Assembly: GCF_000702445.1 (NCBI RefSeq)
Contig: NZ_JNIF01000004.1
Span: forward strand, 62,001-126,000
DNA from: Bryobacter aggregatus MPL3
GTDB lineage: Bacteria > Acidobacteriota > Terriglobia > Bryobacterales > Bryobacteraceae
DNA: 64,000 nucleotides
Direction: 5' to 3'
This document shows, piece by piece, positions 1 through 64,000 of the stretch; the first letter of the stretch is position 1; every line of letters starts with the position of its first letter. The notes under the pieces are model-generated. The model worked only from the letters and a program-made list of their open reading frames with translations, was not told where the DNA came from and ran no database searches. The position numbers and the translations under genes are program-made.

Positions 1-2
1 TA

Positions 3-197
3 GGCAACGGCACGCGGACTTGGCCTTATCTGCCGAAAGCCTACGATTTCAAAGACGGCAAGCTGTGGCCAAACGACCGGCCCGGACTGGGTGTTCAGGT
101 GGACGTGAGCAAGATGTCTAGAATCGGGGAGTACACCACGTATCGCGCCGGGATGTTGCTCAACCAGCGTCCGGACGGATCGTTCACCAACTGGTAG
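3..197 (+). CDS. Enolase-superfamily (mandelate racemase/muconate lactonizing-like) enzyme, C-terminal fragment
   Basis: The reading frame is open from the window edge and stops at TAG 195-197, giving the last 64 residues of a protein whose start lies outside the window. The tail contains WPNDRPGLGVQVDV. In mandelate racemase/muconate lactonizing enzymes, often sugar-acid dehydratases, a 'RPGLG(V/I)xxD' segment of this kind closes the C-terminal domain. The catalytic barrel and its metal ligands are not in the window, so the substrate cannot be inferred. The family is known; membership here is inferred from the short tail only. The gene stops 20 bases before the distal copy of the tRNA-Gln 3' end and so marks the chromosomal flank of the inserted element. 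Confidence 0.6.
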   Translation, partial: GNGTRTWPYLPKAYDFKDGKLWPNDRPGLGVQVDVSKMSRIGEYTTYRAGMLLNQRPDGSFTNW

Positions 198-216
198 CCG
201 CTCAGCGCAAACTTGT

Positions 217-246
217 GTGGCTCCCCGACATGGATTCGAACCACGA
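217..246. repeat. Distal attachment-site copy (tRNA-Gln 3' end)
   Basis: These 30 bases are identical, in the same orientation, to 4353-4382, which is the CCA end, acceptor strand and T-arm of the tRNA-Gln gene. No cloverleaf can form from this copy because the sequence diverges at 247, so it is not a tRNA gene. It is the expected att core left at the far end of an island integrated at a tRNA 3' end. Confidence 0.85.
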
Positions 247-327
247 ACTTGACAGGATTTTGAAGGCTCAGAAGTTGTTGATTCTACAAAGTCACTGAAG
301 TCGTCAAAAGCAGCAAAAGCAGTGTCT

Positions 328-348
328 CGGTACAAAATCGGTACAAAT
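328..348. repeat. GTACA double repeat near left island end
   Basis: The segment contains GTACAAAATCGGTACAAAT, two direct GTACA units 11 bases apart. A nearly identical segment in the same orientation lies at 4295-4312 near the other end; over the shared 18 bases only one position differs. Paired short repeats just inside att cores are typical of integrase arm-type sites, but this role is inferred. Confidence 0.5.
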
Positions 349-362
349 CTTTGGAGCCTGCG

Positions 363-1328
363 CTAGTACGACATGTACGGTTTCATCACGTCACCGAAAG
401 ATGCTGCCCCGGATTCGAGTTCCTGCATTGACTGGTCAATCTGTGCCGCATCGGGCAACCCGGAGACGGTGATCTTCGCGGAAAAACTCAGCCGCTTCCC
501 GACGGTTCGCAGCATTTCGTTCAGTTGCGACACAAGGGACTCGCGAATCTCGAGCTTGAACCTCTCGAAGCGCAAAAACCGCTGAACGAAATAGAACTCC
601 GTCATTTCGTTCGGAAAAGAGTTGCGAGCATTCCAACCTGCCTCTCGCGTCGCTTGCGCGATGGCGATGTTGTGCCATTTTTTCCATTCCTGAAACTCAA
701 AGCCGATATCGCGGACAGGGTTGCCCGGCACCGGCATCCCGAATTTGGGATACATGTCGCGCCCAAGGTTTTCCAAATCCGCCATCATCGGCACGAAATA
801 CCGTTCGATCGTCGGCGGCAGCCGAAGCTGCAAGACCGCGTCCGCCGGCAGATGAATTTGAGACTGCCCTTTGATTCGCTCCGCATACGCGGGCGGAACG
901 GTCTGGACCCAACCGTCGCGCTGGCGCTTCAGGGTCCAGGGGAGGATGAAGGACAGGCCGAATGTCACGAGCTTTTCCGTCTCGGGATCGCTGAAATAGA
1001 CGATCTCGTAAGTCGCTTCGCGGCAAGCGAGGACAGTTTGCGTAGCCTCGCGCAGGAAATTCCGAACAGAGTCCGAGAGGTCTGGCCGGTATCCCTCACG
1101 GTCAAGTCCTTCACCGATCAAGTATTCAAGTTCGGGGTTTTCGGGTTCAAGCGTAATCGCGAACTTCGAGCTGTCTCCGTAGGGCACCAGGCCGTTTGCG
1201 GCATCTTCGACGAGCATGCGGCTGTAGTGCGTGTCGCCGTACTCCTTCGGTGGCCGCGTTCCCGCGATATCCGAGAACATATGAACCGAATGCTGTAGCC
1301 GCTTTAATTCCCGCTTGTGTCTGTTCAT
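363..1328 (-). CDS. Unrecognised 321-residue protein, second gene of the island operon
   Basis: I do not recognise this protein. It starts at ATG 1326-1328, whose first bases overlap the TGA of the 914-residue membrane protein gene (ATGA), so the two are very probably translationally coupled. There is no signal peptide and no convincing membrane helix; the composition is that of a soluble, mixed alpha/beta protein. The N-terminus is basic (MNRHKRELKRL). The middle has beta-like segments such as YEIVYFSDPETEKLV, and about residues 205-280 are rich in aromatic and charged helices (FQEWKKWHNIAIAQ). No nuclease, ATPase, methyltransferase or recombinase motif is visible. The context, a two-gene cargo of a tRNA island, suggests an accessory function such as defence, but that is speculation. 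Confidence 0.75.
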   Translation of the reverse strand: MNRHKRELKRLQHSVHMFSDIAGTRPPKEYGDTHYSRMLVEDAANGLVPYGDSSKFAITLEPENPELEYLIGEGLDREGYRPDLSDSVRNFLREATQTVLACREATYEIVYFSDPETEKLVTFGLSFILPWTLKRQRDGWVQTVPPAYAERIKGQSQIHLPADAVLQLRLPPTIERYFVPMMADLENLGRDMYPKFGMPVPGNPVRDIGFEFQEWKKWHNIAIAQATREAGWNARNSFPNEMTEFYFVQRFLRFERFKLEIRESLVSQLNEMLRTVGKRLSFSAKITVSGLPDAAQIDQSMQELESGAASFGDVMKPYMSY

Positions 1329-4069
1329 TCATCCGCCTCGCCGCCGGTTTGGCCGCCGCGCTTTTGCTCGCGCTCGTAGGAATCGGCAAAGCTTTCTGTC
1401 CGCCTCGGCAATACCGGGTCTTTCGTGAAGGGCTGCTTGAGGAGATACACGGTCAGAAACACGTCGGACAGATCGGAAAACATGCCGCCGCGAAGCAAGG
1501 ACCGGACAATTGGGCTCTTGTGCTGATTCTGAGGGCGGCCGTTCCAGGGCAGTCCGCCATACCAGTCTTCACGCAAGCCGCGCCGGCGCATATCGTGCTC
1601 AAAATGCTGTTTCCAGCTTGTTCTCTGTATCGCTCCCGGATTGAGCCCGAGACTCTCGGTCCTAAACTTCATGACGGTGAGCAGCCATGTCACAACATCC
1701 TGGGGATCTTTCACATTCGCAAAGTAGGTGTCCCAAGCCGCTTTGACCGTTTTCCAGGTGTCCTTCGGACCCAGCTCGGAATAGATGATTGCGTAGCCTG
1801 AAAGTTCCATCAGGTTTTCAATCGGCTCGGTGCTGAAGATGATGTTGGTACGCACCGGTTGTTCCTTGAGCTCGTCTCTCAGGCGGTCATAGGCCGCAAG
1901 GCTGGCCTGAAAAAGCGACGGAAACATCTTTGCGACCTGCTCGTCGCGGTCGAATGCGATCGCATCGAAACATGCCTTCGTCGATGCGCCCAGCGCGTGC
2001 CCGAAGAAATCCGGCAACGCCGCGCGCTTTTGAAGGCGCGAAAGTGGCACCAAGAGCTTCGCCGTAGCGATTTCAATGCGTTCTTCGAGCTTGGAAAGCC
2101 GGACTGCGACCGCGTCCCAATCGATGCCCGGCCACTCGCCCTCCGTGTGACCGCGCCATTCCATCCATTTCTTGTGCGACGCTTTGAGCTGTCCAAGGTT
2201 GTGCTGGAACTTACTGCAGCCTTCCAATGCCCTGCTGCTGAGCGAGGCGGCGGCAAGCCAGCATTGCTCCGTTATCAAGGCATCGAGGTCGCCCCCAAAA
2301 CTCGCCTCAAAAAGCGCGACCACGGAGTCAAGCGATTCCTTATACCATCTGCAATAGGCAAACGCCGCGCGCTGGCGCAAATACCACGGCGCGGTTATGC
2401 GCGTTCCCTCGACACGGCGCTCGAAATCGATCTCGGAGCGGAGCCGTTCAAGAGCCGTGATAACCGTTCTCGGTGCGTTCAGCTTGTAGATCCCGTCGCC
2501 CGCCAGCCAGTCCGGCCCCGACAACGCCATGCGCAAACGTTCGCTGCTCTCGTCACTGACGCTATTCGCGAAAGAGAGAAGCAGACGGATTGCGCCGAGT
2601 GCATAGCACTCTACTGTCCCCAGGCGTTGGACGAGGTCGTTTTCCTCCTGTCCCAGCGCGTCATCGTGGCCTTTGGTCTTTCTGGCTTCGCTCCTGAAAA
2701 ACGGAGCCCAGGCACCTGCGAATTCCACGGCTTCGCTCACCAGCATGCATCCGGCCAGCCGCCCGATCGCTTCCGCTGCGGAAAGGCTGACCTGCGCCGC
2801 CTGCTCAAGATGATTGCCTTGCAGAAGGGCGTTGTAGGCGAACCAGAATGTTTCGCTCGTTTCTTTCTCAAACCAGATCGCGTCAGGAACCTCTTTGGGC
2901 TGCAACGTCGTTCCCGTGTTCAACGCGACGCTCGTCTCGGTAAAGTCCGTCGTCAGCCAGTTCTTGTGCGCGTACTGCCTGCGAAACCAGTAGCTGTCGC
3001 TGGCAAGAAGATGTTTCCGCCTGCCGTAATAGGCCCAGATGGCGAGGAGATTTTGGGCAAGATAGGGGAGCGTGTACTGGCGTGAAACCGCATCCTGTGC
3101 GGCCACCCGCACCACGCTTTCGTACGAATTCAGGAGCGATCCTGCCTGCTTCTGGTAAAAGGCCTGGAACGATTGCTGGCGGCTGAATACATGCAACGTC
3201 GTCGCGCGATTGATCGAACTGACGAGTTCGGAACCGAGCTGCCTGACGAGCGATGCGGGATCGAAAAACTCGAACGCCCGGCGTCCGAGCAGCACGAAAC
3301 TCAAGATCGTCGCCACGCCGAGGATTGTCACCAGGACCAAATTCAGGAGCCCGGTCTGAATTCCGATGCTCTGCCCGGCGAGCAGCAGCGTTGCGACCGC
3401 CCCGAACAGGGCGACCAGCTTGATGTACTGGTTGCCGAGCTTGTCGGTGAACATCAGTTCGCGAACATTCGGCGGCACATTTGAATAACGTGCGCTGATA
3501 AGCGTTCCGACGGCCGCAAAGTAGAGTCCCAGGAAGACGCCGGCAATCTGGGCCAGGGTGCTAAGCAAAGATGCGGCCGCGCCGGTGTCGAGATGGAAGA
3601 CTTTCAGGCTTTCGTAGACGTGCGCGAGCCACGGCCATTTTGAAATATACGCTGTCGTGGAAAGAAAGAACGTCTTGAAGAGAACTTCGATCCATCCAAC
3701 GCCGAAAACGAGAACGAGAGCCACCGCCAAGGACCAGGCGATCGATCGCAGGATGACGGAAATCATCTGGACCGACTCGCGCGTGGAGCGAGCCTTCGTT
3801 CCTACTGCGTGCCCCGTGCGCAGCAGCCGGAACGAAAGCAGGTGCAGGCCTTTGCGCAGTAGCCAATAGGCTGGAAGATGTTGCCAGATCGCGCGGCTCT
3901 GAACGGGCCGGTTCAGGCGCAACAGGCCCGCGACCGCCCGTTTCCAGTCCGGTGTCTTTGGCTCCTCATCCATCATGGCTGTTCGATTCGATTCTTCAGG
4001 GTTAAGCACTAGATTAGTGGTGCGCGGGCGCGGCAGCAAGTTGTTCCTGATCGATGGCGGCTTCGCCAC
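1325..4069 (-). CDS. Unrecognised 914-residue membrane protein, first gene of the island operon
   Basis: This is a long intact frame with no family I can name. Four hydrophobic segments lie in the N-terminal third, at about residues 108-130, 164-190, 216-234 and 238-260. They are followed by about 650 mostly helical, soluble residues with many Trp, Arg and Glu and no visible catalytic motif. The start is uncertain: the longest form begins at GTG 4069 without a well-placed ribosome site, and two adjacent ATG codons at residues 32-33 (ATG at 3974-3976) are good alternatives that leave all helices intact. The stop overlaps the start of the 321-residue gene by four bases. An inner-membrane protein with a large cytoplasmic domain is inferred. 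Together with its partner it makes up the whole visible cargo of the island. Confidence 0.75.
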   Translation of the reverse strand: MAKPPSIRNNLLPRPRTTNLVLNPEESNRTAMMDEEPKTPDWKRAVAGLLRLNRPVQSRAIWQHLPAYWLLRKGLHLLSFRLLRTGHAVGTKARSTRESVQMISVILRSIAWSLAVALVLVFGVGWIEVLFKTFFLSTTAYISKWPWLAHVYESLKVFHLDTGAAASLLSTLAQIAGVFLGLYFAAVGTLISARYSNVPPNVRELMFTDKLGNQYIKLVALFGAVATLLLAGQSIGIQTGLLNLVLVTILGVATILSFVLLGRRAFEFFDPASLVRQLGSELVSSINRATTLHVFSRQQSFQAFYQKQAGSLLNSYESVVRVAAQDAVSRQYTLPYLAQNLLAIWAYYGRRKHLLASDSYWFRRQYAHKNWLTTDFTETSVALNTGTTLQPKEVPDAIWFEKETSETFWFAYNALLQGNHLEQAAQVSLSAAEAIGRLAGCMLVSEAVEFAGAWAPFFRSEARKTKGHDDALGQEENDLVQRLGTVECYALGAIRLLLSFANSVSDESSERLRMALSGPDWLAGDGIYKLNAPRTVITALERLRSEIDFERRVEGTRITAPWYLRQRAAFAYCRWYKESLDSVVALFEASFGGDLDALITEQCWLAAASLSSRALEGCSKFQHNLGQLKASHKKWMEWRGHTEGEWPGIDWDAVAVRLSKLEERIEIATAKLLVPLSRLQKRAALPDFFGHALGASTKACFDAIAFDRDEQVAKMFPSLFQASLAAYDRLRDELKEQPVRTNIIFSTEPIENLMELSGYAIIYSELGPKDTWKTVKAAWDTYFANVKDPQDVVTWLLTVMKFRTESLGLNPGAIQRTSWKQHFEHDMRRRGLREDWYGGLPWNGRPQNQHKSPIVRSLLRGGMFSDLSDVFLTVYLLKQPFTKDPVLPRRTESFADSYEREQKRGGQTGGEADE

Positions 4070-4294
4070 CCTGTTTTGCGCGTTCAGACGAGTTTGCCGA
4101 GGCCCTCAAAGGGCGTTACCGTTTAGGGCCGAAGCCTTCATTTTCGGGTTCGCAGTGGCTTCCGCATTGTCTGGGAAGCCTTCTTGTGATGACTGCGCTT
4201 TCGGGAGCATAGGTCCTAATTCCAAACTTCGAATCCATGCTCAGCGTTCTTCTCGTGCAGCATCAATGATTTCGGACCCGGGGCCTAGTTACGT

Positions 4295-4312
4295 CGGTAC
4301 AAAATCCGTACA
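4295..4312. repeat. GTACA double repeat near right island end
   Basis: The sequence CGGTACAAAATCCGTACA matches the left-end repeat at 328-348 at all but one of 18 positions and has the same orientation. It lies 40 bases inside the tRNA-proximal att core. A recombinase or excisionase binding site is a plausible reading, not proven. Confidence 0.5.
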
Positions 4313-4352
4313 GTGGGACGGCGACTCTCTTCTAAATTGTTGAGGCTAAAGA

Positions 4353-4382
4353 GTGGCTCCCCGACATGGATTCGAACCACGA
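4353..4382. repeat. Proximal attachment-site copy within tRNA-Gln
   Basis: These 30 bases cover the 3' end of the tRNA-Gln gene plus one base beyond CCA and are repeated exactly at 217-246. Integration restored the tRNA gene, which keeps a complete cloverleaf. Confidence 0.85.
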
Positions 4383-4427
4383 TTCACGGCGTCAAAGGCC
4401 GCTGTCCTACCATTAGACGATCGGGGA
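4354..4427 (-). tRNA. tRNA-Gln (anticodon UUG)
   Basis: Read on the minus strand, the gene begins TCCCCGATCGTCTAATGG and ends GTCGGGGAGCCA. The 7-bp acceptor stem TCCCCGA/TCGGGGA pairs perfectly. The D-arm has GTC...GAC, the anticodon arm is GCGGC-CTTTGAC-GCCGT with anticodon TTG in the 7-base loop, and the T-loop TTCGAATC is canonical. CCA is encoded at 4354-4356. Total length is 74. The 3' end is the integration target of the neighbouring island. The kinase gene stops only 24 bases upstream on the same strand. Confidence 0.95.
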
Positions 4428-4450
4428 GTGACGATTCTTAGTTTACCAAA

Positions 4451-6736
4451 TCAGTGCCCGGTGAGGCCCTTTAAACGAAGAATCTCCTGCTCTTCTTGTG
4501 GCTTCCAGCCTGCCAATCGTCCGTAGCTGTTCCAGCGTGAGAGCGCTTCTTCAAAAGACTCCCTGGCCGCTTCGCTCTTTCGCTGCTTCAAATACAACTC
4601 ACCCCGCACCGTGAGCGCTTGTGCAAGTTGCTTGTGATATTCCGCCTTGGGCTCCGGTTTCAAGAGCAGCTTGCGGAGCATCTCGATTGCGCGTGCGGTT
4701 TCTTCGAGTGCCGGCCCTTCTCCTTGCATCTGCGCTGTCCGGATGAGGTTGTCGGCCAGTCCCGATAGTACTTCATCGTTCCCAGCTTCTTTCTTTGCCG
4801 CCTGCTCCAGCAGAAGCCGCGCTTCCCGATAGCTTGCCAGGGCCTGACCCGCCTGTTTCGAGCGCGCCAGCGTCTCGCCCAGTCCATTCAATGTCTTTGC
4901 CAGATCGATGAGTGGCGTGACCTCGCTTTCCGGGTCTTGAACGTGCGGACGCAGTACCGCCTCTGCTGTCCGAAACACATTCAGCGCTTCCACCAGATCC
5001 CCCAGCGACAGCGCTTTGTTCCCGACCTGATTGGCGGAACGTGCATAATCTGCCGCTTTGTTGCGATCCTTTTTGTCTGCCGCATAGATCACGCCGAACT
5101 GCTGCATGGCTGAGCGCGCCAGTGGCATCGACGCGGCTTGCTCTCCGGCGGCAAACAACAGGTCGGAAAGGGCGGCATCGGCTGCTGCTTTGGCCTTCAA
5201 GAGATCGGGTTGCGTGGAACTGATGCTGACGAATTTCTCTTTCCAGGCCTGCGCGACACGGATGGCCTCTTGATAGTCGCGTGCATCGTTCAGCAGTTCC
5301 GAGAGCATACGGGCAGACTTCGCGTATTCCAGCAACGCGGCATCGGTCAAATTCTCTGTGGTGATGAGCTTGGCCGTGAGCTCATAGGCCTTGCGTGCCG
5401 ATTGGATGGCTGCACCCCGATTGCCCCCAAGTGCCACACTCCCTTTCCGTTCTACTTCGGCCATGCGGAGATAGGCCTTTGCGAGTTCTCCGACCACCTC
5501 GGGCTTGTCGGCATTCTTGGCCAGCATGTCGTCGAGATAAGCCTTCGCACTTTCCACTGAGGAAGCTTGGACCTTTGATTCGGCGACGACGGGCTTACGG
5601 CTGTTCTGCGTCTGCGAGCGTCCGCGCTGCAGCACCGCGACACTCGCTGTTCCAAGAACGGCAACGAGCAGGGTGGTGGTGATCCAGTACTGCCGCAGGA
5701 TCTTTAACGCAAAGGATGCGGCATTCTCAGTGATTGGCCGGACGGCACGGCATTCGAGATAAGCTTCGATGTCTTTGCCCATGGACATGACATCGGGGTA
5801 ACGCGCCTCACGATTCTTCTCAGTCGCCTTGGCGATGATGTAGTTGAGGTCGGCTCCAATCCCTTCGATCTGCGGCAGAATCCTCTCACAGATGGCCCGG
5901 CCCCGCTCTATCACGTTGTCCGTGGGCGGGCCGTATGGCTGCTCGCCCGAGAGCAGTTCGTAGAGAATGACGCCGAGGGTATAAACGTCTGTTGCTGGAG
6001 TGATCGCAGTGCCGCGAATCTGTTCGGGCGCCAGATAGGCCAGACTTGCGACCTCTAAATTCTGCTGCGTGCCAATCGGATCTCCACCTTTCGCGAAGAC
6101 ACGGGCCAGCCCAAAGTCGATGAGGCGGGGCGTCTGTTCCCGGCCCACCAGGATGTTGGCAGGCTTCAGATCGCCATGTAAAATCTCCCGTTGATGGGCA
6201 TAGCCCACTGCAGAAAGCACCCGCAAAAAGACCGTCAGCTTCTCCCGTGTGCCGAAAGTCTGGAGCGCTTCCGTGATCGGCTTTCCGCTTTCAAACTCGG
6301 AGACTACAAAAGGACGGCCTGCCACAACCCATCCGGAATCGAGGACGCGTGCGATGCCGTTATCGTAAAGCATCGCCAGTTCCCGCATGTCCTGCACAAA
6401 CTGCTGCTGTGCGGTTGCGCCATCGAGCAGGATGCGGCTGGCCTTGAAGCACACCATGCGGTCCAGCGAACCGTCCGCTCGCTCTGCCAGATAATCCGTA
6501 CCCAGGCCGTCGCTGGCAAGGGGAAGGATCAGCCGCCAGATGGAGATCTCCTCGGGCAACTCCTCTGCGTCCGTCGAGGAATGAGACCGTACGAGACGAA
6601 GTACCCGCCGCGCGTATCCGTGGAGTTCCCGGTCGAGACCCAACTCCCGATCGAGAACTTCCTCGTCCTCCCCGCGTGCCTGATCGAGGGCTGCGGCGAA
6701 TCGGGGCTGGATCTGATACCACTGGCTCGTCGTCAT
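4451..6736 (-). CDS. Membrane Ser/Thr protein kinase with C-terminal TPR-like region
   Basis: This 761-residue protein has a Hanks-type kinase domain at about residues 60-330. The ATP-binding Lys is probably K98 (RMVCFKAS). The catalytic loop reads HGDLKPANIL at 187-196, metal-binding DFG is at 207-209, and the activation segment ends APE at 236-238, followed by DVYTLGVILYELLSGEQPYG. The glycine-rich loop is degenerate. The catalytic loop is HGD rather than HRD, so the usual Arg before the catalytic Asp is absent. A single membrane helix lies at about 352-370 (TTLLVAVLGTASVAVL). The remaining 390 residues are helical repeats of TPR type, probably outside the cytoplasm. The kinase domain therefore faces the cytoplasm and the repeats may sense or bind partners. 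Two small membrane proteins lie just upstream on the same strand and may be co-transcribed. The family is certain; the substrates are unknown. Confidence 0.92.
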   Translation of the reverse strand: MTTSQWYQIQPRFAAALDQARGEDEEVLDRELGLDRELHGYARRVLRLVRSHSSTDAEELPEEISIWRLILPLASDGLGTDYLAERADGSLDRMVCFKASRILLDGATAQQQFVQDMRELAMLYDNGIARVLDSGWVVAGRPFVVSEFESGKPITEALQTFGTREKLTVFLRVLSAVGYAHQREILHGDLKPANILVGREQTPRLIDFGLARVFAKGGDPIGTQQNLEVASLAYLAPEQIRGTAITPATDVYTLGVILYELLSGEQPYGPPTDNVIERGRAICERILPQIEGIGADLNYIIAKATEKNREARYPDVMSMGKDIEAYLECRAVRPITENAASFALKILRQYWITTTLLVAVLGTASVAVLQRGRSQTQNSRKPVVAESKVQASSVESAKAYLDDMLAKNADKPEVVGELAKAYLRMAEVERKGSVALGGNRGAAIQSARKAYELTAKLITTENLTDAALLEYAKSARMLSELLNDARDYQEAIRVAQAWKEKFVSISSTQPDLLKAKAAADAALSDLLFAAGEQAASMPLARSAMQQFGVIYAADKKDRNKAADYARSANQVGNKALSLGDLVEALNVFRTAEAVLRPHVQDPESEVTPLIDLAKTLNGLGETLARSKQAGQALASYREARLLLEQAAKKEAGNDEVLSGLADNLIRTAQMQGEGPALEETARAIEMLRKLLLKPEPKAEYHKQLAQALTVRGELYLKQRKSEAARESFEEALSRWNSYGRLAGWKPQEEQEILRLKGLTGH

Positions 6737-6847
6737 CGATGGACTCGTACTTCCTGGAAACGCCTGAAATCTAAGTTCGGCAGCTTCGCGGAAAAGTCTT
6801 ACATCCGGGGACGAAATAGTGGGGCACGGTGGTCTTACGATTCTTGA

Positions 6848-7141
6848 CTAACTTGTAGGTGGGGCGCCTCCGCTCTCATCTGCATCGGTTTGATCCTGGC
6901 GTGCTGCTTCCGTTTCGAGCAGATACAATTTTGCCGGCTCGTAGATAGCCTGAACTTCAATTGCCATCCTGGCCAGCGCACGGTCGACGCCGCGGGTTGC
7001 TTCTTCATTTGGGATGAGGATCCAATCGCGATAGTCCATCCACAACAACATGCGATTGAGTCCCCAGGCGAGAGCGCGGGCAAATGCAAATAGCATGAGC
7101 AGCCCGGCCAAGAAGCCGAGCGGGTTCTGAAACAGAGACAT
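6848..7141 (-). CDS. Small single-helix membrane protein of unknown function
   Basis: The gene encodes 97 residues with one hydrophobic segment at about 8-28 (FLAGLLMLFAFARALAWGL), followed by a charged, mostly helical tail ending in Asp/Glu/Ser-rich sequence. A strong ribosome site (AAAGGAG, 8 bases before ATG) supports the start at 7141. It lies between another small membrane protein (35 bases upstream) and the kinase gene (111 bases downstream) on the same strand, so an accessory role near the kinase is possible. I do not recognise the family. Confidence 0.6.
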   Translation of the reverse strand: MSLFQNPLGFLAGLLMLFAFARALAWGLNRMLLWMDYRDWILIPNEEATRGVDRALARMAIEVQAIYEPAKLYLLETEAARQDQTDADESGGAPPTS

Positions 7142-7176
7142 TCAGTCTCTCCTTTCTTCCGATGTCAGGGGCTGAG

Positions 7177-7368
7177 TTAGAAAGAAAGGGCGGGTGGTGG
7201 GCGGGGATGATTGTTGCGGAGAGTAGGTGGGTGGGATTCCTGCCGTGGCGCTTCGGGCGCAAGAGGCTCGAGAGGCTGTAGCTCACAACGGAAGGAGGGC
7301 TGGAAGGCGATCAAGTATCGCAGCAGATTCGAGATGAAGAAGAACCAGAGGATCCAGCCAAAACTCAT
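7177..7368 (-). CDS. Small membrane protein of unknown function (63 residues)
   Basis: From ATG 7366-7368 the frame encodes MSFGWILWFFFISNLLRYL and a Pro-rich hydrophilic tail, with one membrane helix near the N-terminus. A longer form from TTG 7408-7410 is possible, but that start sits inside the gnd terminator hairpin, so I chose the internal ATG. No clear ribosome site precedes it. The gene is short and its status rests on its membrane-like N-terminus and its position before the 97-residue gene. Confidence 0.4.
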   Translation of the reverse strand: MSFGWILWFFFISNLLRYLIAFQPSFRCELQPLEPLAPEAPRQESHPPTLRNNHPRPPPALSF

Positions 7369-7399
7369 CGTGCCAATGATAGCGGATCTGGTGGCATAG

Positions 7400-7434
7400 A
7401 AAAAGGCCAAGACCCTTGCGGGGCCCTGGCCTTT
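7400..7434 (-). terminator. Rho-independent terminator of gnd
   Basis: Read on the minus strand, AAAGGCCA and TGGCCTTT pair as an 8-bp stem around a GC-rich loop and end in a TTTTT run at 7400-7404. The hairpin begins 18 bases after the gnd stop codon. Confidence 0.75.
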
Positions 7435-7452
7435 GAGTTCGATGAAAGTGAC

Positions 7453-8955
7453 TTAGACTTCCAGTTGCGGCCGGCCGGGTTCTGGCCAGTCAAGATGGAA
7501 GAACTTCCCGCGCGGAGAATCGGTGCGCTCATAGGTATGGGCGCCGAAGAAATCGCGCTGGGCCTGGAGCAGATTCGCCGGCAGCGTCTCGGTGCGATAA
7601 GCGTCAAAGTAGCTCAGGGCCGAGAAGAAGGTCGGTGTTGCGACACCGTTTGTCGCCGCGGCCGCGACAACCTTGCGCCAGTTGGTCTGGCAACGATCGA
7701 GTTCGCTGGTGAAGAACGGATCGAGCAGCAGATTCACCAGGTCATGATTGTGCTGATAGGCTTCGGTGATCTTCTGCAGGAAGCGGGCGCGGATGATGCA
7801 GCCGCCACGGAAGATCTTGGCGATCTCGCCGAAGGGCAAGTCCCACTTGTAATCCACCTGCGCGGTGCGCATCAGCTGGAAGCCCTGCGCATAGGCGCAG
7901 ATCTTCGAGCAATACAGCGCATCGTGAATGGCATCGATCATGGCCTGCTTGTCGCCGGTGAAGGAGACTGCCGGTCCCTTCAGCAGCTTCGAGGCGTTGA
8001 CGCGTTCTTCCTTCACCGCGCTCAGATAGCGGGCAAAGACGGCCTCGGCAACGGTCGGGGCAGGGACGCCCATGTCGAGGGCGTTCGTGCTGGTCCACTT
8101 ACCGGTGCCCTTTTGGCCCGCAGTGTCGAGAACGATGTCGACGAAGGCTTTTCCGGTGACGGGGTCCTTCTGGGCGAGGATGTCCGCGGTGATCTCGATG
8201 AGGAAGCTGTCCAGCACGCCGGTGTTCCAGGTCTTGAACACGGCTGCGCATTCTTCCGCGCTCATCCCAAGCAGATTCTTCATCAGCGCGAAGGCTTCGC
8301 AGATCATCTGCATGTCGCCATACTCGATGCCGTTATGAACCATCTTGACGTAGTGGCCGGCGCCGTTCGGTCCAATGTAAGTGGTGCAGGGAACTCCGCC
8401 GACAATCGGATGTCCGGGCGTTGCGCCTTCGAGCGGCTTGCCTGTCTTGTCATCCACCTTGGCTGCGATTGCTTCCCAGATGGGCCGGATCTCTTCAAAG
8501 GCGGCCTTGTCGCCACCAGGCATCAGGGAGGGACCGAAGCGGGCGCCTTCTTCACCGCCGGACACACCGGAACCGATGAAGCGAAGGCCCTTGGCCTTCA
8601 GATCTTTCTCGCGACGGATGGTATCGGTCCAAAGAGCGTTGCCGCCATCGATAATAATGTCGCCTTCTTCGAGATGAGGCACGAGGGAGTCGATCACGGC
8701 ATCCGTACCAGCGCCAGCCTTTACCAGGATGATGATCTTCCGCGGGCGCTTGAGCGAGGCTACAAAGCCTTCAATGGTCGCCTGGCCGTCTAAACCGCCG
8801 GGGGTAGACGGGTGTGCCGCGACAAACTTCTCCATGGTGACCGTGGTCCGGTTGTAGACCGAAATTCGAAATCCGTGATCAGCGATGTTGAGCGCCAGAT
8901 TCTGGCCCATCACTGCAAGGCCGACGAGGCCAATGTCAGATTGAGGTAACGACAT
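7453..8955 (-). CDS. gnd: 6-phosphogluconate dehydrogenase (decarboxylating)
   Basis: This enzyme oxidises 6-phosphogluconate to ribulose 5-phosphate and CO2 with NADP+ in the cytoplasmic pentose phosphate pathway. The 500 residues include the N-terminal Rossmann motif [15 protein letters not shown], the substrate motif [16 protein letters not shown], the catalytic region [17 protein letters not shown] and the C-terminal tail [17 protein letters not shown]. Length and start match the long (about 470-500 residue) Gnd class. It is the last gene after the secretin/pseudopilin genes on the same strand, 11 bases behind a pseudopilin stop, and is followed by a terminator. Co-transcription of a sugar-pathway enzyme with secretion genes is odd; a separate promoter is possible. 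Confidence 0.97.
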
Positions 8956-8966
8956 AAAAGTCTAGG

Positions 8967-9374
8967 CTACCACTCGCCGTAGGGTGTGCCTTCGAGGCTT
9001 TTTTGATCGGAGCCAGACTTGACGTCGTAGATGCCGGGTTCGGTCTGGTTGACGCTGGCAAGAGAGTCTTCCATGACAATGCGCCAGGTGTCCGCGCGGC
9101 CTGTCATTGGGTCGACGGGAATAGAGCGCAGATAGCCTGCATCCACCAGATCGCGCAGGTCCTGCGGGGCTTTCTGCTTGTCATAGGTGAATTCGTCGAT
9201 GACCGTGCGCATGGTGAACAGGTTGTTCTTGAGCACGCTCTCCCGTGCTCGTACCAAGGACTTTTGATAGATCGGAATGGCGAGCGAGAGAATGATCGAG
9301 ATGATCGTCATTACGATGATCATCTCGACGATTGTGAAGCCCCGCCTTCTACCAGTCGGAATACGGAGTGCCAT
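8967..9374 (-). CDS. Type II secretion/type IV pilus pseudopilin (GspG-like)
   Basis: The protein has the prepilin cleavage motif RRRGFTIVEM followed by the conserved hydrophobic helix (IIVMTIISIILSLAIPIYQ) and a GspG-like C-terminal domain (DAGYLRSIPVDPMTGR). Prepilin peptidase should cut before Phe and methylate it. I place the start at ATG 9372-9374, which gives 135 residues, because GGAGAAA lies 9 bases upstream and the leader is then a normal short basic peptide. A frame extension upstream to 9449 adds an unlikely leader. The gene overlaps the previous pseudopilin by 26 bases. It would form part of a periplasmic pseudopilus with the upstream secretin. Confidence 0.9.
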   Translation of the reverse strand: MALRIPTGRRRGFTIVEMIIVMTIISIILSLAIPIYQKSLVRARESVLKNNLFTMRTVIDEFTYDKQKAPQDLRDLVDAGYLRSIPVDPMTGRADTWRIVMEDSLASVNQTEPGIYDVKSGSDQKSLEGTPYGEW

Positions 9375-9840
9375 CGGGCGCTTTCTCCATGGTTTTGGAA
9401 TAGACATCGAACACGTTGTCACCACCCCAGCTTTGACTCTTCGGATCATCTTTTACGCTTCGTTTTCCCCAGTCGCTCGACTTTGTAAATGGATCGATCG
9501 GCATGCGTCGCAGGAAACGAATTTTCTTCTCCTGGGCGCCCGGAATCTTGACCCCCTCGACGAGGATTTCCAGCGTCTCGGGGTAATTCTCCGAACCTAC
9601 CTTTTGCGTGCCAAGCTGGCCCTGATCGGCCAGATCCTTGTACTTGTCGATTGCCGTGCGGATCTGCATCAGTGCGTTGCGCAGATCCCGTTCTTTCTCG
9701 CGACGCACCTTGTAGCGCGCCATCGGAAGCGCCATCGAACTGAGTGCGATCAGGATGGTGATCGCGACAATCAGTTCCACCAGAGTCAAACCACCCTGCC
9801 ATTTGCGCCGTTTTGTGGAGACAGGAATCATCAGCTTCAC
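9349..9840 (-). CDS. Second pseudopilin of the secretin operon
   Basis: The 163-residue protein has a basic leader and the prepilin motif GLTLVELIVAITILIAL, then a globular domain with RRMPIDPFTK and a C-terminus ending GTPYSDW that resembles the GTPYGEW end of the next pseudopilin, so the two are probably paralogues. The start may be GTG 9838-9840, overlapping the secretin TAG by one base, or ATG nine bases later. It lies between the secretin and the GspG-like gene and is surely in the same operon. An exact T2SS/T4P subunit name cannot be assigned by eye. Confidence 0.9.
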   Translation of the reverse strand: MKLMIPVSTKRRKWQGGLTLVELIVAITILIALSSMALPMARYKVRREKERDLRNALMQIRTAIDKYKDLADQGQLGTQKVGSENYPETLEILVEGVKIPGAQEKKIRFLRRMPIDPFTKSSDWGKRSVKDDPKSQSWGGDNVFDVYSKTMEKAPDGTPYSDW

Positions 9841-12263
9841 TACTGGATCTTGAGGGTGACTTCAGGAAGCGGTGCCGGAGCCGCCGCCTCATTCTTGGAG
9901 TTGGACAGCTTCGCCTGGGTCAGCCGTACGGTCGCCTCGCCTTTGGCCAAGCTGAGGAAGGTCAGCTTCAACAAGGAACCGTTGCCGCTAATGCCCTTCG
10001 TTCCAGCGCTACGCGACACAGAGACTTCGCCCGAATTGAGATCGGTAACGAGCTCTTCTTTCTGCCCATCGCTCGCGAGCAGGCCGCCTGAGCTCACGTT
10101 CACCAGCTTGAGCAGCTTGGTGTCGTATTCCACTTTGAGCGGTGCCTTCGTCAGGTCGTCGGCCGACTCGACGTTCACCATTACCTGGACTGCGGAACTC
10201 AACTGCACCGGAGTGACCGGAGCAGTCAGACTCAGTTTGTTTTTCAGGGCAGGGGCTGGGCCTGCCATCGGGTTCAACAAGGAAGCCGGCACTGGGACGT
10301 TCGGCCCGGGCAGAGGGCTGGGACGCAATTGTTGTGGTGTGGTTCCGGCCGGAGGCGATCCACCGGGAGGCGATGTCACCGGAGGAGGAATGACCGGTGT
10401 TACTGCGGGAGCGCTGGCGGCAGGAGCCACAACCGGCTCTGGTTTCATCTGATAGCTCAGCTTCACCTGCTGGTCGGTTCCGGTGCTGACACCCCTCAGG
10501 TTTAGATCTGTCAGCTCCGGCGCACGCACCAGATGGGGCACCAGGACAACGAGCAACTCGCTGTCGCTCCGGTCATCGACATCCGATCCGAAGAGCCAAT
10601 TGAGACCGGGCAAGGTGGCGAGCCAAGGGAGGCCGACAATAGTTTTCGAGCGGGTATTCGATCGAAGACCACCCATCACGTTGATTTCGCCTTCTCGAAT
10701 GCGAATATCTTCGCCGATCTTGCGCTGTCCGATCACGGGTTGTGTCAATCCGCCGATGTTGACCTGATCCCGGATATTGGAGACTTCCACTTCCACACGG
10801 AGGGACACTTCATCATTGCCATGAATCTTGGGTGTGATGTCGACGTTCACACCGACTTCGGCAAACTGGAACTGCGTCGAGGCATAAGGGCTGACGCCTC
10901 CCACGCCGCCGGTGGTGCCTACGTTGAAGCTGCCCGTGGCATAGGGATATCGGTCACCAATGCGCAAACTGGCCTTCTTGTTGTCAACGGTACGCACCTG
11001 CGGATTCTGGAGGACGCGTGTGGTTCGGTCATTCAGCAAGGCTTGGAGGAAGAGTCCCGGCATGTTGACGGAGAAATTGTTTGTGGAAAGCTTGCTGATG
11101 CGAGCCAGGTTCAGCGAGGTGCTTGCTGGAGTGGTGCCGGAAGCGGGCGCGCCATTGAACCCGATCACTTGCGCCAGGCCCGCCGTGGATCCATTGGCAA
11201 TCGTGGCGGCCAGCGAGCGTGTCTTGGTCTTGTTGGCTTCAAGAACATAGACGTCGAGAACGATTTCTGCCCGCGGCTTGTCCATGTCGTTTAAAATTTT
11301 CTGGACCAGCGACACCTGATCGGCAGTGCAGCGCACCATCAGCGCCATCTGCGCGACATAGGGCACCACCTTGCGGCATTCGCCCACCACGCGGACGGCG
11401 TTTGCGATTTCGTTCAACTCCTGCGGCTCCAGCGCGTGCTGGAGATAGAAAACTTTGACAATGTAGTCTTCGTAGTCACGGCGCTTCTGCGGGTTATCGA
11501 GCGTCACGTAGATCGCGTTGCTCGAAATTGGCTTCCAATAGGCTTTGGTGAGGATGGACAGGTAGTCGAGCGCCTCTTCAAGCGTCGTGTTCTGGAAATC
11601 GACCGGAAAGTTTTTGCCCGAGTTCTGAGAGAGGAAGTCCGGGTCGAACATGACATTAATGCCGGCCATCTTGGACAAGGTCTCAAAGAGGATCTTTGCC
11701 GGCTGGTTGTTCATCTTGAGGTTGACGATCTCGCGCTTGATCGGCTTGAGCACCGGAGCATCCATCAAGGTGTCGATCTTTTTCTCTGCCTCTTTTTTGA
11801 CCTTGTCGGCGGCGGTGAGCGAGCGCTCCTCGGGTGGGGTGGGCGCGCCGGAGTGCTGTTCCTTCTTGATCATGTCGAAGGTCTGGCGCATGCGCTGTTC
11901 GGCAATTGAACTGGAGGGGTCGAGGGCAAAGGCGCGTTGGAAAATGGCGAGGGCCTCTTCGAGCTTGCCCTGGGCGCGGAGTTTTTCGCCGCGATCGACC
12001 ATTTTCTGGGCTGCCTGGAAGCGGGCGCGGTCGACACCCAGCTTATAGCCAGTGTCGCGGGGATCCGTCCCCAGGGCCTGCTCGTACAACTCGAGGGCTT
12101 TCTCGTAGTCGCCTTTGGCCTCGGCGAGGAGCGCTTCCTGCAAAAGCTTCTCACCCTTGCGGGTTTTCGCTTCGAGCGGCATGGGCACAAAAGCGCCCTC
12201 AAAACATAAAATGAAGGCAAGGGCTAAACTGTTGAGGCGGGCTAAACCTTTGTAAAAAGGCAT
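9840..12263 (-). CDS. Secretin with N-terminal TPR repeats and C-terminal cohesin-like domain
   Basis: This 807-residue outer-membrane channel subunit of type II secretion/type IV pilus type begins with a signal peptide (about 1-32). TPR repeats follow at about 35-130 (GDYEKALELYEQALGTDP, KLEEALAIFQRAFALDP), then an STN/N0-like domain (195-255) and an N1-like domain (265-335). The secretin core at about 400-580 contains VLQNPQVRTVDNKKASLRIG and GLPWLATLPGLNWLFG. A proline-rich linker (about 608-665) leads to a cohesin-like beta domain (675-807), with KVEYDTKLLKLVNVSSGG as the recognisable core. It heads an operon with two pseudopilins. The cohesin tail may anchor partner proteins; that is inference. 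No ATPase or inner-membrane platform gene is nearby, so these must be encoded elsewhere. Confidence 0.93.
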   Translation of the reverse strand: MPFYKGLARLNSLALAFILCFEGAFVPMPLEAKTRKGEKLLQEALLAEAKGDYEKALELYEQALGTDPRDTGYKLGVDRARFQAAQKMVDRGEKLRAQGKLEEALAIFQRAFALDPSSSIAEQRMRQTFDMIKKEQHSGAPTPPEERSLTAADKVKKEAEKKIDTLMDAPVLKPIKREIVNLKMNNQPAKILFETLSKMAGINVMFDPDFLSQNSGKNFPVDFQNTTLEEALDYLSILTKAYWKPISSNAIYVTLDNPQKRRDYEDYIVKVFYLQHALEPQELNEIANAVRVVGECRKVVPYVAQMALMVRCTADQVSLVQKILNDMDKPRAEIVLDVYVLEANKTKTRSLAATIANGSTAGLAQVIGFNGAPASGTTPASTSLNLARISKLSTNNFSVNMPGLFLQALLNDRTTRVLQNPQVRTVDNKKASLRIGDRYPYATGSFNVGTTGGVGGVSPYASTQFQFAEVGVNVDITPKIHGNDEVSLRVEVEVSNIRDQVNIGGLTQPVIGQRKIGEDIRIREGEINVMGGLRSNTRSKTIVGLPWLATLPGLNWLFGSDVDDRSDSELLVVLVPHLVRAPELTDLNLRGVSTGTDQQVKLSYQMKPEPVVAPAASAPAVTPVIPPPVTSPPGGSPPAGTTPQQLRPSPLPGPNVPVPASLLNPMAGPAPALKNKLSLTAPVTPVQLSSAVQVMVNVESADDLTKAPLKVEYDTKLLKLVNVSSGGLLASDGQKEELVTDLNSGEVSVSRSAGTKGISGNGSLLKLTFLSLAKGEATVRLTQAKLSNSKNEAAAPAPLPEVTLKIQ

Positions 12264-12355
12264 CTTATTCGATTTCTCGTGGTAAACTCAGAATTTCGGG
12301 CATGGCTGCGGAAAGCACCTATATGGTCTGACGTGGCGTCTCCCGATTTCGTGCA

Positions 12356-12829
12356 ATGAAGCCGGAAAATCAAGGAAATCGAATCATCGCCGACAACCGC
12401 TACGCGCGGCACGAGTACTTCATTACTGACGTTTACGAGGCGGGCCTCGTCTTGACGGGAACCGAAGTAAAGGCGGCACGCAATGGAAAAGTGGCCCTGA
12501 AGGACGGCTGGGCTGAGGTGCGCAACGGCGAAGCCTGGCTCGAGGGTGTTCACATCAGCGAGTACAGCCACGGCAACATCGAGAATCATAAGCCCGTTCA
12601 CGCGCGGAAGCTGCTGCTGCACAAGCAGGAGATCCTCAAGTTGATCGGCAAGACCCGGGAGAAGGGTCTCACTTTGATTCCATTGAAGATGTACCTCAAA
12701 GAGGGCCGGATCAAGTGCGAGATCGGCTTGGCGAAGGGCAAGAAGCTGCACGACAAGCGCGAAACCTTGAAGACGCGCGAACAAGAAGCCGAGGCACGCT
12801 CGGCGATGAAGGCGAGAAGATACCAATGA
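12356..12829 (+). CDS. smpB: SsrA-binding protein SmpB
   Basis: SmpB binds tmRNA and brings it to stalled ribosomes for trans-translation. The 157-residue product has the family features: NRIIADNRYARHEYFI near the N-terminus, TGTEVKAARNGKV, ENHKPVHARKLLLHKQEI, LIPLKMYLKEGRIKCEIGLA and the basic C-terminal tail KLHDKRETLK. Length is normal. The start at 12356 has no obvious Shine-Dalgarno sequence. The stop overlaps the pepA start (ATGA), so the two genes are translationally coupled. Confidence 0.97.
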   Translation: MKPENQGNRIIADNRYARHEYFITDVYEAGLVLTGTEVKAARNGKVALKDGWAEVRNGEAWLEGVHISEYSHGNIENHKPVHARKLLLHKQEILKLIGKTREKGLTLIPLKMYLKEGRIKCEIGLAKGKKLHDKRETLKTREQEAEARSAMKARRYQ

Positions 12830-14292
12830 ATTCGACGATTCTGTTCCAAGGCTATGCAGGGTTCGGCGCGGACGCGCTGGTGTTTCCCGCAATCGAGGGG
12901 AGCGCCCCTCAGACCGGCAACGCGGCGGTCGATGAATGGGCGAGCGACCTCTACGCTTCTGGTGAGTTTTCCGGCAAATCTCTCGAGACGGCCCTGCTCT
13001 ACAAACCGGCGGGCCTGGAGGCGAAACGCGTCCTTCTGATCGGCCTGGGCAAGGGCGATACGGTCAACAGCGCGGTCCTCCGGCGCGTGGCCGGCGCCGC
13101 ACTCCGGACCTTGAAAGCAAAGTCGATTCTGAAAATTGGCTTCGTTCTGGCGAAAGAATTCCAACAGGCCGCCTACGCGCAGGCCCTGCTCGAAGGCGCG
13201 GTCGCCGCGGACTTTGAACCGGACGAACACAAAAGCAAAAAGGATGCGAAGCACGCCGAGAGCTTCACGATTCTCGCCGAAGGTGGCTCCTCGGACTTGG
13301 CCGAAGCAGCCCGCAATGGCGCGGTGATCGGCGAGGCGCAGAACTTCACCCGGGCGCTCGTGAACGAGCCCGGCAACCTGCTGACGCCGACCGTTCTGGC
13401 CGCTCGCGCCAAAGCGATGGCGGAAGAGAACGGTCTCGATGTCGACATCCTCGACGAGGATCGCATGCGGCAGCTTGGCATGGGCAGTCTGCTCGCGGTG
13501 GCGCAGGGAAGCGCAGAGCCCCCAGCCATGATCGTGCTGCACTACAAGCCGGCTGACGCCAAGCCGGGCACGCATCTGGGATTGATCGGTAAAGGGGTCA
13601 CCTTTGACACCGGTGGCATCTCGATCAAACCGAGCGAGAGCATGGAAAAGATGAAGTACGACATGGCCGGTGGGGCGGCGGTGATCGGCGCAATGATGGC
13701 CATCGCCAAACTGCAGCCGAAGGTGGAAGTCACTGCCGTGATCCCCACTGTCGAAAACATGCCGGGTTCCCGGGCTGTCCGTCCTGGCGACATTGTCACT
13801 TCACTGGCTGGTAAGACCATCGAAGTATTAAACACCGATGCTGAGGGGCGGCTGATTCTGATCGACGCGATCACCTACGCCAAGCGTCTGGGCGTCACGC
13901 TGATGATCGACGCGGCCACGCTCACCGGCGCGATCACCGTTGCTCTCGGCGCCGTCAACGTCGGCCTCTTCTCGAACGATGGAGGCTGGCAGCAGCAGGT
14001 GCTCGATTCGTCCAAGGAAGTTGGCGAGAAGATGTGGCCCATGCCGATGGATGACGAATATAAGGAGCTGTTGAAGAACGCCTTTGCCGACATGCCGAAT
14101 ATCGGTAGCCGGGGCGCGGGATCGATCACCGCGGCGCTCTTCCTCAAAGAATGGGTCGAAGATACGCCCTGGGTGCATCTCGACATTGCCGGTACGGCGT
14201 GGATTGACGAAGCAAAGCCATTTCTTGCGAAAGGCCCGACAGGCGTTGGCATGCGGACCTTCATCGAAGTGGCGCGCCGTCTGGCGAACTAG
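12826..14292 (+). CDS. pepA: Leucyl aminopeptidase (M17 family)
   Basis: This cytoplasmic two-metal aminopeptidase releases N-terminal residues from peptides. From ATG 12826 the protein has 488 residues. The metal and active-site motifs are clear: GKGVTFDTGGISIKPS and MKYDMAGGAAV around residues 253-290, and the family signature NTDAEGRL near 335. I prefer ATG 12826 because it overlaps the smpB stop as ATGA; a longer frame from 12715 would lie inside smpB. The TAG stop lies in a CTAG that also encodes, on the other strand, the stop of the convergent dehydrogenase gene. Confidence 0.96.
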   Translation: MNSTILFQGYAGFGADALVFPAIEGSAPQTGNAAVDEWASDLYASGEFSGKSLETALLYKPAGLEAKRVLLIGLGKGDTVNSAVLRRVAGAALRTLKAKSILKIGFVLAKEFQQAAYAQALLEGAVAADFEPDEHKSKKDAKHAESFTILAEGGSSDLAEAARNGAVIGEAQNFTRALVNEPGNLLTPTVLAARAKAMAEENGLDVDILDEDRMRQLGMGSLLAVAQGSAEPPAMIVLHYKPADAKPGTHLGLIGKGVTFDTGGISIKPSESMEKMKYDMAGGAAVIGAMMAIAKLQPKVEVTAVIPTVENMPGSRAVRPGDIVTSLAGKTIEVLNTDAEGRLILIDAITYAKRLGVTLMIDAATLTGAITVALGAVNVGLFSNDGGWQQQVLDSSKEVGEKMWPMPMDDEYKELLKNAFADMPNIGSRGAGSITAALFLKEWVEDTPWVHLDIAGTAWIDEAKPFLAKGPTGVGMRTFIEVARRLAN

Positions 14293-15245
14293 CTTTTGGG
14301 CCGGATCGTGGCTCCAAACGGGCCCTTGAGAAATTCGCGGACCCAACGGTCGCGACGCCCGCGAACCGCGTCAGGATCCTTCTTGCTCCAATCATGAAAG
14401 CCCTTGCCCGGCTCCGCTCCCAGCGCATTGTTCTGATACATGCTCTGGTAGAGCGGCGGCGCGCCCGGCTCATTGCACAGGTCTCTGGTGACGTAGTCGC
14501 AGACTTGGAACGAAGTGATGCCCACCAGATCCTGATGCTCGAAGATCCCGTAGGCGGGCAACCGCAGGCCAAAGCCCAGGCTCGCCGCGAGATCGACGTC
14601 CTCTACGCTCGCAATTCCTTCGGCGACAATGTGGACCGCCTCGCGTACCATCGCCATCTGCATCCGGTTTCCTAATTGGCCGGGGCGATCCTTGTGGACC
14701 ACCACCGGAACCTTGCCGCAGCGGGCGAGTAATTCCCGCAGCCCTTCCACGACTTCGCTGCTGGTTGACGGCGAGCGGACGACTTCTACCAGCGGCATCA
14801 GATGCGCGGGATTCCAGAAATGCGTTGTGGCAATGCGTTCCGGATGCGCTGCCTTTTCGCTCATGACGGTGATGCTCAGGCCACTCGTGTTCGAGGTGAT
14901 CCAGGTATCGGGCGCAACCAGGGCTTCCACCCGCGCGATCCATTCCTGCTTCAACTCCATGTTCTCGGGAATCGATTCGATGACCAGATCTGCGCCGGGC
15001 AGGGCGGCCTCAAATTCGTGAGAGGCCTCCAGCAGTCCGATTGCCTTGCTGCTCTGCTCGGGGCTGAGAATCCCATTCTGTTCTAACTGCAGCAACTGCT
15101 TTTGTGCGAGTTCGAGTCCGGCGGCGGCACTCGATGCCTGACGCGAAAGGATGGTCGTTCTTACCCCTCCCAGTGCCAGGCTTCCCGCAATGCCGGGGCC
15201 CATGGTGCCAGCGCCTGCGACGACGGCCCGGTGAATCTGTTTCAT
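14289..15245 (-). CDS. 3-hydroxyacyl-CoA dehydrogenase family protein
   Basis: The 318-residue protein has an N-terminal Rossmann fold (VAGAGTMGPGIAGSLALGG), the acidic mid-segment LVIESIPENMELKQEW, the catalytic His region THFWNPAHLMPLVEVV and a C-terminal helical domain (GFGLRLPAYGIFEHQDLVG). This is the 3-hydroxybutyryl-CoA/3-hydroxyacyl-CoA dehydrogenase fold, which oxidises hydroxyacyl-CoA or related acids with NAD(P)+. The exact substrate is not evident, and no beta-oxidation genes are adjacent. Length is close to that of stand-alone family members. It converges with pepA, sharing four bases. Confidence 0.9.
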   Translation of the reverse strand: MKQIHRAVVAGAGTMGPGIAGSLALGGVRTTILSRQASSAAAGLELAQKQLLQLEQNGILSPEQSSKAIGLLEASHEFEAALPGADLVIESIPENMELKQEWIARVEALVAPDTWITSNTSGLSITVMSEKAAHPERIATTHFWNPAHLMPLVEVVRSPSTSSEVVEGLRELLARCGKVPVVVHKDRPGQLGNRMQMAMVREAVHIVAEGIASVEDVDLAASLGFGLRLPAYGIFEHQDLVGITSFQVCDYVTRDLCNEPGAPPLYQSMYQNNALGAEPGKGFHDWSKKDPDAVRGRRDRWVREFLKGPFGATIRPKS

Positions 15246-15262
15246 CGATCCAGCATATCGGT

Positions 15263-17347
15263 CTAGTAGCGGCGCACGGTGGCGGAGTACAGAGTTGAGT
15301 TGCCTGCCGCGTCCCAGGCGCGCACCTGGATGGTGTTGAAGCCGATGGCGATGCTCACATCAAAGAGCCAGTTTGTCGCGCCATTGCTCACATTCGATAT
15401 GGCTGCTCCGCTTTGGTCTCCTGCCGAATTGGTCCAGGTTACTTTTTGTACGCCCACATTGTCGGTGGCTGTTCCTTTGAAAGTCAGTTTGGTGGCACTT
15501 GTGATGATGTAGTTTCCGATGGGTTGTTGGATGGTCATTTGGGGTGGGGTCTTATCCTCTCCGGGATTGGAACCAGGATTTGCTGGTGTTGTCGCCGGCA
15601 CGGTGCGCTCGACGGTGATTTTCTTGGTGGTGGCAATCCCACTACGGGCCGTGGCGACCACGCTGATTTCGTTGCTGCCACTTTCGAGCGGTACGGTGGC
15701 GCTCCAGGTTTCGAGACCCATCGCTACTCCGCTTTTGCTCCGGTTGCTACTCCACTTGACGCTGGAGATTCCAGTGCTGTGCGCCGCCGTTCCACTCACC
15801 GTGATCTGTGCGGCCGTGGTGGTGGGCGTGCTGCCTGTTGGAGAACTGATGCTCAAGTTGACATCGCCCTCTGTCTCCCTGGTAAGGCTTCGATTGAGTA
15901 CGACAGTATTTCCTGCGAAGCTGCCTTGGATCGAGATCTGGTTCGCCCCGCCACTGAGTGGAACTGCGGCGCAGCTCCAGGTGCTGCCCGTGCTGTTCAC
16001 CAGGCAACGCGCTGTTGCCGCATTGCTCTCATTGCGATACTCCACTTGCAGTCCGGCGCCGCTGCCGCTGGCCGAGCCGCTCACATTCACCGTGGTTGCG
16101 CTGAGCTTGGTGCCTTCCACTGGATTCAAAATGCTCAGGACTAACGGCGTCGGTGCGCTACTGGCCGGGCTCGCATAGATCTGCAGAATGGAATCGATAT
16201 CCGGCGCCTTGAGTCCGCTCGCCTTCTGGTAGTAGGGATACATCACCGAATTCGGGTCGTCCGTGTGTCCGATGCCCAGCGCATGGCCGAGTTCATGCAG
16301 CAGCACGCTGTAGAGATCCCATTGCCCGCCCACGCTCCAGGTCCAGGCATCGTTCATGTGGATGTCGCCCGCCACCGGCTCCGGGTTCGGCGGGGCAGGG
16401 TAGTAACTGTGGGCCAGCACCGTCGTGCCATTCAGAAATGGATAGGGATCGCCGTGATCGCCGGTGACAAAGGACAGATCGAGATTCCGCGCCGCCGTGC
16501 GCAAGCTGGATTCGGTGAAGCGGACGGCCGCCACGCGCGACCATTCGTCGAGCGCGCGGCGGAACTCTACCTTCGTCTGTGAGGCATCGGCATGGCTGCT
16601 CAGCTTGCCGAAGGAATAGGTGATGCTCGCTTGTCCCCGGCCCGGCCCATCCCAGCCATCGCCGTAAGTGGCGGCCAGCATGGCCACCTCATAGCCACTG
16701 CTCAACACTCCGGCGCAGTGCAGCAACGTGTTGCCGCCGGGCATTGATTCCGGAGCAGGATAGATAAATTCGGCTTCATCCCAAAGGCTCAGGGCCTCCC
16801 ACTGTTCCCGTGTGAGATTGGCAAGACGGTCATTCGCCGCGAGTGAGGCGTTACTGGTTCCGAGGACGCCTTCCGCATCGAGAATGCCATCGATCTCCCA
16901 GCCTTGGACATCGGAATGAAAGTGGATGATCACCCACTGGCGGCTGCTGGCCAGGCTGGTATCGGCGGCAAGCAGCGGACTGAAGTTCAGGCTGGGACTG
17001 AGCTTATCGAATGCATCGAGCGGGGCGTAATAGGCCAAGTCGAGACCCTCCCAGTTCATCCCATCGGGTGCGGCAATGATGTAGCCATTGCTCGGCACAC
17101 TACTTAGGATTTGAGCGCCTCGCCGCTCCCACTCTTCGCGATTGAGATCCGGCGTATTCTGTTGGACGAGCCAGTGCATGCGTCGCTCGGTGATCCGTCT
17201 GGACTCGCTCGTCGCGGCCCGGGAGCTCGAGTTGCTCCCCGCCAATTGTGGGCGAATCGTTCTTGTTTTCAAGCGAAGTTCTTCCGCGCTGGCCACGAGC
17301 GCAAAAGAAACGCCTACCGCCGCAAGGGCCAGTGCAAAGCGCTTCAT
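15263..17347 (-). CDS. Secreted matrixin-like metalloprotease with three Ig-like repeats
   Basis: The 694-residue protein starts with a signal peptide (MKRFALALAAVGVSFALVAS). A zinc-metalloprotease domain of the M10/matrixin type lies at about residues 225-390; it contains the metzincin zinc motif HELGHALGIGH followed by the Met-turn region SVMYPYY. Three beta-sandwich repeats follow at about 395-490, 495-590 and 600-694, each with a core like TVNVSGSASG, ITVSGTAAHS or LTFKGTATDN, which matches bacterial Ig-like modules. It is probably exported to the cell surface or medium to degrade protein. It is transcribed divergently from the NHL-repeat gene, 61 bases away, so the two could share control. 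Confidence 0.88.
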   Translation of the reverse strand: MKRFALALAAVGVSFALVASAEELRLKTRTIRPQLAGSNSSSRAATSESRRITERRMHWLVQQNTPDLNREEWERRGAQILSSVPSNGYIIAAPDGMNWEGLDLAYYAPLDAFDKLSPSLNFSPLLAADTSLASSRQWVIIHFHSDVQGWEIDGILDAEGVLGTSNASLAANDRLANLTREQWEALSLWDEAEFIYPAPESMPGGNTLLHCAGVLSSGYEVAMLAATYGDGWDGPGRGQASITYSFGKLSSHADASQTKVEFRRALDEWSRVAAVRFTESSLRTAARNLDLSFVTGDHGDPYPFLNGTTVLAHSYYPAPPNPEPVAGDIHMNDAWTWSVGGQWDLYSVLLHELGHALGIGHTDDPNSVMYPYYQKASGLKAPDIDSILQIYASPASSAPTPLVLSILNPVEGTKLSATTVNVSGSASGSGAGLQVEYRNESNAATARCLVNSTGSTWSCAAVPLSGGANQISIQGSFAGNTVVLNRSLTRETEGDVNLSISSPTGSTPTTTAAQITVSGTAAHSTGISSVKWSSNRSKSGVAMGLETWSATVPLESGSNEISVVATARSGIATTKKITVERTVPATTPANPGSNPGEDKTPPQMTIQQPIGNYIITSATKLTFKGTATDNVGVQKVTWTNSAGDQSGAAISNVSNGATNWLFDVSIAIGFNTIQVRAWDAAGNSTLYSATVRRY

Positions 17348-17391
17348 GAGAAATGATGTTGTCCGTTAAGCCTCTTATCGGGCAGGCTCCC

Positions 17392-17402
17392 GTCACAGTG
17401 AC
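17392..17402. promoter_or_regulatory. Small palindrome in a divergent promoter region
   Basis: GTCACAGTGAC is a perfect 5+1+5 inverted repeat between the divergent metalloprotease and NHL-repeat genes. It is short enough to occur by chance, but it is placed where an operator would be. Confidence 0.25.
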
Positions 17403-17408
17403 AATTTT

Positions 17409-19988
17409 TTGGCGATTTTTCCTCCCTCGCTCGCACTAGCTCATGTGCAGCTTTTGTTTGTATCTCTTCTCGCCGTGATGGCGATGGCGCAGGATGCGAC
17501 GCCGGTATGGAAGCTGAAGACCATCGCCGGTGGAACTGAGGCGGGGGATGGCGGCCGTGCCTTCGATGCCTCGATTCGTTATCTGCAGGGCGTGACGAGC
17601 GACAACCAGGGGAATCTTTATTTCTCCGATGCCGACGATCACCGCGTCCGCCGGATCGGTCCCGATGGAAAGATCACCACTCTTGCGGGAGACGGAGTGC
17701 CGGGTTTCTCTGGAGACGGAGGGCCGGCAAAGTTTGCACGCATCAATACTCCTTATGGTCTGAGCGTGACGCCGCTGGGCGATCTGCTGTTCTGCGATCT
17801 GGGGAACGCTCGCGTCCGGCGCATCTCCCGCAACGGGCAGATCGACACGATTGCCGGCGGCGGCAGCCGTGCAATTCCGGTGAGTGGCCAGCTTCTGAAT
17901 CCACTGGAGATCAAACTACTTGCCCCGAGGAATGTACTGGCCACCAAGAATGGATCGATCTATCTCTCGGAGTTTGGAGCCAACCGGATTCTGATCCTCC
18001 GCTCAGACGGCAACCTGACGGCGGCGCCGATCGCGAGTGGTGACCTCCTCTCGCCCACCGGGCTTGCCCTTGATGCAGCGGGCAATCTTCTCTATCTCGA
18101 TAGCGGAAACGCCCGTGTGCGCCGGCTTTCGCCGCTGGGACAGATCGATACGCTGGTGGCCGCCTCGCCCGCTTTGCCGCTGGAGCGCCCGGTGGGGCTG
18201 GCCTTGCGTGCCGATCAAAGCCTGCTCATTGCCGACACCCGCGGGGACTATCTGTGGAGCTACAATGCCGAGGGCAAGATCAGCAGATTCCCGCCGGGCG
18301 GACGGGATGTGACGATCGATCCGCTCGGCAATGCCGTCACCGCGGGAGGCAGTTGGCTCCGCCGTGTCGATCGTGCGGGGCTGATGGAGATTCTCATCGG
18401 AAACAACTGGAGCACCTTTCGCGGCGACGGAGGACCTGCCCTCGCCGCCCGCTTGAACAAGCCGACGGGTGTCGTTGCAGATTCGCAAGGCAATGTCTAC
18501 TTCAGCGATACCGCGAACCACCGCGTGCGCCGCATCGGTGCCGACGGAGCGATCACCACGGTAGCCGGGAACGGCGAGGCCAGTTATGGGGGCGATGGGG
18601 GGCCGGCGACGGAGGCTTTTCTGAACGCTCCCACTTACCTGGCCGTCGATCCGTTCGACAACATCTACGTCTCGGATACGGGCAATCATCGTGTGCGCGC
18701 CTTCACGCCGGGCGGGGTGATCCAGACGATTGCCGGAACGGGCCGCACCGATTTTTCGAACGACAATATTCTCGCTCTCCAGGCGAATGTGGCGAGCCCC
18801 GCTGGCCTTGCCTTCGATGCTTCGGGCAACTTATTTCTGGTCGAGCGTGGCCAGCATCGGGTGCGCCGCATTGGCTTGAATGGCCGGGTGCAAACGGTTG
18901 CCGGCAATGCGTTGCGTGGCGGAGGTGGCGACGGACAGGATGCGCTGCTGGCGAGTCTTCACACCCCGGGCGCTCTGAGCGTCGATCGCACCGGCAATCT
19001 CTACATCGCGGATACGGGCACGCAGTCCATCCGTTTTGTCGAAGCGAGCAGTGGCAGAATCCAAACGCTGCTGAGTGATCTCAAGAATCCCGAAGGTCTC
19101 GCCGTCACGCCCAACGGGACGCTCTATTTTTCTGAATCACAAAGTTTTCGGGTGCGGCAGCGGACGCTCGACGGCAGCTTGACTACGATTGCCGGCCGCA
19201 ATGGCGAGAATGGGTTCAACGCGGACACCGGCAACGCCACCGCCATTACGCTGAACGAGCCGGCTGGCCTTGCACTCCATCCGAACGGCGCGCTGCTTCT
19301 TGCCGATCGGCTGAACGATCGCATTCGTCTGCTGGAGGCGCCCGCGGAGGCAGTCTCTCCACTCTTGCAGGACTTTCGGGTGGTGCATGCGGCCAGCTTT
19401 CGCGAGACGAGTTTTGCCCCGGGGCTGCTCCTCTCTCTTCTGACGGTAGGGCTCACGCAACCGGAATTGGCCCAGATCACAATCGACGGTTTCGTTGCGC
19501 CGATCTCCTATGCCAGCGCAACGCAACTGAACTTTCGCGTGCCGGAAGCCATTGCCGGGCGAACTCGGGTGAGCCTGGAACTGCGTGTCGGGGGGGCTCT
19601 TCGCTTTCGGGAGAACTATGATGTCGTGGGGGCGGCGCCCGCGTTCTTTGAGGTGCCGGGCGCAGATGGCCTTGTCTTTGCCACTGGGGCCAACGGGAGC
19701 CTGATCAGCGATGCAAGCCCGGCGCATGCCGACGATATCCTGACCCTGCTTGCGACAGGCGAAGGACTGCACACGGACCGCAACGGGACCACGATCCCGT
19801 TTTTGGCTCCGAGTGTGGAACTCAATGGAGTGGCCGCAGAACTGCTCTCCGCCGTTGCGGCACCGGCCGGTGTCCTGCAAGTGACTATCCGTGTGCCAAA
19901 CACCTTCCGGCAGAGCGGGCGTCTCCCCATTCGTCTGCGCATCGGCACTTTCCTCAATCCCCAGACACAAGTTCTGATCCTCCAGTAA
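17409..19988 (+). CDS. NHL-repeat beta-propeller protein with C-terminal TIGR03437-type domain
   Basis: The 859-residue protein has an N-terminal signal sequence (LLFVSLLAVMAMAQ) and about ten or more NHL-type blade repeats between residues 40 and 650. Each repeat has the pattern GNLYFSDADDHRVRRI ... ITTLAGDG. The last 200 residues begin VVHAASFRETSFAPG and contain ATQLNFRVPEAIAGRT, which match the C-terminal domain called TIGR03437 that is abundant in Solibacter-like acidobacteria. It is probably a secreted or surface propeller, function unknown. The start is uncertain: TTG 17409 and GTG 17445 are both possible and neither has a clear ribosome site. No catalytic motif is seen. Confidence 0.88.
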   Translation: MAIFPPSLALAHVQLLFVSLLAVMAMAQDATPVWKLKTIAGGTEAGDGGRAFDASIRYLQGVTSDNQGNLYFSDADDHRVRRIGPDGKITTLAGDGVPGFSGDGGPAKFARINTPYGLSVTPLGDLLFCDLGNARVRRISRNGQIDTIAGGGSRAIPVSGQLLNPLEIKLLAPRNVLATKNGSIYLSEFGANRILILRSDGNLTAAPIASGDLLSPTGLALDAAGNLLYLDSGNARVRRLSPLGQIDTLVAASPALPLERPVGLALRADQSLLIADTRGDYLWSYNAEGKISRFPPGGRDVTIDPLGNAVTAGGSWLRRVDRAGLMEILIGNNWSTFRGDGGPALAARLNKPTGVVADSQGNVYFSDTANHRVRRIGADGAITTVAGNGEASYGGDGGPATEAFLNAPTYLAVDPFDNIYVSDTGNHRVRAFTPGGVIQTIAGTGRTDFSNDNILALQANVASPAGLAFDASGNLFLVERGQHRVRRIGLNGRVQTVAGNALRGGGGDGQDALLASLHTPGALSVDRTGNLYIADTGTQSIRFVEASSGRIQTLLSDLKNPEGLAVTPNGTLYFSESQSFRVRQRTLDGSLTTIAGRNGENGFNADTGNATAITLNEPAGLALHPNGALLLADRLNDRIRLLEAPAEAVSPLLQDFRVVHAASFRETSFAPGLLLSLLTVGLTQPELAQITIDGFVAPISYASATQLNFRVPEAIAGRTRVSLELRVGGALRFRENYDVVGAAPAFFEVPGADGLVFATGANGSLISDASPAHADDILTLLATGEGLHTDRNGTTIPFLAPSVELNGVAAELLSAVAAPAGVLQVTIRVPNTFRQSGRLPIRLRIGTFLNPQTQVLILQ

Positions 19989-20106
19989 CGAGGATCTTGG
20001 CCTCCAGTTGTAAAGATTTTGCAAATAATCGATCTAGGACCATCAAGGTCTCTCATGATTTGCTATGCTCATGGCTTGTGAAAATCTTCCAAGGATGTTC
20101 AATCTT

Positions 20107-20934
20107 ATGCAATTGAGTAGCAGTTGTAAGAGAAGTCTGATGTGGTGTGGACTGCTTCCCCTCCTTGCATCGGCCCAGGAAGGCCGGCCGCCGCAGTCTT
20201 TCATTCGCAATCATTACATCCTCTCGAAGCTGGACGCGAACCAGGATGGCGTGATCACCCTGGACGAACTTTCCCAGGCCCGCAAGGTGCTGCTCCGTTT
20301 TGATCTGGACGAAGATGGCATTCTCTCTGCAGAAGAACTCAAAGCGCCGATCCCGCTGGATCTGGGCGTGGACGAACTGGTCCAAGGTCTGCTCGCTCAT
20401 GATAAGAATGGCGATGGCATCCTGACCAAGGACGAACTTCCGGAGCGCATGCAAGGGTTGCTGGTGCGCGGCGATCTGAATCATGATGGCAAGCTCGACA
20501 AGAGTGAATTGCGCAAGCTCGCCATCTCGATCAAGTTTCCGGATGGCCGGCCCGCGCCGGCCAATGCGCCTGCCGGCCCGATGCGGGTGGATCCGGTGGT
20601 TGCGGCTCTTGATACCGACAAGGATGGCAAGCTTTCTGCCGCGGAACTGACGGCTGCTCCGGAATCGCTTCGTGTTCTCGACAAGAATGGTGATGGCCAG
20701 ATCGTCGATTCTGAAGTGCGGCCTGCTCCGCGTACACCGCCTGGTACCCCGGCTGAACGAGCCGCTCGCATGTTCAATGAGCTTGATGCCGACAAGGATG
20801 GCAAGCTCTCCAAAGCCGAGTTGCCACCGCAAATGCAGGACCGCTTTGACCTGCTCGACACGAATCAAGATGGTTTTATTAGTAAAGAGGAACTAGCCAC
20901 GATGCTTGCCTCGCAGCCCGGACCGCGCCACTAA
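20107..20934 (+). CDS. Secreted EF-hand calcium-binding protein with eight motifs
   Basis: The protein has a signal-like N-terminus (MQLSSSCKRSLMWCGLLPLL) and eight EF-hand loops, for example DANQDGVITLDE, DLDEDGILSAEE, DKNGDGILTKDE, DTDKDGKLSAAE and DTNQDGFISKEE, arranged in pairs. All have Asp at positions 1, 3 or 5 and an acidic residue at 12, so most should bind calcium. Several in-frame ATG codons exist from 20065; I chose 20107 because AAGGA lies 11 bases before it and the signal peptide is then compact. It precedes the ApbE-like and PepSY-helix genes with a gap of 33 bases and is probably in their operon. Confidence 0.88.
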   Translation: MQLSSSCKRSLMWCGLLPLLASAQEGRPPQSFIRNHYILSKLDANQDGVITLDELSQARKVLLRFDLDEDGILSAEELKAPIPLDLGVDELVQGLLAHDKNGDGILTKDELPERMQGLLVRGDLNHDGKLDKSELRKLAISIKFPDGRPAPANAPAGPMRVDPVVAALDTDKDGKLSAAELTAAPESLRVLDKNGDGQIVDSEVRPAPRTPPGTPAERAARMFNELDADKDGKLSKAELPPQMQDRFDLLDTNQDGFISKEELATMLASQPGPRH

Positions 20935-20967
20935 GGGCGGGGATCCCCACAAGCTAAGGACTCTCGA

Positions 20968-22425
20968 ATGAAACGATTTTTCCCCCTGATTGCGGTGACG
21001 ATGGCGCTGGGCGTATTCGGCGCATTCTCCCGGTTGCCGCAATCCCAAGTATTTGTCTCGCGGCATGAGAACGTACTCGGCACTTCGCTCGAATTGAAAT
21101 TCCGCGCGGCGAATGAGAAGCAAGCAGACAAGGCCGAGGCGGCGGCTCTGGCAGAGATTGACCGTCTGAATCTGATTCTGAGCGCTTGGAATTCCAATAG
21201 CGAATTTAGCCGTTGGGCGCGCACACAGAATGTCGCGGTGCCGGTCTCGCCGGAACTCTTTGAAGTCCTCGGGCTTTTCGATGCCTGGAAGACTCGTTCT
21301 CAGGGTGCTCTCGATGCCTCAGCGGAAGCTTTCGGCCGTCTGTGGAAGAAAGGGAAGCTCCCTTCCCAAGATGCGATGGCTGCCACGCTCGCCAGCGTTC
21401 GTCAGGCGCACTGGAAGCTGGACCCCATCGCGCACACGGCGACCCATTTGAGTACGACTCCGATCGCGCTGAACTCCTTTGCCAAGAGCTATGTGGTCCA
21501 GCATGCGGCGGATGCCGCTCTCGCGGCAGGCGCCCTCGGTGCGGTTGTGAATGTGGGCGGCGACCTTGTGGTGCGCGGCCAGTTTGAAGAAACGATCAGC
21601 GTTGCCGATCCGCGCAACGATGCCGAGAACGCTACCCCCATCGCCACCTTGCAGGCGAACGGCATGGCGGTTGCGACCAGCGGCAACTACCGCCGTGGCG
21701 TCAGCATCGACGGCCATCATTATTCCCACATCATCGATCCGCGCACGGGCATTCCTGCCGATCACGTGCTCAGCTCCACGGTGATTGCACGCGACGCCGT
21801 GGAAGCAGGTGCGCTGGCCACGGCCTTCTCTGTCCTGTCCTTGCAGGAAAGTGCCATCCTGGCCCGCAGCTTCCCCGGGATCCAGTACATGATCGTGCCC
21901 GCCAGCGGCGCGATTGTGCAAAGCGCCGGATGGACTGCGGTCGCCGCCCAAGCTCCTACGGCCGCCTCGCCCTACGAACTCACGATCCAGATGGAACTGG
22001 CCTCGATCCAGGCGCAGCGCTACCGCCGTCCCTTTGTCGCGATCTGGGTGGAGGATAAGGATAAGTATCCGGTCCGCACCGTCGCGCTTTGGTTCGACAA
22101 GACACGCTGGATTCCGGAACTGAAGAGTTGGTATCGTGGCGATCGTATGCGCACGCTTTCGGAAGGAACGGACATCACCGGCTCGGTATCGAGCGCCACG
22201 CGACCGCCTGGCAAGTACAGCATCAAGTGGGATGGCAAGGACAATGCTGGCAAGCTCGTCAAGCCTGGGAAGTACACGGTTTTCATCGAAGCGACGCGTG
22301 AGCATGGCGGCTATCAGATCCTGCGGCAGGAGATTGACATCCCCGGGGCAACGGCGCAGTTTACGCTTCCCGGCGGCGCGGAATTGGGAGCGGTGACGCT
22401 TGAATATCGCAAGTCCGGCCGCTGA
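20968..22425 (+). CDS. ApbE-like FAD:protein FMN transferase fused to a DUF2271-type domain
   Basis: The 485-residue protein has an N-terminal signal or anchor (MKRFFPLIAVTMALGVFGAF). An ApbE fold at about residues 28-320 contains VVNVGGDLVVRG and the hallmark HYSHIIDPRTGIPADHVLS. In the ApbE family the enzyme transfers FMN from FAD to Thr/Ser of target proteins in the periplasm, with Mg2+. The C-terminal 165 residues (YELTIQMELASIQAQRYRRP, YSIKWDGKDNAGKLVKPGKY) fit a DUF2271-type beta domain, normally encoded as a separate secreted protein next to ApbE. The next gene, a PepSY-type helix protein, starts inside this gene. The cluster probably serves periplasmic flavin-dependent electron transfer. 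No flavinylation target motif was found in the neighbours. Confidence 0.9.
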   Translation: MKRFFPLIAVTMALGVFGAFSRLPQSQVFVSRHENVLGTSLELKFRAANEKQADKAEAAALAEIDRLNLILSAWNSNSEFSRWARTQNVAVPVSPELFEVLGLFDAWKTRSQGALDASAEAFGRLWKKGKLPSQDAMAATLASVRQAHWKLDPIAHTATHLSTTPIALNSFAKSYVVQHAADAALAAGALGAVVNVGGDLVVRGQFEETISVADPRNDAENATPIATLQANGMAVATSGNYRRGVSIDGHHYSHIIDPRTGIPADHVLSSTVIARDAVEAGALATAFSVLSLQESAILARSFPGIQYMIVPASGAIVQSAGWTAVAAQAPTAASPYELTIQMELASIQAQRYRRPFVAIWVEDKDKYPVRTVALWFDKTRWIPELKSWYRGDRMRTLSEGTDITGSVSSATRPPGKYSIKWDGKDNAGKLVKPGKYTVFIEATREHGGYQILRQEIDIPGATAQFTLPGGAELGAVTLEYRKSGR

Positions 22426-23044
22426 GCCGCAGGTCGCCAGGGCACGGACTCCTGCTTGGAAGCGCCAGACGGCGATCCTTTCCCGATGGCTGCATATCTA
22501 TCTGTCGATGGTCAGTTTCGGAGTGCTGTTCTTCTTTGCAGTGACAGGACTGACGCTGAACCACACCGACTGGTTTGGGCAAGCGGAGAAGACCGTCCAG
22601 CTCAAGGGACAGGTTTCAAAAGCCTGGCTGCGGCAGGCAGATCCCGATGCGGTCTCCAAGCTTGAGATTGTCGAGCACTTGCGCAACAAGCACCAGATTC
22701 GCGGAGCGCTGAGCGACTTCCGGGTGGATGCGGCGCAGTGCGCGGTTTCCTTTAAGGGCCCCGGTTACACGGCCGATACCTTTATCGATCGGGAGACGGG
22801 TGCCTACGATCTGACAGAGACACGCATGGGTGTGGTTGCCATCCTGAACGATCTCCACAAGGGCCGTGACTCTGGCAAAGTGTGGTCGCTGCTGATTGAT
22901 GCTTCGGCCATTCTGATGGTGTTGGTCTCGATCAGCGGGATGCTGCTCATTCTCTTTCTCCAAAAGCGCCTGGTCTCTGGCATGGTGACGATGGTGGTAG
23001 GGTGTGTGCTCTGCTATGCCATCTACGCATTGTGGGTGCCCTAG
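22400..23044 (+). CDS. PepSY-associated transmembrane-helix protein
   Basis: The 214-residue protein starts at TTG 22400 with GGGAG nine bases upstream and overlaps the ApbE-like gene by 26 bases. It has a first membrane helix (YLSMVSFGVLFFFAVTGLTL) followed by NHTDW, the signature of PepSY-type helix proteins. A periplasmic PepSY-like domain spans about residues 60-155, and two C-terminal helices follow (ILMVLVSISGMLLILFL and MVVGCVLCYAIYALWV). Related proteins sit beside ApbE and DUF2271 genes and are thought to act in electron transfer across the inner membrane. The role here is inferred from family and context. Confidence 0.82.
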   Translation: MNIASPAAEPQVARARTPAWKRQTAILSRWLHIYLSMVSFGVLFFFAVTGLTLNHTDWFGQAEKTVQLKGQVSKAWLRQADPDAVSKLEIVEHLRNKHQIRGALSDFRVDAAQCAVSFKGPGYTADTFIDRETGAYDLTETRMGVVAILNDLHKGRDSGKVWSLLIDASAILMVLVSISGMLLILFLQKRLVSGMVTMVVGCVLCYAIYALWVP

Positions 23045-23078
23045 GCGTTGATGGGCGGCTTGTGATAGATTCGCCCGC

Positions 23079-23816
23079 ATGAACCGCCTCACCCGCCGCA
23101 TTTTCCTTGCGAGCTCTGTTCTTGGTGCACAGACTCCCTATACCCCCAAGCAGAGCGATCGCCCGGAGATCCTCACAGACGATGAGTCCGGTTTTGAGCC
23201 GATCTTCGATGGAAGCTCTCTATCAGGATGGGAAGGCGATCCCAGGTATTGGCGTGTGGAGGATGCTTCGATTGTTGGCGAGATCACACCGGAGACGATC
23301 GTCAAGAGCAATACCTTTCTCATCTGGAGGGGCGGCAAGCCGAAAGACTTTGAGCTGAAGGTGGATTACCGGATCACCCCGGCGGGCAACAGTGGGATCA
23401 ACTATCGCAGTGTGACTGTGTCCGATCCTGTGCGCACCGAGCATAAGTTTGCGATGCGTGGCTACCAGTGCGACATCGACGGCAAGAACGTCTACACGGG
23501 GCAGAACTACGAGGAGAAGGGAAGACTCTTTCTCGCGTTGCGCGGCCAGATGACGCATGTCGTGGGAGGCCGCAAGCCCATCGTTTTTTCAACATTCGGC
23601 GACGCCAAAGAGGCGTTGAGTAGCGATTGGAATTCCGTTCACCTGATCATTCGGGGCAACACACTGACGCATATGATCAACGGGCGTCTGATGAGTGTCG
23701 TCGTGGATGATGACGAAGCAAATCGCACTGCGGCTGGGGAAATCGGCGTACAGGTGCATGTCGGGCCGCCCATGAAGGTGGAATACCGGAAGTTTCGCCT
23801 GAAGTCCTGGCGGTAA
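23079..23816 (+). CDS. DUF1080 (3-keto-disaccharide hydrolase-like) secreted protein
   Basis: The 245-residue protein has a twin-arginine-like leader (LTRRIFLASSVLGAQ) and the DUF1080 pattern: FEPIFDGSSLSGWEG near the N-terminus, then PKDFELKVDYRITPAGNSGI, HLIIRGNTLTHMINGRLM and a C-terminal KVEYRKFRLK. The fold is a concanavalin-like beta jelly roll common in acidobacteria and planctomycetes; some members hydrolyse 3-keto-glycosides. Substrate is not evident here. It stands between the PepSY gene and the Mla-type operon without obvious linkage. Confidence 0.88.
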   Translation: MNRLTRRIFLASSVLGAQTPYTPKQSDRPEILTDDESGFEPIFDGSSLSGWEGDPRYWRVEDASIVGEITPETIVKSNTFLIWRGGKPKDFELKVDYRITPAGNSGINYRSVTVSDPVRTEHKFAMRGYQCDIDGKNVYTGQNYEEKGRLFLALRGQMTHVVGGRKPIVFSTFGDAKEALSSDWNSVHLIIRGNTLTHMINGRLMSVVVDDDEANRTAAGEIGVQVHVGPPMKVEYRKFRLKSWR

Positions 23817-23858
23817 CAGTTCTAGTAGGGGGAAGGTCTCATAGCCGTCTGGCACTTG

Positions 23859-24629
23859 ATGAACCCTCCCCAATCGTTGTTCCGATTTTCGGTCGAATGG
23901 TTCGGAAATTTAGCCCGCTTTGCGGGTCGAATTTGCTGGACCCTCGTGACTCCGCCCTATGAATTCAGAGAGTTCCTGCGCCAATGCGATTGGGTGGGAG
24001 CGCGCTCTCTCCCGCTGGTGGCGCTTGCTGGTGCGGCCATTGGCATTGTCCTTTCGTTGCAGACGCACGACAGCCTCGTTCGTTTTGGCGCCAAGTCTTT
24101 TCTCCCTGCGGTGGTCATCTTCTCGATCGTCAAAGAGAGCGGCCCCATCATCACGGGTCTGGTGGTGAGCGGGCGGGTGGGCGCGGGCATCGGCGCGGAA
24201 CTGGGTGCGATGAAGGTGACGGAACAAATCGATGCAATGGAAGTTTCGGCCGTGGACCCGGACCGCTATTTGGCGGTCACCCGCATTCTGGCTTGCACCC
24301 TGATGCTTCCGCTACTGACCGTGGCTGCGGATGTGAGCGGGATTCTGATGGGCTGGATTGCGACGACCCTCGCGGAACCGATCTCCTTCCGGCTCTTCAT
24401 GGAGTCGGGCTTCAAGAGTGTTCTCTATAGCGATGTCCTGGCGCCAACCTTCAAGACTGCTGTCTTTGGCGCGATCATCGGTTTGGTGTCCTGCTATGAA
24501 GGGATGAGCGCCAGCGGAGGCACCGAGGGGGTGGGCCGCGCCACCACCAGTTCTGTGGTTCTCTCCTCCTTGTTTGTGATTCTTGCGGATGTGATTCTTG
24601 TCCGGCTGCTGCAGGTGATCTATGCCTGA
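23859..24629 (+). CDS. MlaE-type lipid ABC transporter permease
   Basis: The 256-residue inner-membrane protein has the MlaE family pattern: ALAGAAIGIVLSLQ, SGRVGAGIGAELGAMKVTEQ, IDAMEVSAVDPDRYL and several helices. It is followed by the ATPase gene (8-base overlap) and an MCE protein gene, the arrangement of retrograde or anterograde phospholipid transporters between inner and outer membranes. I start at ATG 23859; TTG three bases earlier is also open. A GGAAGG sequence lies about 22 bases upstream, further than usual. Confidence 0.93.
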   Translation: MNPPQSLFRFSVEWFGNLARFAGRICWTLVTPPYEFREFLRQCDWVGARSLPLVALAGAAIGIVLSLQTHDSLVRFGAKSFLPAVVIFSIVKESGPIITGLVVSGRVGAGIGAELGAMKVTEQIDAMEVSAVDPDRYLAVTRILACTLMLPLLTVAADVSGILMGWIATTLAEPISFRLFMESGFKSVLYSDVLAPTFKTAVFGAIIGLVSCYEGMSASGGTEGVGRATTSSVVLSSLFVILADVILVRLLQVIYA

Positions 24630-25380
24630 AATGCCTGTCGTCATCAAAGATCTGAAGAAGTCCTTCGGCGAACAAGTGGTGCTTGATGGCATCAGTTTTG
24701 AGGTGGGCGAAAGCGAGAGCATCGCGGTTCTCGGACGGAGTGGAACCGGGAAAAGCGTCTTGCTGAAGCTGATGGTTGGTTTGTACCAACCGGATTCCGG
24801 ATCCATCAGGATTGAGGGCGACGAGATTCCTGATCTCTCGATCTCACAACTGAATGAGGTGCGGAAAAAACTCGGCTTTCTCTTCCAGGGCGCGGCGTTG
24901 TATGACTCGCTCACGGTGGGCGAGAACGTTGCGTTTCCAATTGGGCGTCACACCAAGAAATCGCCCGAGGAGCAGCAGGCGCGGGCTCGCGAGCTGCTGG
25001 CGGCGGTGGGGATGGAAAAGGACCTCGACAAGCTGCCCGCTGAGATTTCTGGCGGCATGCAGAAGCGGGTGGGCCTGGCCCGGGCGCTTGCTCTCGACCC
25101 GATTCTGTTGCTCTGCGACGAACCCACTGCAGGGCTCGATCCGATCACGTCCGAGGAAATCGGCCGTCTGATTCTCGACCTCAAACACAAACGCAAAATG
25201 AGTACGGTCATCGTCACTCATGACATTCACAACGCGAAGATCTTTGCAGACCGTCTGATTCTGCTGAACGAGGGAAAACTGGTGGCGCAAGGAACTTACT
25301 CGGAGATTGAGGCCATCGACGACCCCTTTGTGTCTCGCTTCTTTCAGGAGGACCTCTCGCAATGCAGCCCCAAGCAATAA
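24622..25380 (+). CDS. MlaF-type ABC transporter ATP-binding protein
   Basis: The 252-residue ATPase has Walker A GRSGTGKS, the signature ISGGMQKRVGLARAL, Walker B ILLLCDEPTAGLD and the H-loop VTHD. The GGMQKR form is typical of the Mla/Ttg2A family. It overlaps the permease gene by 8 bases and the MCE gene by 19, so the three are one operon. It powers the lipid transporter at the cytoplasmic face. Confidence 0.95.
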   Translation: MPEMPVVIKDLKKSFGEQVVLDGISFEVGESESIAVLGRSGTGKSVLLKLMVGLYQPDSGSIRIEGDEIPDLSISQLNEVRKKLGFLFQGAALYDSLTVGENVAFPIGRHTKKSPEEQQARARELLAAVGMEKDLDKLPAEISGGMQKRVGLARALALDPILLLCDEPTAGLDPITSEEIGRLILDLKHKRKMSTVIVTHDIHNAKIFADRLILLNEGKLVAQGTYSEIEAIDDPFVSRFFQEDLSQCSPKQ

Positions 25381-26453
25381 GCTCATTCCGGTTGGGCCTC
25401 TTCGTCATCGCGACTCTGGCGATTCTTGTCGCGGGCGTTTTCTGGATTGGCGCCAAACAGTTTCTACTCCAACCCACTTACACGTTGAATACCGAATTCA
25501 CGAATGTCGCCGGGCTCTTTGGCGGCTCTCCGGTGCGGGTGGGCGGGCTGGTGCGCGGCTCGGTGAAGCAGATCCAGTTGCCGAACCGGCCGGACGGCAA
25601 GGTGAAAGTGATCATGACTTTGGTGACCTCGACGAAGGCCGTTATTCGCAAGGATTCCACGGCGCTGATCAACTCCGAAGGCCTCATCGGCGATCTCTTC
25701 GTGGAGATCACCTTTGGTTCTCCCGATGCTCCGGAGGTGGAAGACGGCGCGTTCATCGCCTCTGTGCCGCCACTGCAGATTTCCGATCTGGTAAAAAAGG
25801 CGAACAACTTGCTGGATACGGCGAATGGCGCAATGACGAACATTGAACAAACGGCCGCGGCGTTGAGTTCGATCGGGAACAAAATTGACCGGGGTGCCGG
25901 CACGGCGGGTGCGCTGGTGAATGACAAGAGTTTGTATTCAAACCTGAATTCCGGTGTGGCTGCGATGCATGAAGACATGGAGGCGTTGAAGAAGAATTTT
26001 CTGTTGCGGGGTTTCTTCAAGAATCGTGGTTACGAAGATACAACGGAGTTGAAGAAGAACCTCGTGTCAGAGATCCCGACGGCTGCACCTACCAAGACCT
26101 TCACCTATGATGGCGAAAAACTCTTTGATAAACCGACAACCGCGAAGTTGAAGCGCGGCAAGTTGATGAACGAGGCGGGCCAGTATCTGGAACGAACTCC
26201 ATACGGACTGGTGATTGTGGCGAGCTTCTCGGACATGCGTGGCGACTCGGAGAAGGAGGCGACGCTCAGCGAAGCGCGCTCCATGGTTGCTCGCGATTAT
26301 CTGGTGCAGAATTTCAAGCTCGACGACACAAAGATCAAAACAATCGGGATGGGGAAGTCTCCCCGGATCGACAAGGGGAGTGAAATCCAGGTGATCATCT
26401 ACCCGCCGTCGGTCGCGGTGCCCACTGCAAAGACAACGAAGGGGAAGAAATGA
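25362..26453 (+). CDS. MlaD-type MCE protein with C-terminal OmpA-like domain
   Basis: The 363-residue protein has one N-terminal membrane helix (about 8-27, RLGLFVIATLAILVAGVFWI) and an MCE domain at about 38-115 (FTNVAGLFGGSPVRVGGLVR, GLIGDLFVEI). A helical stretch of about 100 residues follows. The C-terminal domain at about 245-350 resembles OmpA/MotB peptidoglycan-binding domains (ATLSEARSMVARDYLVQNF, IKTIGMGKSPRIDKGSEIQV). MCE proteins bind lipid for the transporter; the OmpA-like part might hold the complex to peptidoglycan, which is inference. The stop overlaps the fumC start (ATGA). Confidence 0.9.
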   Translation: MQPQAISSFRLGLFVIATLAILVAGVFWIGAKQFLLQPTYTLNTEFTNVAGLFGGSPVRVGGLVRGSVKQIQLPNRPDGKVKVIMTLVTSTKAVIRKDSTALINSEGLIGDLFVEITFGSPDAPEVEDGAFIASVPPLQISDLVKKANNLLDTANGAMTNIEQTAAALSSIGNKIDRGAGTAGALVNDKSLYSNLNSGVAAMHEDMEALKKNFLLRGFFKNRGYEDTTELKKNLVSEIPTAAPTKTFTYDGEKLFDKPTTAKLKRGKLMNEAGQYLERTPYGLVIVASFSDMRGDSEKEATLSEARSMVARDYLVQNFKLDDTKIKTIGMGKSPRIDKGSEIQVIIYPPSVAVPTAKTTKGKK

Positions 26454-27820
26454 ACAAGCGAATCGAGCGGGACAGCATGGGTGAGATGCCGGTGCCGGAA
26501 GCGGCGCTCTATGGGGCGCAGACGGCGCGGGCGATCGAGAACTTTCCGATTAGTCAGCAGCGTTTTCCGCGTAGCTTTCTGCGTGCGTTGGGACGGATTA
26601 AAGTGGCGGCGGCGCGGGTGAACCATCGCCTCGCTGGTCTCTCTGAAGCGAAGGCGGCCGGGATCGAAGCGCGGGCCTTGGAGGTTGCAGAAGGGCAACA
26701 CGATGATCAGTTCGTGCTCGACATCTTCCAGACCGGCAGCGGCACCTCTACCAACATGAATGCGAATGAGGTGATCGCGCATCTGGCCAACGTACATCCG
26801 AACGACGATGTGAACCGCAGCCAGTCGAGCAATGATGTCATTCCGGCTGCTCTGCATCTTGCCGCGCTGGACGCCATCACCGAACGTTTGCTCCCCGCCA
26901 TGCAAACACTGGCGCTGAGTCTTGATGACAAAGCGGCAGAGTTCCATGAAGTTCTGAAGATTGGCCGCACGCACTTGCAGGACGCCGTGCCCATGCGGCT
27001 GGGGCAGGAATTCTCCGGCTATGCGCGCCAGGTGGAGCTGTCCGGAGAACGGATTGTTGCCGCGATGAAAGGGCTGTATGAGTTGCCAATTGGGGGCACT
27101 GCGATTGGCACGGGCCTGAATACTCCGGCTGGGTTTGCGGAGGAGATGATCAAGGAACTCTCGGCGATCACCGGGCAAGCTCTCCTTCTTGCAAAGAATC
27201 CTTTCGAGGCCCAAGCGGCGCGCGATGCGGTGGTCTTTGTCTCCGGGGCCTTGCGGAACTATGCGGTATCGCTGACGAAGATCGCGAATGATCTGCGCTG
27301 GCTTGGCTCTGGTCCTCGTTGTGGCTTGGGAGAAATTGTGATTCCCGCCGTGCAGCCGGGCTCGAGCATCATGCCCGGCAAGGTGAATCCGGTGATTGCG
27401 GAAAGCGTATTGATGGTCTGCGCGCAAGTGGTGGGCCACGATGCAGCCATTGCCTGGTGTGGTGCTTCTGGAAACTTTGAGATCAACGTGACCATGCCTC
27501 TCCTTGCGGCGAATCTCCTCGACTCGATTGAGTTGCTTGCCGCTGCTTCGACCAACTTCGAATCCCGCATGGTGCGCGGCATCGAAGCCAACAAGACACG
27601 CGCGACAGACCTGGTGGAGCAGTCGCTCGCGATGGTGACCGCGCTGGTTCCGGCGATCGGCTATGACCGGGCGGCTGCAATCGCGAAGCACGCCGCGAGC
27701 ACAGGCGAAACCGTGCGCGCTGTCGCGATGCGGGAAGCGGGGCTGGATGCGGAAACGCTACGCCGCCTTCTCGACCCCACGACCCAAACAGATCCCCATT
27801 CGAAAGGAACCACTCCATGA
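26450..27820 (+). CDS. fumC: Class II fumarate hydratase
   Basis: This iron-independent enzyme hydrates fumarate to malate in the TCA cycle. The 456 residues include ERDSMGEMPVPEAALYGAQT, the middle motif TSTNMNANEV, SSNDVIPAALH, GRTHLQDAVP and the signature GSSIMPGKVNPV. Length is normal. Its ATG overlaps the MCE gene stop and its own stop overlaps the esterase start, so the genes are coupled although the functions differ. Confidence 0.96.
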   Translation: MNKRIERDSMGEMPVPEAALYGAQTARAIENFPISQQRFPRSFLRALGRIKVAAARVNHRLAGLSEAKAAGIEARALEVAEGQHDDQFVLDIFQTGSGTSTNMNANEVIAHLANVHPNDDVNRSQSSNDVIPAALHLAALDAITERLLPAMQTLALSLDDKAAEFHEVLKIGRTHLQDAVPMRLGQEFSGYARQVELSGERIVAAMKGLYELPIGGTAIGTGLNTPAGFAEEMIKELSAITGQALLLAKNPFEAQAARDAVVFVSGALRNYAVSLTKIANDLRWLGSGPRCGLGEIVIPAVQPGSSIMPGKVNPVIAESVLMVCAQVVGHDAAIAWCGASGNFEINVTMPLLAANLLDSIELLAAASTNFESRMVRGIEANKTRATDLVEQSLAMVTALVPAIGYDRAAAIAKHAASTGETVRAVAMREAGLDAETLRRLLDPTTQTDPHSKGTTP

Positions 27821-28848
27821 AACAGCTCGACCTCTCCGCGCAGGAACTGATCGATCAGCTTGCGAAATATGGTGCTCCACCGATTGAGACGCTTTCCGTT
27901 GGGGAGGCACGCAATGTCCCTCTGCTCGATTACGCGGCGCGCGATCTGGTCGCTGCGCATCTCACGGCGCGGATGGCTACGGTGGCCAACCCGATGCCAC
28001 AACAGGTGGAGTCTGTCCGTCACCGGCGGATCCCCGTGAAGGATGGCAGCATCCTTCTACGCATCTACAAGCCGGTGGGTCCGGGCCCACACCCCATCCT
28101 GGTTTACTTCCATGGGGGCGGCTGGGTGATTGCCAATCTCGACACCTATGACAGTTCCGCCCGCGCCCTCTGCAACGCAGCGGAATGCATTGTAATTTCG
28201 GTTGCCTACCGGCAGGCTCCGGAGCATAAGTTCCCCACGGCGATTGAAGACGCCTATGCTGCGACAGAATGGGCGATGGCAAATGCCGACAGTCTCAACG
28301 GGAATGCGGCTCAGGTTGCTGTCGGCGGCGAGAGCGCTGGCGGTAATCTGGCTGCGGTTGTCTGCCAGATGGCGCGCGCTCAGGGTACGACGCAGCCCGT
28401 GCATCAGCTTCTCATCTATCCCGTGACCGACCTGGCTTTTTTCACACCGAGTATCCATGAATACGCCCATGCGAAGCCGTTGAATGCGGCCATGCTCACT
28501 TGGTTCTCTTCGCATTATTTGAAGTCTGCCGAGGAAGCCGCACACGGCTATGCCTCGCCGTTGCGAGCGACGACGCTCGCGAATCTGCCTCCTGCCACCA
28601 TCATCACCGCGGAGCACGATCCGCTGCGGGACGATGGGCGTCTCTATGCCGAGGCTCTGCGCGACGAGGGGGTTCGCGTCACTTATCGCAACTACCATGG
28701 GGTGATGCACGAATTCTTTGGCATGATCGGGCTGCTGGACCAATCGGCTGATGCGGTGAATCTGGCGGCGATGGAACTTGGCAAGTCGTTTGGCCGCAAT
28801 GTTCCGGAGTCGTTGATGGCTGTCGACGAACACTTCTGGCGCGCCTGA
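27817..28848 (+). CDS. Alpha/beta hydrolase of the hormone-sensitive-lipase (esterase IV) family
   Basis: The 343-residue enzyme has the oxyanion motif HGGGW, the nucleophile elbow GESAGG, the acid region TAEHDPLRDDG and the catalytic His in YHGVMHEFFGM, all in the order of HSL/bacterial class IV esterases. It hydrolyses short acyl esters in the cytoplasm; the natural substrate is unknown. The start is coupled to fumC by ATGA. Confidence 0.93.
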   Translation: MKQLDLSAQELIDQLAKYGAPPIETLSVGEARNVPLLDYAARDLVAAHLTARMATVANPMPQQVESVRHRRIPVKDGSILLRIYKPVGPGPHPILVYFHGGGWVIANLDTYDSSARALCNAAECIVISVAYRQAPEHKFPTAIEDAYAATEWAMANADSLNGNAAQVAVGGESAGGNLAAVVCQMARAQGTTQPVHQLLIYPVTDLAFFTPSIHEYAHAKPLNAAMLTWFSSHYLKSAEEAAHGYASPLRATTLANLPPATIITAEHDPLRDDGRLYAEALRDEGVRVTYRNYHGVMHEFFGMIGLLDQSADAVNLAAMELGKSFGRNVPESLMAVDEHFWRA

Positions 28849-28878
28849 GCGGTTGCGCTGAATTGTTACGCTAACCTT

Positions 28879-30915
28879 ATGCCGTCCTCTTGGCGCCATT
28901 CGGTTTGCGCGCTCGACTGTCCCGATTGTTGTTCCCTGTTGGTACAGGTGGAGGATGCCACTGGTCAGGCCAGCAGGCTGAAGGGGGATCCCGATCACCC
29001 CGTGACGCGTGGCTTCCTTTGCGCAAAAGTTGCGCGTTACCTTGATCGCGAGTACAACCCCGATCGTCTGCTCTATCCGATGAAGCGGACGGGCCCGAAG
29101 GGCAGCGGGCAGTTTACGCGCATCAGTTGGGAGGAGGCGATCACAACCATTGCCACCCGGCTGACGGCGATTGCCGACGAGTTTGGCGCGCAGGCGATTC
29201 TTCCCTATTCTTATGCCGGCACGATGGGGCTTCTGAACGGTTCCTCGATGGACCGGCGCTTCTTCCACCGCCTGGGCGCGTCCCGTCTTGATCGCACCAT
29301 TTGCGCTTCCGCCGGAACTGCTGCTTTGAATGCGGCCATGAATACCCGCCTGGGCACGGAGCCGGAACAGTTTGCCCACTCTAAGCTCATCATTGCCTGG
29401 GGCGCGAATATCCTCAGCACCAATGTGCATCTCTGGCCCTTCATCGTCGAGGCGCGGCGCAACGGCGCTCGCTTGGTGGTGATCGATCCCATCCGCACCA
29501 AGACGGCCAGCCTTGCCGATCAGCACATTCCGATCCACCCGGGCTCCGATCTGGCTTTAGCTCTGGCGATGGCGCATGTCATCTTTCGCGATGGCCTTGA
29601 AGACCAGAACTATACACAACACATCCATGACCTGGCGGAGTACCGCGAGGTAGCTGCGGGCATGTCTCCGGAACGCGCTGCGGCACTGACCGGTGTTGCG
29701 GCAGAAACGATCGAGGTACTGGCTCGCGAACTGGCAACCACGCAGCCTGCCGTGATTCGCGTCAACTATGGCGTGCAGCGTTCCGACCGTGGTGGCCGCG
29801 CGGTGCAGGCGATTGCCTCGCTGGTCGCGATCACTGGGCAGTTCCAGCATATTGGCGGGGGAATCACCCTCTCCACCTCGGGTGCTTTTGCCGTGAATCG
29901 CCAGGCACTCGAAGCTCCCGAGCTTGAGCCTGGCCCCACCCGTCTGGTCAACATGAGTGCGCTCGGGGATGCTCTCACTGCGCTAGGCGGCCCTCCGGTC
30001 AAGGCTCTGATCAATTACAACTCCAACCCGGCGGCGATCGCGCCAGATCAGCGCAAGGTGTTGCAGGGCTTGCACCGCGAAGACCTGTTTACCGTGGTTC
30101 TGGAACAGTTTCTGACCGATACGGCCTTGCGCGCCGACATCGTTCTTCCAGCTACTACTTTTCTCGAGCACACCGATCTCTATTTCTCTTACGGTCACTA
30201 CTACTTGCAATTGGCGCGGCCCGCGCTTGCGGCGCCGGGCGAGTGCAAGTCGAATGTCGAGGTCTTCCGTCTCTTGGCCAAGGCAATGGGCTTTCGCGAT
30301 GCCTGCTTCGACGATCGTGAGGACGATCTCATCCGCCAGGCGCTGCACTCAGATTCGCCATATCTGACAGGCATTACGCTCGAGCAACTCGAGCGCGAGC
30401 GTTTTGTCCGTTTGAACCTGGGCGCGCCGTCTGGAGAATTCCTTCCCTTCGCTGCGGGCCAGTTTCCGACGGCGCATGGCCAGTTCGTTACCGGGGGTAA
30501 GGAACTCGCCTATGTCCCGCCGATTGAGTCGCGGCATGGAGAAGGGAAGTCCGCGGGCTACCCGCTGGAGCTCATTTCCTGGAAGAGCCCCGAGGCGATG
30601 AACTCCACTTTCGGCAACCGGCCTGATCTTGATCAGTTCACCTCGCGAGTGATCCTGCATCCAATCGATGCGGCCCAGCGGAACATCGTTGACAACGCGC
30701 CCATCCGGCTCTTCAATGATCGAGGCGCGGTGGAGGCGATTGCCCAGCTTGATGCGCAGCAGGTACAGCCTGGGGTGGTTTGCGCGCCCGGCATCCGCTG
30801 GCCCTCAAAGTCGAAGCAGGGTTTGGGTATCAATGTCCTCACCTCCCAGCGCTTGACGGATATTGGCAATGGAGCCACCTTCTATTCCTGTCTCATTGAG
30901 GTGGAAGCATGCTGA
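28879..30915 (+). CDS. Molybdopterin-dependent oxidoreductase (DMSO reductase superfamily)
   Basis: The 678-residue protein begins with a [4Fe-4S] motif, CALDCPDCC then GFLCAK (cysteines at about 10, 14, 18 and 48), and continues with the molybdopterin-binding core: SWEEAITTIATRL, ILPYSYAGTMG, LIIAWGANILSTN and a C-terminal guanine-dinucleotide-binding domain. There is no signal peptide and no partner subunit gene nearby, so it is probably a cytoplasmic single-subunit enzyme. The substrate cannot be told from sequence. The next gene, a lipoprotein, overlaps the end by 7 bases. Confidence 0.92.
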   Translation: MPSSWRHSVCALDCPDCCSLLVQVEDATGQASRLKGDPDHPVTRGFLCAKVARYLDREYNPDRLLYPMKRTGPKGSGQFTRISWEEAITTIATRLTAIADEFGAQAILPYSYAGTMGLLNGSSMDRRFFHRLGASRLDRTICASAGTAALNAAMNTRLGTEPEQFAHSKLIIAWGANILSTNVHLWPFIVEARRNGARLVVIDPIRTKTASLADQHIPIHPGSDLALALAMAHVIFRDGLEDQNYTQHIHDLAEYREVAAGMSPERAAALTGVAAETIEVLARELATTQPAVIRVNYGVQRSDRGGRAVQAIASLVAITGQFQHIGGGITLSTSGAFAVNRQALEAPELEPGPTRLVNMSALGDALTALGGPPVKALINYNSNPAAIAPDQRKVLQGLHREDLFTVVLEQFLTDTALRADIVLPATTFLEHTDLYFSYGHYYLQLARPALAAPGECKSNVEVFRLLAKAMGFRDACFDDREDDLIRQALHSDSPYLTGITLEQLERERFVRLNLGAPSGEFLPFAAGQFPTAHGQFVTGGKELAYVPPIESRHGEGKSAGYPLELISWKSPEAMNSTFGNRPDLDQFTSRVILHPIDAAQRNIVDNAPIRLFNDRGAVEAIAQLDAQQVQPGVVCAPGIRWPSKSKQGLGINVLTSQRLTDIGNGATFYSCLIEVEAC

Positions 30916-31421
30916 GGCTGTTGTTTGCGCTCTTATGGCTCGCCAGTTGCCGCCCCCAACGGGATTTGTCGCAGTACGTGATTGAGGATCCGGGCTCGAA
31001 GTTATCCGCACGGCTCAATCTGGTCGATCCGGCACAGTTGAAATCCGGCTTTTACCAGCTTGAAGAAGGGCGCTGGCGTTGGGTGGCCAGCCACTTTAGT
31101 GTCGAGCTGAAAACTCCTTTTGCCAGCGGCAGATCGGGAGCGATCTTACGATTACGGGGGAATCTGCCGGAGATGCTCTTCGCAAAGACGGGTCCCATTA
31201 CGCTGTCGGCAAAGCTGAATGGAACCGCGCTCCCTTCCGTAACTTTCCGCCAGGCTGGCGACGCCCTTTATGAGGCGGAACTGCCTCCCGCAGCGCTGGA
31301 GTCAGAAAGCATCCTGGTCCACTTCAGTACGGACAAAGCACTACCTGCCAACGCGTCTTCCGGCGACGGCCGGGAATTGGCGCTGATTGTGACTTCGATT
31401 GCTCTAGAAACTAAGAAATGA
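30909..31421 (+). CDS. Small lipoprotein of unknown function
   Basis: The 170-residue protein has a short signal peptide with a lipobox (LLWLASC), giving a lipid-modified Cys at residue 14, and then a mainly beta-strand domain with no motif I recognise. It overlaps the oxidoreductase gene upstream (7 bases) and the carboxypeptidase gene downstream (ATGA), so it belongs to this operon. Lipid anchoring is inferred from the lipobox. Confidence 0.7.
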   Translation: MLRLLFALLWLASCRPQRDLSQYVIEDPGSKLSARLNLVDPAQLKSGFYQLEEGRWRWVASHFSVELKTPFASGRSGAILRLRGNLPEMLFAKTGPITLSAKLNGTALPSVTFRQAGDALYEAELPPAALESESILVHFSTDKALPANASSGDGRELALIVTSIALETKK

Positions 31422-33223
31422 AACCCTTCCTCCTTCTCTTTACCTCGATTCTTTCCGCGGCCGACCTCCTCACGGCTCCTAACGCAAGCGTCTGGGTTAC
31501 GCCGGCGATGAAGGCGGCCCGCAACCTCTCCGAATCGACTGCCCGTTCCCCCAAGGATCTCCTCACCGTCGCGGAGAAAACAAAGTGGGAAGAGACGGGC
31601 AGTTATCAGGAAGCAGTCGATCTATATCGGAAGCTAGCCGCGGCCTCGCCTTATGCCCGGCTCGTCGATATCGGAGAAACGCCTGCCGGACGCCGCATGT
31701 ACATCTTTGTCGCCTCCAAGGACAAAGCCTTCGACGCACCAACGGCGCGCAAAACCGGCAAGCCGGTCATCTTCTTTCAGAACGGCATCCACGCCGGAGA
31801 GAACGGGGGCAAGGACGCTGCCATCATGTTGTTGCGCGACATTCTGGTCACGAAAAAATATGAGAATTTGCTCGACTCAGCCATCATTTTGTCGATGCCG
31901 GTCTATAACGTGGACGGGCACGAGAACAGCTCGCCTTATCACCGTTTTAATGAGCAGGGGCCGCGTGAGATGGGGTTCCGCGCGACGGCCCAGCGCCTGA
32001 ATCTGAATCGCGATTACATGAAGGCCGATGCTCCTGAGACGCAGAACTGGCTCAAGACTTTCAATAAATGGCAGCCGGATCTGTTCATCGACAACCATGT
32101 CACCGACGGACAGGATTTGCAGTACGATTCGACCGTTGCGATAGAAGACACCATCCAGGTGCACCCGGCTGTCGCCCGCTGGGTCTCCGAGAAATGGACG
32201 CCGCAGCTGTGGGCCGGGATGGAGGCGGAGGGACACGTTTTCGGTTGGTATGTCGGAGGGCCGGTACGCAGCGGCGCTCCCTTTCTCACCATGCCCTTCA
32301 CGCCGCGCTTCTCTACGGGCTACACAGCGGCTCGGAATCGAGCGACGCTTCTGGTGGAAACGCACTCCCTAAAGCCTTTCTCGGTGCGGGCCTGGGGGCA
32401 CTATGACATCATGCTCGAGACCTTGAAGGTGGTCGGCCGTCATGGCGCGGAACTGCGGGCCGCGGTCGAGCAGGCCGATCGGGACATCCTGAAGCCGGGT
32501 TCGAAGCTGCCTTTGGAGTTTGCGCCTGCAAAGTCTGGTGTTCCCTATCAAGCGCGGCTGTTGGAGACGGAAACCTATACCGGCGCGGCGCTGGGCGGGC
32601 CCGTACTCCGCTATCTCGCCAAGCCCCGCGATCTCAATGTCACCCTGATCCGCACTGCCGTTCCCAAGACGGAGGTGGTGGTGCCGCGTGGCTATTACAT
32701 CCCGAAGGAGTGGTCGAGTATCGCCGATGTTTTGAAGCTGCATGGCATCCGGTCGCAGGTGGTCACACAGCCGGTGACGGCGAATTTTGAAGTGATTCGA
32801 TTTGAAAAAGTCAGCTTTGCGGCACTGCCTTTTGAATCCCGCTTCCAGCCGAACTTTGAGGCGAAGACCGTGGTGGAGAAGCGTACGGTCCCGCCCGGTT
32901 CGATCTTTGTCCCGACCAATCAGCCCTTGGCGAAGCTGCTCCTGAACCTGCTCGAGCCTACTGCTCCCGATTCGCTGCTGAAATGGGGAAGCTTCAACAC
33001 CATCTTTGAGCAGAAGGAGCACGGTGCGGATTACATCATGGAGCCGCTGGCTGCGAAGCTCTTTGCCGCCAATCCCAAGCTGAAGTCGGATTTCGATGCT
33101 GCTCTCGCCGCTGATCCTACTCTGGCCGGGAACCCACGAGCGAGACTGATGTGGCTCTACCAGCGCAGTCCTTTCTATGAAACAGATAAGGACGTCTATC
33201 CGATTCTGCGCGTGGTGGAATAG
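31418..33223 (+). CDS. Secreted M14-family zinc carboxypeptidase
   Basis: The 601-residue protein has a signal peptide (FLLLFTSILSAA) and an M14 peptidase domain at about residues 60-350. The zinc ligands are in NGIHAGENGGKDAA (HxxE) and DNHVTDGQD, the substrate region is LNRDYMK, and the catalytic Glu is probably in LLVETHSLKP. A long C-terminal domain (350-601) follows, as in many acidobacterial M14 proteins. It would act outside the cytoplasm on peptides or peptidoglycan. Downstream lies a strong terminator. Confidence 0.9.
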   Translation: MKPFLLLFTSILSAADLLTAPNASVWVTPAMKAARNLSESTARSPKDLLTVAEKTKWEETGSYQEAVDLYRKLAAASPYARLVDIGETPAGRRMYIFVASKDKAFDAPTARKTGKPVIFFQNGIHAGENGGKDAAIMLLRDILVTKKYENLLDSAIILSMPVYNVDGHENSSPYHRFNEQGPREMGFRATAQRLNLNRDYMKADAPETQNWLKTFNKWQPDLFIDNHVTDGQDLQYDSTVAIEDTIQVHPAVARWVSEKWTPQLWAGMEAEGHVFGWYVGGPVRSGAPFLTMPFTPRFSTGYTAARNRATLLVETHSLKPFSVRAWGHYDIMLETLKVVGRHGAELRAAVEQADRDILKPGSKLPLEFAPAKSGVPYQARLLETETYTGAALGGPVLRYLAKPRDLNVTLIRTAVPKTEVVVPRGYYIPKEWSSIADVLKLHGIRSQVVTQPVTANFEVIRFEKVSFAALPFESRFQPNFEAKTVVEKRTVPPGSIFVPTNQPLAKLLLNLLEPTAPDSLLKWGSFNTIFEQKEHGADYIMEPLAAKLFAANPKLKSDFDAALAADPTLAGNPRARLMWLYQRSPFYETDKDVYPILRVVE

Positions 33224-33245
33224 GAAGAGTGAAATGGAAAAAGAG

Positions 33246-33273
33246 AAAGGCGGCCCTGAGGCCGCCTTTTTTT
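33246..33273. terminator. Bidirectional Rho-independent terminator
   Basis: AAAGGCGGCC and GGCCGCCTTT form a perfect 10-bp stem with a CTGA loop, followed by a run of T on the plus strand; on the minus strand a T-rich stretch follows too. It lies between the convergent carboxypeptidase and FecR-like genes and can end both. Confidence 0.9.
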
Positions 33274-33294
33274 ATTTGAAAGATCTGGAATTGC

Positions 33295-34362
33295 TTAGCG
33301 GCGGCCGCCACCAGCAGCCGCTGCACCGCCACCGCCGCCTGCGGCGCGTCCTGCGCCTCCGCCGGCAGCGCCAGCCGCTGCGCCCCGCTCACCGCCCGAA
33401 ATGGCCGGCCCGCTACCTGTCCCGCCCGTGTAACCGGTGCTCGAACGCATCGAGGAGGTGTTGTATCCGAGGTTCGAATCAAAGCCAACGGAGCGGCGAT
33501 CGGCAAAACCGCCAATTCCATTCCCACCTGAATTCCCACCTAAAGAGCCCGAATAGTCAGGCCGGTACACGCTGATCACCGTAACCGGCGTGTAGTAGCC
33601 ATAGCCAAAGGGTGAGATGGCGCTGCGGCCAAATGGAATAAACGTCATCATCCCGAAGTAGGAGTTGTAAAACCAGCCGCCGCTCATTCCGGGGCTGAAG
33701 CCGCTCAAAGAGCCGCTCGAGAAGCTACTGCCCAGAGACTTTGCCGAGTGAACATTGGCCATCGCCATGGTGGCGGAGCGGCGATCGGCCCACTGCACGA
33801 GTTCATCGGTATTTTGCTTCTTATCAAACTTGGCGATCTGCATCTCACCGCTGAGTGCGAGCATCTTGCCTTCGGTCACCCGTTGCAATTCGTTCCGGCT
33901 GTTGACGGCAACTTCGCCGTTATAAACCTTCACTGCGGGTGGATTCATTTCAAGGCGGTAGAGGCCTGCCTTGCGGATGGTGATCGTACTATCGCCCATC
34001 ACCAGTTCCAGCGAAGTGTCTTTGGCGATTTCTGCCACCTCGACAAGTGCGGTGCCTTCCAGCAGCGAGAGCTTCGTCGCCGCCAGGGAATTCGATTCCA
34101 TCCGGACAGCACTGCTATCGCTCAAGCGCAGGAAGCTACCGGGAGACAACAAAATCTCAACACGGCCTTCGGCGGTGCGCAAGACGGAATGATTTTTCAA
34201 ATCGGGAAACTTGCTGGTCTGCATCACCAGCTTTGTGTCGTCCACATTCACGTCGCCTTCGACGTAATGGATGACACCCGCTTTGGCGGAGATGACCGAT
34301 TGCGCCAAACCCGGAGTGAGACTGATCAAAGTTCCAATGGCTGCTAGGATGATTCTCTTCAT
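33295..34362 (-). CDS. FecR-domain protein with Gly/Ser-rich C-terminal tail
   Basis: The 355-residue protein has a signal peptide (MKRIILAAIGTLISLTPGLA) and a FecR-like beta region at about residues 25-190 (NHSVLRTAEGRVEILLSPGS, GLYRLEMNPPAVKVYNGEVA). The C-terminal 130 residues are rich in Gly, Ser, Tyr and Ala (GGNSGGNGIGGF, AAAGAAGGGAGRAAGGGGGA), which is disordered-like. It is probably periplasmic or surface-exposed. GGAG ten bases before ATG 34362 supports the start. No sigma factor or receptor gene is next to it, so the classic FecR regulatory role is unlikely. Confidence 0.8.
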   Translation of the reverse strand: MKRIILAAIGTLISLTPGLAQSVISAKAGVIHYVEGDVNVDDTKLVMQTSKFPDLKNHSVLRTAEGRVEILLSPGSFLRLSDSSAVRMESNSLAATKLSLLEGTALVEVAEIAKDTSLELVMGDSTITIRKAGLYRLEMNPPAVKVYNGEVAVNSRNELQRVTEGKMLALSGEMQIAKFDKKQNTDELVQWADRRSATMAMANVHSAKSLGSSFSSGSLSGFSPGMSGGWFYNSYFGMMTFIPFGRSAISPFGYGYYTPVTVISVYRPDYSGSLGGNSGGNGIGGFADRRSVGFDSNLGYNTSSMRSSTGYTGGTGSGPAISGGERGAAAGAAGGGAGRAAGGGGGAAAAGGGRR

Positions 34363-34408
34363 TCCGATACACTCCTGTCAGCCCTAATCGTGGCTGGAAT
34401 CTAGGTTA

Positions 34409-36037
34409 ATGTCAAGGACGCCCACATTGAGAAATATGTTTCGATTATTACTTTTCTTGTGCTTCTTCTCCTCTCTCCTGGGGCAGGGAGTAGACCCGGT
34501 GCTCGGCTCCAGAAATCAGGCGGAGCGGCTGGAATGGTTCCGCGATCTCGGCTTCGGTCTGTTCATTCATTGGTCCCTTGATTCGCAGCTTGGCTCCGAG
34601 ATCAGCCACTCGATGGTGGGGGCGAGCGACGACTTCAATCGCCGCTATGTGAATGAACTCCCCAAGACCTTCAATCCCTACAAGTTCAATCCGCAAGACT
34701 GGGCCCGCCTGGCCCGCATCGCCGGAATGAAGTATATGGTCTTCACGGCGAAGCACCACAACGGGTTCGCGATGTTCGATACGGCGACCACTCCCTTCAA
34801 CATCATGAAGACACCACTGGGCCGCGACATCACGGGAGAACTGATGAGTGCTTTTCGCGCGGCAGGGATTTCGCCCGGCCTCTACTTTTCGCCGGATGAT
34901 TTTTGGTGGTTGCTCCAGAACGGCAAGCAACTCCAGCGCAACATTCCTGCCGTGGAGCCGGGCAACAATCCTGGTCTGATGCAGCACGACCTGGCCCAGG
35001 TGCGCGAACTGCTCACCAGATATGGAACGATTGATACCCTCTTTATCGATGGTCCTGCGAAGGGTCTGCGCGAACTCGCCTGGGATCTCAACCCAAAGAT
35101 TGTGGTGACGCGAGGAGGCATTGCCACACCGGAGCAATTTGTTCCCGGTGTGCCGCTCGATGGCGCCTGGGAGAGCAACTTGACGATGGGGACCTCCTGG
35201 CCTTACAAGCCAACAAATGAAAACTACAAAAGCGGTACGGAACTCATCTCGACGCTGATCGAGGTGCGTGCCAAGGGAGGAAACCTGCTGCTGAATATCG
35301 GTCCTAACGGAGACGGCGAAATTCCGATCGAACAACGCCAACGGCTGGAAGAGATCGGTCTCTGGATGTTTGTCAATGAAGAGTGCATTCGTGGAGTACG
35401 TCCCTGGGTTGTGACCAATGAGAACGACTACTGGTTCACGCGGAAGAAGGATTCGAATACGGTCTACGTCATTGTGAAGCAGACGGAGCGCTGGAAGCTC
35501 GGCGAATGGAAAGAGATTTCCCTGAAGAGCATTCGTTCGACCCCGGAAACACGAATCAGCGTTCTGGGACAGAACGATGAGGTGTTGGAATACCAGCCCA
35601 ATGTGATTCCAAAATCCACGTTCCGCCAGGAAGGTGAAACGCTGATCCTCCGCGCCATGCGGGCCCAACGGCTCTATACCAACCGGCAGTGGCCCAACCC
35701 TGTGGTGATCAAGCTGGAAAATGTCCGGCCCGGTCTCGAAGCGCCACGGATTGAGACGGCGGGGCACCGTGGAAATCTGATCGAGGCGAATCTCCTGTTT
35801 CTGGGAGGTGCCGCTTCGGTGGAGGTGGCCTTCGAATACCAAGACGTAACGGGCTTTGATTTGACAGAACGGCCAAGCGCCTGGAAAGCGATTCCCGGAC
35901 AGACGATGACCCAGCCCGGTCTGGTCCAAGCAACTCTGCCGGTGCTACAACCCGGCCATCAGTACGAGTACCGGTCGCTTGTCCGCCACCCTTTGCTGAA
36001 AATCTACGGAGCCACCAAGACGATTCGTGTGCCTTAG
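34409..36037 (+). CDS. Alpha-L-fucosidase (GH29 family)
   Basis: The 542-residue enzyme has a signal peptide (FRLLLFLCFFSSLLGQ) and the GH29 pattern: LGFGLFIHWSLDSQLG, FNPYKFNPQDWARLARIAGM, KYMVFTAKHHNGFAMFDT and LYFSPDDFWW. The likely catalytic nucleophile Asp is in TLFIDGPAKG. Retaining GH29 enzymes remove terminal L-fucose from glycans. C-terminal beta domains follow from about residue 330. The start may be ATG 34409 or 34436; the latter gives a shorter signal peptide. It converges with ald, three bases apart. Confidence 0.92.
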   Translation: MSRTPTLRNMFRLLLFLCFFSSLLGQGVDPVLGSRNQAERLEWFRDLGFGLFIHWSLDSQLGSEISHSMVGASDDFNRRYVNELPKTFNPYKFNPQDWARLARIAGMKYMVFTAKHHNGFAMFDTATTPFNIMKTPLGRDITGELMSAFRAAGISPGLYFSPDDFWWLLQNGKQLQRNIPAVEPGNNPGLMQHDLAQVRELLTRYGTIDTLFIDGPAKGLRELAWDLNPKIVVTRGGIATPEQFVPGVPLDGAWESNLTMGTSWPYKPTNENYKSGTELISTLIEVRAKGGNLLLNIGPNGDGEIPIEQRQRLEEIGLWMFVNEECIRGVRPWVVTNENDYWFTRKKDSNTVYVIVKQTERWKLGEWKEISLKSIRSTPETRISVLGQNDEVLEYQPNVIPKSTFRQEGETLILRAMRAQRLYTNRQWPNPVVIKLENVRPGLEAPRIETAGHRGNLIEANLLFLGGAASVEVAFEYQDVTGFDLTERPSAWKAIPGQTMTQPGLVQATLPVLQPGHQYEYRSLVRHPLLKIYGATKTIRVP

Positions 36038-36040
36038 CGC

Positions 36041-37153
36041 TTAAACCACAGAACTGAGGGTACGCCATTCCCGGCCTTGGGACTCGCCGACCCCCGGATA
36101 CACGATGTACCCCTGGTAGGTATTGACTCCTTCGGCGATGGGCTTCGCATCCGCGCAAGCCTTCTCCAACCCTTTGTCTGCAATCTGGAGCAGATAGGGG
36201 ATGGTGGCGTTGGTCAGGCCAAAGGTAGAGGTATGCGGCACTGCGGCGGGCATATTGGTGACGCAATAGTGCAAGACCCCGTCCACATAAAAAATTGGCT
36301 TCGTATGAGTAGTGGGACGGCTGGTCTCAAAGCAGCCCCCCTGATCGATGGCAACATCCACCAGGACGCTACCTTTCTTCATCTTGCTCACCATGTCCTT
36401 CCGGACAATCTTGGGGGCGCTTGCTCCCGGTACCAGCACCGCGCCAATCACCAGGTCTGCAGTGCGCAGTGCCTCGCGTACCGTATAGACATTTGACGCT
36501 AGCGTGATCACCTGGCTGGAATAGATATCGTCGAGCTCGCGCAGACGGTTCAGATTCTTGTCGATGATGGTGACATGCGCACCAAGGCCTACCGCAATCT
36601 TGGCCGCATGATGCCCCACGACACCGCCGCCGATGATCACGACGTTTGCCGGGGCCACTCCTGGAATTCCTCCGAGCAGAATCCCTCGTCCGCCGTTGGG
36701 CCCTTCGAGGTATTGCGCCCCAATCTGTACGCCCATCCTGCCGGCAACTTCGCTCATCGGTGTCAGGAGGGGAAGGGAGCCGTCCGCTTCGCGAATGGTC
36801 TCGTAGGCTACCGCATTCACACGGCTTTTGAGAAGTTTACTGGTGAGGCTCGGGAGGGGGGCTAGGTGGAGATAGGTGAAGAGGAGAAGGCCAGGACGGA
36901 AGTACTCGCATTCGCTGGGCTGCGGTTCTTTCACCTTGACGACAATTTCGGCTTTGGCCCAGACCTCAGAAGCTTTGGGGAGAACGGTGGCGCCCGCCTC
37001 AATATATTCTTCGTCGGTGAGCGAACTCCCGAGGCCAGCTCCGCTTTCGATCAGAACCTGGTGTCCATGCTCCACCAGCGCTGTAACACCGCTTGGCACA
37101 AGGCCAACTCTGGTTTCGTGATCCTTGATTTCTTTGGGTACGCCAATGATCAT
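36041..37153 (-). CDS. ald: Alanine dehydrogenase
   Basis: This cytoplasmic NAD-dependent enzyme converts alanine to pyruvate and ammonia. The 370 residues match the family: [20 protein letters not shown] at the N-terminus, [20 protein letters not shown], the NAD-binding [20 protein letters not shown] and the catalytic region PGVAPANVV and [20 protein letters not shown]. Length is normal. Confidence 0.97.
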
Positions 37154-37212
37154 GTTTCCGGTGACACCTCGCCTACCAGACTACACGCGCTTGGACGTTT
37201 TGTTGCGAGGGA

Positions 37213-37698
37213 CTAGTCGCGCTGCTGGTCGCTCTGCCCGTGGTCGCCAGCGACCACCGTGCCACCAACTCCAGGAACCGGAAGGCTTAAGTCACTGTCG
37301 TACTTCGGGCCAAGCCCGAGTGCGATGAGCATTTTAGAATCCAGCTTCCCGTCCACCTTCACATTCTGGTCTGCCTCAAAGCGCTTGAGTGCGTCGATGG
37401 ATTCGGCATTCCAGATGCCATTGGGTTCGATCCGGAGATACCCGCGATCAAGGAGTGCCTGTTGTACTTCCCGGATGCGGTCGGCTCCAGGAGTCATCGG
37501 AGGGGCGAGGCGCGGAGTAACAACCCGCTTGGCAGAAGCATTCCCTTTGGCTGCAGGTCTGCTTGCCGAGTACTTCGTCGTGGTTCTGGCCTTGGCCGCG
37601 GTCTGTTTTGCTTTGGGTGCAACCGGCTTGGCATGCAAACCGAACGACCCTGCAAGACACACTGCGAGTACGGTTACTACTGGACGCGTAATCACCAT
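37213..37698 (-). CDS. Secreted protein with a peptidoglycan-binding (PG_binding_1) domain
   Basis: The 161-residue protein has a signal peptide (VVTVLAVCLAGSFGLHA), a Lys/Ala-rich linker and a PG_binding_1-like helical domain at about 75-140 (DRIREVQQALLDRGYL, NAESIDALKRFEADQNVKVD, KLDSKMLIALGL). It should bind the cell wall in the periplasm. No enzymatic domain is attached. Confidence 0.85.
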   Translation of the reverse strand: MVITRPVVTVLAVCLAGSFGLHAKPVAPKAKQTAAKARTTTKYSASRPAAKGNASAKRVVTPRLAPPMTPGADRIREVQQALLDRGYLRIEPNGIWNAESIDALKRFEADQNVKVDGKLDSKMLIALGLGPKYDSDLSLPVPGVGGTVVAGDHGQSDQQRD

Positions 37699-37773
37699 GT
37701 CAGCATACCAAAAATAATATCGGACGGAACACGGCCGCCCGATATGATTTTCGCATGACTAAAATCAGTTTTA

Positions 37774-38133
37774 CTACTTGCCGGCTTCGGTCATTTCCTT
37801 GCCGCGGAATCGGTTGATCTGTTTGACGACGAGGAAGATGGTGAATGCCACGATCAGGAACTCAATTGTGGTCTGAATAAAATTGCCATACGTCAGAACG
37901 GCCAAGCCATCTTTTTGGGCCTGTGCCAGATTCGTGATCTCCTTGCCGCTCAAGTTGATAAAGAGATTTTTGAAATCAACTCCCGAAGTGAGCAAGCTCA
38001 CAGGCGGCATGATGATGTCGTTGACCAGCGAGTTTACGATCTTGCCGAAAGCTCCTCCGATCACAACACCTATCGCCAAATCCATTACATTGCCGGATAC
38101 GGCAAACGTCTTAAATTCTTCCATCATTGACAT
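37774..38133 (-). CDS. mscL: Large-conductance mechanosensitive channel
   Basis: The 119-residue inner-membrane protein matches Msc[21 protein letters not shown] and [20 protein letters not shown] form the N-terminal helix and TM1, a periplasmic loop follows, TM2 is [19 protein letters not shown] and the C-terminal helix is basic. It opens under membrane tension to release solutes. AAAGGAC about nine bases before ATG 38133 supports this start. Confidence 0.95.
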
Positions 38134-38552
38134 GGAAACAATGTCCTTTCTCGATTCGGTTCGTATGACAGTGTCAAGGTTGAACAGATTGTGTCATCGC
38201 TGCGCCAATCATGCAAGCCCCAATGGTTCAGAGACTTGCATCGCATCCTTGCTACCGTACCAGACCTTTTCTGTGGATTTCTCCTCGCAGGATCAGGAGT
38301 GAGATCTGGCGCAAAGTGCTTCATCTCAAAAGCAAATATTTAATTCTAAGTTTTTGATTGTAATGTACTTGTTCACAATCGTTGGATCGGCCGTACTCAG
38401 GGCTGGCTGGAGTGGTTGTATTGCCCGAGTTAATGGCTGGAAGTTCTATAGAAGAAAAGAGTTAAGATGAAAATTATGTCGATGTTGCAGTCGTTCCAGA
38501 AAAACGTACTGGTTCGCTGCAAAATCGGTCAAACTGCATAGTACAGCGGTCC
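38134..38552. other. Intergenic stretch without a supported gene
   Basis: These 419 bases between mscL and the DUF72 gene are richer in A+T than the surroundings. I see no convincing coding frame on either strand, no tRNA and no clear terminator. Upstream control regions of both divergent genes must lie here. Confidence 0.6.
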
Positions 38553-39560
38553 ATGTTTTCCCCCAACCTCTTTGAAATCCCTGAGCCCCAAATTCGCACG
38601 CGGCTCAGAAACAAACTCCGTAGACTGGCCGAGCAGGAGATCTTCGTCGGCACCAGCTCGTGGAAATATGAGGGCTGGATGGGATCGGTGTACAGCGAAG
38701 AACGTTACAAAACGCGCGGAAAATTGTCGCGCAAGAAGTTTGAAGAGCAGTGCATTGCCGAGTTTGCCGAGGTGTTTCCGATCGTCTGCGGCGACTTTGC
38801 GTTCTATCAGTTTCCCTCCCAGGCCTTCTGGCAGAAGCTTTTTCAGACGGCGCAACCGCGGCTGCGCTGGGCCTTCAAGGTTCCCGAGGAAGTGACTTGC
38901 CGGCAATGGCCGGCACATGCCCGTTATGGGGCCAGGGCGGGCTATGAGAACGAGAACTTCCTGAATGCCGATCTGTTGCAGAAGGCCTTTCTCGATTCGC
39001 TTGAGCCTTACAAGGACCGCGTCAGCGTTTTGATCTTTGAGTTTGGCACGATGTCGAAGGCGGTGATGCCTGGCGTGGATGCATTCATCCGGCAGATCAA
39101 CCGTTTTCTGAGCGAGTTGCCGGAGGGCTGGCGCTATGCAATTGAGATCCGTAACCCGGAGTTCCTCGCGCCCGACTATCTGGCCTGTCTGAGCTCCTAC
39201 AATGTCGCGCATGTGCTGAATGCCTGGACCCGGATGCCGGAAATCCAGCAGCAATTGAAGGTGGAGGATGTCTTTACGGCCGACTTCAGCGTGGTACGGG
39301 CCCTGTTACGCCCGGGCCGTACCTTTGAACAGGCGGTGAAGAAATTTGAGCCTTACCGGGAGGTGCAGGAAGAATTTCCGTCGGTGCGCAATTCGCTGCA
39401 GGAGATCATCGCCCGCGCCCAGCGGCTGAAGCAACCGGCTTATGTGTTTGTGAACAATCGCCTGGAAGGGAATGCGCCGCAGACGATTGATGCGGTGACG
39501 GAGGCGTTTTCAGTCGCCGACGGTTCTGAAGACCGCGACCGTGGTGACGAATTCCCCTGA
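38553..39560 (+). CDS. DUF72-family protein (TIM-barrel-like)
   Basis: The 335-residue protein has the DUF72 pattern: IFVGTSSWKYEGWMGSVY near residue 30, FPIVCGDFAFYQFPSQAFW, LRWAFKVPEEVT, LIFEFGTMSK and RYAIEIRNPEFLAPDYL. Members are TIM-barrel proteins of unproven biochemical role. It is somewhat longer than the usual 240-300 residues because of N- and C-terminal extensions. Its last 51 bases overlap, on the other strand, the end of the broken FG-GAP gene. Confidence 0.9.
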   Translation: MFSPNLFEIPEPQIRTRLRNKLRRLAEQEIFVGTSSWKYEGWMGSVYSEERYKTRGKLSRKKFEEQCIAEFAEVFPIVCGDFAFYQFPSQAFWQKLFQTAQPRLRWAFKVPEEVTCRQWPAHARYGARAGYENENFLNADLLQKAFLDSLEPYKDRVSVLIFEFGTMSKAVMPGVDAFIRQINRFLSELPEGWRYAIEIRNPEFLAPDYLACLSSYNVAHVLNAWTRMPEIQQQLKVEDVFTADFSVVRALLRPGRTFEQAVKKFEPYREVQEEFPSVRNSLQEIIARAQRLKQPAYVFVNNRLEGNAPQTIDAVTEAFSVADGSEDRDRGDEFP

Positions 39561-39982
39561 GGCTTTTGCGCTGGAGGAAAGGAAGAGGGTTCGTTCGGTC
39601 AGGATGTCGCGATCGCTCAGGTCGAGAAGAAGGTCGAGTTGCCCGTCGCCATCGAGATCACCGGCCCAGAGGAGCTGTGCATGCCGGTCGTCGAGGCCTG
39701 TTGGCCACTCATCGAGTGTCTGGCCTGTGCCGCCTCGTGTCAGTCCGAGCTGGGAAAGGATCCGCTCCCTTTTCGAAATGAGAAGATCGGCGACTTGCAG
39801 GGTGTAAGAGTCCTGAGCGCAGCCTGCGCAAGAGATCGTTACAGCTTCCCGATGGGAGAGCGCCTCCCTGGACGCTGATCTCGTTTCCGTGGAATGGTGA
39901 GCAAGGAAATCGCAGACGGGGCCTCGGCGCAGACTGCGCCGGGCAACGCACTCAGGACTGCGAACGCAACCAGCTTAAAGAT
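39510..39982 (-). pseudogene. Frame-broken secreted FG-GAP/VCBS-type protein
   Basis: Three minus-strand frames together read as one protein. The first, beginning right at the obgE stop, gives a signal peptide ([19 protein letters not shown]) and then APSAISLLTIP. After skipping one base near 39886 the next frame gives GNEISVQGGALPSG. After skipping another base near 39844 the third gives AVTISCAGCAQDSYTLQVAD through LLWAGDLDGDGQLDLLLDLS to the stop at 39510-39512. GDLDGDGQLDLL is a typical FG-GAP/integrin-type calcium loop common in acidobacterial secreted proteins. No ATG/GTG/TTG heads the signal-peptide frame; ATC 39980-39982 stands where a start would be expected. Two single-base insertions plus a lost start suggest a decayed gene, though sequencing error is possible. 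Confidence 0.65.
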
Positions 39983-41072
39983 TCAGCAGGCGATCAGCGG
40001 CGTCTTTTTGACGGCGGGTCAACTTCTCGGTGTCTTCCGGTTCCGGTTCGACAACGGCTTCCGAGACCATTTTCCAGGTGGCGCCCTTCAGTTCCTTCAA
40101 TCCCTTGCCGGTGATTGCGGAAATGACGTGCAGCGGGATCTCGCGCTCCTTGCAGAAGGCTTCGAGCTCTTCAAGGCGTGTCGGGTCCTGGAGGGAATCG
40201 ACTTTGGTGGCGACGACAATCTGCGGCTTGGTGAGTAGTTTTTCGCTGAAGCTGCCGAGTTCGTTCTGGATGACGTTGTAGGCGTCGACTGGACGGTTCT
40301 CGTTGAAGTCGGACAGATCGATCAGATGGAGCAGCACGCGGGTGCGTTCGACGTGGCGGAGGAAGGTGATGCCGAGTCCGTGGCCTTCACTGGCGCCTTC
40401 GATCAGACCGGGAATGTCGGCCATGATGAAGGTCTGGGTGCCGTATTCATCCATGCTGACGACGCCGAGCACCGGTTCTTTGGTGGTGAAGGGGTAGGCT
40501 GCGATTTCGGGCTTGGCGGCCGAGAGACGCGAAATGAGAGTGCTCTTTCCGGCATTGGGGAAGCCGACCAGGCCGACGTCAGCGAGCAATTTCATCTCGA
40601 GGCGCAGCGTGAACTGCTGGCCGGGGATGCCGTCTTCCTGTTCGGTGGGTGCCTGGTGGGTGGGGGTAGCAAAGTGCTGATTCCCACGGCCGCCACGGCC
40701 GCCACGTGCGACAACGAACTGTTCGCCGTCCTCAGTGAAGTCGTGGATCTGCTCGGCGGTATACCAGTCGTAAACGACGGTGCCGATGGGGACTTTGACG
40801 ATGCGGGAATCGCCGTTGCGGCCGGTCTTCTGCGAACCTTCGCCGTGACGGCCACGGTCGGCAGTGTGTTCCGGATTCATGCGGAGGTGGAAGAGGGTGT
40901 TGTAATGCCGGCTGGCCTCGAAGATCACATCGCCGCCGCGGCCACCATCGCCGCCGGAGGGGCCGCCACGAGGGACGAACTTCTCACGCCGGAAGGCCGA
41001 GCAGCCATTGCCGCCGTCGCCGCCTTTGACGTATACCTTGGCTTCGTCGATGAATTTTGAGGAGTGGAGCAT
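39975..41072 (-). CDS. obgE: Obg GTPase
   Basis: The 365-residue GTPase has the Gly-rich Obg fold at the N-terminus ([36 protein letters not shown]) and the G domain with G1 [10 protein letters not shown]3 [12 protein letters not shown] and G4 ATKVDSL. Obg acts in ribosome large-subunit assembly and stress response. I start at ATG 41070-41072; a frame extension to 41120 adds a leader unlike the family. It follows rplU and rpmA in the classic order, 84 bases after rpmA, with a hairpin in the gap. Confidence 0.95.
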
Positions 41073-41105
41073 ATAGAGAAGAGAACGAGACGGGGAAAAT
41101 AGAAA

Positions 41106-41134
41106 CGGCCGCCAGTACAAAATGCTGGCGGCCG
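41106..41134 (-). terminator. Hairpin between rpmA and obgE, possible attenuator
   Basis: CGGCCGCCAG and CTGGCGGCCG form a perfect 10-bp stem with a 9-base loop. On the minus strand it is followed by TTTCTATTTT, a weak U-rich tract. It lies after rpmA and before obgE and may end or reduce transcription into obgE, so that ribosomal proteins are made in excess of the GTPase. Confidence 0.6.
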
Positions 41135-41156
41135 AACCAGAAGGAGTTGCGAAAAA

Positions 41157-41444
41157 CTAGTTTAAGCTGAGTTCCGCGGTGTTGGGAGTGTCGAGCACCT
41201 TGATGCTGACAAACTTGCCCATCCGGCCACGGTCGCGGAATTCAACAACGCCAGGGATGCGGGCGTAGAGGGTGTGGTCTTTGCCAACACCGACATTTTC
41301 GCCAGCCTTGACGCGGGTGCCGCGCTGACGGAGGATGATCGATCCGCCGGTGACTACTTCGCCGCCAAACTTCTTGACGCCAAGCCGTTGTGAATTTGAA
41401 TCGCGCCCGTTTCTAGTACTGCCAGCGCCTTTTTTACTCGCCAT
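41157..41444 (-). CDS. rpmA: 50S ribosomal protein L27
   Basis: The 95-residue protein starts [20 protein letters not shown] and continues [20 protein letters not shown], both diagnostic for L27. The N-terminus reaches the peptidyl transferase centre. The ribosome site AAGGAG includes part of the rplU stop codon, 11 bases before ATG. Confidence 0.98.
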
Positions 41445-41459
41445 TGCTTTCTAAACTCC

Positions 41460-41765
41460 TTACGCGAACGCGTTCACTTTGACTTCGGTGTAATTCTGAC
41501 GGTGACCCTGAGTGCGCTTGTACTGCTTCTTGCGCTTAAACTTGAACACGATCACCTTGGCACCACGACCATGCTTGGTGATGACGCCAGTCACTTTCAA
41601 ACCAGCAGCGTCGGCTCCGGCCTTGATCCCGGAATCACCCGAGAGCATCAGAACTTTACCGAATTCCACTTCCGTTCCGGGCTCGCCGGAGATGGTGTCC
41701 ACACGGACTAGTTCACCGGGGGCAACTCGGAACTGCTTGCCGGCGGTTTCAATCACTGCATACAT
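41460..41765 (-). CDS. rplU: 50S ribosomal protein L21
   Basis: The 101-residue protein starts MYAVIETAGKQFRVAPGELV and ends with the basic segment KVIVFKFKRKKQYKRTQGHR, as in L21. It is the first gene of rplU-rpmA-obgE and has a clear promoter about 95 bases upstream. Confidence 0.98.
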   Translation of the reverse strand: MYAVIETAGKQFRVAPGELVRVDTISGEPGTEVEFGKVLMLSGDSGIKAGADAAGLKVTGVITKHGRGAKVIVFKFKRKKQYKRTQGHRQNYTEVKVNAFA

Positions 41766-41858
41766 AACTTGCGTCTACTTCCTTCTCGAAGGGTCGAAGT
41801 GTGGGAACTCAGCAAGGAAAGCGCACGAGGACGCGCGGCTGTGCTGCCACAAACTCTA

Positions 41859-41888
41859 ATTGTACGTGATTTGAGAGTGTTTCGGCAA
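41859..41888 (-). promoter_or_regulatory. Sigma-70-type promoter of rplU-rpmA-obgE
   Basis: On the minus strand TTGCCG (41883-41888) and TACAAT (41859-41864) stand 18 bases apart, close to the -35/-10 consensus TTGACA/TATAAT. A transcript would start near 41852 and have a leader of about 87 bases before the rplU ATG. Confidence 0.7.
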
Positions 41889-41905
41889 GTTCCATCCGTT
41901 TGCGC

Positions 41906-42733
41906 TCAATGTGGCGGCATGAAGGCGTTGGCTTCGGCGTAGGGAAGGGCGTCCTGGGCGAAACGGAAGCTGCCCTGGTCGCGCACTTCAATGGCTGCGC
42001 GGACAAAAGCGCCCAAGGCGGTCCGGTTCAGTGACGAGCCGAGGCTGATGCGCTTTACGCCGAGGGCGGCCAGTTCGGGAACGGACAGCGATTCTCCCTT
42101 GAACCCGGCGACGACGTTCACCGGTTTGTGGACGGACGCACAAACGGTGCGGATGTCGGCGGCGCTGGGGAGCCCTGGGGCATAGAGGCAATCGACGCCA
42201 GCGGCGGCAAAGGCCTGGAGGCGGCGGATGGTGTCATCCAGGTCCGGACAGCCGTGCAGATAATTTTCAGCCCGGCCCACCAGCATGAAGGGGAAGGGCA
42301 GGGCGCGTGCGGCTTCGACGGCAGCCTCAATGCGCTCGAGGGCTTGATTGAAGCTGTAGATGGGCGATTGCGGATTGCCGCTGGCATCTTCAATCGAGGC
42401 GCCCACCAGCCCCATCTCGGCGGCCATGTGGATGGTTTGCGCGACGTCTTCGGGTCTGGGGCCGAAACCGTTTTCAAGATCTGCCGCCACTGGTAGCTCA
42501 CAGGCTTCGACAATTGACTTGGCGTTTGCCAGCGTTTCCTCACGGGTGGCCGCGCCGTCCCGCTTGCCGAGTGCAAAGGCTAGTCCAGCGCTGGTGGTGG
42601 TGAGCGCCACAAAGCCGAGGCTGGCAAGGATGCGCGCGGTTCCGGCATCCCAGGGATTCGGGATGACAAAGGCGCCCGGAGCCTGGTGCAGCTCCTGGAA
42701 TCGCTTTGCTTTTTCGGCCTGCGTGAGGGGCAT
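41906..42733 (-). CDS. Isocitrate lyase/PEP mutase-family enzyme
   Basis: The 275-residue protein has the family pattern: FVIPNPWDAGTARILASLGF, TTTSAGLAFALGKRDG, LPVAADLENGFG for the metal/substrate loop, VGASIEDAS and LVGRAENYL. The isocitrate-lyase cysteine motif (KKCGH) is absent, so a C-C or P-C bond-lyase other than isocitrate lyase is likely, for example an oxaloacetate-decarboxylase or PEP-mutase-like enzyme. ATG 42731-42733 lies two bases after the stop of the preceding gene and gives the normal family start; longer in-frame extension to 43309 is unlikely. Confidence 0.88.
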   Translation of the reverse strand: MPLTQAEKAKRFQELHQAPGAFVIPNPWDAGTARILASLGFVALTTTSAGLAFALGKRDGAATREETLANAKSIVEACELPVAADLENGFGPRPEDVAQTIHMAAEMGLVGASIEDASGNPQSPIYSFNQALERIEAAVEAARALPFPFMLVGRAENYLHGCPDLDDTIRRLQAFAAAGVDCLYAPGLPSAADIRTVCASVHKPVNVVAGFKGESLSVPELAALGVKRISLGSSLNRTALGAFVRAAIEVRDQGSFRFAQDALPYAEANAFMPPH

Positions 42734-42735
42734 GC

Positions 42736-43209
42736 TTAACCTTTGATTTCTACTAAGACGGCCGGAGCTTGCGGGTCCTTGTCGTCGTAAATCGTCAGGG
42801 TCTTTGCGGTTTCGGACCAGACTAAATTTTGGGTGTGGGCGGTGGCAGGGATGTTGCGGACGCGCACAAAGTCGTTCTCGAAGGTGACGCCGTCGCGGGG
42901 CGGCAGCTTCGCTTTCGATCTGGAAGTTTTGAGGTCGATGCGGAGTGCGTTGCCGCGAATGATGACGGGATTCTCGAGCCAGATCACGCGGCGGTTGGGG
43001 AGGACGAAGAGTCCGACGCGCGTATTGGAGATGGGGACACAATGAAACTCCTTGATGTCCTTCGGCTTGTCCAACTGCGAGACGAGGAGCGAGGCGTTCT
43101 CGAGAAGCTTCTTCTGATGATTGCGGCACTCGTCGACGGCCATGATCTCCGGCCACAGATTGGGAGGCCCTTTCTGGAGGAGCATTGCGGTCAGGACAAG
43201 CAGTTTCAT
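42736..43209 (-). CDS. Secreted or periplasmic protein of unknown function
   Basis: From ATG 43207-43209 the 157-residue product has a short hydrophobic N-terminus (MKLLVLTAMLLQ), a helical part with one Cys and a C-terminal beta-rich part (VGLFVLPNRRVIWLENPVII, TLTIYDDKDPQAPAVLVEIK). I know no family for it. It lies two bases before the PEP-mutase-family gene and 17 bases after the upstream lipoprotein gene, so the three are probably one transcript. Confidence 0.6.
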   Translation of the reverse strand: MKLLVLTAMLLQKGPPNLWPEIMAVDECRNHQKKLLENASLLVSQLDKPKDIKEFHCVPISNTRVGLFVLPNRRVIWLENPVIIRGNALRIDLKTSRSKAKLPPRDGVTFENDFVRVRNIPATAHTQNLVWSETAKTLTIYDDKDPQAPAVLVEIKG

Positions 43210-43226
43210 AGTGACATTGTAGGCAC

Positions 43227-43820
43227 TTAATGTTTCTGTGTCGCCATGACCTTGTTGCGTTGGGAATAGGCCACCCATCCCGCATACGCGGTGACTCGAT
43301 CGGCCCCATTGGAACTCAGTGTGACCGGGGTGGGGACATCGGGGAGGATGGCGACGACATTGCGGGTGGTGGCGACCACCAGCCGCTTGGCATCGAGCGC
43401 ACAGTCGAGGATGCGTCCCTGGAGGGAATAACTCAAACCCGCGTAGCTGAGGGTGTCATTGGCGTCTGATGCTTTTGAGCTCAGTTTGACCTGCCCAGGA
43501 AGTGCAGTGCATCCCGCATCGGGTGGGGCCATCTTGGGGCAGCCTTGTGCCGGGCGCGATTCCAGATGAGTAATGAGATCGATGGAGTGCAGGCCACGGT
43601 CGTCGCAGAAATCGAGAAGAGACGCGGTGAGCCGGAGTGCATAAGGCATACCCGCCGCGGCAACTTCGACATTCTTCTCCTCGACTCCCGCAGCCGGATT
43701 CGGTTCCGCTTGTGGAGGACTGGACTCGCCGTAGCGCGGAGAATTTTCGGGGCCTTTGCCTGTGCAGGCACAAAGCCATAAGACTGCCAGCGTAAAAATG
43801 GACTTCGCAGATAAGGTCAT
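43227..43820 (-). CDS. Lipoprotein of unknown function
   Basis: The 197-residue protein has a signal peptide with lipobox LWLCAC (lipid-anchored Cys near 17-19), a Pro/Glu-rich linker and a domain with at least three further cysteines (LDFCDDRG, QGCPKMAPPDAGC, LDCALDAKR). The last part resembles a beta-propeller-like strand (KRLVVATTRNVVAILPDVPT). No enzyme motif is seen. Confidence 0.6.
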   Translation of the reverse strand: MTLSAKSIFTLAVLWLCACTGKGPENSPRYGESSPPQAEPNPAAGVEEKNVEVAAAGMPYALRLTASLLDFCDDRGLHSIDLITHLESRPAQGCPKMAPPDAGCTALPGQVKLSSKASDANDTLSYAGLSYSLQGRILDCALDAKRLVVATTRNVVAILPDVPTPVTLSSNGADRVTAYAGWVAYSQRNKVMATQKH

Positions 43821-43846
43821 CTCACGATGAGAGCAATGAGAGCACC

Positions 43847-44764
43847 TTAGTGTTGCTGGAGAATACTCCCGAGTGCCTTGGCGGTGTTGGTGTGCAAGGT
43901 GACCGTGTCGTCGAGTTTGTGGGCGTATCCACCGGCGAGGGTAACAAAGACCGGGATGGAGCGGCGGTGTGCTGCGGCAAAGACGAGTTCATCGCGGCGG
44001 CGCATGCCTTCGATGCTGAGATTGAGACCGCCGAGTTTATCTTCGCGATAAGGATCGCTGCCGGCGATGTAGGCGATGAGGTCGGGCGTAAAGCTGGCGA
44101 AGGCGGTTTGCAGACCCGTCTCCAGTTGGGCGAGGTAGCTTGGATCTTCGAGGCCATTCTCCAGATGGATGTCGAGACTGCTGGGCGGCTTCTCGTGCGG
44201 ATAGTTGTGGAACTGGTGGATCGACAGGGAATAGACCCTGGGGTCCTGGGCAAAGATGGTGGCCGTGCCGTTGCCCTGGTGCACGTCGGTATCGATGATC
44301 ATCGCCGTGCGGATGCGGTCTGAGGCCTGGAGTTTGCGAATGGCGATAGCGACATCATGGATCGCACAAAAGCCCTCGCCGTGATCGGGGCAGGCGTGGT
44401 GGAAGCCACCTCCGATGTTGAATGCCGCACCTTCTTCGAGCGCCACTTGCGCCGCGGCAATGCTACCGCCGGTGTGATAGAGAAAGCCGCGCACCATCGG
44501 TTGCGAATAGGGAATCTCGAGGCGCAGCACTTCGTCGTAGGAGATAGTGCCGTCGAGGAGGGCGGAGGTCCAGTGGGGAGTGTGGACGAGATGGAGGTCT
44601 TCGCGAGTGGCGGGCTGCGGCACGATGAGGTTCGAGGCATCGAGTAATCCTTCGGCTTTGAGACGCGCATGGATCTGCTGGAACTTCACCGAGGGGAAGA
44701 CGTGTTCGCCAAGGCCCAAATGGTAATGCGGGTGAAAACAGAATCGGAAGGGAAGCGGGTGCAC
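43847..44764 (-). CDS. Histone-deacetylase-superfamily enzyme
   Basis: The 305-residue protein has the HDAC fold pattern: RFCFHPHYHLGLGEHVFPSV at the start, NIGGGFHHACPDHGEGFCAI with the tandem catalytic His, MIIDTDVHQGNG with two zinc ligands and AGSDPYREDKLGGLNLS with the third. Bacterial members deacetylate acetylated amines or lysines. The start is GTG 44762-44764; a longer frame from TTG 44818 would run into the mdh start. It is divergent from mdh with 53 bases between them. Confidence 0.92.
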   Translation of the reverse strand: MHPLPFRFCFHPHYHLGLGEHVFPSVKFQQIHARLKAEGLLDASNLIVPQPATREDLHLVHTPHWTSALLDGTISYDEVLRLEIPYSQPMVRGFLYHTGGSIAAAQVALEEGAAFNIGGGFHHACPDHGEGFCAIHDVAIAIRKLQASDRIRTAMIIDTDVHQGNGTATIFAQDPRVYSLSIHQFHNYPHEKPPSSLDIHLENGLEDPSYLAQLETGLQTAFASFTPDLIAYIAGSDPYREDKLGGLNLSIEGMRRRDELVFAAAHRRSIPVFVTLAGGYAHKLDDTVTLHTNTAKALGSILQQH

Positions 44765-44790
44765 AGATATACTTTTAGTTTCACCTCTAG

Positions 44791-45753
<963 letters not shown>

Positions 45754-45756
45754 GCT

Positions 45757-48700
45757 CTAAAAGCGAAAACGAAGAGAAGCCTGCATCCGCCTCGGATTGC
45801 GCGCGCCGATGACTGACCCGAAACGGGCGTTGACCTGATTGCCACTCGCATCAAAGCGAGCGACAGAGTCCACCGCGTTGAATTGGGTGTGGTTGAAGGC
45901 GTTGTACATTTCCCAGCGCAGTTGCAGGCTTTTTCTTTCGCTAAAGAGAGGGATGAACTTGAAGAAGCTGATGTCCCAGTTGTTTGTGCCCGGCAGGCGG
46001 AAGACGTCCTTCGGCGCATTCCCGGGGTCCCCCTTGGCGGGCCGGGCAAAGACGTTGGTGTTGAAGAACTGGGAGAAGCTGCGGTCGCCATAGCCGTAGG
46101 GCGCTTTGCCGGTGACGTTGATGCGGGTGCCGTCGCCGCCACCGCTCAGATCAACCGTATCGACTGTGGTGAAAGTGACTCCCGAGGGTTGGCCACTGGC
46201 AAAGGTGGAGATGCCCGACACCTGCCACTTGTCGAGAACCAGGCGCCCGACGCGATTGGGCAGGATGCGGCTGCCACGTGGCAGATCCCAGATGTAATTG
46301 GTGACGAACATGTGGGTTTGGTCGTAGCCCAGCTTGCCGTAGTTCCAGACGCGTAAGGGCCGATAGGTGGCAACCGTATCACCGTCCGAATCGGCGTAAC
46401 CCATGGCCTTCGAATACGTGTAGGCGACGCTGATCGAGAGGCCTTTTGCAAAGCGGCGATTGACGGTGGTTTGGAACGCGTTGTAGTTCGAGTTGCCGGA
46501 GAAGTCGTTGTAGTTGATGTTGCCCCAGCCGGGATAGGGGCGGAAGAAGTTATCCGGTAGGGGTGTAGACGGATTGGCCGGGTCGGCGTTCTGGGGGAGA
46601 TAGCGCGCGCCGTAGGGAACGAGATTCAGATTCCGGTTCATCTGCAGGTGGCGGCCGACGTTGCCGACATAGGAGAGTTCCACCACGGTGCCGCGCCCGA
46701 CGTCGCGCTGGATGCCAAAGGTGAAGTTCATCATTGAGGGCGTGATGGCCCGTTTCTCAAAGGTGACGACGTTGTTGGGGAAGAGGACTCCAGTGGAGTT
46801 CAGGTAAGTCGAGAGGTTGCCATAGTAGACCTGCGGCGTTTGCTGGGTGGGCGGGTTCTGCGAGAAGTCGCGAACGCCGGGCGAGACGGTGTTGTGGAAG
46901 ATGCCAAAACCGGTGCGGATGGCGGTGCGGCCGTCGCCGAAGGGATCATAGGCAATGCCGAAGCGAGGTTCAAACTGCACGGGCGCCTGGTCGCGGAAGC
47001 CACGCGGATAATTGGGATCGGTTGCGGTGACCGCGCCGTTGAAGGGATTGCCGGAATTAGGGACGAAGGCGCCGATGTAGACGGCGGGCAGAATGTCGCC
47101 ATTGAGAGGATTGACCGCGCGGCGGCCCTGGTCTGTGAGGATGGGCGAGTACAGGGCAGGGATTGCCTTCCGGTCATAGTGTCCGAAGTCCCAGGCGGAA
47201 GCGGTTTGCCGCGAGTGGTACCACTGGTTGAACCAGACGAAGCGCATGCCGTAGTCGAGAGTGAGTTTGCGCGTGACCTTCCAGGTGTCCTGGAGGAACC
47301 AGCCCATTGTTGTCTTGCGGCCCTCGTTTGAGGGGCGAAATGCGGATTCCTGATAGGACTGGAAGTTGCCGAGCACGGCGTTCGAATAGGCGTAATTGCT
47401 GTCGAAGGGATTGTTGACGTCGCGGGCAAAGGCGAAGCTGCCGCCGTAGGTGCCTTGCTCTCCTTCATAGTTGCGGATGCGCTCGAACGCAATGCCCGCT
47501 TTGAGCGTGTGACCGGCAATCGTATAGGTGAGGTTGTTACTGAAGTTGATCGCGGTGTCGGCGCCGCGCAGCGGGAAGCGGCCGTCATAGGTGATGGCCG
47601 CGGCATTGGTGACTCCGCCATAGGAAGCCTGCGGAATGATTCCGAAGGGATTATTGCCAGGATAGAACTGCCCGAGGCTGCCGAGTCCGCGATCCTTGCG
47701 CAGAATATTCTTCAATTGCTCATCGCTCTCCGGAGGCCCCTTCTCGACGGAATGCCGCACGCCGCCAGTGAATTCGTTGACCATGCGCGGCGTCAGGATG
47801 CGAGCCCAGTTGAGGACGATGCCGTTGTCGGTGAAGGTGTAATGCTGGCGGATGAGTCCCCAGTTGGACGAACCGGCAGCGACAGCATAGCCGAGCGAGT
47901 CGGCATACCAGGTGGAGCCTCGGACGTTGAGACTGTCCTTTGCGGTGGGGCGAATGTCGATGCGGAAGAGGTGCTGGTTTCGCGGCTGGTCGACGGCTTC
48001 CTGAAACTGGTAGTTGAAGTTGCCCTGGGTGACAGCGCGGTTCAGTTGGTTGGGAAGAGGAAAGATGTTCAACATCGCCTGACCGTTCTTGTCGAGGCGA
48101 TTGGCGGGGATGACGTTGCCGGGGAAGGCTGCGTTGGTGAGCGGGTCGCGGATGATGATCTGCTTGTTGGTCAGATCGACGGTCTGCGAGAAGTCGCCGG
48201 CGCGCTCAAGGGCCGTGGGCACGGTCACCTGGCGGACGGCCTGCGGATTCTTCACTGCCGACTTCTCGAAGGAGTAGAAGAAGAACAGTTTCTCCTTGCT
48301 GCCGTTCCACACTTTACCCAGGGGCACCGGACCACCGAGGGTGGCGCCCAAGGTGCTGTAGCGATAGATGGGCAGCGGCACGCCGGTCCGGTTGTTGAAG
48401 AAGTTGTTCGCGTTCCAGCTTTCGTGGCGTTTGTACCAGTAAGCAGTGCCATGATACTCGCGAGATCCAGACTTGGTCACTACGTTGATGGAGCTGGCTC
48501 CGTTGCGGCCATACTCGGCCTGGTAGTTATTCATGAGTACCTTCACCTCGCCGATCGCGTCCATGTTGATCGGGCTCGAAAAGGTGCCGGGACTTCCCAG
48601 GTCATTGCCGGTGACTCCGTCGACTTGCAGGCTGTTCCAGTTGCTGCGCGTGCCCTGGATATTGGGCGACTGTGTGCCGAAGCTGCCGCCGAGAAACTCG

Positions 48701-49194
48701 GTATCGACGGTTTGCGAGACGCCCGGCAGAATGCGTAGCATCGAGACGACATCGCGGCCGCGGATGGAGATCTGTTCCAGTTGGCGCTCGCCGATGAGCG
48801 CGGAGTGTTCTGTCGAGCCGGTTTGGACGGTGACGCTTTGCGCGGCGACGGTCACCGATTCAGAAACACTTCCGATGGCGAGGGCCAGGCTGCCGACACT
48901 CAAGCGCTGTGCGGCGCTGAGGGCATTGCCGGTCTTGCGAAAGGGGCGAAAGCCGCTGACTTCGACGATGACGGTATAGGAGCCGGGCTGCAGCGCCGGA
49001 AACATGAAGTCGCCACTCTCGTTTGTGTTGGCGGTTCTTTCCTCGCCGGTGCGCTCACTGAGCAGCCGGACCGGCGCGGCGGGAATAACGTTGCCGGAAG
49101 AGTCGACGACGCTGCCGGAAATCGATCCGGAGATCGTCTGGGAATATAAGATACTGAGATTCGTTAATAAGACCAGCAGGGTCAAGAATCGCAT
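45757..49194 (-). CDS. Oar-like TonB-dependent receptor with N-terminal carboxypeptidase-regulatory domain
   Basis: The 1145-residue outer-membrane protein has a signal peptide, a carboxypeptidase-regulatory-like beta domain at about 20-105 (GSISGSVVDSSGNVIPAAPV, FMFPALQPGSYTVIVEVSGF) and a plug at about 125-260 (RQLEQISIRGRDVVSMLRIL, NNYQAEYGRNGASSINVVTK). A long beta-barrel follows and ends in a C-terminal Phe (ASLRFRF), as is usual for outer-membrane barrels. Such proteins take up oligomers or other large substrates with TonB energy; the substrate is unknown. The operon-free setting is usual in acidobacteria. Confidence 0.92.
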   Translation of the reverse strand: MRFLTLLVLLTNLSILYSQTISGSISGSVVDSSGNVIPAAPVRLLSERTGEERTANTNESGDFMFPALQPGSYTVIVEVSGFRPFRKTGNALSAAQRLSVGSLALAIGSVSESVTVAAQSVTVQTGSTEHSALIGERQLEQISIRGRDVVSMLRILPGVSQTVDTEFLGGSFGTQSPNIQGTRSNWNSLQVDGVTGNDLGSPGTFSSPINMDAIGEVKVLMNNYQAEYGRNGASSINVVTKSGSREYHGTAYWYKRHESWNANNFFNNRTGVPLPIYRYSTLGATLGGPVPLGKVWNGSKEKLFFFYSFEKSAVKNPQAVRQVTVPTALERAGDFSQTVDLTNKQIIIRDPLTNAAFPGNVIPANRLDKNGQAMLNIFPLPNQLNRAVTQGNFNYQFQEAVDQPRNQHLFRIDIRPTAKDSLNVRGSTWYADSLGYAVAAGSSNWGLIRQHYTFTDNGIVLNWARILTPRMVNEFTGGVRHSVEKGPPESDEQLKNILRKDRGLGSLGQFYPGNNPFGIIPQASYGGVTNAAAITYDGRFPLRGADTAINFSNNLTYTIAGHTLKAGIAFERIRNYEGEQGTYGGSFAFARDVNNPFDSNYAYSNAVLGNFQSYQESAFRPSNEGRKTTMGWFLQDTWKVTRKLTLDYGMRFVWFNQWYHSRQTASAWDFGHYDRKAIPALYSPILTDQGRRAVNPLNGDILPAVYIGAFVPNSGNPFNGAVTATDPNYPRGFRDQAPVQFEPRFGIAYDPFGDGRTAIRTGFGIFHNTVSPGVRDFSQNPPTQQTPQVYYGNLSTYLNSTGVLFPNNVVTFEKRAITPSMMNFTFGIQRDVGRGTVVELSYVGNVGRHLQMNRNLNLVPYGARYLPQNADPANPSTPLPDNFFRPYPGWGNINYNDFSGNSNYNAFQTTVNRRFAKGLSISVAYTYSKAMGYADSDGDTVATYRPLRVWNYGKLGYDQTHMFVTNYIWDLPRGSRILPNRVGRLVLDKWQVSGISTFASGQPSGVTFTTVDTVDLSGGGDGTRINVTGKAPYGYGDRSFSQFFNTNVFARPAKGDPGNAPKDVFRLPGTNNWDISFFKFIPLFSERKSLQLRWEMYNAFNHTQFNAVDSVARFDASGNQVNARFGSVIGARNPRRMQASLRFRF

Positions 49195-49246
49195 GGTTGG
49201 ATGAGCTTATCTGAGCTTGCAACCAGTTTCAAGTAAATTGTGAGAA

Positions 49247-49558
49247 CTAAGGCGTAAGTTCGAGGGATAGGATGCCGCCGCCGAAAGACTTCCCCTGGGC
49301 GTCGGAAAGCAGGCTGAGTGTGCCGCCGCCCTGGAGCGCTTCTGTACAGACAAAATTGAGCGCGTGGATGTTGGGGAGCTCGTAGCGGGTGACGGTGCCT
49401 TCGATGCGATCGGCGAAATGAGCTTTCACCCGTTCTGCCGTGACTTCGCGGAGCAGCGTGGGCCAATCCTTGGCGTCATAGGCGATCACGCCGATGTTGA
49501 CCAGATTGCCTTTGTCGCCGGAACGGGCGTGTGCGATGTTGCCAAGCGGAATCTTCAT
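49247..49558 (-). CDS. AtuA C-terminal ferredoxin-fold-like protein
   Basis: The 103-residue protein has the pattern of the small domain that in AtuA-type proteins is fused C-terminally: LGNIAHARSGDKGNLVNIGV near the N-terminus, then PNIHALNFVCTEALQGGGTL. Here it is a separate gene, overlapping the DUF1446 gene by four bases (ATGC region at 49555-49558). It probably works with that protein. Confidence 0.85.
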   Translation of the reverse strand: MKIPLGNIAHARSGDKGNLVNIGVIAYDAKDWPTLLREVTAERVKAHFADRIEGTVTRYELPNIHALNFVCTEALQGGGTLSLLSDAQGKSFGGGILSLELTP

Positions 49559-50847
49559 GCCAATACCTCAATGCGGGGAGTGACCTTTTCTCTCGGGAGT
49601 AGCGCGGGCCAATAGGCGACCACCTGATGGACCTTGGGACGGCCATCGCCATAGCCGGTGGCTCCGGGAGGACCGTTGAGGACGAGGGGAATCATTTCGC
49701 GAGTCCAGCGGTCGACGTTCGCTTTCGATCGATCGCGGACAGCCATGCGCAACATCGCCCAATCATCGCCAAAGACTTCGGTGACTTGCTTGTCGAAGCT
49801 GAGCCCGAGATTGCGGCAACGCGTATTAACAATCTCCGCCGCCGTTCTTGCTTTCAAAGCCGCTTGCGGGGGGCCGTAGGTGAGAGTGCCCGCTGCTTTG
49901 AAGCCCCAGTGGTAGGCGATGCTCGCCTTGAGATGCGTGGGGCGGCCGTGTGCTGAGGCGCCGGATACAGCAACCCGATTGGGGCCGTCGTCGTGGAGTT
50001 GAACGGTGGTGAAGTCGGCAATGACGTCGGGAGTGTAATAGGCACTTGGGTCTCCGACCTCATAGACCAGTTGCTCCTTGACGCTGGCCAGCGAGACGCG
50101 GCCGCCGGAGCCTTCGTGCTTCGTGATGACCATGTGGCCATTGCTGTGCGCCTCGACGATGGGATAGCCGATGTTTGCCAGATCCGGAATGCTTTGCCAA
50201 TCGGCGAGGCAGTTGCCACCCGTGCATTGGGCGCCGCATTCGACAATGTGACCGGCGACGATTCCGGCCGAGAGGCGAGGCCAATTGGTATCGGGCCAAT
50301 GGTAGGCGTGCAGCATCGGAGCCAGCACGAGCGCGGCGTCCGCGCAGCGGCCACTAACGACAACATCTACACCACTTGCGAGCGCTTCGGCGAGTGGATA
50401 GGCGCCAAGATAGGCATTCGCGCTGAGCACCTGATCGAGAACAGAGGCCAGCGGCTCACCCGTGTCCATATTCAGTAGCGGGTGTCCGCCGGCGATCAGA
50501 CTGGGAAGATCGCTGAGGATGTCGTCGCCCAGAACCACGGCAACCTTGAGCTGCGGACAGCGGCGGCGAATCTCTTCGGCGCAGGCTTTGGGGTTGACGC
50601 CGCCTGCGTTGGCGATCACCCGAATGCCCTTCGTTTGGATGGTGGCGGCGATGCGTTCGATGAGAGGCGGGAAGTCGCGCGCGTAACCGAAGGCGGGGTT
50701 CTCTTTCTTCTGCTTCTGGAGGATCGACATCGTGACCTCTGCCAGATAGTCGAGAACCAGATAGTCGAGCGGACCGTCTTCCACCAGCCGGACCGGGGCT
50801 TCCGCCGAATCGCCCCAGAAGCCTTGTCCACAGCCGATGCGGATCAT
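49555..50847 (-). CDS. DUF1446/AtuA-family protein
   Basis: The 430-residue protein has the AtuA/DUF1446 pattern: IRIGCGQGFWGDSAEAPVRL at the N-terminus, DYLVLDYLAEVTMSILQKQK, IANAGGVNPKACAEEI and VVSGRCADAALVLAPML. AtuA is needed in acyclic terpene utilisation with the AtuC/AtuF carboxylase. The start overlaps the carboxyltransferase stop (ATGA), so the proteins are probably partners. The exact reaction of this family is not known to me. Confidence 0.9.
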   Translation of the reverse strand: MIRIGCGQGFWGDSAEAPVRLVEDGPLDYLVLDYLAEVTMSILQKQKKENPAFGYARDFPPLIERIAATIQTKGIRVIANAGGVNPKACAEEIRRRCPQLKVAVVLGDDILSDLPSLIAGGHPLLNMDTGEPLASVLDQVLSANAYLGAYPLAEALASGVDVVVSGRCADAALVLAPMLHAYHWPDTNWPRLSAGIVAGHIVECGAQCTGGNCLADWQSIPDLANIGYPIVEAHSNGHMVITKHEGSGGRVSLASVKEQLVYEVGDPSAYYTPDVIADFTTVQLHDDGPNRVAVSGASAHGRPTHLKASIAYHWGFKAAGTLTYGPPQAALKARTAAEIVNTRCRNLGLSFDKQVTEVFGDDWAMLRMAVRDRSKANVDRWTREMIPLVLNGPPGATGYGDGRPKVHQVVAYWPALLPREKVTPRIEVLA

Positions 50848-52391
50848 CGCTGGCAGACCTCATAGAGGTAGTCAAGAGTAGAACGGGTTGCTGCCGGATC
50901 GATGATCGCATCGACATGACCGCGGGCCGCGGCGTAGCGGGAATCGAGCCAGCGCTCATAGTCGCTGCGGGTTTGTGCCATTTGCGCCTCCAATTCAGGG
51001 GGGACTGCTTTGCCTGCCTGTCTGAGCCGTTCGAGTTCGGGGCCATGGATCGCTTGCACCGCAGACTCGCCCTCCATCACGCCAATGCGGGCGGTGGGCC
51101 AGGCGAGGGCGAAGTCGGGATCAAAGCCTTGCCCGGCCATCGCGTAATAGCCGGCGCCCGAAGAATGATTCAGCGTCAGCACGATCTTGGGGACCGTGGC
51201 GCAGGACATTGTTTCGACCATTTCCGCACCGGCTCGGATGATGCCAGACTCCTCGGCCTGCTTGCCCACCATGAAGCCAGAGACGTCCTGCAAGTAGAGT
51301 AGGGGCAGCTTGTGGCGCTGGGCGGTTTCGACAAAGTAGGCCGCCTTGCGTGCCGATTCTGTATAGATGATGCCCCCGATGCGCGGGCCGCTTGCGGTCT
51401 TCAAAAAGCCACGGCGATTGGCCAGAATGGCGACCGGACGCCCGTGGATGCGGGCGCGCGCGCAGATCAGCTCGGGCGCATGGTCCGGCTGGAACTCATC
51501 GAGAGAGCCCGCATCGACAATGCGCGTGAGGACTTCGGTGGTGTCGTAGGGTTGGCGATGGTCGTCGGGCAGGATGTCGTACAGACCTTCGCTGGGCGCC
51601 GCAGGAGGCTGACTATTGAAATGGGGCCGCTGGACGGCGGGCAACTCACGAAAGCGGGCCCGCAGAATCTCCAGACACGCCTCATCGTTGGCTGCGCGAT
51701 AGTGTGCGACCCCGCTCACTGCCGTGTGCATCGCTGCACCGCCGAGCTCTGCTGCGGACGTCGATTCGCCTGTCGCGCCCTTCACCAGATTCGGCCCGCC
51801 AAGGCCCATAAAGCTGGTGCCGTCCACCATCACGATGAGATCGCTGAGGGCAGGGAGGTAGGCGCCCCCGGCAATGCACATGCCCATGACGGCGGCAAAC
51901 TGCGGGATCTGCAGATTGCGCCGCATCTGCGAGCAATAGTGGAAGATGCGTGCGGCCCCATATTGGCCAGGAAAGATCGAGTCCTGCAAGGGAAGGTTGA
52001 CGCCCGCGCTGTCCACCAGATAGACGATGGGCAGCTTCTCGCGCATGGCGATCTCTTGGGCGCGGAGGATCTTCGAGATGGTTTCGGGCCACCAGGCGCC
52101 GGCCTTGACGGTTGCGTCGTTGGCGACGACAACGGCGTTGCGGCCTTCGATGCGTCCGATGCCGGTGACCACACCCGCGGCGGGGGCCTGTCCGTTGTGA
52201 CGGTCCCAGGCGATGAGGAGCCCGGTCTCAAAGAAGGGCGAATCCGGATCGAGCAAGCGAGCCACCCGCTCCCGCGCCGTCAGTTTGCCTTGCGCGTGTT
52301 GCTTCGCGATCTTCTCGATTCCGCCCCCGAGGCGAATCTTTTCCTCAAGTATTTTGAGTTCTGTGAGGAATTCCCGCAAACGTTCTGGCAT
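50844..52391 (-). CDS. Acyl-CoA carboxylase carboxyltransferase (beta) subunit
   Basis: The 515-residue protein has the crotonase-like carboxyltransferase fold of methylcrotonyl-/geranyl-CoA carboxylases: LTARERVARLLDPDSPFFET, VVTGIGRIEGRNAVVVANDA, FPGQYGAARIFHYCSQM, GGAYLPALSDLIVMVD and, in the second half, FLQDVSGFMVG-like LYLQDVSGFMVGKQAEESGI. It transfers carboxyl from biotin to an acyl-CoA. The biotin carboxylase/carrier subunit is not encoded nearby. It is the first gene of an Atu-like operon of three. Confidence 0.93.
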   Translation of the reverse strand: MPERLREFLTELKILEEKIRLGGGIEKIAKQHAQGKLTARERVARLLDPDSPFFETGLLIAWDRHNGQAPAAGVVTGIGRIEGRNAVVVANDATVKAGAWWPETISKILRAQEIAMREKLPIVYLVDSAGVNLPLQDSIFPGQYGAARIFHYCSQMRRNLQIPQFAAVMGMCIAGGAYLPALSDLIVMVDGTSFMGLGGPNLVKGATGESTSAAELGGAAMHTAVSGVAHYRAANDEACLEILRARFRELPAVQRPHFNSQPPAAPSEGLYDILPDDHRQPYDTTEVLTRIVDAGSLDEFQPDHAPELICARARIHGRPVAILANRRGFLKTASGPRIGGIIYTESARKAAYFVETAQRHKLPLLYLQDVSGFMVGKQAEESGIIRAGAEMVETMSCATVPKIVLTLNHSSGAGYYAMAGQGFDPDFALAWPTARIGVMEGESAVQAIHGPELERLRQAGKAVPPELEAQMAQTRSDYERWLDSRYAAARGHVDAIIDPAATRSTLDYLYEVCQR

Positions 52392-52411
52392 GCTGCTGCT
52401 TCAACTATAAG

Positions 52412-53449
52412 ATGAGAATACCTATGACGCTCGTTGATCGCCCTACTGTCAGGGTTTTGTGGACGGCGCTTCTTTTCGCAATTGCGGTGTGGCTGGTCTG
52501 GAATCTGAGGGAACTATGCTTCCTGCTGTTGGTCAGCTTATTTCTCGCCTATACGATTGAGCCGCTGATTCTCTATTTGCAGGGGCTTGCGCCGAAGTCG
52601 ATCTCGCGCAACTGGGCGATCGTGGTGATCTATCTGATCGTGCTCACGATTGCAGGCTCGGCACTAGCCATGCTAGCCCGATCGGTGGCGGCGCAGGCGG
52701 CAGTGCTGATTACGAAATTTCCAGAAATTTCCCGGTCGCCAGGAGGACTGCAGATTCCGCTTCCGCCGCAGTTAGAGCCCTTTCGGAATGACATCTTATC
52801 CTTTGGTCTTGAGTTTGCACAGAAAGCGGTGACGACGATTCTGGGGAGCCTGGGCAGCGCTGGATTGGCTTTGGTTGTGCCGATCTTCACTTTGTACTTT
52901 CTGAAAGACGGAACCAGCTTGAAACAGCACGCGATCGGCTTTGCCTCGGACTTTGGTTTGGGGCAGAAGCTCAGCATCCTCATGGAAGACTTACACGATG
53001 TGCTGAGTAAGTATATCCGCGCCGTGCTTCTGCTGAGCCTCAGTGTCTTCCTGGTGTATGCGGTGTTCTACCAGTTGATGGGCGTTCCTTACGCGATGCT
53101 TTTGGCGACAATGGCGGCCTTGTTTGAGATCATTCCTGTGCTGGGCTGGATCACGGCGGCCTTCCTGAGCCTGGTGATCGCGACGGTGAGCGGCTATCCG
53201 GATTGGGGTTGGATGGTGGCGTTCTATCTGGTGTTTCGCTTGATCCAGGACTATGTGGTGACTCCCTATCTGATGTCGAGCGGAGTGGAACTGCATCCCT
53301 TGGCGGTGCTGGCCGGCGTGATCGGTGGGGAGATGGTGGCGGGGGTGCCGGGAATGTTCCTGTCCATTCCAACCATGGCGGCGGCACGGGTGATTTATCG
53401 ACGTTTGGAAATGAATGAGGAGACCGAGTCTGTCGCGCCTGATCTTTAG
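52412..53449 (+). CDS. AI-2E family transporter (TqsA/YdiK-like)
   Basis: The 345-residue inner-membrane protein has about eight helices and the family core: LWTALLFAIAVWLVWNL at the N-terminus, ALFEIIPVLGWITAAFLSLV and FRLIQDYVVTPYLMSSGVEL near the C-terminus. The family exports signals or small molecules and may serve sodium/proton exchange. The start is ATG 52412 or 52424. The next gene starts inside it (35-base overlap). Confidence 0.93.
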   Translation: MRIPMTLVDRPTVRVLWTALLFAIAVWLVWNLRELCFLLLVSLFLAYTIEPLILYLQGLAPKSISRNWAIVVIYLIVLTIAGSALAMLARSVAAQAAVLITKFPEISRSPGGLQIPLPPQLEPFRNDILSFGLEFAQKAVTTILGSLGSAGLALVVPIFTLYFLKDGTSLKQHAIGFASDFGLGQKLSILMEDLHDVLSKYIRAVLLLSLSVFLVYAVFYQLMGVPYAMLLATMAALFEIIPVLGWITAAFLSLVIATVSGYPDWGWMVAFYLVFRLIQDYVVTPYLMSSGVELHPLAVLAGVIGGEMVAGVPGMFLSIPTMAAARVIYRRLEMNEETESVAPDL

Positions 53450-54335
53450 TCTGTTTTTGACTTCTCTGGCCTGGGGCCATTTTATTAGCGTCAGTACGAG
53501 CGAAGGCTCCTGGGACGGAAACAAGCTTCATCTCACCGTGAAGCTGCCGCGCTATGAGGTGGAACAGGTTTCCGCCGAAAAGATCGGGGCGGCGATCCAG
53601 TTTGCCGGGGCGCGGCAGGTCTCAAATGTCTGTGCTCCTCTTGGGGAGGACTTGGCCTGCGAGATGGAATTTGTTTTTGATGCCGCGGTGGGTGAGAAAG
53701 TGGAGGCGACTGTCCATCTGGCGCGGGTGACGGTTCCCAATCATGTCCATATGATGAAGCTGGTGCGCGGCGGGGTGATGCGGCAGGGAGTCTTCGACCA
53801 ATCCTTTGAGACCGAGCGAATCGATTTTCATCAGGAAGCGCCGCTTGAAACCTGGTGGCGCGGCTTCCGGATGGGTTTTGCCCAGATCGGGTATCAACCG
53901 ATTCTGGTGGCTCTTGTGTTGCTGATCGGATGGGTGGCGATGCCCTCCGCGTATTTGCTAACGGCTTGTGCCGCATTCTTTGTTGTCCTGCCGGACAAGT
54001 TCTATGCGCCTCCAGGCTTCTTTGAACTGGCTACGGCCTTGGGGCTGAGCTATCTGGCGCTTGAGCGCTTGTTCTTCCCGGATGCCGGCGCAAAGTGGGT
54101 GGTGGCTGCGGTGATCGGGGCTATCGAAGGAGCCGCCTTGGCTGTATTGGCGCGGCCCGCGGGTACGGGAGCGGTTTCGCTCGGCGTGGGCAATCTGGTT
54201 GCGCAAGGGACGCTTTGTCTGCTGGCCGCTTCTTTTTTGAGGAACATTCCGGCACTCTGGTTGCGTAGAATCTTGTGGGCCATCGTTGCCCTGGGAGCAA
54301 TATGGAGCATCTGGGTATCCGTCAAACGATTCTGA
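53415..54335 (+). CDS. HupE/UreJ-like membrane protein
   Basis: The 306-residue protein has a signal peptide (IFSLFLTSLAWG), an N-terminal beta domain of about 125 residues and at least five C-terminal helices beginning WRGFRMGFAQIGYQPILVAL. In HupE/UreJ proteins this segment is FxxGxxHIxxGxDH; here the His and Asp residues are replaced (AQIGYQP), so metal binding at that site is probably lost. The assignment is from overall layout. It overlaps the previous gene by 35 bases and the next by 34. Confidence 0.65.
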   Translation: MRRPSLSRLIFSLFLTSLAWGHFISVSTSEGSWDGNKLHLTVKLPRYEVEQVSAEKIGAAIQFAGARQVSNVCAPLGEDLACEMEFVFDAAVGEKVEATVHLARVTVPNHVHMMKLVRGGVMRQGVFDQSFETERIDFHQEAPLETWWRGFRMGFAQIGYQPILVALVLLIGWVAMPSAYLLTACAAFFVVLPDKFYAPPGFFELATALGLSYLALERLFFPDAGAKWVVAAVIGAIEGAALAVLARPAGTGAVSLGVGNLVAQGTLCLLAASFLRNIPALWLRRILWAIVALGAIWSIWVSVKRF

Positions 54336-55639
54336 TCCTGGTTTTTGCGGTTGCGAGCTTCGCGCAAGAATCAAAAGCGAAGTTCGACGAGTTGGTGTCG
54401 GCTTATGCGAAGCAGGGCTTCTTCAGTGGCAGTGTGCTGGTGGCCAAAGGTGGCAAGCCGGTTTTTGAGAAGGCCTACGGCATGGCGAACTATGAGTGGA
54501 ATCTGCCGAATGCGGTGGATACGAAATTGCGCCTGGGCAGCATCACAAAACAGTTTGCCGCCACTGCCATCTTGCAACTGGAAGAAGCCGGCAAGCTGAA
54601 GGTGAGCGACAAGGCCTGCGCCTATCTGCCCGCCTGTCCCGAGGCTTGGAAGCCCGTGACCCTGCACCAACTGCTGACCCATACCTCTGGCATTCCGAAC
54701 TTTACAAGCTTTCCGGAATACCGCAACATCCAGGCCAAGCCTTCCCGCTATGACGAGCAGGTGAAAGTGGTCTGGGAGAAGCCGCTGGATTTTGATCCCG
54801 GGACGAAGTACCAATACTCAAACACTGGATACCTCATTCTCGGAAAGATCATCGAGAAGGCGAGTGGAAAGAACTGGGAAGACTATGTGCGCGAGTCGAT
54901 CTTCCTTCCTGCGGGCATGAGCGACACGCGGGCGGACAGCAATACCGATCTGATCGCGAGACGGGCCAATGGGTATCTGAGCAATAGCGGCACTACCCTC
55001 AATGCCGGCTACATCAACATGGCGATTCCGGGAGCGGCGGGCGCGTTGCTGTCGACGGCGCACGACCTATATCTGTGGGATCGGGCTCTTGCTGCCGGCA
55101 AGTTGCTGAAGCCGGAGACTGCCGCACGGATGTGGACGGTGGAGAAGAACGGCTATGCCTATGGCTGGACCGTGAATACGGCTGAGGGTAGAACCACTCA
55201 GGGGCACAATGGGGGCATTGATGGCTTCTCCACCTCGATTGAGAGAGTGCCTGCCGACGGCGTGCTGGTGGTCGTGTTGAGCAACTTCCAGGATGGGCAA
55301 GTGGGCTTGTTGAAAACAGCTTTGATGAAGATGGCCTATGGAGAAACGGTGGAGATTCCGAAGCAGCATGTTGAGACCCGGCTCGATTCTGCGCTGCTCG
55401 ACGAATATATCGGCACCTATGAGATGAGCCCGGAGTTCCGGCTGGTCGTGACCCGCGAGGGCGACCAGTTGATGACCCAGGCCACCGGACAGGGGAAGTT
55501 GCCGATCTATGCCGAGCAGAAGGATGTCTTCTTCCCAAAGAGAATGCCGGCCACCCTGACTTTCGTTCGTGAGAACGGTAAGGTGACCGGCTTGATTCTC
55601 CATCAGAATGGCCGCGACATGAAGGCGAAGCGGCTTTAG
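54302..55639 (+). CDS. Class C beta-lactamase-like serine hydrolase
   Basis: From ATG 54302 (with GGGAG five bases upstream) the 445-residue protein has a signal peptide (TILILVFAVASFAQ), the S-x-x-K motif RLGSITKQFAATA, the Y-x-N motif YQYSNTGYLI and the third motif HNGGIDGF. A C-terminal beta domain (about 340-445) follows. Such penicillin-binding-fold hydrolases act on peptides, peptidoglycan or esters outside the cytoplasm; true beta-lactamase activity is not implied. It converges with tpiA, with stop codons overlapping. Confidence 0.92.
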   Translation: MEHLGIRQTILILVFAVASFAQESKAKFDELVSAYAKQGFFSGSVLVAKGGKPVFEKAYGMANYEWNLPNAVDTKLRLGSITKQFAATAILQLEEAGKLKVSDKACAYLPACPEAWKPVTLHQLLTHTSGIPNFTSFPEYRNIQAKPSRYDEQVKVVWEKPLDFDPGTKYQYSNTGYLILGKIIEKASGKNWEDYVRESIFLPAGMSDTRADSNTDLIARRANGYLSNSGTTLNAGYINMAIPGAAGALLSTAHDLYLWDRALAAGKLLKPETAARMWTVEKNGYAYGWTVNTAEGRTTQGHNGGIDGFSTSIERVPADGVLVVVLSNFQDGQVGLLKTALMKMAYGETVEIPKQHVETRLDSALLDEYIGTYEMSPEFRLVVTREGDQLMTQATGQGKLPIYAEQKDVFFPKRMPATLTFVRENGKVTGLILHQNGRDMKAKRL

Positions 55640-56385
55640 AAGTTGACGATCTTTGAGAAGCTGGCCGGGTCGAGGCTGGCGCCGCCGACGAGCGCGCCGT
55701 CAATCTCTTCCTGAGCCATCAAGGAACTGACATTGTCCGGCTTGACGGACCCGCCATAGAGAATCCGAAGACTGGCGGCCGCTGCTTCGCCAAAGGCTGC
55801 TGCTGCCAGATGGCGAATGGTTTTGTGGGCATCGGCGGCCATTTCCGGCGTGGCCGTCTTGCCGGTGCCGATCGCCCAGACCGGTTCATAGGCGATGACG
55901 ACTTCGGCGAACTCTTCCGGCGTCAGTCCGGCAACACCCGCGCCAAATTGCTTGTGTAGTACGGCTTCGGTCTGGTTCGCTTCGCGCTCTTCCAGCATCT
56001 CGCCGACGCAGAGGATGACCTTGAGACCAGCGGCGATTGCGGCCTTGGTGCGGCGCAGAACGGTTTCATCGGTCTCGCCAAAGTACTGGCGACGCTCCGA
56101 GTGGCCAACGATCACCCAGGTGCAGCCGAGAGCCTTCAACATCGGACCGGAAATTTCGCCGGTAAAGGCGCCTTCATTCGCCCAGTACAGATTCTGCGCT
56201 CCAACGGAGACGTTTGAGCCGGCAGCCGCAGTGAGCGCGGCGGGAAGGTCGATAAAAGGCGCACAGACGGCGATCTCGCTTTGCGAGGCATCCTTGACCA
56301 ACGGGAGGAAGGCGGAGAAAAAAGCAGTGGTGTCGGCAGGCGTCTTGAACATTTTCCAGTTCGCGGCCATCAAAGGTTTACGCAT
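55636..56385 (-). CDS. tpiA: Triose-phosphate isomerase
   Basis: The 249-residue glycolytic enzyme interconverts dihydroxyacetone phosphate and glyceraldehyde 3-phosphate. It has MAANWKM at the N-terminus, IVGHSERRQYFGE with the catalytic His, IAYEPVWAIGTGKTA with the catalytic Glu and LYGGSVKPDNVSSLM. The start is ATG 56383-56385; a longer frame from 56718 lies inside the neighbouring gene. Confidence 0.97.
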   Translation of the reverse strand: MRKPLMAANWKMFKTPADTTAFFSAFLPLVKDASQSEIAVCAPFIDLPAALTAAAGSNVSVGAQNLYWANEGAFTGEISGPMLKALGCTWVIVGHSERRQYFGETDETVLRRTKAAIAAGLKVILCVGEMLEEREANQTEAVLHKQFGAGVAGLTPEEFAEVVIAYEPVWAIGTGKTATPEMAADAHKTIRHLAAAAFGEAAAASLRILYGGSVKPDNVSSLMAQEEIDGALVGGASLDPASFSKIVNF

Positions 56386-56395
56386 CACTCGTAGT

Positions 56396-57592
56396 TTAGC
56401 GTTCGAGCGTGACGCCGAGGATCCCGGCAAAGCGTTCGGCCGCAGATTCCATCGGCGCGGCGGGTTGCAGGGCGGGGTCAATTCCTGCGCCCCAGAGGAG
56501 AAATGCGGCGCGATAGTCTTCGAGACCAGGCCAGAACCCATGATTTCCGCGCTCGTGCGGAGGCATGTGGAGGCTCTGGCTGGCCGTATTGGTGAAGGCC
56601 TGATGGCGCTTGGGCTCGAAAGCTGCAACGATGCCTTGCTTTGCCGCCTCCGGTGCAAAGTGCAGCAACTCACGATTCGGAACTTCACGGCCCAGTTCTT
56701 TCGACGCGCGCATGGCATCTGCTGTTGCCTGGTCGGAACTGGCTAGCAGACCTCCGATTGAGATCAGTTTGGTCTTCGCGTTCAACTGGCGAGCAAAGGC
56801 GGGGATGCTGAGTTCCTGATCGATGCGTTCAAAGCCATGGTCCCCATGAACAGCGACGACGGCGTTGCGGGGGACCACCGCCAGGATCTCGGCAAGGTAG
56901 CTGTCGATCCGTTCGAGGGCCTCGTGTGCTTCTTTTCCAAAAGGACCATGTTCATGGGCCACGGCATCGAGATCGACAAGGTGCAGGAGCAGGAGGTCAG
57001 GTTTTTTGTTCTTGAGGAGAAAGACCGTCGCGATCTTCCGGGTGCGGTCATCCACCCAGTCCTGGTGGAAGCTGGGATCGAAGCGCTCAATCTCTTCGAT
57101 GAGGCCGGGTGTTGCTTTTTCGAAGATCGAAATGTAGTCCATGCTGCCGCCCTGACGGCCACGGAAGTATTCGGGGAGGTTGAAGTCGATATCGGCGTTG
57201 ACGGTGACTGGCCATGTGATCGCCGCGGATTTGAGCCCTGCTTTGCGTGTCGCATGCCACAGTGTTTTCACGCGGAGCATGTCTGCCATCCAGTAGTAGT
57301 CGCCGGTATCGCTTGCGGGACGCCGATTGTTCAATATCCCGTGGACTCTGGGAGGGACGCCCGTGATCATGGTGGTGTGAGACGGCCAGGTGACCGTTGG
57401 TACTGCGCCGACAAGGCCTTCGGATCGTTCGCCTTCGCTCATCATCTTTCGCAATGTGGGGATTTTAAGGCCGAGGGGACCGGCATCGCGAAGGTAGCGA
57501 TGATCCAGGCCATCAATGGAGATCACGATCAGGGGACGAGTTTGGGACGAGGCGGCGATGATCCCAGTGAGTAGCAGAAGCAGAAAGCGCAT
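56396..57592 (-). CDS. Alkaline-phosphatase-superfamily phosphodiesterase/nucleotide pyrophosphatase
   Basis: From ATG 57590-57592 the 398-residue protein has a signal peptide (FLLLLLTGIIAAS) and the NPP fold: IVISIDGLDHRYL with metal-binding Asp, the nucleophile region VPTVTWPSHTTMITG with Thr, LLLLHLVDLDAVAHEHGP and VAVHGDHGFE. Such secreted enzymes cleave phosphodiesters or pyrophosphates. It lies 10 bases upstream of tpiA on the same strand. Confidence 0.9.
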   Translation of the reverse strand: MRFLLLLLTGIIAASSQTRPLIVISIDGLDHRYLRDAGPLGLKIPTLRKMMSEGERSEGLVGAVPTVTWPSHTTMITGVPPRVHGILNNRRPASDTGDYYWMADMLRVKTLWHATRKAGLKSAAITWPVTVNADIDFNLPEYFRGRQGGSMDYISIFEKATPGLIEEIERFDPSFHQDWVDDRTRKIATVFLLKNKKPDLLLLHLVDLDAVAHEHGPFGKEAHEALERIDSYLAEILAVVPRNAVVAVHGDHGFERIDQELSIPAFARQLNAKTKLISIGGLLASSDQATADAMRASKELGREVPNRELLHFAPEAAKQGIVAAFEPKRHQAFTNTASQSLHMPPHERGNHGFWPGLEDYRAAFLLWGAGIDPALQPAAPMESAAERFAGILGVTLER

Positions 57593-57695
57593 GGAGAAAT
57601 TGTGGCGTAGACGGTGAAATTGTGCTAAGAAATTTGAAAAAATGTGAGTCTGTGCTGTCACACAAAGTTCATTCAGCCGCGCTATCCTCCAGAAT

Positions 57696-60600
57696 ATGAT
57701 TAAGGCTTTCAGGCTGACCCCAATTCTCGTTTTATTTTTATGGGCGTGTGCTTCTCTCTCCGCTCAGAACAGTGCTGGTAATGCCAGTATTGCCGGTATA
57801 GTTTTAGACAGTTCCGGAGCTGCCATCGCGGGCGCGAAGGTCATTGTTGAAAATACCGAAAACGGTTTGCGTCGTGAACTCACGACAAATGCATCTGGCG
57901 TCTTCTCCGCTCCGGCCCTGATTCCTGGGACGGGTTACAAGGTGATCGTCACTCAGTCTGGATTTGCAGAGTATTCTACAGTCGGCATCACGCTGGCGGT
58001 AGGTGCATCCCTCAACCTTCCGATTCGCTTAGCTGTGGCTGGGGCCGCAGCCCAGGTGGATGTAACGAGCGAGGTACCTCTGGTGGAGTCTGCGAAAACG
58101 GATGTGTCGCAACTCGTTGACACAAAGCAGATCCAAGACCTTCCGATCAATGGACGCCGTGTCGACTCCTTTGTTCTTCTAACTCCTGCCGTTGTGCCTG
58201 ACGGCACCTTCGGCTTGCTGAGCTTCCGCGGTGTATCTGGCCATAACTCGTTTCTAACGGACGGCAATGATACAACCAACCAGTTCTATAACGAAAATGC
58301 TGGCCGCACGCGTATCTCCAGCCAGATCTCGCAAGATGCGGTGCAGGAATTCCAGGTGATTTCCAACAACATGACTGCCGAGTATGGCCGTGCGATGGGT
58401 GGTGTGGTGAACACCGTAACGCGCTCGGGTGGCAACCAGATCCACGGAACCGCTTTCTGGTTTTTCCGCAATCGTACGCTGAATGCGCGCGATCGCTACG
58501 CTTCCTTTAATCCTCCTGAGGTACGCCATCAGGCTGGCGGCACCATTGGTGGCCCGATCAAGAAGGATAAGCTGTTTTACTTTTTGAACTTCGAAGCCAC
58601 GCGCCGCCGCTTTCCTTTGCTGGCCAGTGTGACGAATGCACCGTTGTTTGACGCAAACGGAAACTTTCTGGACACCCTGGCAAATGGACAACCGCAATGC
58701 ACCGCTTCTGCTGCCCAGTGCGCTGCCGCGAAAACCTTTCTGACCACGCGTAACTTTGGTCTGGTCAATCGCACTGCTGATTCCGAAGTGGCGCTTGGCA
58801 AGATTGATTACCGCCCCAATGACCGTAATTCCTTCAGCTTCAGCTTGAATTACGTGAACTGGATTTCTCCGAATGGCATTCAGACCCAGGCCGTTCTAAA
58901 CACTGGCAGCGGTATCGGGAACAATGCGGATTCGACTGTGCGCACCCGTTACGGCCGCGCGGTCTGGACCTTCATTCCAACGGCAACCAGTTTGAATGAA
59001 GCCCGCTTTGGCTGGTTCAAAGATCGCTTGTTCGATGATGCTAGCGCCGCGTTTCTGACTCCAGAACTGGGCCGCGCCGGCTTGACGATCAATGGCGTCT
59101 CCAACCTCGGTTATGCCACCTCTTATCCCCGCTTGAATCCTTCCGAACAGCGTTTCTCCTTCGGCGACGCCTTCTCGAAGACCTCGGGCAAGCACTCCAT
59201 GAAGTTCGGGATTGATTTTGCTTCGACGCAGGACTACCAGAATCAGTTGACCACGCAGTACGGCCTGTACAACTACTCGACGTTTACGAACTTCGCTCTC
59301 GACTTTACCGGTAACGGTACGCTCCAGGCTAAGAACTGGAACACCTATGCCCAGGCCTTTGGCAATCCGATTGTCGACATCACGGTGAAGGACCTCTCCT
59401 GGTTTGCACAGGACCAATACCGTGTGACACCGAAGCTCATCCTCAACTACGGCGTCCGTTGGGACTATGCGTTCATCCCGCAGCCTTCCATCACCAATCC
59501 GGACTATGACCAGACCGGCAAGATTCCTTCGCCGAAGAAGAACTTCTCGCCGCGCCTGGGCGCTGCTTACTCGATGTTTGGGGGCAAGACGGTCGTGCGT
59601 GCGGGGTACGGCATCTTCTTCTCGCGCTATCAGACCGGCCTGATTAACACACTGTTCATCAACAACAACGTCTACCAGCGGTACCTGACGCTGCAGGCTA
59701 CGACGGCTGCCGATAAGGCGCTGGGCCCGGTCTTCCCGAACAATCTGGCGAGCCTCGACCGCACGCCGCCTCCGGGAACCACCAGCCTGTCGCTGGCTGA
59801 TCGCAACCTGCGGAATCCGTATACGCACCAGGCGAATTTCGGGATCGAGCAGAAGCTTTCGAATCAGATGAGCATGACGGTCTCCTATCTCTGGAGCCGT
59901 GGCGTTCGTCTCTATACGGTTCGTGACCTGAATGCCGGCCCGATTGGCGCACCTGTGACCTACTCGATTCTCGATACGAATCGTGCCGTGACTGGTACCT
60001 ACACTACCGATACCTATCGGGGACCGCGTCCGGACCCGCGCTACCAGCGCATCAACCAGATTGAGAATGGTGGTCTGTCTTACTATGACGGTCTCGCCGT
60101 TCAGGTGAATCGTCGGATGGCGCGCGGCTTCCAGGCCGGAGTTTCCTACACCTGGTCGCATGCGATCGACCTGTTCGCAGGTGGTGGCAACAACACGATC
60201 TTCTTCTCCGGCGGCCCCACCTCTTACTCGAATGGCAACTATTCTGCAGAGAAGGGTTCTTCCGCAATTGATACGCGCCACCGCGCGTCGATCAACTTCC
60301 TGTGGGAACCGCAATGGGGACTCCACTCCGATAAGTCGTTCGTGAAGTACGTGCTTGCCGGATGGCAGTTGTCGCAGATTACAACGCTGCAGACGGGGCA
60401 ACCCGCGCAGGCGACTGTTTCCGTGAGTGGCGCGGCCTTTACCGGTGCGCTCTTTAACAGTTCGCTGAATGGGTTGGGCGGTTCCAACCGTGTACCCTTT
60501 GTTCCCATCAATGGCCTGCAGGTGGACCCGGTTCGCCGCGCAGACATTCGATTGTCGAAGGCTTTTGCCTTTACGGATCACAAGCGCCTCTTCCTTTACT

Positions 60601-60785
60601 TTGAAGCGTTTAACGTGACGAATTCACAGTACGACACCAGCATCCGTACGCAGCAGTACACGGCAGCAACGAACTCGTTGCAACTGGTGCCTGCCGTTGG
60701 CTTCGGAACGGGCAGCGCCTCGCAGGGCTTCCCGGACGGAACCAATGCACGCCGCGCGCAAGTGGGCGCACGCTTCGTCTTCTAG
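57696..60785 (+). CDS. Oar-like TonB-dependent receptor with N-terminal carboxypeptidase-regulatory domain
   Basis: The 1029-residue outer-membrane protein has a signal peptide (ILVLFLWACASLSAQ), a carboxypeptidase-regulatory domain at about 28-110 (ASIAGIVLDSSGAAIAGAKV), a plug at about 130-260 (IQDLPINGRRVDSFVLLTPA, NNMTAEYGRAMGGVVNTVTR) and a barrel ending in Phe (RAQVGARFVF). It resembles the receptor at 45757-49194 in layout but differs throughout, so the two are distant paralogues. A terminator follows. Substrate unknown. Confidence 0.93.
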   Translation: MIKAFRLTPILVLFLWACASLSAQNSAGNASIAGIVLDSSGAAIAGAKVIVENTENGLRRELTTNASGVFSAPALIPGTGYKVIVTQSGFAEYSTVGITLAVGASLNLPIRLAVAGAAAQVDVTSEVPLVESAKTDVSQLVDTKQIQDLPINGRRVDSFVLLTPAVVPDGTFGLLSFRGVSGHNSFLTDGNDTTNQFYNENAGRTRISSQISQDAVQEFQVISNNMTAEYGRAMGGVVNTVTRSGGNQIHGTAFWFFRNRTLNARDRYASFNPPEVRHQAGGTIGGPIKKDKLFYFLNFEATRRRFPLLASVTNAPLFDANGNFLDTLANGQPQCTASAAQCAAAKTFLTTRNFGLVNRTADSEVALGKIDYRPNDRNSFSFSLNYVNWISPNGIQTQAVLNTGSGIGNNADSTVRTRYGRAVWTFIPTATSLNEARFGWFKDRLFDDASAAFLTPELGRAGLTINGVSNLGYATSYPRLNPSEQRFSFGDAFSKTSGKHSMKFGIDFASTQDYQNQLTTQYGLYNYSTFTNFALDFTGNGTLQAKNWNTYAQAFGNPIVDITVKDLSWFAQDQYRVTPKLILNYGVRWDYAFIPQPSITNPDYDQTGKIPSPKKNFSPRLGAAYSMFGGKTVVRAGYGIFFSRYQTGLINTLFINNNVYQRYLTLQATTAADKALGPVFPNNLASLDRTPPPGTTSLSLADRNLRNPYTHQANFGIEQKLSNQMSMTVSYLWSRGVRLYTVRDLNAGPIGAPVTYSILDTNRAVTGTYTTDTYRGPRPDPRYQRINQIENGGLSYYDGLAVQVNRRMARGFQAGVSYTWSHAIDLFAGGGNNTIFFSGGPTSYSNGNYSAEKGSSAIDTRHRASINFLWEPQWGLHSDKSFVKYVLAGWQLSQITTLQTGQPAQATVSVSGAAFTGALFNSSLNGLGGSNRVPFVPINGLQVDPVRRADIRLSKAFAFTDHKRLFLYFEAFNVTNSQYDTSIRTQQYTAATNSLQLVPAVGFGTGSASQGFPDGTNARRAQVGARFVF

Positions 60786-60808
60786 ACGAGCTTACGCATT
60801 TGGATTGG

Positions 60809-60838
60809 AAAGGCCGCCCATCACCGGGCGGCCTTTTT
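60809..60838 (+). terminator. Rho-independent terminator of the receptor gene
   Basis: AAAGGCCGCCC and GGGCGGCCTTT form an 11-bp stem with a 6-base loop ending in TTTTT, 24 bases after the receptor stop. Confidence 0.9.
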
Positions 60839-60844
60839 GCTTTG

Positions 60845-61248
60845 TCATTCGATTGTGGAGACGACGTTGGAGGAAATGATGCGTTGATCCGAGGTGAGCA
60901 GGCGGAGACCTGGACTCGGGCTGTGGCGGCGATGATGCAGTCGGAGGGATCAATCAGGATAGGCTTCAGCGCTGCTACTTCTCTCGCGATCTCGTAGGTG
61001 AGAGGGTATAGCCGGATCCGATTGTTCTGTTGGAGGCTCTCGAAGATCTGATCCAGATTCGCCTCCGTGCTGCAAGCTCCCTCAGAACAGAGGATCGCAA
61101 TCTCCGTGAGCGTTGCGACGCTGATTCCGAGATCGAGGCCAGACGCATCGGCCTGGTCGAGGATCTTCGTTTGGTCCCGCGAAAGCTTTCCAGGCTGGAT
61201 CATGTGCCGCAGGAGGACATTGGTGTCGAGGAGGATCTGCATGGTCAC
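60845..61248 (-). pseudogene. PIN-domain toxin (VapC-like) with a C-terminal frameshift
   Basis: The frame starts at GTG 61246-61248 or ATG 61242 and reads MQILLDTNVLL, TLTEIAILC and LIDPSDCIIAATARV, the acidic residues of a PIN-type ribonuclease. After ARV, near 60911, the frame runs on as nonsense into the antisense of the receptor gene. One frame over, the sequence continues exactly as a PIN C-terminus should, GLRLLTSDQRIISSNVVSTI, and stops at TGA 60845-60847. A single lost base (or a sequencing error) explains this. The last catalytic Asp (TSDQR) is thus out of frame, so the toxin is probably inactive. It is coupled to the antitoxin by a GTGA overlap. Confidence 0.8.
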
Positions 61249-61505
61249 TGGGAGTCATCAAGACTGTCCTTGGTGCAATTCCAATCATTGGTGACACTGT
61301 AGTCTTCCAGATCTCCTACGATCTTCACCTTGCCCACGAGTACGCCCTTCAAGGATTGGAAGGGCCTGGCGCTTGCACCCTGTATGGTCGCAACCGCCTT
61401 CCCCCGCTTGGTGACCGTCAGCGTCTCCCCGGTCTCGTTCACTTCGTCGAGTAAGGCCAGGCATTTGGCCTTGAATTCCGTAGCCGTCACCACCCGATTG
61501 CTCAT
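61245..61505 (-). CDS. Phd/YefM-family antitoxin
   Basis: The 86-residue protein has the Phd/YefM pattern: TATEFKAKCLALLDEVNETG and ETLTVTKRGKAVATI in the N-terminal DNA-binding part, and a C-terminal tail for toxin binding. Such antitoxins repress their own operon and neutralise the downstream PIN ribonuclease. A palindrome 20 bases upstream of the ATG is the likely operator. Confidence 0.9.
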   Translation of the reverse strand: MSNRVVTATEFKAKCLALLDEVNETGETLTVTKRGKAVATIQGASARPFQSLKGVLVGKVKIVGDLEDYSVTNDWNCTKDSLDDSQ

Positions 61506-61525
61506 AACCGGATGGTAGTAATAAT

Positions 61526-61541
61526 CTGGTCAGATGACCAG
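61526..61541 (-). promoter_or_regulatory. Likely operator of the Phd/PIN operon
   Basis: CTGGTCAGATGACCAG is a perfect inverted repeat with 7-bp arms and a 2-base centre, starting 20 bases before the antitoxin ATG. There is no T-run after it, so it is not a terminator of the upstream symporter gene, whose stop codon touches it. Antitoxins of this family bind such palindromes. Confidence 0.6.
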
Positions 61542-62786
61542 CTAGACCGGAGCCTCGATGGCGGCTTCGATCGGTTCGAGATCGCCGGTGGGCAGTTCGA
61601 CACCTTCCCATTTGGCGACTGCTGCCGTCGCCAGGCAGTTGCCGAGCAGGTTCACGCTGGTGCGGGCCATATCCATGATCGTGTCTACGCCCATCACGAG
61701 CGCAACGCCCTCGAGCGGTAAGTCGAAGGTCGCAAGCGTACCGCTGAGCACCACCATCGAGGCCCGTGGCACGGCGGCTACGCCCTTGGAAGTGAGCATC
61801 AGGGTGAGCATCATCATGAGCTGTGTGCCAAAGCTCATCTCGACGCCGGCTGCCTGCGCGATGAAGACGCTAGCGAGGCTGAGGTAGAGCGTGGAGCCGT
61901 CGAGATTGAAGCTATAGCCGGTGGGCAGAACGAAACTGACGATATGTTTCGGAACACCGAACCGCTCCATATTCTCCATGGCCTGCGGCAGGGCGGCTTC
62001 GCTTGAAGCGGTTGAGAAGGCCAGAATATAGGGATCTTTGACGGCCTGGATAAAGCGCCGCATCGGGATCTTGAAGATCACCATCACCGCTCCCAGCACC
62101 ACGACAACGAAGATCAGCAAGGACGCGAAGAGGGTGGCGATCAACTGTCCCAGGTTGAAGAGAACTCCAATGCCCTTGCTGCCGATGGTCACAGCCATGG
62201 CCGCACCGACGCCAAAGGGGGCAAAGTACATGATGAACTTCGTGTACTCGAACATGATGTCGCTGAGACTCTTGCACCAATCGACAACGCTCTTGGCCTT
62301 GGTGCCGATGGTGGTGCAGGCCGTGCCGAAGATGAAGGCAAAGATGACGATCTGCAGCACTTCGCCTTTGGACATCGCCTCAATGATGGAACTGGGGAAA
62401 GTGTGCTCGAGCATTCCCGAAAGCGTAACCTTGTTGGCGGCAAGTTGCGCCGTCTCGTGCGGGAGATTGACGCCGATGCCGGGCTTCACCAGATTCACTG
62501 CGGCCAGCCCGAGGAACAGCGCGATGGTTGTTACCACCTCAAAATAGAGAATCGACTTCAGACCAATGCGGCCCATGGTCTTGGCGCTGCCTGTGCCAGC
62601 GATGCCGTAGACCAGGGTGGCAAAGACAAGCGGAGCGATGATGCTCTTAATCAGCCGGAGGAAGACGCTCGATACAGGCGCCAGTTCCTTTGCAAAGTCC
62701 GGTACTGCGATGCCGAGTACGATGCCGGTTGCCATCGCAATGAAGATCCAGGATGTAAGTGATATCTTTTTCAACGTTCGCCCCAT
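61542..62786 (-). CDS. Dicarboxylate/glutamate:cation symporter (DAACS family)
   Basis: From ATG 62784-62786 the 414-residue inner-membrane protein has about eight helices and the family motifs: LIKSIIAPLVFATLVYGIAG, the serine-rich STASSEAALPQAMENM, the hairpin LPTGYSFNLDGSTLYLSLAS and MDMARTSVNLLGNCLA. It imports C4-dicarboxylates or glutamate/aspartate with H+ or Na+. The start overlaps the nadK end by 16 bases. Confidence 0.94.
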   Translation of the reverse strand: MGRTLKKISLTSWIFIAMATGIVLGIAVPDFAKELAPVSSVFLRLIKSIIAPLVFATLVYGIAGTGSAKTMGRIGLKSILYFEVVTTIALFLGLAAVNLVKPGIGVNLPHETAQLAANKVTLSGMLEHTFPSSIIEAMSKGEVLQIVIFAFIFGTACTTIGTKAKSVVDWCKSLSDIMFEYTKFIMYFAPFGVGAAMAVTIGSKGIGVLFNLGQLIATLFASLLIFVVVVLGAVMVIFKIPMRRFIQAVKDPYILAFSTASSEAALPQAMENMERFGVPKHIVSFVLPTGYSFNLDGSTLYLSLASVFIAQAAGVEMSFGTQLMMMLTLMLTSKGVAAVPRASMVVLSGTLATFDLPLEGVALVMGVDTIMDMARTSVNLLGNCLATAAVAKWEGVELPTGDLEPIEAAIEAPV

Positions 62787-63646
62787 TTCAGTTTTTCGCG
62801 GAGTACATCGAAGAACAACATCTTGGGCGGACGGATCAGACGAATTGCGAACGGACTGCGTTCGCAAAGGACTTCATCCCCAGCCAGCAGCGGTTCGCCA
62901 ACCTGACCATCGATTGTGAGATACGCATCGCGATCCATGGCGCGATTCTCCAACCGGATCACGCTGTCTCCCGGAACAATCACGGGCCGGTGAGTCAGCA
63001 TATGAGGGCAGATAGGGGTAACACTGATGGCATCCACTTGAGGAAAGATGATCGGCCCCCCCGCGCTCAGCGAATACGCAGTTGAACCGGTGGGCGTCGA
63101 AACAATCAATCCATCCGCTTTGTAACTCGAGACAAAGTGGGAATCTACATGGACAGCCACGTCAATCATGCGCGCTAACGACGTCTTGGTGATGACGGCG
63201 TCGTTGAGCGCCTCGTATGAGGATACACGAGAACCACCACGGTGGATCTCCACCCGGAGCATCCGGCGCATTCCAATGCGTTGTTCCCCTTGCAGGGTCC
63301 GTTCGAGTTCGGGGTAGAGTTCCTCGACCGTGACGGAAGTAAGAAAGCCAAGCCCTCCCAGATTCACCGCGAGCAGTGGAATGTCCATGCCTCCAATGGC
63401 CCGGGCTGCGCTCAAAAGGGTGCCGTCGCCACCAAGTACGATGACGAGTTGTGTGTCGACCGGAACCCGTTCCCTGGGAACCCACTCGCGAAGCTGCGCA
63501 TAGTGGGCGGTTTCTTCATCTGCCCGGATCGAGATATTGCGTTGGGCCAGCCAGTCGACCAGCCCGGGCACAATACTGCGTGCTCGCGGCACATTTGGCT
63601 TCGAAATGATCCCAACAGACTGGATGTCAGCGACTTGGTCTGGCAT
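62771..63646 (-). CDS. nadK: NAD kinase
   Basis: The enzyme phosphorylates NAD to NADP. From ATG 63644-63646 (GGGAG ten bases upstream) it has 291 residues with the GGDGTLLSAARAIGG motif, LLAVNLGGLGFLTSV, the NAD-binding region YEALNDAVITK and YKADGLIVSTPTGSTAYSLS. A GTG at 63676 would give a longer form without a ribosome site. It overlaps the tlyA-type gene end by 20 bases. Confidence 0.96.
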   Translation of the reverse strand: MPDQVADIQSVGIISKPNVPRARSIVPGLVDWLAQRNISIRADEETAHYAQLREWVPRERVPVDTQLVIVLGGDGTLLSAARAIGGMDIPLLAVNLGGLGFLTSVTVEELYPELERTLQGEQRIGMRRMLRVEIHRGGSRVSSYEALNDAVITKTSLARMIDVAVHVDSHFVSSYKADGLIVSTPTGSTAYSLSAGGPIIFPQVDAISVTPICPHMLTHRPVIVPGDSVIRLENRAMDRDAYLTIDGQVGEPLLAGDEVLCERSPFAIRLIRPPKMLFFDVLREKLKWGER

Positions 63647-64000
63647 GCAACAAAAACTCCCGATTCCCTTTGCCACCCAGGATCGGACTGGGGAGCAGTC
63701 GCGTCGTATACCCGAGCGCGCGTAACGCAGATTCTACCTTGTCGCAGGCAGCCTGGTGCAGACTATCTTCGCGCACAATGCCCCCCTTGCCGACATCGGC
63801 TCTGCCCACCTCAAACTGCGGCTTGACGAGGATGACCATTTCTCCTGCGGGCTCGAGCAGGGCAGGGAAGCGGTCGAGCAACAGCGTGACGCTAATAAAA
63901 CTCACATCGCAGACCAGCAGACTCGCGAGTTCGCCAATGACGGAAGGCTCGATCAGCCGCGCATTCTGGTGTTCGTGGAGAACTACGCGGGGATCGGTCT
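63627..64000 (-). CDS. TlyA-type rRNA methyltransferase/hemolysin, C-terminal part
   Basis: The frame enters from the right edge of the window and stops at 63627. It gives the last ~124 residues, including the family segment LHEHQNARLIEPSVIGELAS, LVCDVSFISVTLLLDRF, VILVKPQFEVGRADVGKGGI and GGKGNREFLLHA. In TlyA proteins this is the FtsJ-like methyltransferase half that methylates 16S/23S rRNA; the N-terminal S4 domain lies outside the window. It stops 20 bases inside nadK. Confidence 0.9.
   Translation of the reverse strand, partial: TDPRVVLHEHQNARLIEPSVIGELASLLVCDVSFISVTLLLDRFPALLEPAGEMVILVKPQFEVGRADVGKGGIVREDSLHQAACDKVESALRALGYTTRLLPSPILGGKGNREFLLHARPSR

Follow-up and report, generated by a model that had tools for sequence, protein, structure and literature searches.

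The 64,000-nucleotide stretch of Bryobacter aggregatus MPL3 DNA analysed here (the window; positions 62,001-126,000 of contig NZ_JNIF01000004.1; source assembly of 5.75 Mb in 4 contigs, 98% complete) carries an insert of about 4.1 kb beside a tRNA-Gln(ttg) gene. The insert has the edges of an integrated element and only two genes between them, and thus raises the question of how an island without a recombinase of its own could reach a tRNA gene, and what its two genes may do there.

Anatomy of the insert and its place among relatives

The features of the insert and of its flanks, in window coordinates (core repeats are given with no strand), are the following.

1..197, plus strand: left flank, final part of a gene that encodes 429 aa in the genome and resembles the enolase superfamily
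217..246: core repeat at the distal edge, exact direct repeat of 30 bp
217..350, plus strand: conserved distal terminus of the element family, defined by alignment (model match E 1.1e-32, the sequence being itself a training sequence)
329..345, plus strand: arm-type repeat at the distal end, GGTACAAAATCGGTACA; 82 bp separate it from the core
363..1328, minus strand: gene B, 321 aa, predicted phage-portal fold
1325..3976, minus strand: gene A (883 aa), with a helical-repeat body after four predicted membrane segments
4229..4239, minus strand: inverted core copy (CATGGATTCGA on the minus strand), part of the proximal module
4296..4312, plus strand: arm-type repeat at the proximal end, GGTACAAAATCCGTACA; 44 bp separate it from the CTCCCC of the core
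4353..4382: core repeat at the proximal edge, exact direct repeat of 30 bp formed by the tRNA gene's 3' end
4354..4427, minus strand: tRNA-Gln(ttg), the integration target, called intact by ARAGORN
4451..6736, minus strand: right flank, protein kinase with TPRs, beside tRNA-Gln

The core repeat, GTGGCTCCCCGACATGGATTCGAACCACGA, is present as two exact 30-bp copies with a spacing of 4136, and an exact 30-mer pair within 4 kb is no chance event. An earlier note, made from the letters alone, had described an intact tRNA gene whose 3' end is duplicated exactly at both edges, enclosing two coupled genes of unassigned family and no recombinase, and all of these points held. Between the core copies there are only two ORFs, both on the minus strand and overlapping by 4 bp; gene A can start at an ATG at 3976 (883 aa) or at a GTG at 4069 (914 aa), and no Pfam, NCBIfam or PADLOC model matches the A or B of the window. 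In phmmer searches, 67 queries for tyrosine and 4 for serine recombinases detected no recombinase in the insert at E≤1e-3, and no relaxase was found by Pfam match. The recombinase queries are insensitive to distant types (a 636-aa gene at locus L030 was missed, and its Pfam match was weak too), so that "no integrase" means throughout none at phmmer E≤1e-3 with these 71 queries. The G+C content is 57% in the insert versus 58.5% in the rest of the window, and composition is therefore no marker of the insert. On the left, the stop codon of the 429-aa gene, whose product we take to be enolase/mandelate-racemase-like, lies 19 bp before the distal repeat.

Comparison with relatives supports the mobility that the earlier note had proposed. 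Gene A is absent from all 60 relatives compared; across the phylum, 3 of 396 genomes have it, that of the window included. The kinase gene stands beside tRNA-Gln in six of seven genomes of the same genus, with other DNA behind it, and the seventh ends at a contig end. On the other hand, an uninterrupted tRNA-Gln directly before the enolase-superfamily gene, the arrangement that the note had envisaged in relatives, was seen at none of the 26 other tRNA-Gln loci (flanks up to 1.5 kb, several ending at contig ends), and no empty site with both window flanks was found.

Common termini, tandem arrays and a helper candidate

A second repeat, GGTACAAAATCSGTACA, which had been overlooked in the earlier note, lies inside both ends of the window insert in the same orientation. 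With up to 2 mismatches the 5.75-Mb genome has two sites for it, both in the insert, and one site for the reversed control pattern. Tyrosine integrases have arm-type sites inside the ends of their elements, near the cores. The two repeats, 82 bp and 44 bp from the cores, can be interpreted by analogy as lying where such arm-type sites would be. In a first scan, tRNA-Gln was sought in 61 genomes and the arm in 121 genomes; other inserts with the same arms were found in the same tRNA-Gln in other genera. The distance between core and arm is 44-45 bp at proximal ends and 82 bp in 11 of the 13 distal ends measured, the remaining values, 84 and 85 bp, belonging to the two distal ends of one locus (L133). 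The pattern TTCGAA-N75-100-GTACANNATNNGTACA gave 14 matches in 12 of the 237 genomes of the family (11 of 76 genera), and a control pattern gave none.

We aligned 16 distal and 12 proximal ends; the distal ones have about 135 conserved bases that stop directly after the arm. From 15 ends we built R1, a model of the distal terminus (core plus GTACAAAATCGGTACA arm) that uses sequence alone. Among 257 genomes of the order, 28 contain R1 matches at E≤1e-8, with 38 ends in total, and all 28 belong to the bacterial family of the window; the count of ends includes the 15 training sequences and excludes rows of about 29 bases on the bare tRNA end, or weaker. A class-wide draw gave matches at E≤1e-8 in 11 of 399 genomes, again all in the same family. 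Another genome of the genus, G002, has a partial distal terminus (E 3.8e-11). Arm matches with no core nearby (G460, G028, G465 and G500) were not counted as elements, and IMG/VR contained no exact match for the full attP pattern or for the conserved distal-terminus fragment.

Sixteen elements are complete, with both ends on one contig, and range from 1,058 to 10,608 bp. Both arms were found in nine of them (≤4 mismatches); L104 and L240 have degenerate cores. The screen of these 16 elements (phmmer, 67 tyrosine and 4 serine recombinases, E≤1e-3) found an intact tyrosine integrase in one (L236, from genome G666), a remnant in another (L106) and none in 14; small serine recombinases lie inside L132 and L236. 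The cargo is diverse: L102 carries a multicopper oxidase along with one MFS and one chromate transporter, L103 has an AbiEi/AbiEii pair, and L106 a deaminase with an NYN-like part; taken together, the elements other than that of the window include transporter, oxidase, AbiE, Fic or deaminase genes. Similar cargo is found in different genera, with 86% DNA identity over 1,249 bp between G454 and G634 and 85% over 1,200 bp between G561 and G519, both being raw identities, uncorrected for vertical inheritance. Tandem junctions were found in G561 (L133, L251), G635 (L136) and G454 (L252). L133 has cores at 5687 and 10692 and tRNA-Gln at 13611, and L136 has cores at 5689, 16271 and 17303. A tRNA-Val call beside the L244 element adjoins a degenerate core and was not taken as a second clean target. 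The window insert is a member of a family of small, mostly integrase-less islands that occupy one tRNA gene and have common ends and differing cargo.

A possible source of the integrase was located in G635 through the tRNA core and PF00589 positions. In this genome a 401-aa tyrosine integrase is encoded directly after tRNA-Gln (L255, 2258-3463), and a family-type distal terminus (E 3.3e-32, one of the R1 training sequences) is found 47.5 kb away, with no other core between it and tRNA-Gln (≤6 mismatches). The 47-kb island defined in this way encloses a relaxase (PF03432, MobA/VirD2-type) and is part of a tandem array at tRNA-Gln. The integrase of L236, also at the tRNA-Gln-proximal end, is 48% identical to that of G635. 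At E≤1e-30, G635-type integrases are present in 22 of the 237 genomes of the family; according to their coordinates they adjoin a tRNA-Gln-type core in at least nine (G635, G483, G634, G632, G459, G666, G595, G586 and G520), and G473 has a remnant beside such a core. At E≤1e-60 the number is 16 genomes, and six of the 28 terminus-bearing genomes have the integrase at this threshold (G473, G520, G597, G634, G635 and G666). Most element-bearing genomes are without it in their own assemblies. That of the window is one of them, with none at E≤1e-30; the window copy is therefore without such a helper in its own assembly and may be stranded. Judged by these sequences, the 47-kb island of G635 is a plausible helper for the mini-elements, and the same ends with different cargo in other genera, together with an island that has the same terminus and an integrase, favor the view of the earlier note that the recombinase would come from elsewhere. 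Clustering of 65 ORFs for tyrosine recombinases, drawn from 62 loci in 14 genomes (some of the matches of each genome), did not point to a helper: the only cluster that spans all 14 genomes is large and presumably Xer-like, and no other was conspicuous.

The gene pair A-B

The window protein A used as a single query gave no close relatives in IMG/VR or in the species genomes, and 11 gene A loci were gathered with a 4-row alignment. Complete A-B pairs are present at 14 loci in three phyla, and at all 14 the order is A then B on one strand. The two genes overlap by 4 bp at ten of them, and the junctions of the others are of 0, 1, 23 and 53 bp, depending on the starts chosen. The loci comprise the window, plasmids of Burkholderia glumae and Paenibacillus lautus (one of the two typed as conjugative), the Acidobacteriota loci L029 and L030, and nine genome contigs, eight from Pseudomonadota and one from a Peptococcaceae MAG. 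The count omits L041 (contig end), L040 (same contig as L029) and a second Paenibacillus plasmid with both matches.

The anatomy of the window insert recurs at L039, from Mangrovimicrobium sediminis, where the pair stands alone in 4.19 kb, with tRNA-Ala on one side, a 53-bp repeat of the tRNA 3' end (94% identical) on the other, and no recombinase match. At L038, from Pseudomonas fluorescens, the pair and a PIN_12 gene are flanked by tRNA-Leu and by a repeat of 16 bp of the 3' end of this tRNA. L032 and L037 include a tRNA whose 3' end is not duplicated and, besides the window, L039 and L038, no tRNA 3'-end repeat was found at the further pair loci examined for one. Among the neighbors of the pair are a type III restriction-modification pair directly upstream of A-B (L033), a DpdE-like helicase and DUF2971 (L029), DUF2971 again (L032), and Fic-Hsp70 and a DNA methylase (L036). 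These neighbors, picked by eye and with no statistic attached, are suggestive of defense islands. The defense cargo that the earlier note had foreseen at such places is plausible for the window element and is not general in the family, in view of the transporter, oxidase, AbiE, Fic and deaminase genes carried elsewhere.

No relative of gene A came up in IMG/VR or in phage records, and IMG/VR also had none of gene B. Nothing firm emerged from PHROGs for either protein, and the PADLOC-DB 2.0 models gave no match for the window pair, a weak one being that of PDC-S06 with the Paenibacillus B protein (E 0.0025). Sequence searches against solved structures found nothing for B and chance-level rows only for A.

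Comparison of structures was more informative for B. A model of B built from 11 sequences had a pLDDT of 77 and a pTM of 0.78. The 50 PDB entries listed by VIA-align for this model were all phage or GTA particles, most of them titled portal, neck or connector, with Z values of 9.4-11.4 among the entries listed, over model residues about 19-317. Foldseek against the PDB gave probability 1.00 and E 2.3e-5 for a portal, its best 50 matches being phage portal, neck and connector, and against viral predicted structures many of the named top rows were portals. In these portal matches TM-scores by query length were 0.25-0.45, the rmsd was high and identity was 6-14%. None of the 11 B members matched a Pfam portal family, and there was a single PHROG portal match, at E 0.52. 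B is thus predicted to have the portal core fold. The model has about 21 residues between helices 172-190 and 212-228, a stretch that we take to be the place of the clip in phage portals, and the clip region of modeled B looks short. A GWN-R-TEF region is conserved in B.

The hydropathy profile of A predicts four membrane segments, at 82-100, 133-151, 188-206 and 213-231, and its model has an all-helical, solenoid-like body from about 240 to 770. VIA-align related this model to designed repeats, importins, and PCI and HEAT proteins, with Z values that allow no family name. A is accordingly predicted to be a membrane protein with a helical-repeat body.

Proposed movement in trans and possible role of the pair

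The explanation that we propose, to which we assign a probability of about two in three, is that a tRNA-Gln tyrosine integrase moves the insert, a non-autonomous integrative element, in trans, and that its cargo is a likely antiphage two-gene operon. The ends would be the attachment sites of a tRNA-Gln-specific tyrosine integrase, consisting of the 30-bp core and the arms 44 and 82 bp inside. The integrase would be supplied from elsewhere, the best candidate being the 401-aa integrase of islands like the 47-kb one of G635; a helper island of this kind, when present, would excise the mini-element and insert it in trans, or carry it along in tandem. The mini-elements with the proximal inverted-core module would be a lineage that swaps its cargo. 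The termini, the arrays and the helper candidate are read directly from the DNA, and from them we infer binding of the integrase to the arms and movement of the mini-element in trans, the latter being well supported by the comparison of the sequences. In this respect the satellite mobilized in trans of the earlier note finds support as far as trans movement is concerned; the phage-type satellite does not, since the helper candidate encodes a relaxase and IMG/VR has no exact match for the termini. As the relaxase links the best helper candidate to conjugation, "satellite" is better read as a hitcher of a conjugation-linked island. As for the cargo, in which the order of the genes is observed and the folds are predicted, A may anchor in the membrane by its four helices and offer a helical-repeat scaffold, B may mimic a phage portal and in this way encounter components of phage assembly or packaging, and at the membrane A would hold B or react to it. 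An antiphage or anti-element role is the most likely one for the pair.

The same islands could be dead remnants, ICE/IME-type islands from which the integrase was deleted each time and which are now immobile as decayed cis-mobilizable elements. The part of the integrase N-terminus kept in L106, the degenerate cores of L104 and L240, the presence of both arms in just 9 of 16 complete elements and a window genome devoid of a G635-type integrase are what this account would lead one to expect. A second property of the proximal ends speaks against it. An inverted core (CATGGATTCGA, ≤2 mismatches) is found in 12 of 14 integrase-less proximal ends, 122-144 bp in, being absent from L243 and L240, and in none of the three integrase-type ends (L236, L106 and L255), while 0.7% of shuffles of the same ends have such an inverted copy at 110-160 bp; in some ends (L133, L252) it lies within a hairpin. 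Separate deletions would not create such a module, and the likeness of cargo in different genera, as a raw identity, may also argue against remnants. Because the proximal module of the integrase-less ends is without a counterpart in the integrase-type ends, the mini-elements look like a lineage of their own and not only like separate deletions. L106, which keeps an integrase stretch, indicates that plain deletion has produced at least one of the mini-elements. As an account of the whole family we consider decay unlikely, although it deserves to be kept in mind. A serine integrase could also be thought to move the elements, as several such recombinases are found near tRNA-Gln: close to it in L142 and L149, 1.7 kb off in L140, and inside the elements L132 and L236. 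However, L255 and L236, which have a family-type or related distal terminus, have a tyrosine recombinase at the tRNA-proximal end, and long cores at a tRNA end, accompanied by paired arm sites, are characteristic of tyrosine integrases, so that this mechanism seems to us very improbable.

With respect to the cargo, the portal fold of B and the four predicted membrane segments of A would equally suit a membrane DNA conduit, in which a portal-like ring sits on a membrane scaffold and serves uptake, export or conjugation instead of defense, and two of the pairs are plasmid-borne, with one plasmid typed as conjugative. The conserved unit includes no motor ATPase, and the pair is alone in the window insert and at L039; we regard a conduit as rather improbable. 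That B is a stray prophage portal gene without a cellular role is hardly credible: its predicted fold would fit, but B follows the same large partner in all 14 complete loci, and neither A nor B has an IMG/VR relative, nor A one in phage records. The reading that we retain is that of a probably trans-mobilized element with a likely antiphage operon.

The nearest known concept is the CIME (cis-mobilizable element), described as keeping its att sites while missing genes for integration and transfer, and as undergoing tandem accretion with an integrase-bearing island (PMC5704250). The window element is alike in that it keeps flanking repeats that would be of the attL/attR type (30-bp cores and arms) and has no integration or conjugation gene, its two genes having no Pfam or recombinase match; tandem accretion with an island of the same specificity is seen in G635, and the window copy stands alone. 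CIMEs are, however, described as decay products, whereas the present family spans many genera with sizes of 1-10 kb and varied cargo, and mostly has a proximal module unseen in integrase-type ends, L106 being one case of decay. IMEs differ in carrying an integrase and a relaxase or oriT; the window element has no match to an integrase or a relaxase. The closest parallel in anatomy is given by the ssrA islands of Dehalococcoides, tandem islands at a single RNA gene, of which 15 have no integration module, and which have been proposed to be cis-mobilizable (PMC3146451). Those islands differ in their ssrA target, in their serine recombinases and in their restriction to one genus, and the passages that describe them mention no common arm-type termini. 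The closest parallel in logic is that of CALINs, or "hitcher" elements, cassette-like DNA moved by an integrase encoded elsewhere (PMC11389934), which have attC sites, folded recombination sites, in place of a tRNA core with putative arm-type sites; the window family carries whole operons as cargo, and the proximal module of the window element contains an inverted core copy. The Pseudomonas tmRNA islands I23, I44 and I55 have in common with the window element an RNA-gene target and direct repeats, and are described as having defense cargo and no transfer genes (PMC12595487); unlike it, they are reported there to encode a tyrosine integrase of their own. As to PICI-like phage satellites, which have packaging or capsid-remodeling genes and a helper phage, B is portal-like, yet neither the termini nor the pair turned up among viral sequences (IMG/VR, and for A also phage records). 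The likeness to phage portals themselves lies in the predicted fold of B over residues about 19-317; B differs from them in its 321 aa, its short clip stretch, its coupling to a membrane protein and its lack of a copy in IMG/VR. Functional phage portals are dodecameric rings whose clip binds terminase and adaptor. Among the matches listed in the open-licence literature there was no description of tRNA-Gln islands in Acidobacteria, of integrase-less mini-islands or of a portal-like cellular or defense two-gene system, and a paper on a large acidobacterial genome deals with integrases and islands and, in the parts concerned, mentions no such element family (PMC3174227).

The finding offers a concrete answer to how islands of 1-10 kb without a recombinase may spread, namely through integrase sites that the elements have in common and a candidate helper from their own bacterial family, a combination that makes movement in trans directly testable. 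The cargo is the more surprising half of the finding, as it points to an unnoticed bacterial use of the phage portal fold. Only tentatively, and with some doubt, would we join the two halves into a lineage of tRNA-Gln elements that trade cargo and are moved in trans by a relaxase-bearing island, together with a new immune system, as the cargo of the window element, made of a domesticated portal and a membrane-anchored helical scaffold. If both were true, the elements would be a tRNA-based counterpart of integron cassettes, with termini of their own that include the inverted core, and the A-B immune system would meet phage packaging at the membrane. Avs4 has been described to recognize the phage portal (PMC12724215). 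If the pair is immune in function, portals would be one more phage component copied or sensed by cells.

Versions of the mini-element with altered ends or an integrase

The elements at L244:576-1990 and L104:7402-8970 carry a similar cargo (360 aa), and in both of them the proximal core, the copy of the 30-bp tRNA-Gln 3' end repeat, is degenerate; the L244 element has a tRNA-Val(gac) adjoining its end. Of the helper-type integrase, the 401-aa tyrosine integrase considered a candidate mover in trans, the L106 mini-element retains about 95 codons (L106:88-447), with stops within the matched stretch and an unrelated deaminase gene adjoining this remnant. This mini-element is a deletion derivative. 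A 7.9-kb version of the element, which includes an integrase and a resolvase, is found at L236:525-8448. Its arm-like repeats (TTCGTACTGAGTTCGTACTG) are similar in layout to the inner arms of the family and different in sequence, so arm specificity may have diverged between this and the other elements.

Integrase at tRNA-Arg and the portal pair in L029

On two contigs of the Bryobacter aggregatus MPL3 genome, identical copies of a 395-aa integrase, each adjoining a tRNA-Arg(tcg), lie close to the contig end (L017, G000:C3:8064; L018, G000:C4:4569), perhaps reflecting an assembly break at a repeat. A single contig stretch, L029:112-8041, includes a DpdE-like helicase, a CHAT-like protease gene, the portal pair (a membrane protein and a predicted phage-portal fold) and a DUF2971 gene.

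Other recombinases and a second block at tRNA-Gln

A second block, conserved and reading approximately, by eye, TTGACAGC...GTATCCC..ACAT, lies just downstream of tRNA-Gln in several genera and may be the terminus of a different element family. Three consecutive tyrosine recombinases close to tRNA-Gln (L138:11757-15068, genome G018) resemble the Tn554-type triplet.

Features near tRNA-Gln (serine recombinases assigned by motif)
L044, L045, L048, L062, L067: TTGACAGC block, directly downstream, by eye
L142:525-1586: serine recombinase, adjoining, same-genus genome
L149:1875-3452: serine recombinase, adjoining, same-genus genome
L140:12078-13643: serine recombinase, 1.7 kb away
L143:3-1358: serine recombinase, 14 kb away

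Because of these four serine recombinases, tRNA-Gln seems to be a hotspot used by unrelated integration systems too.
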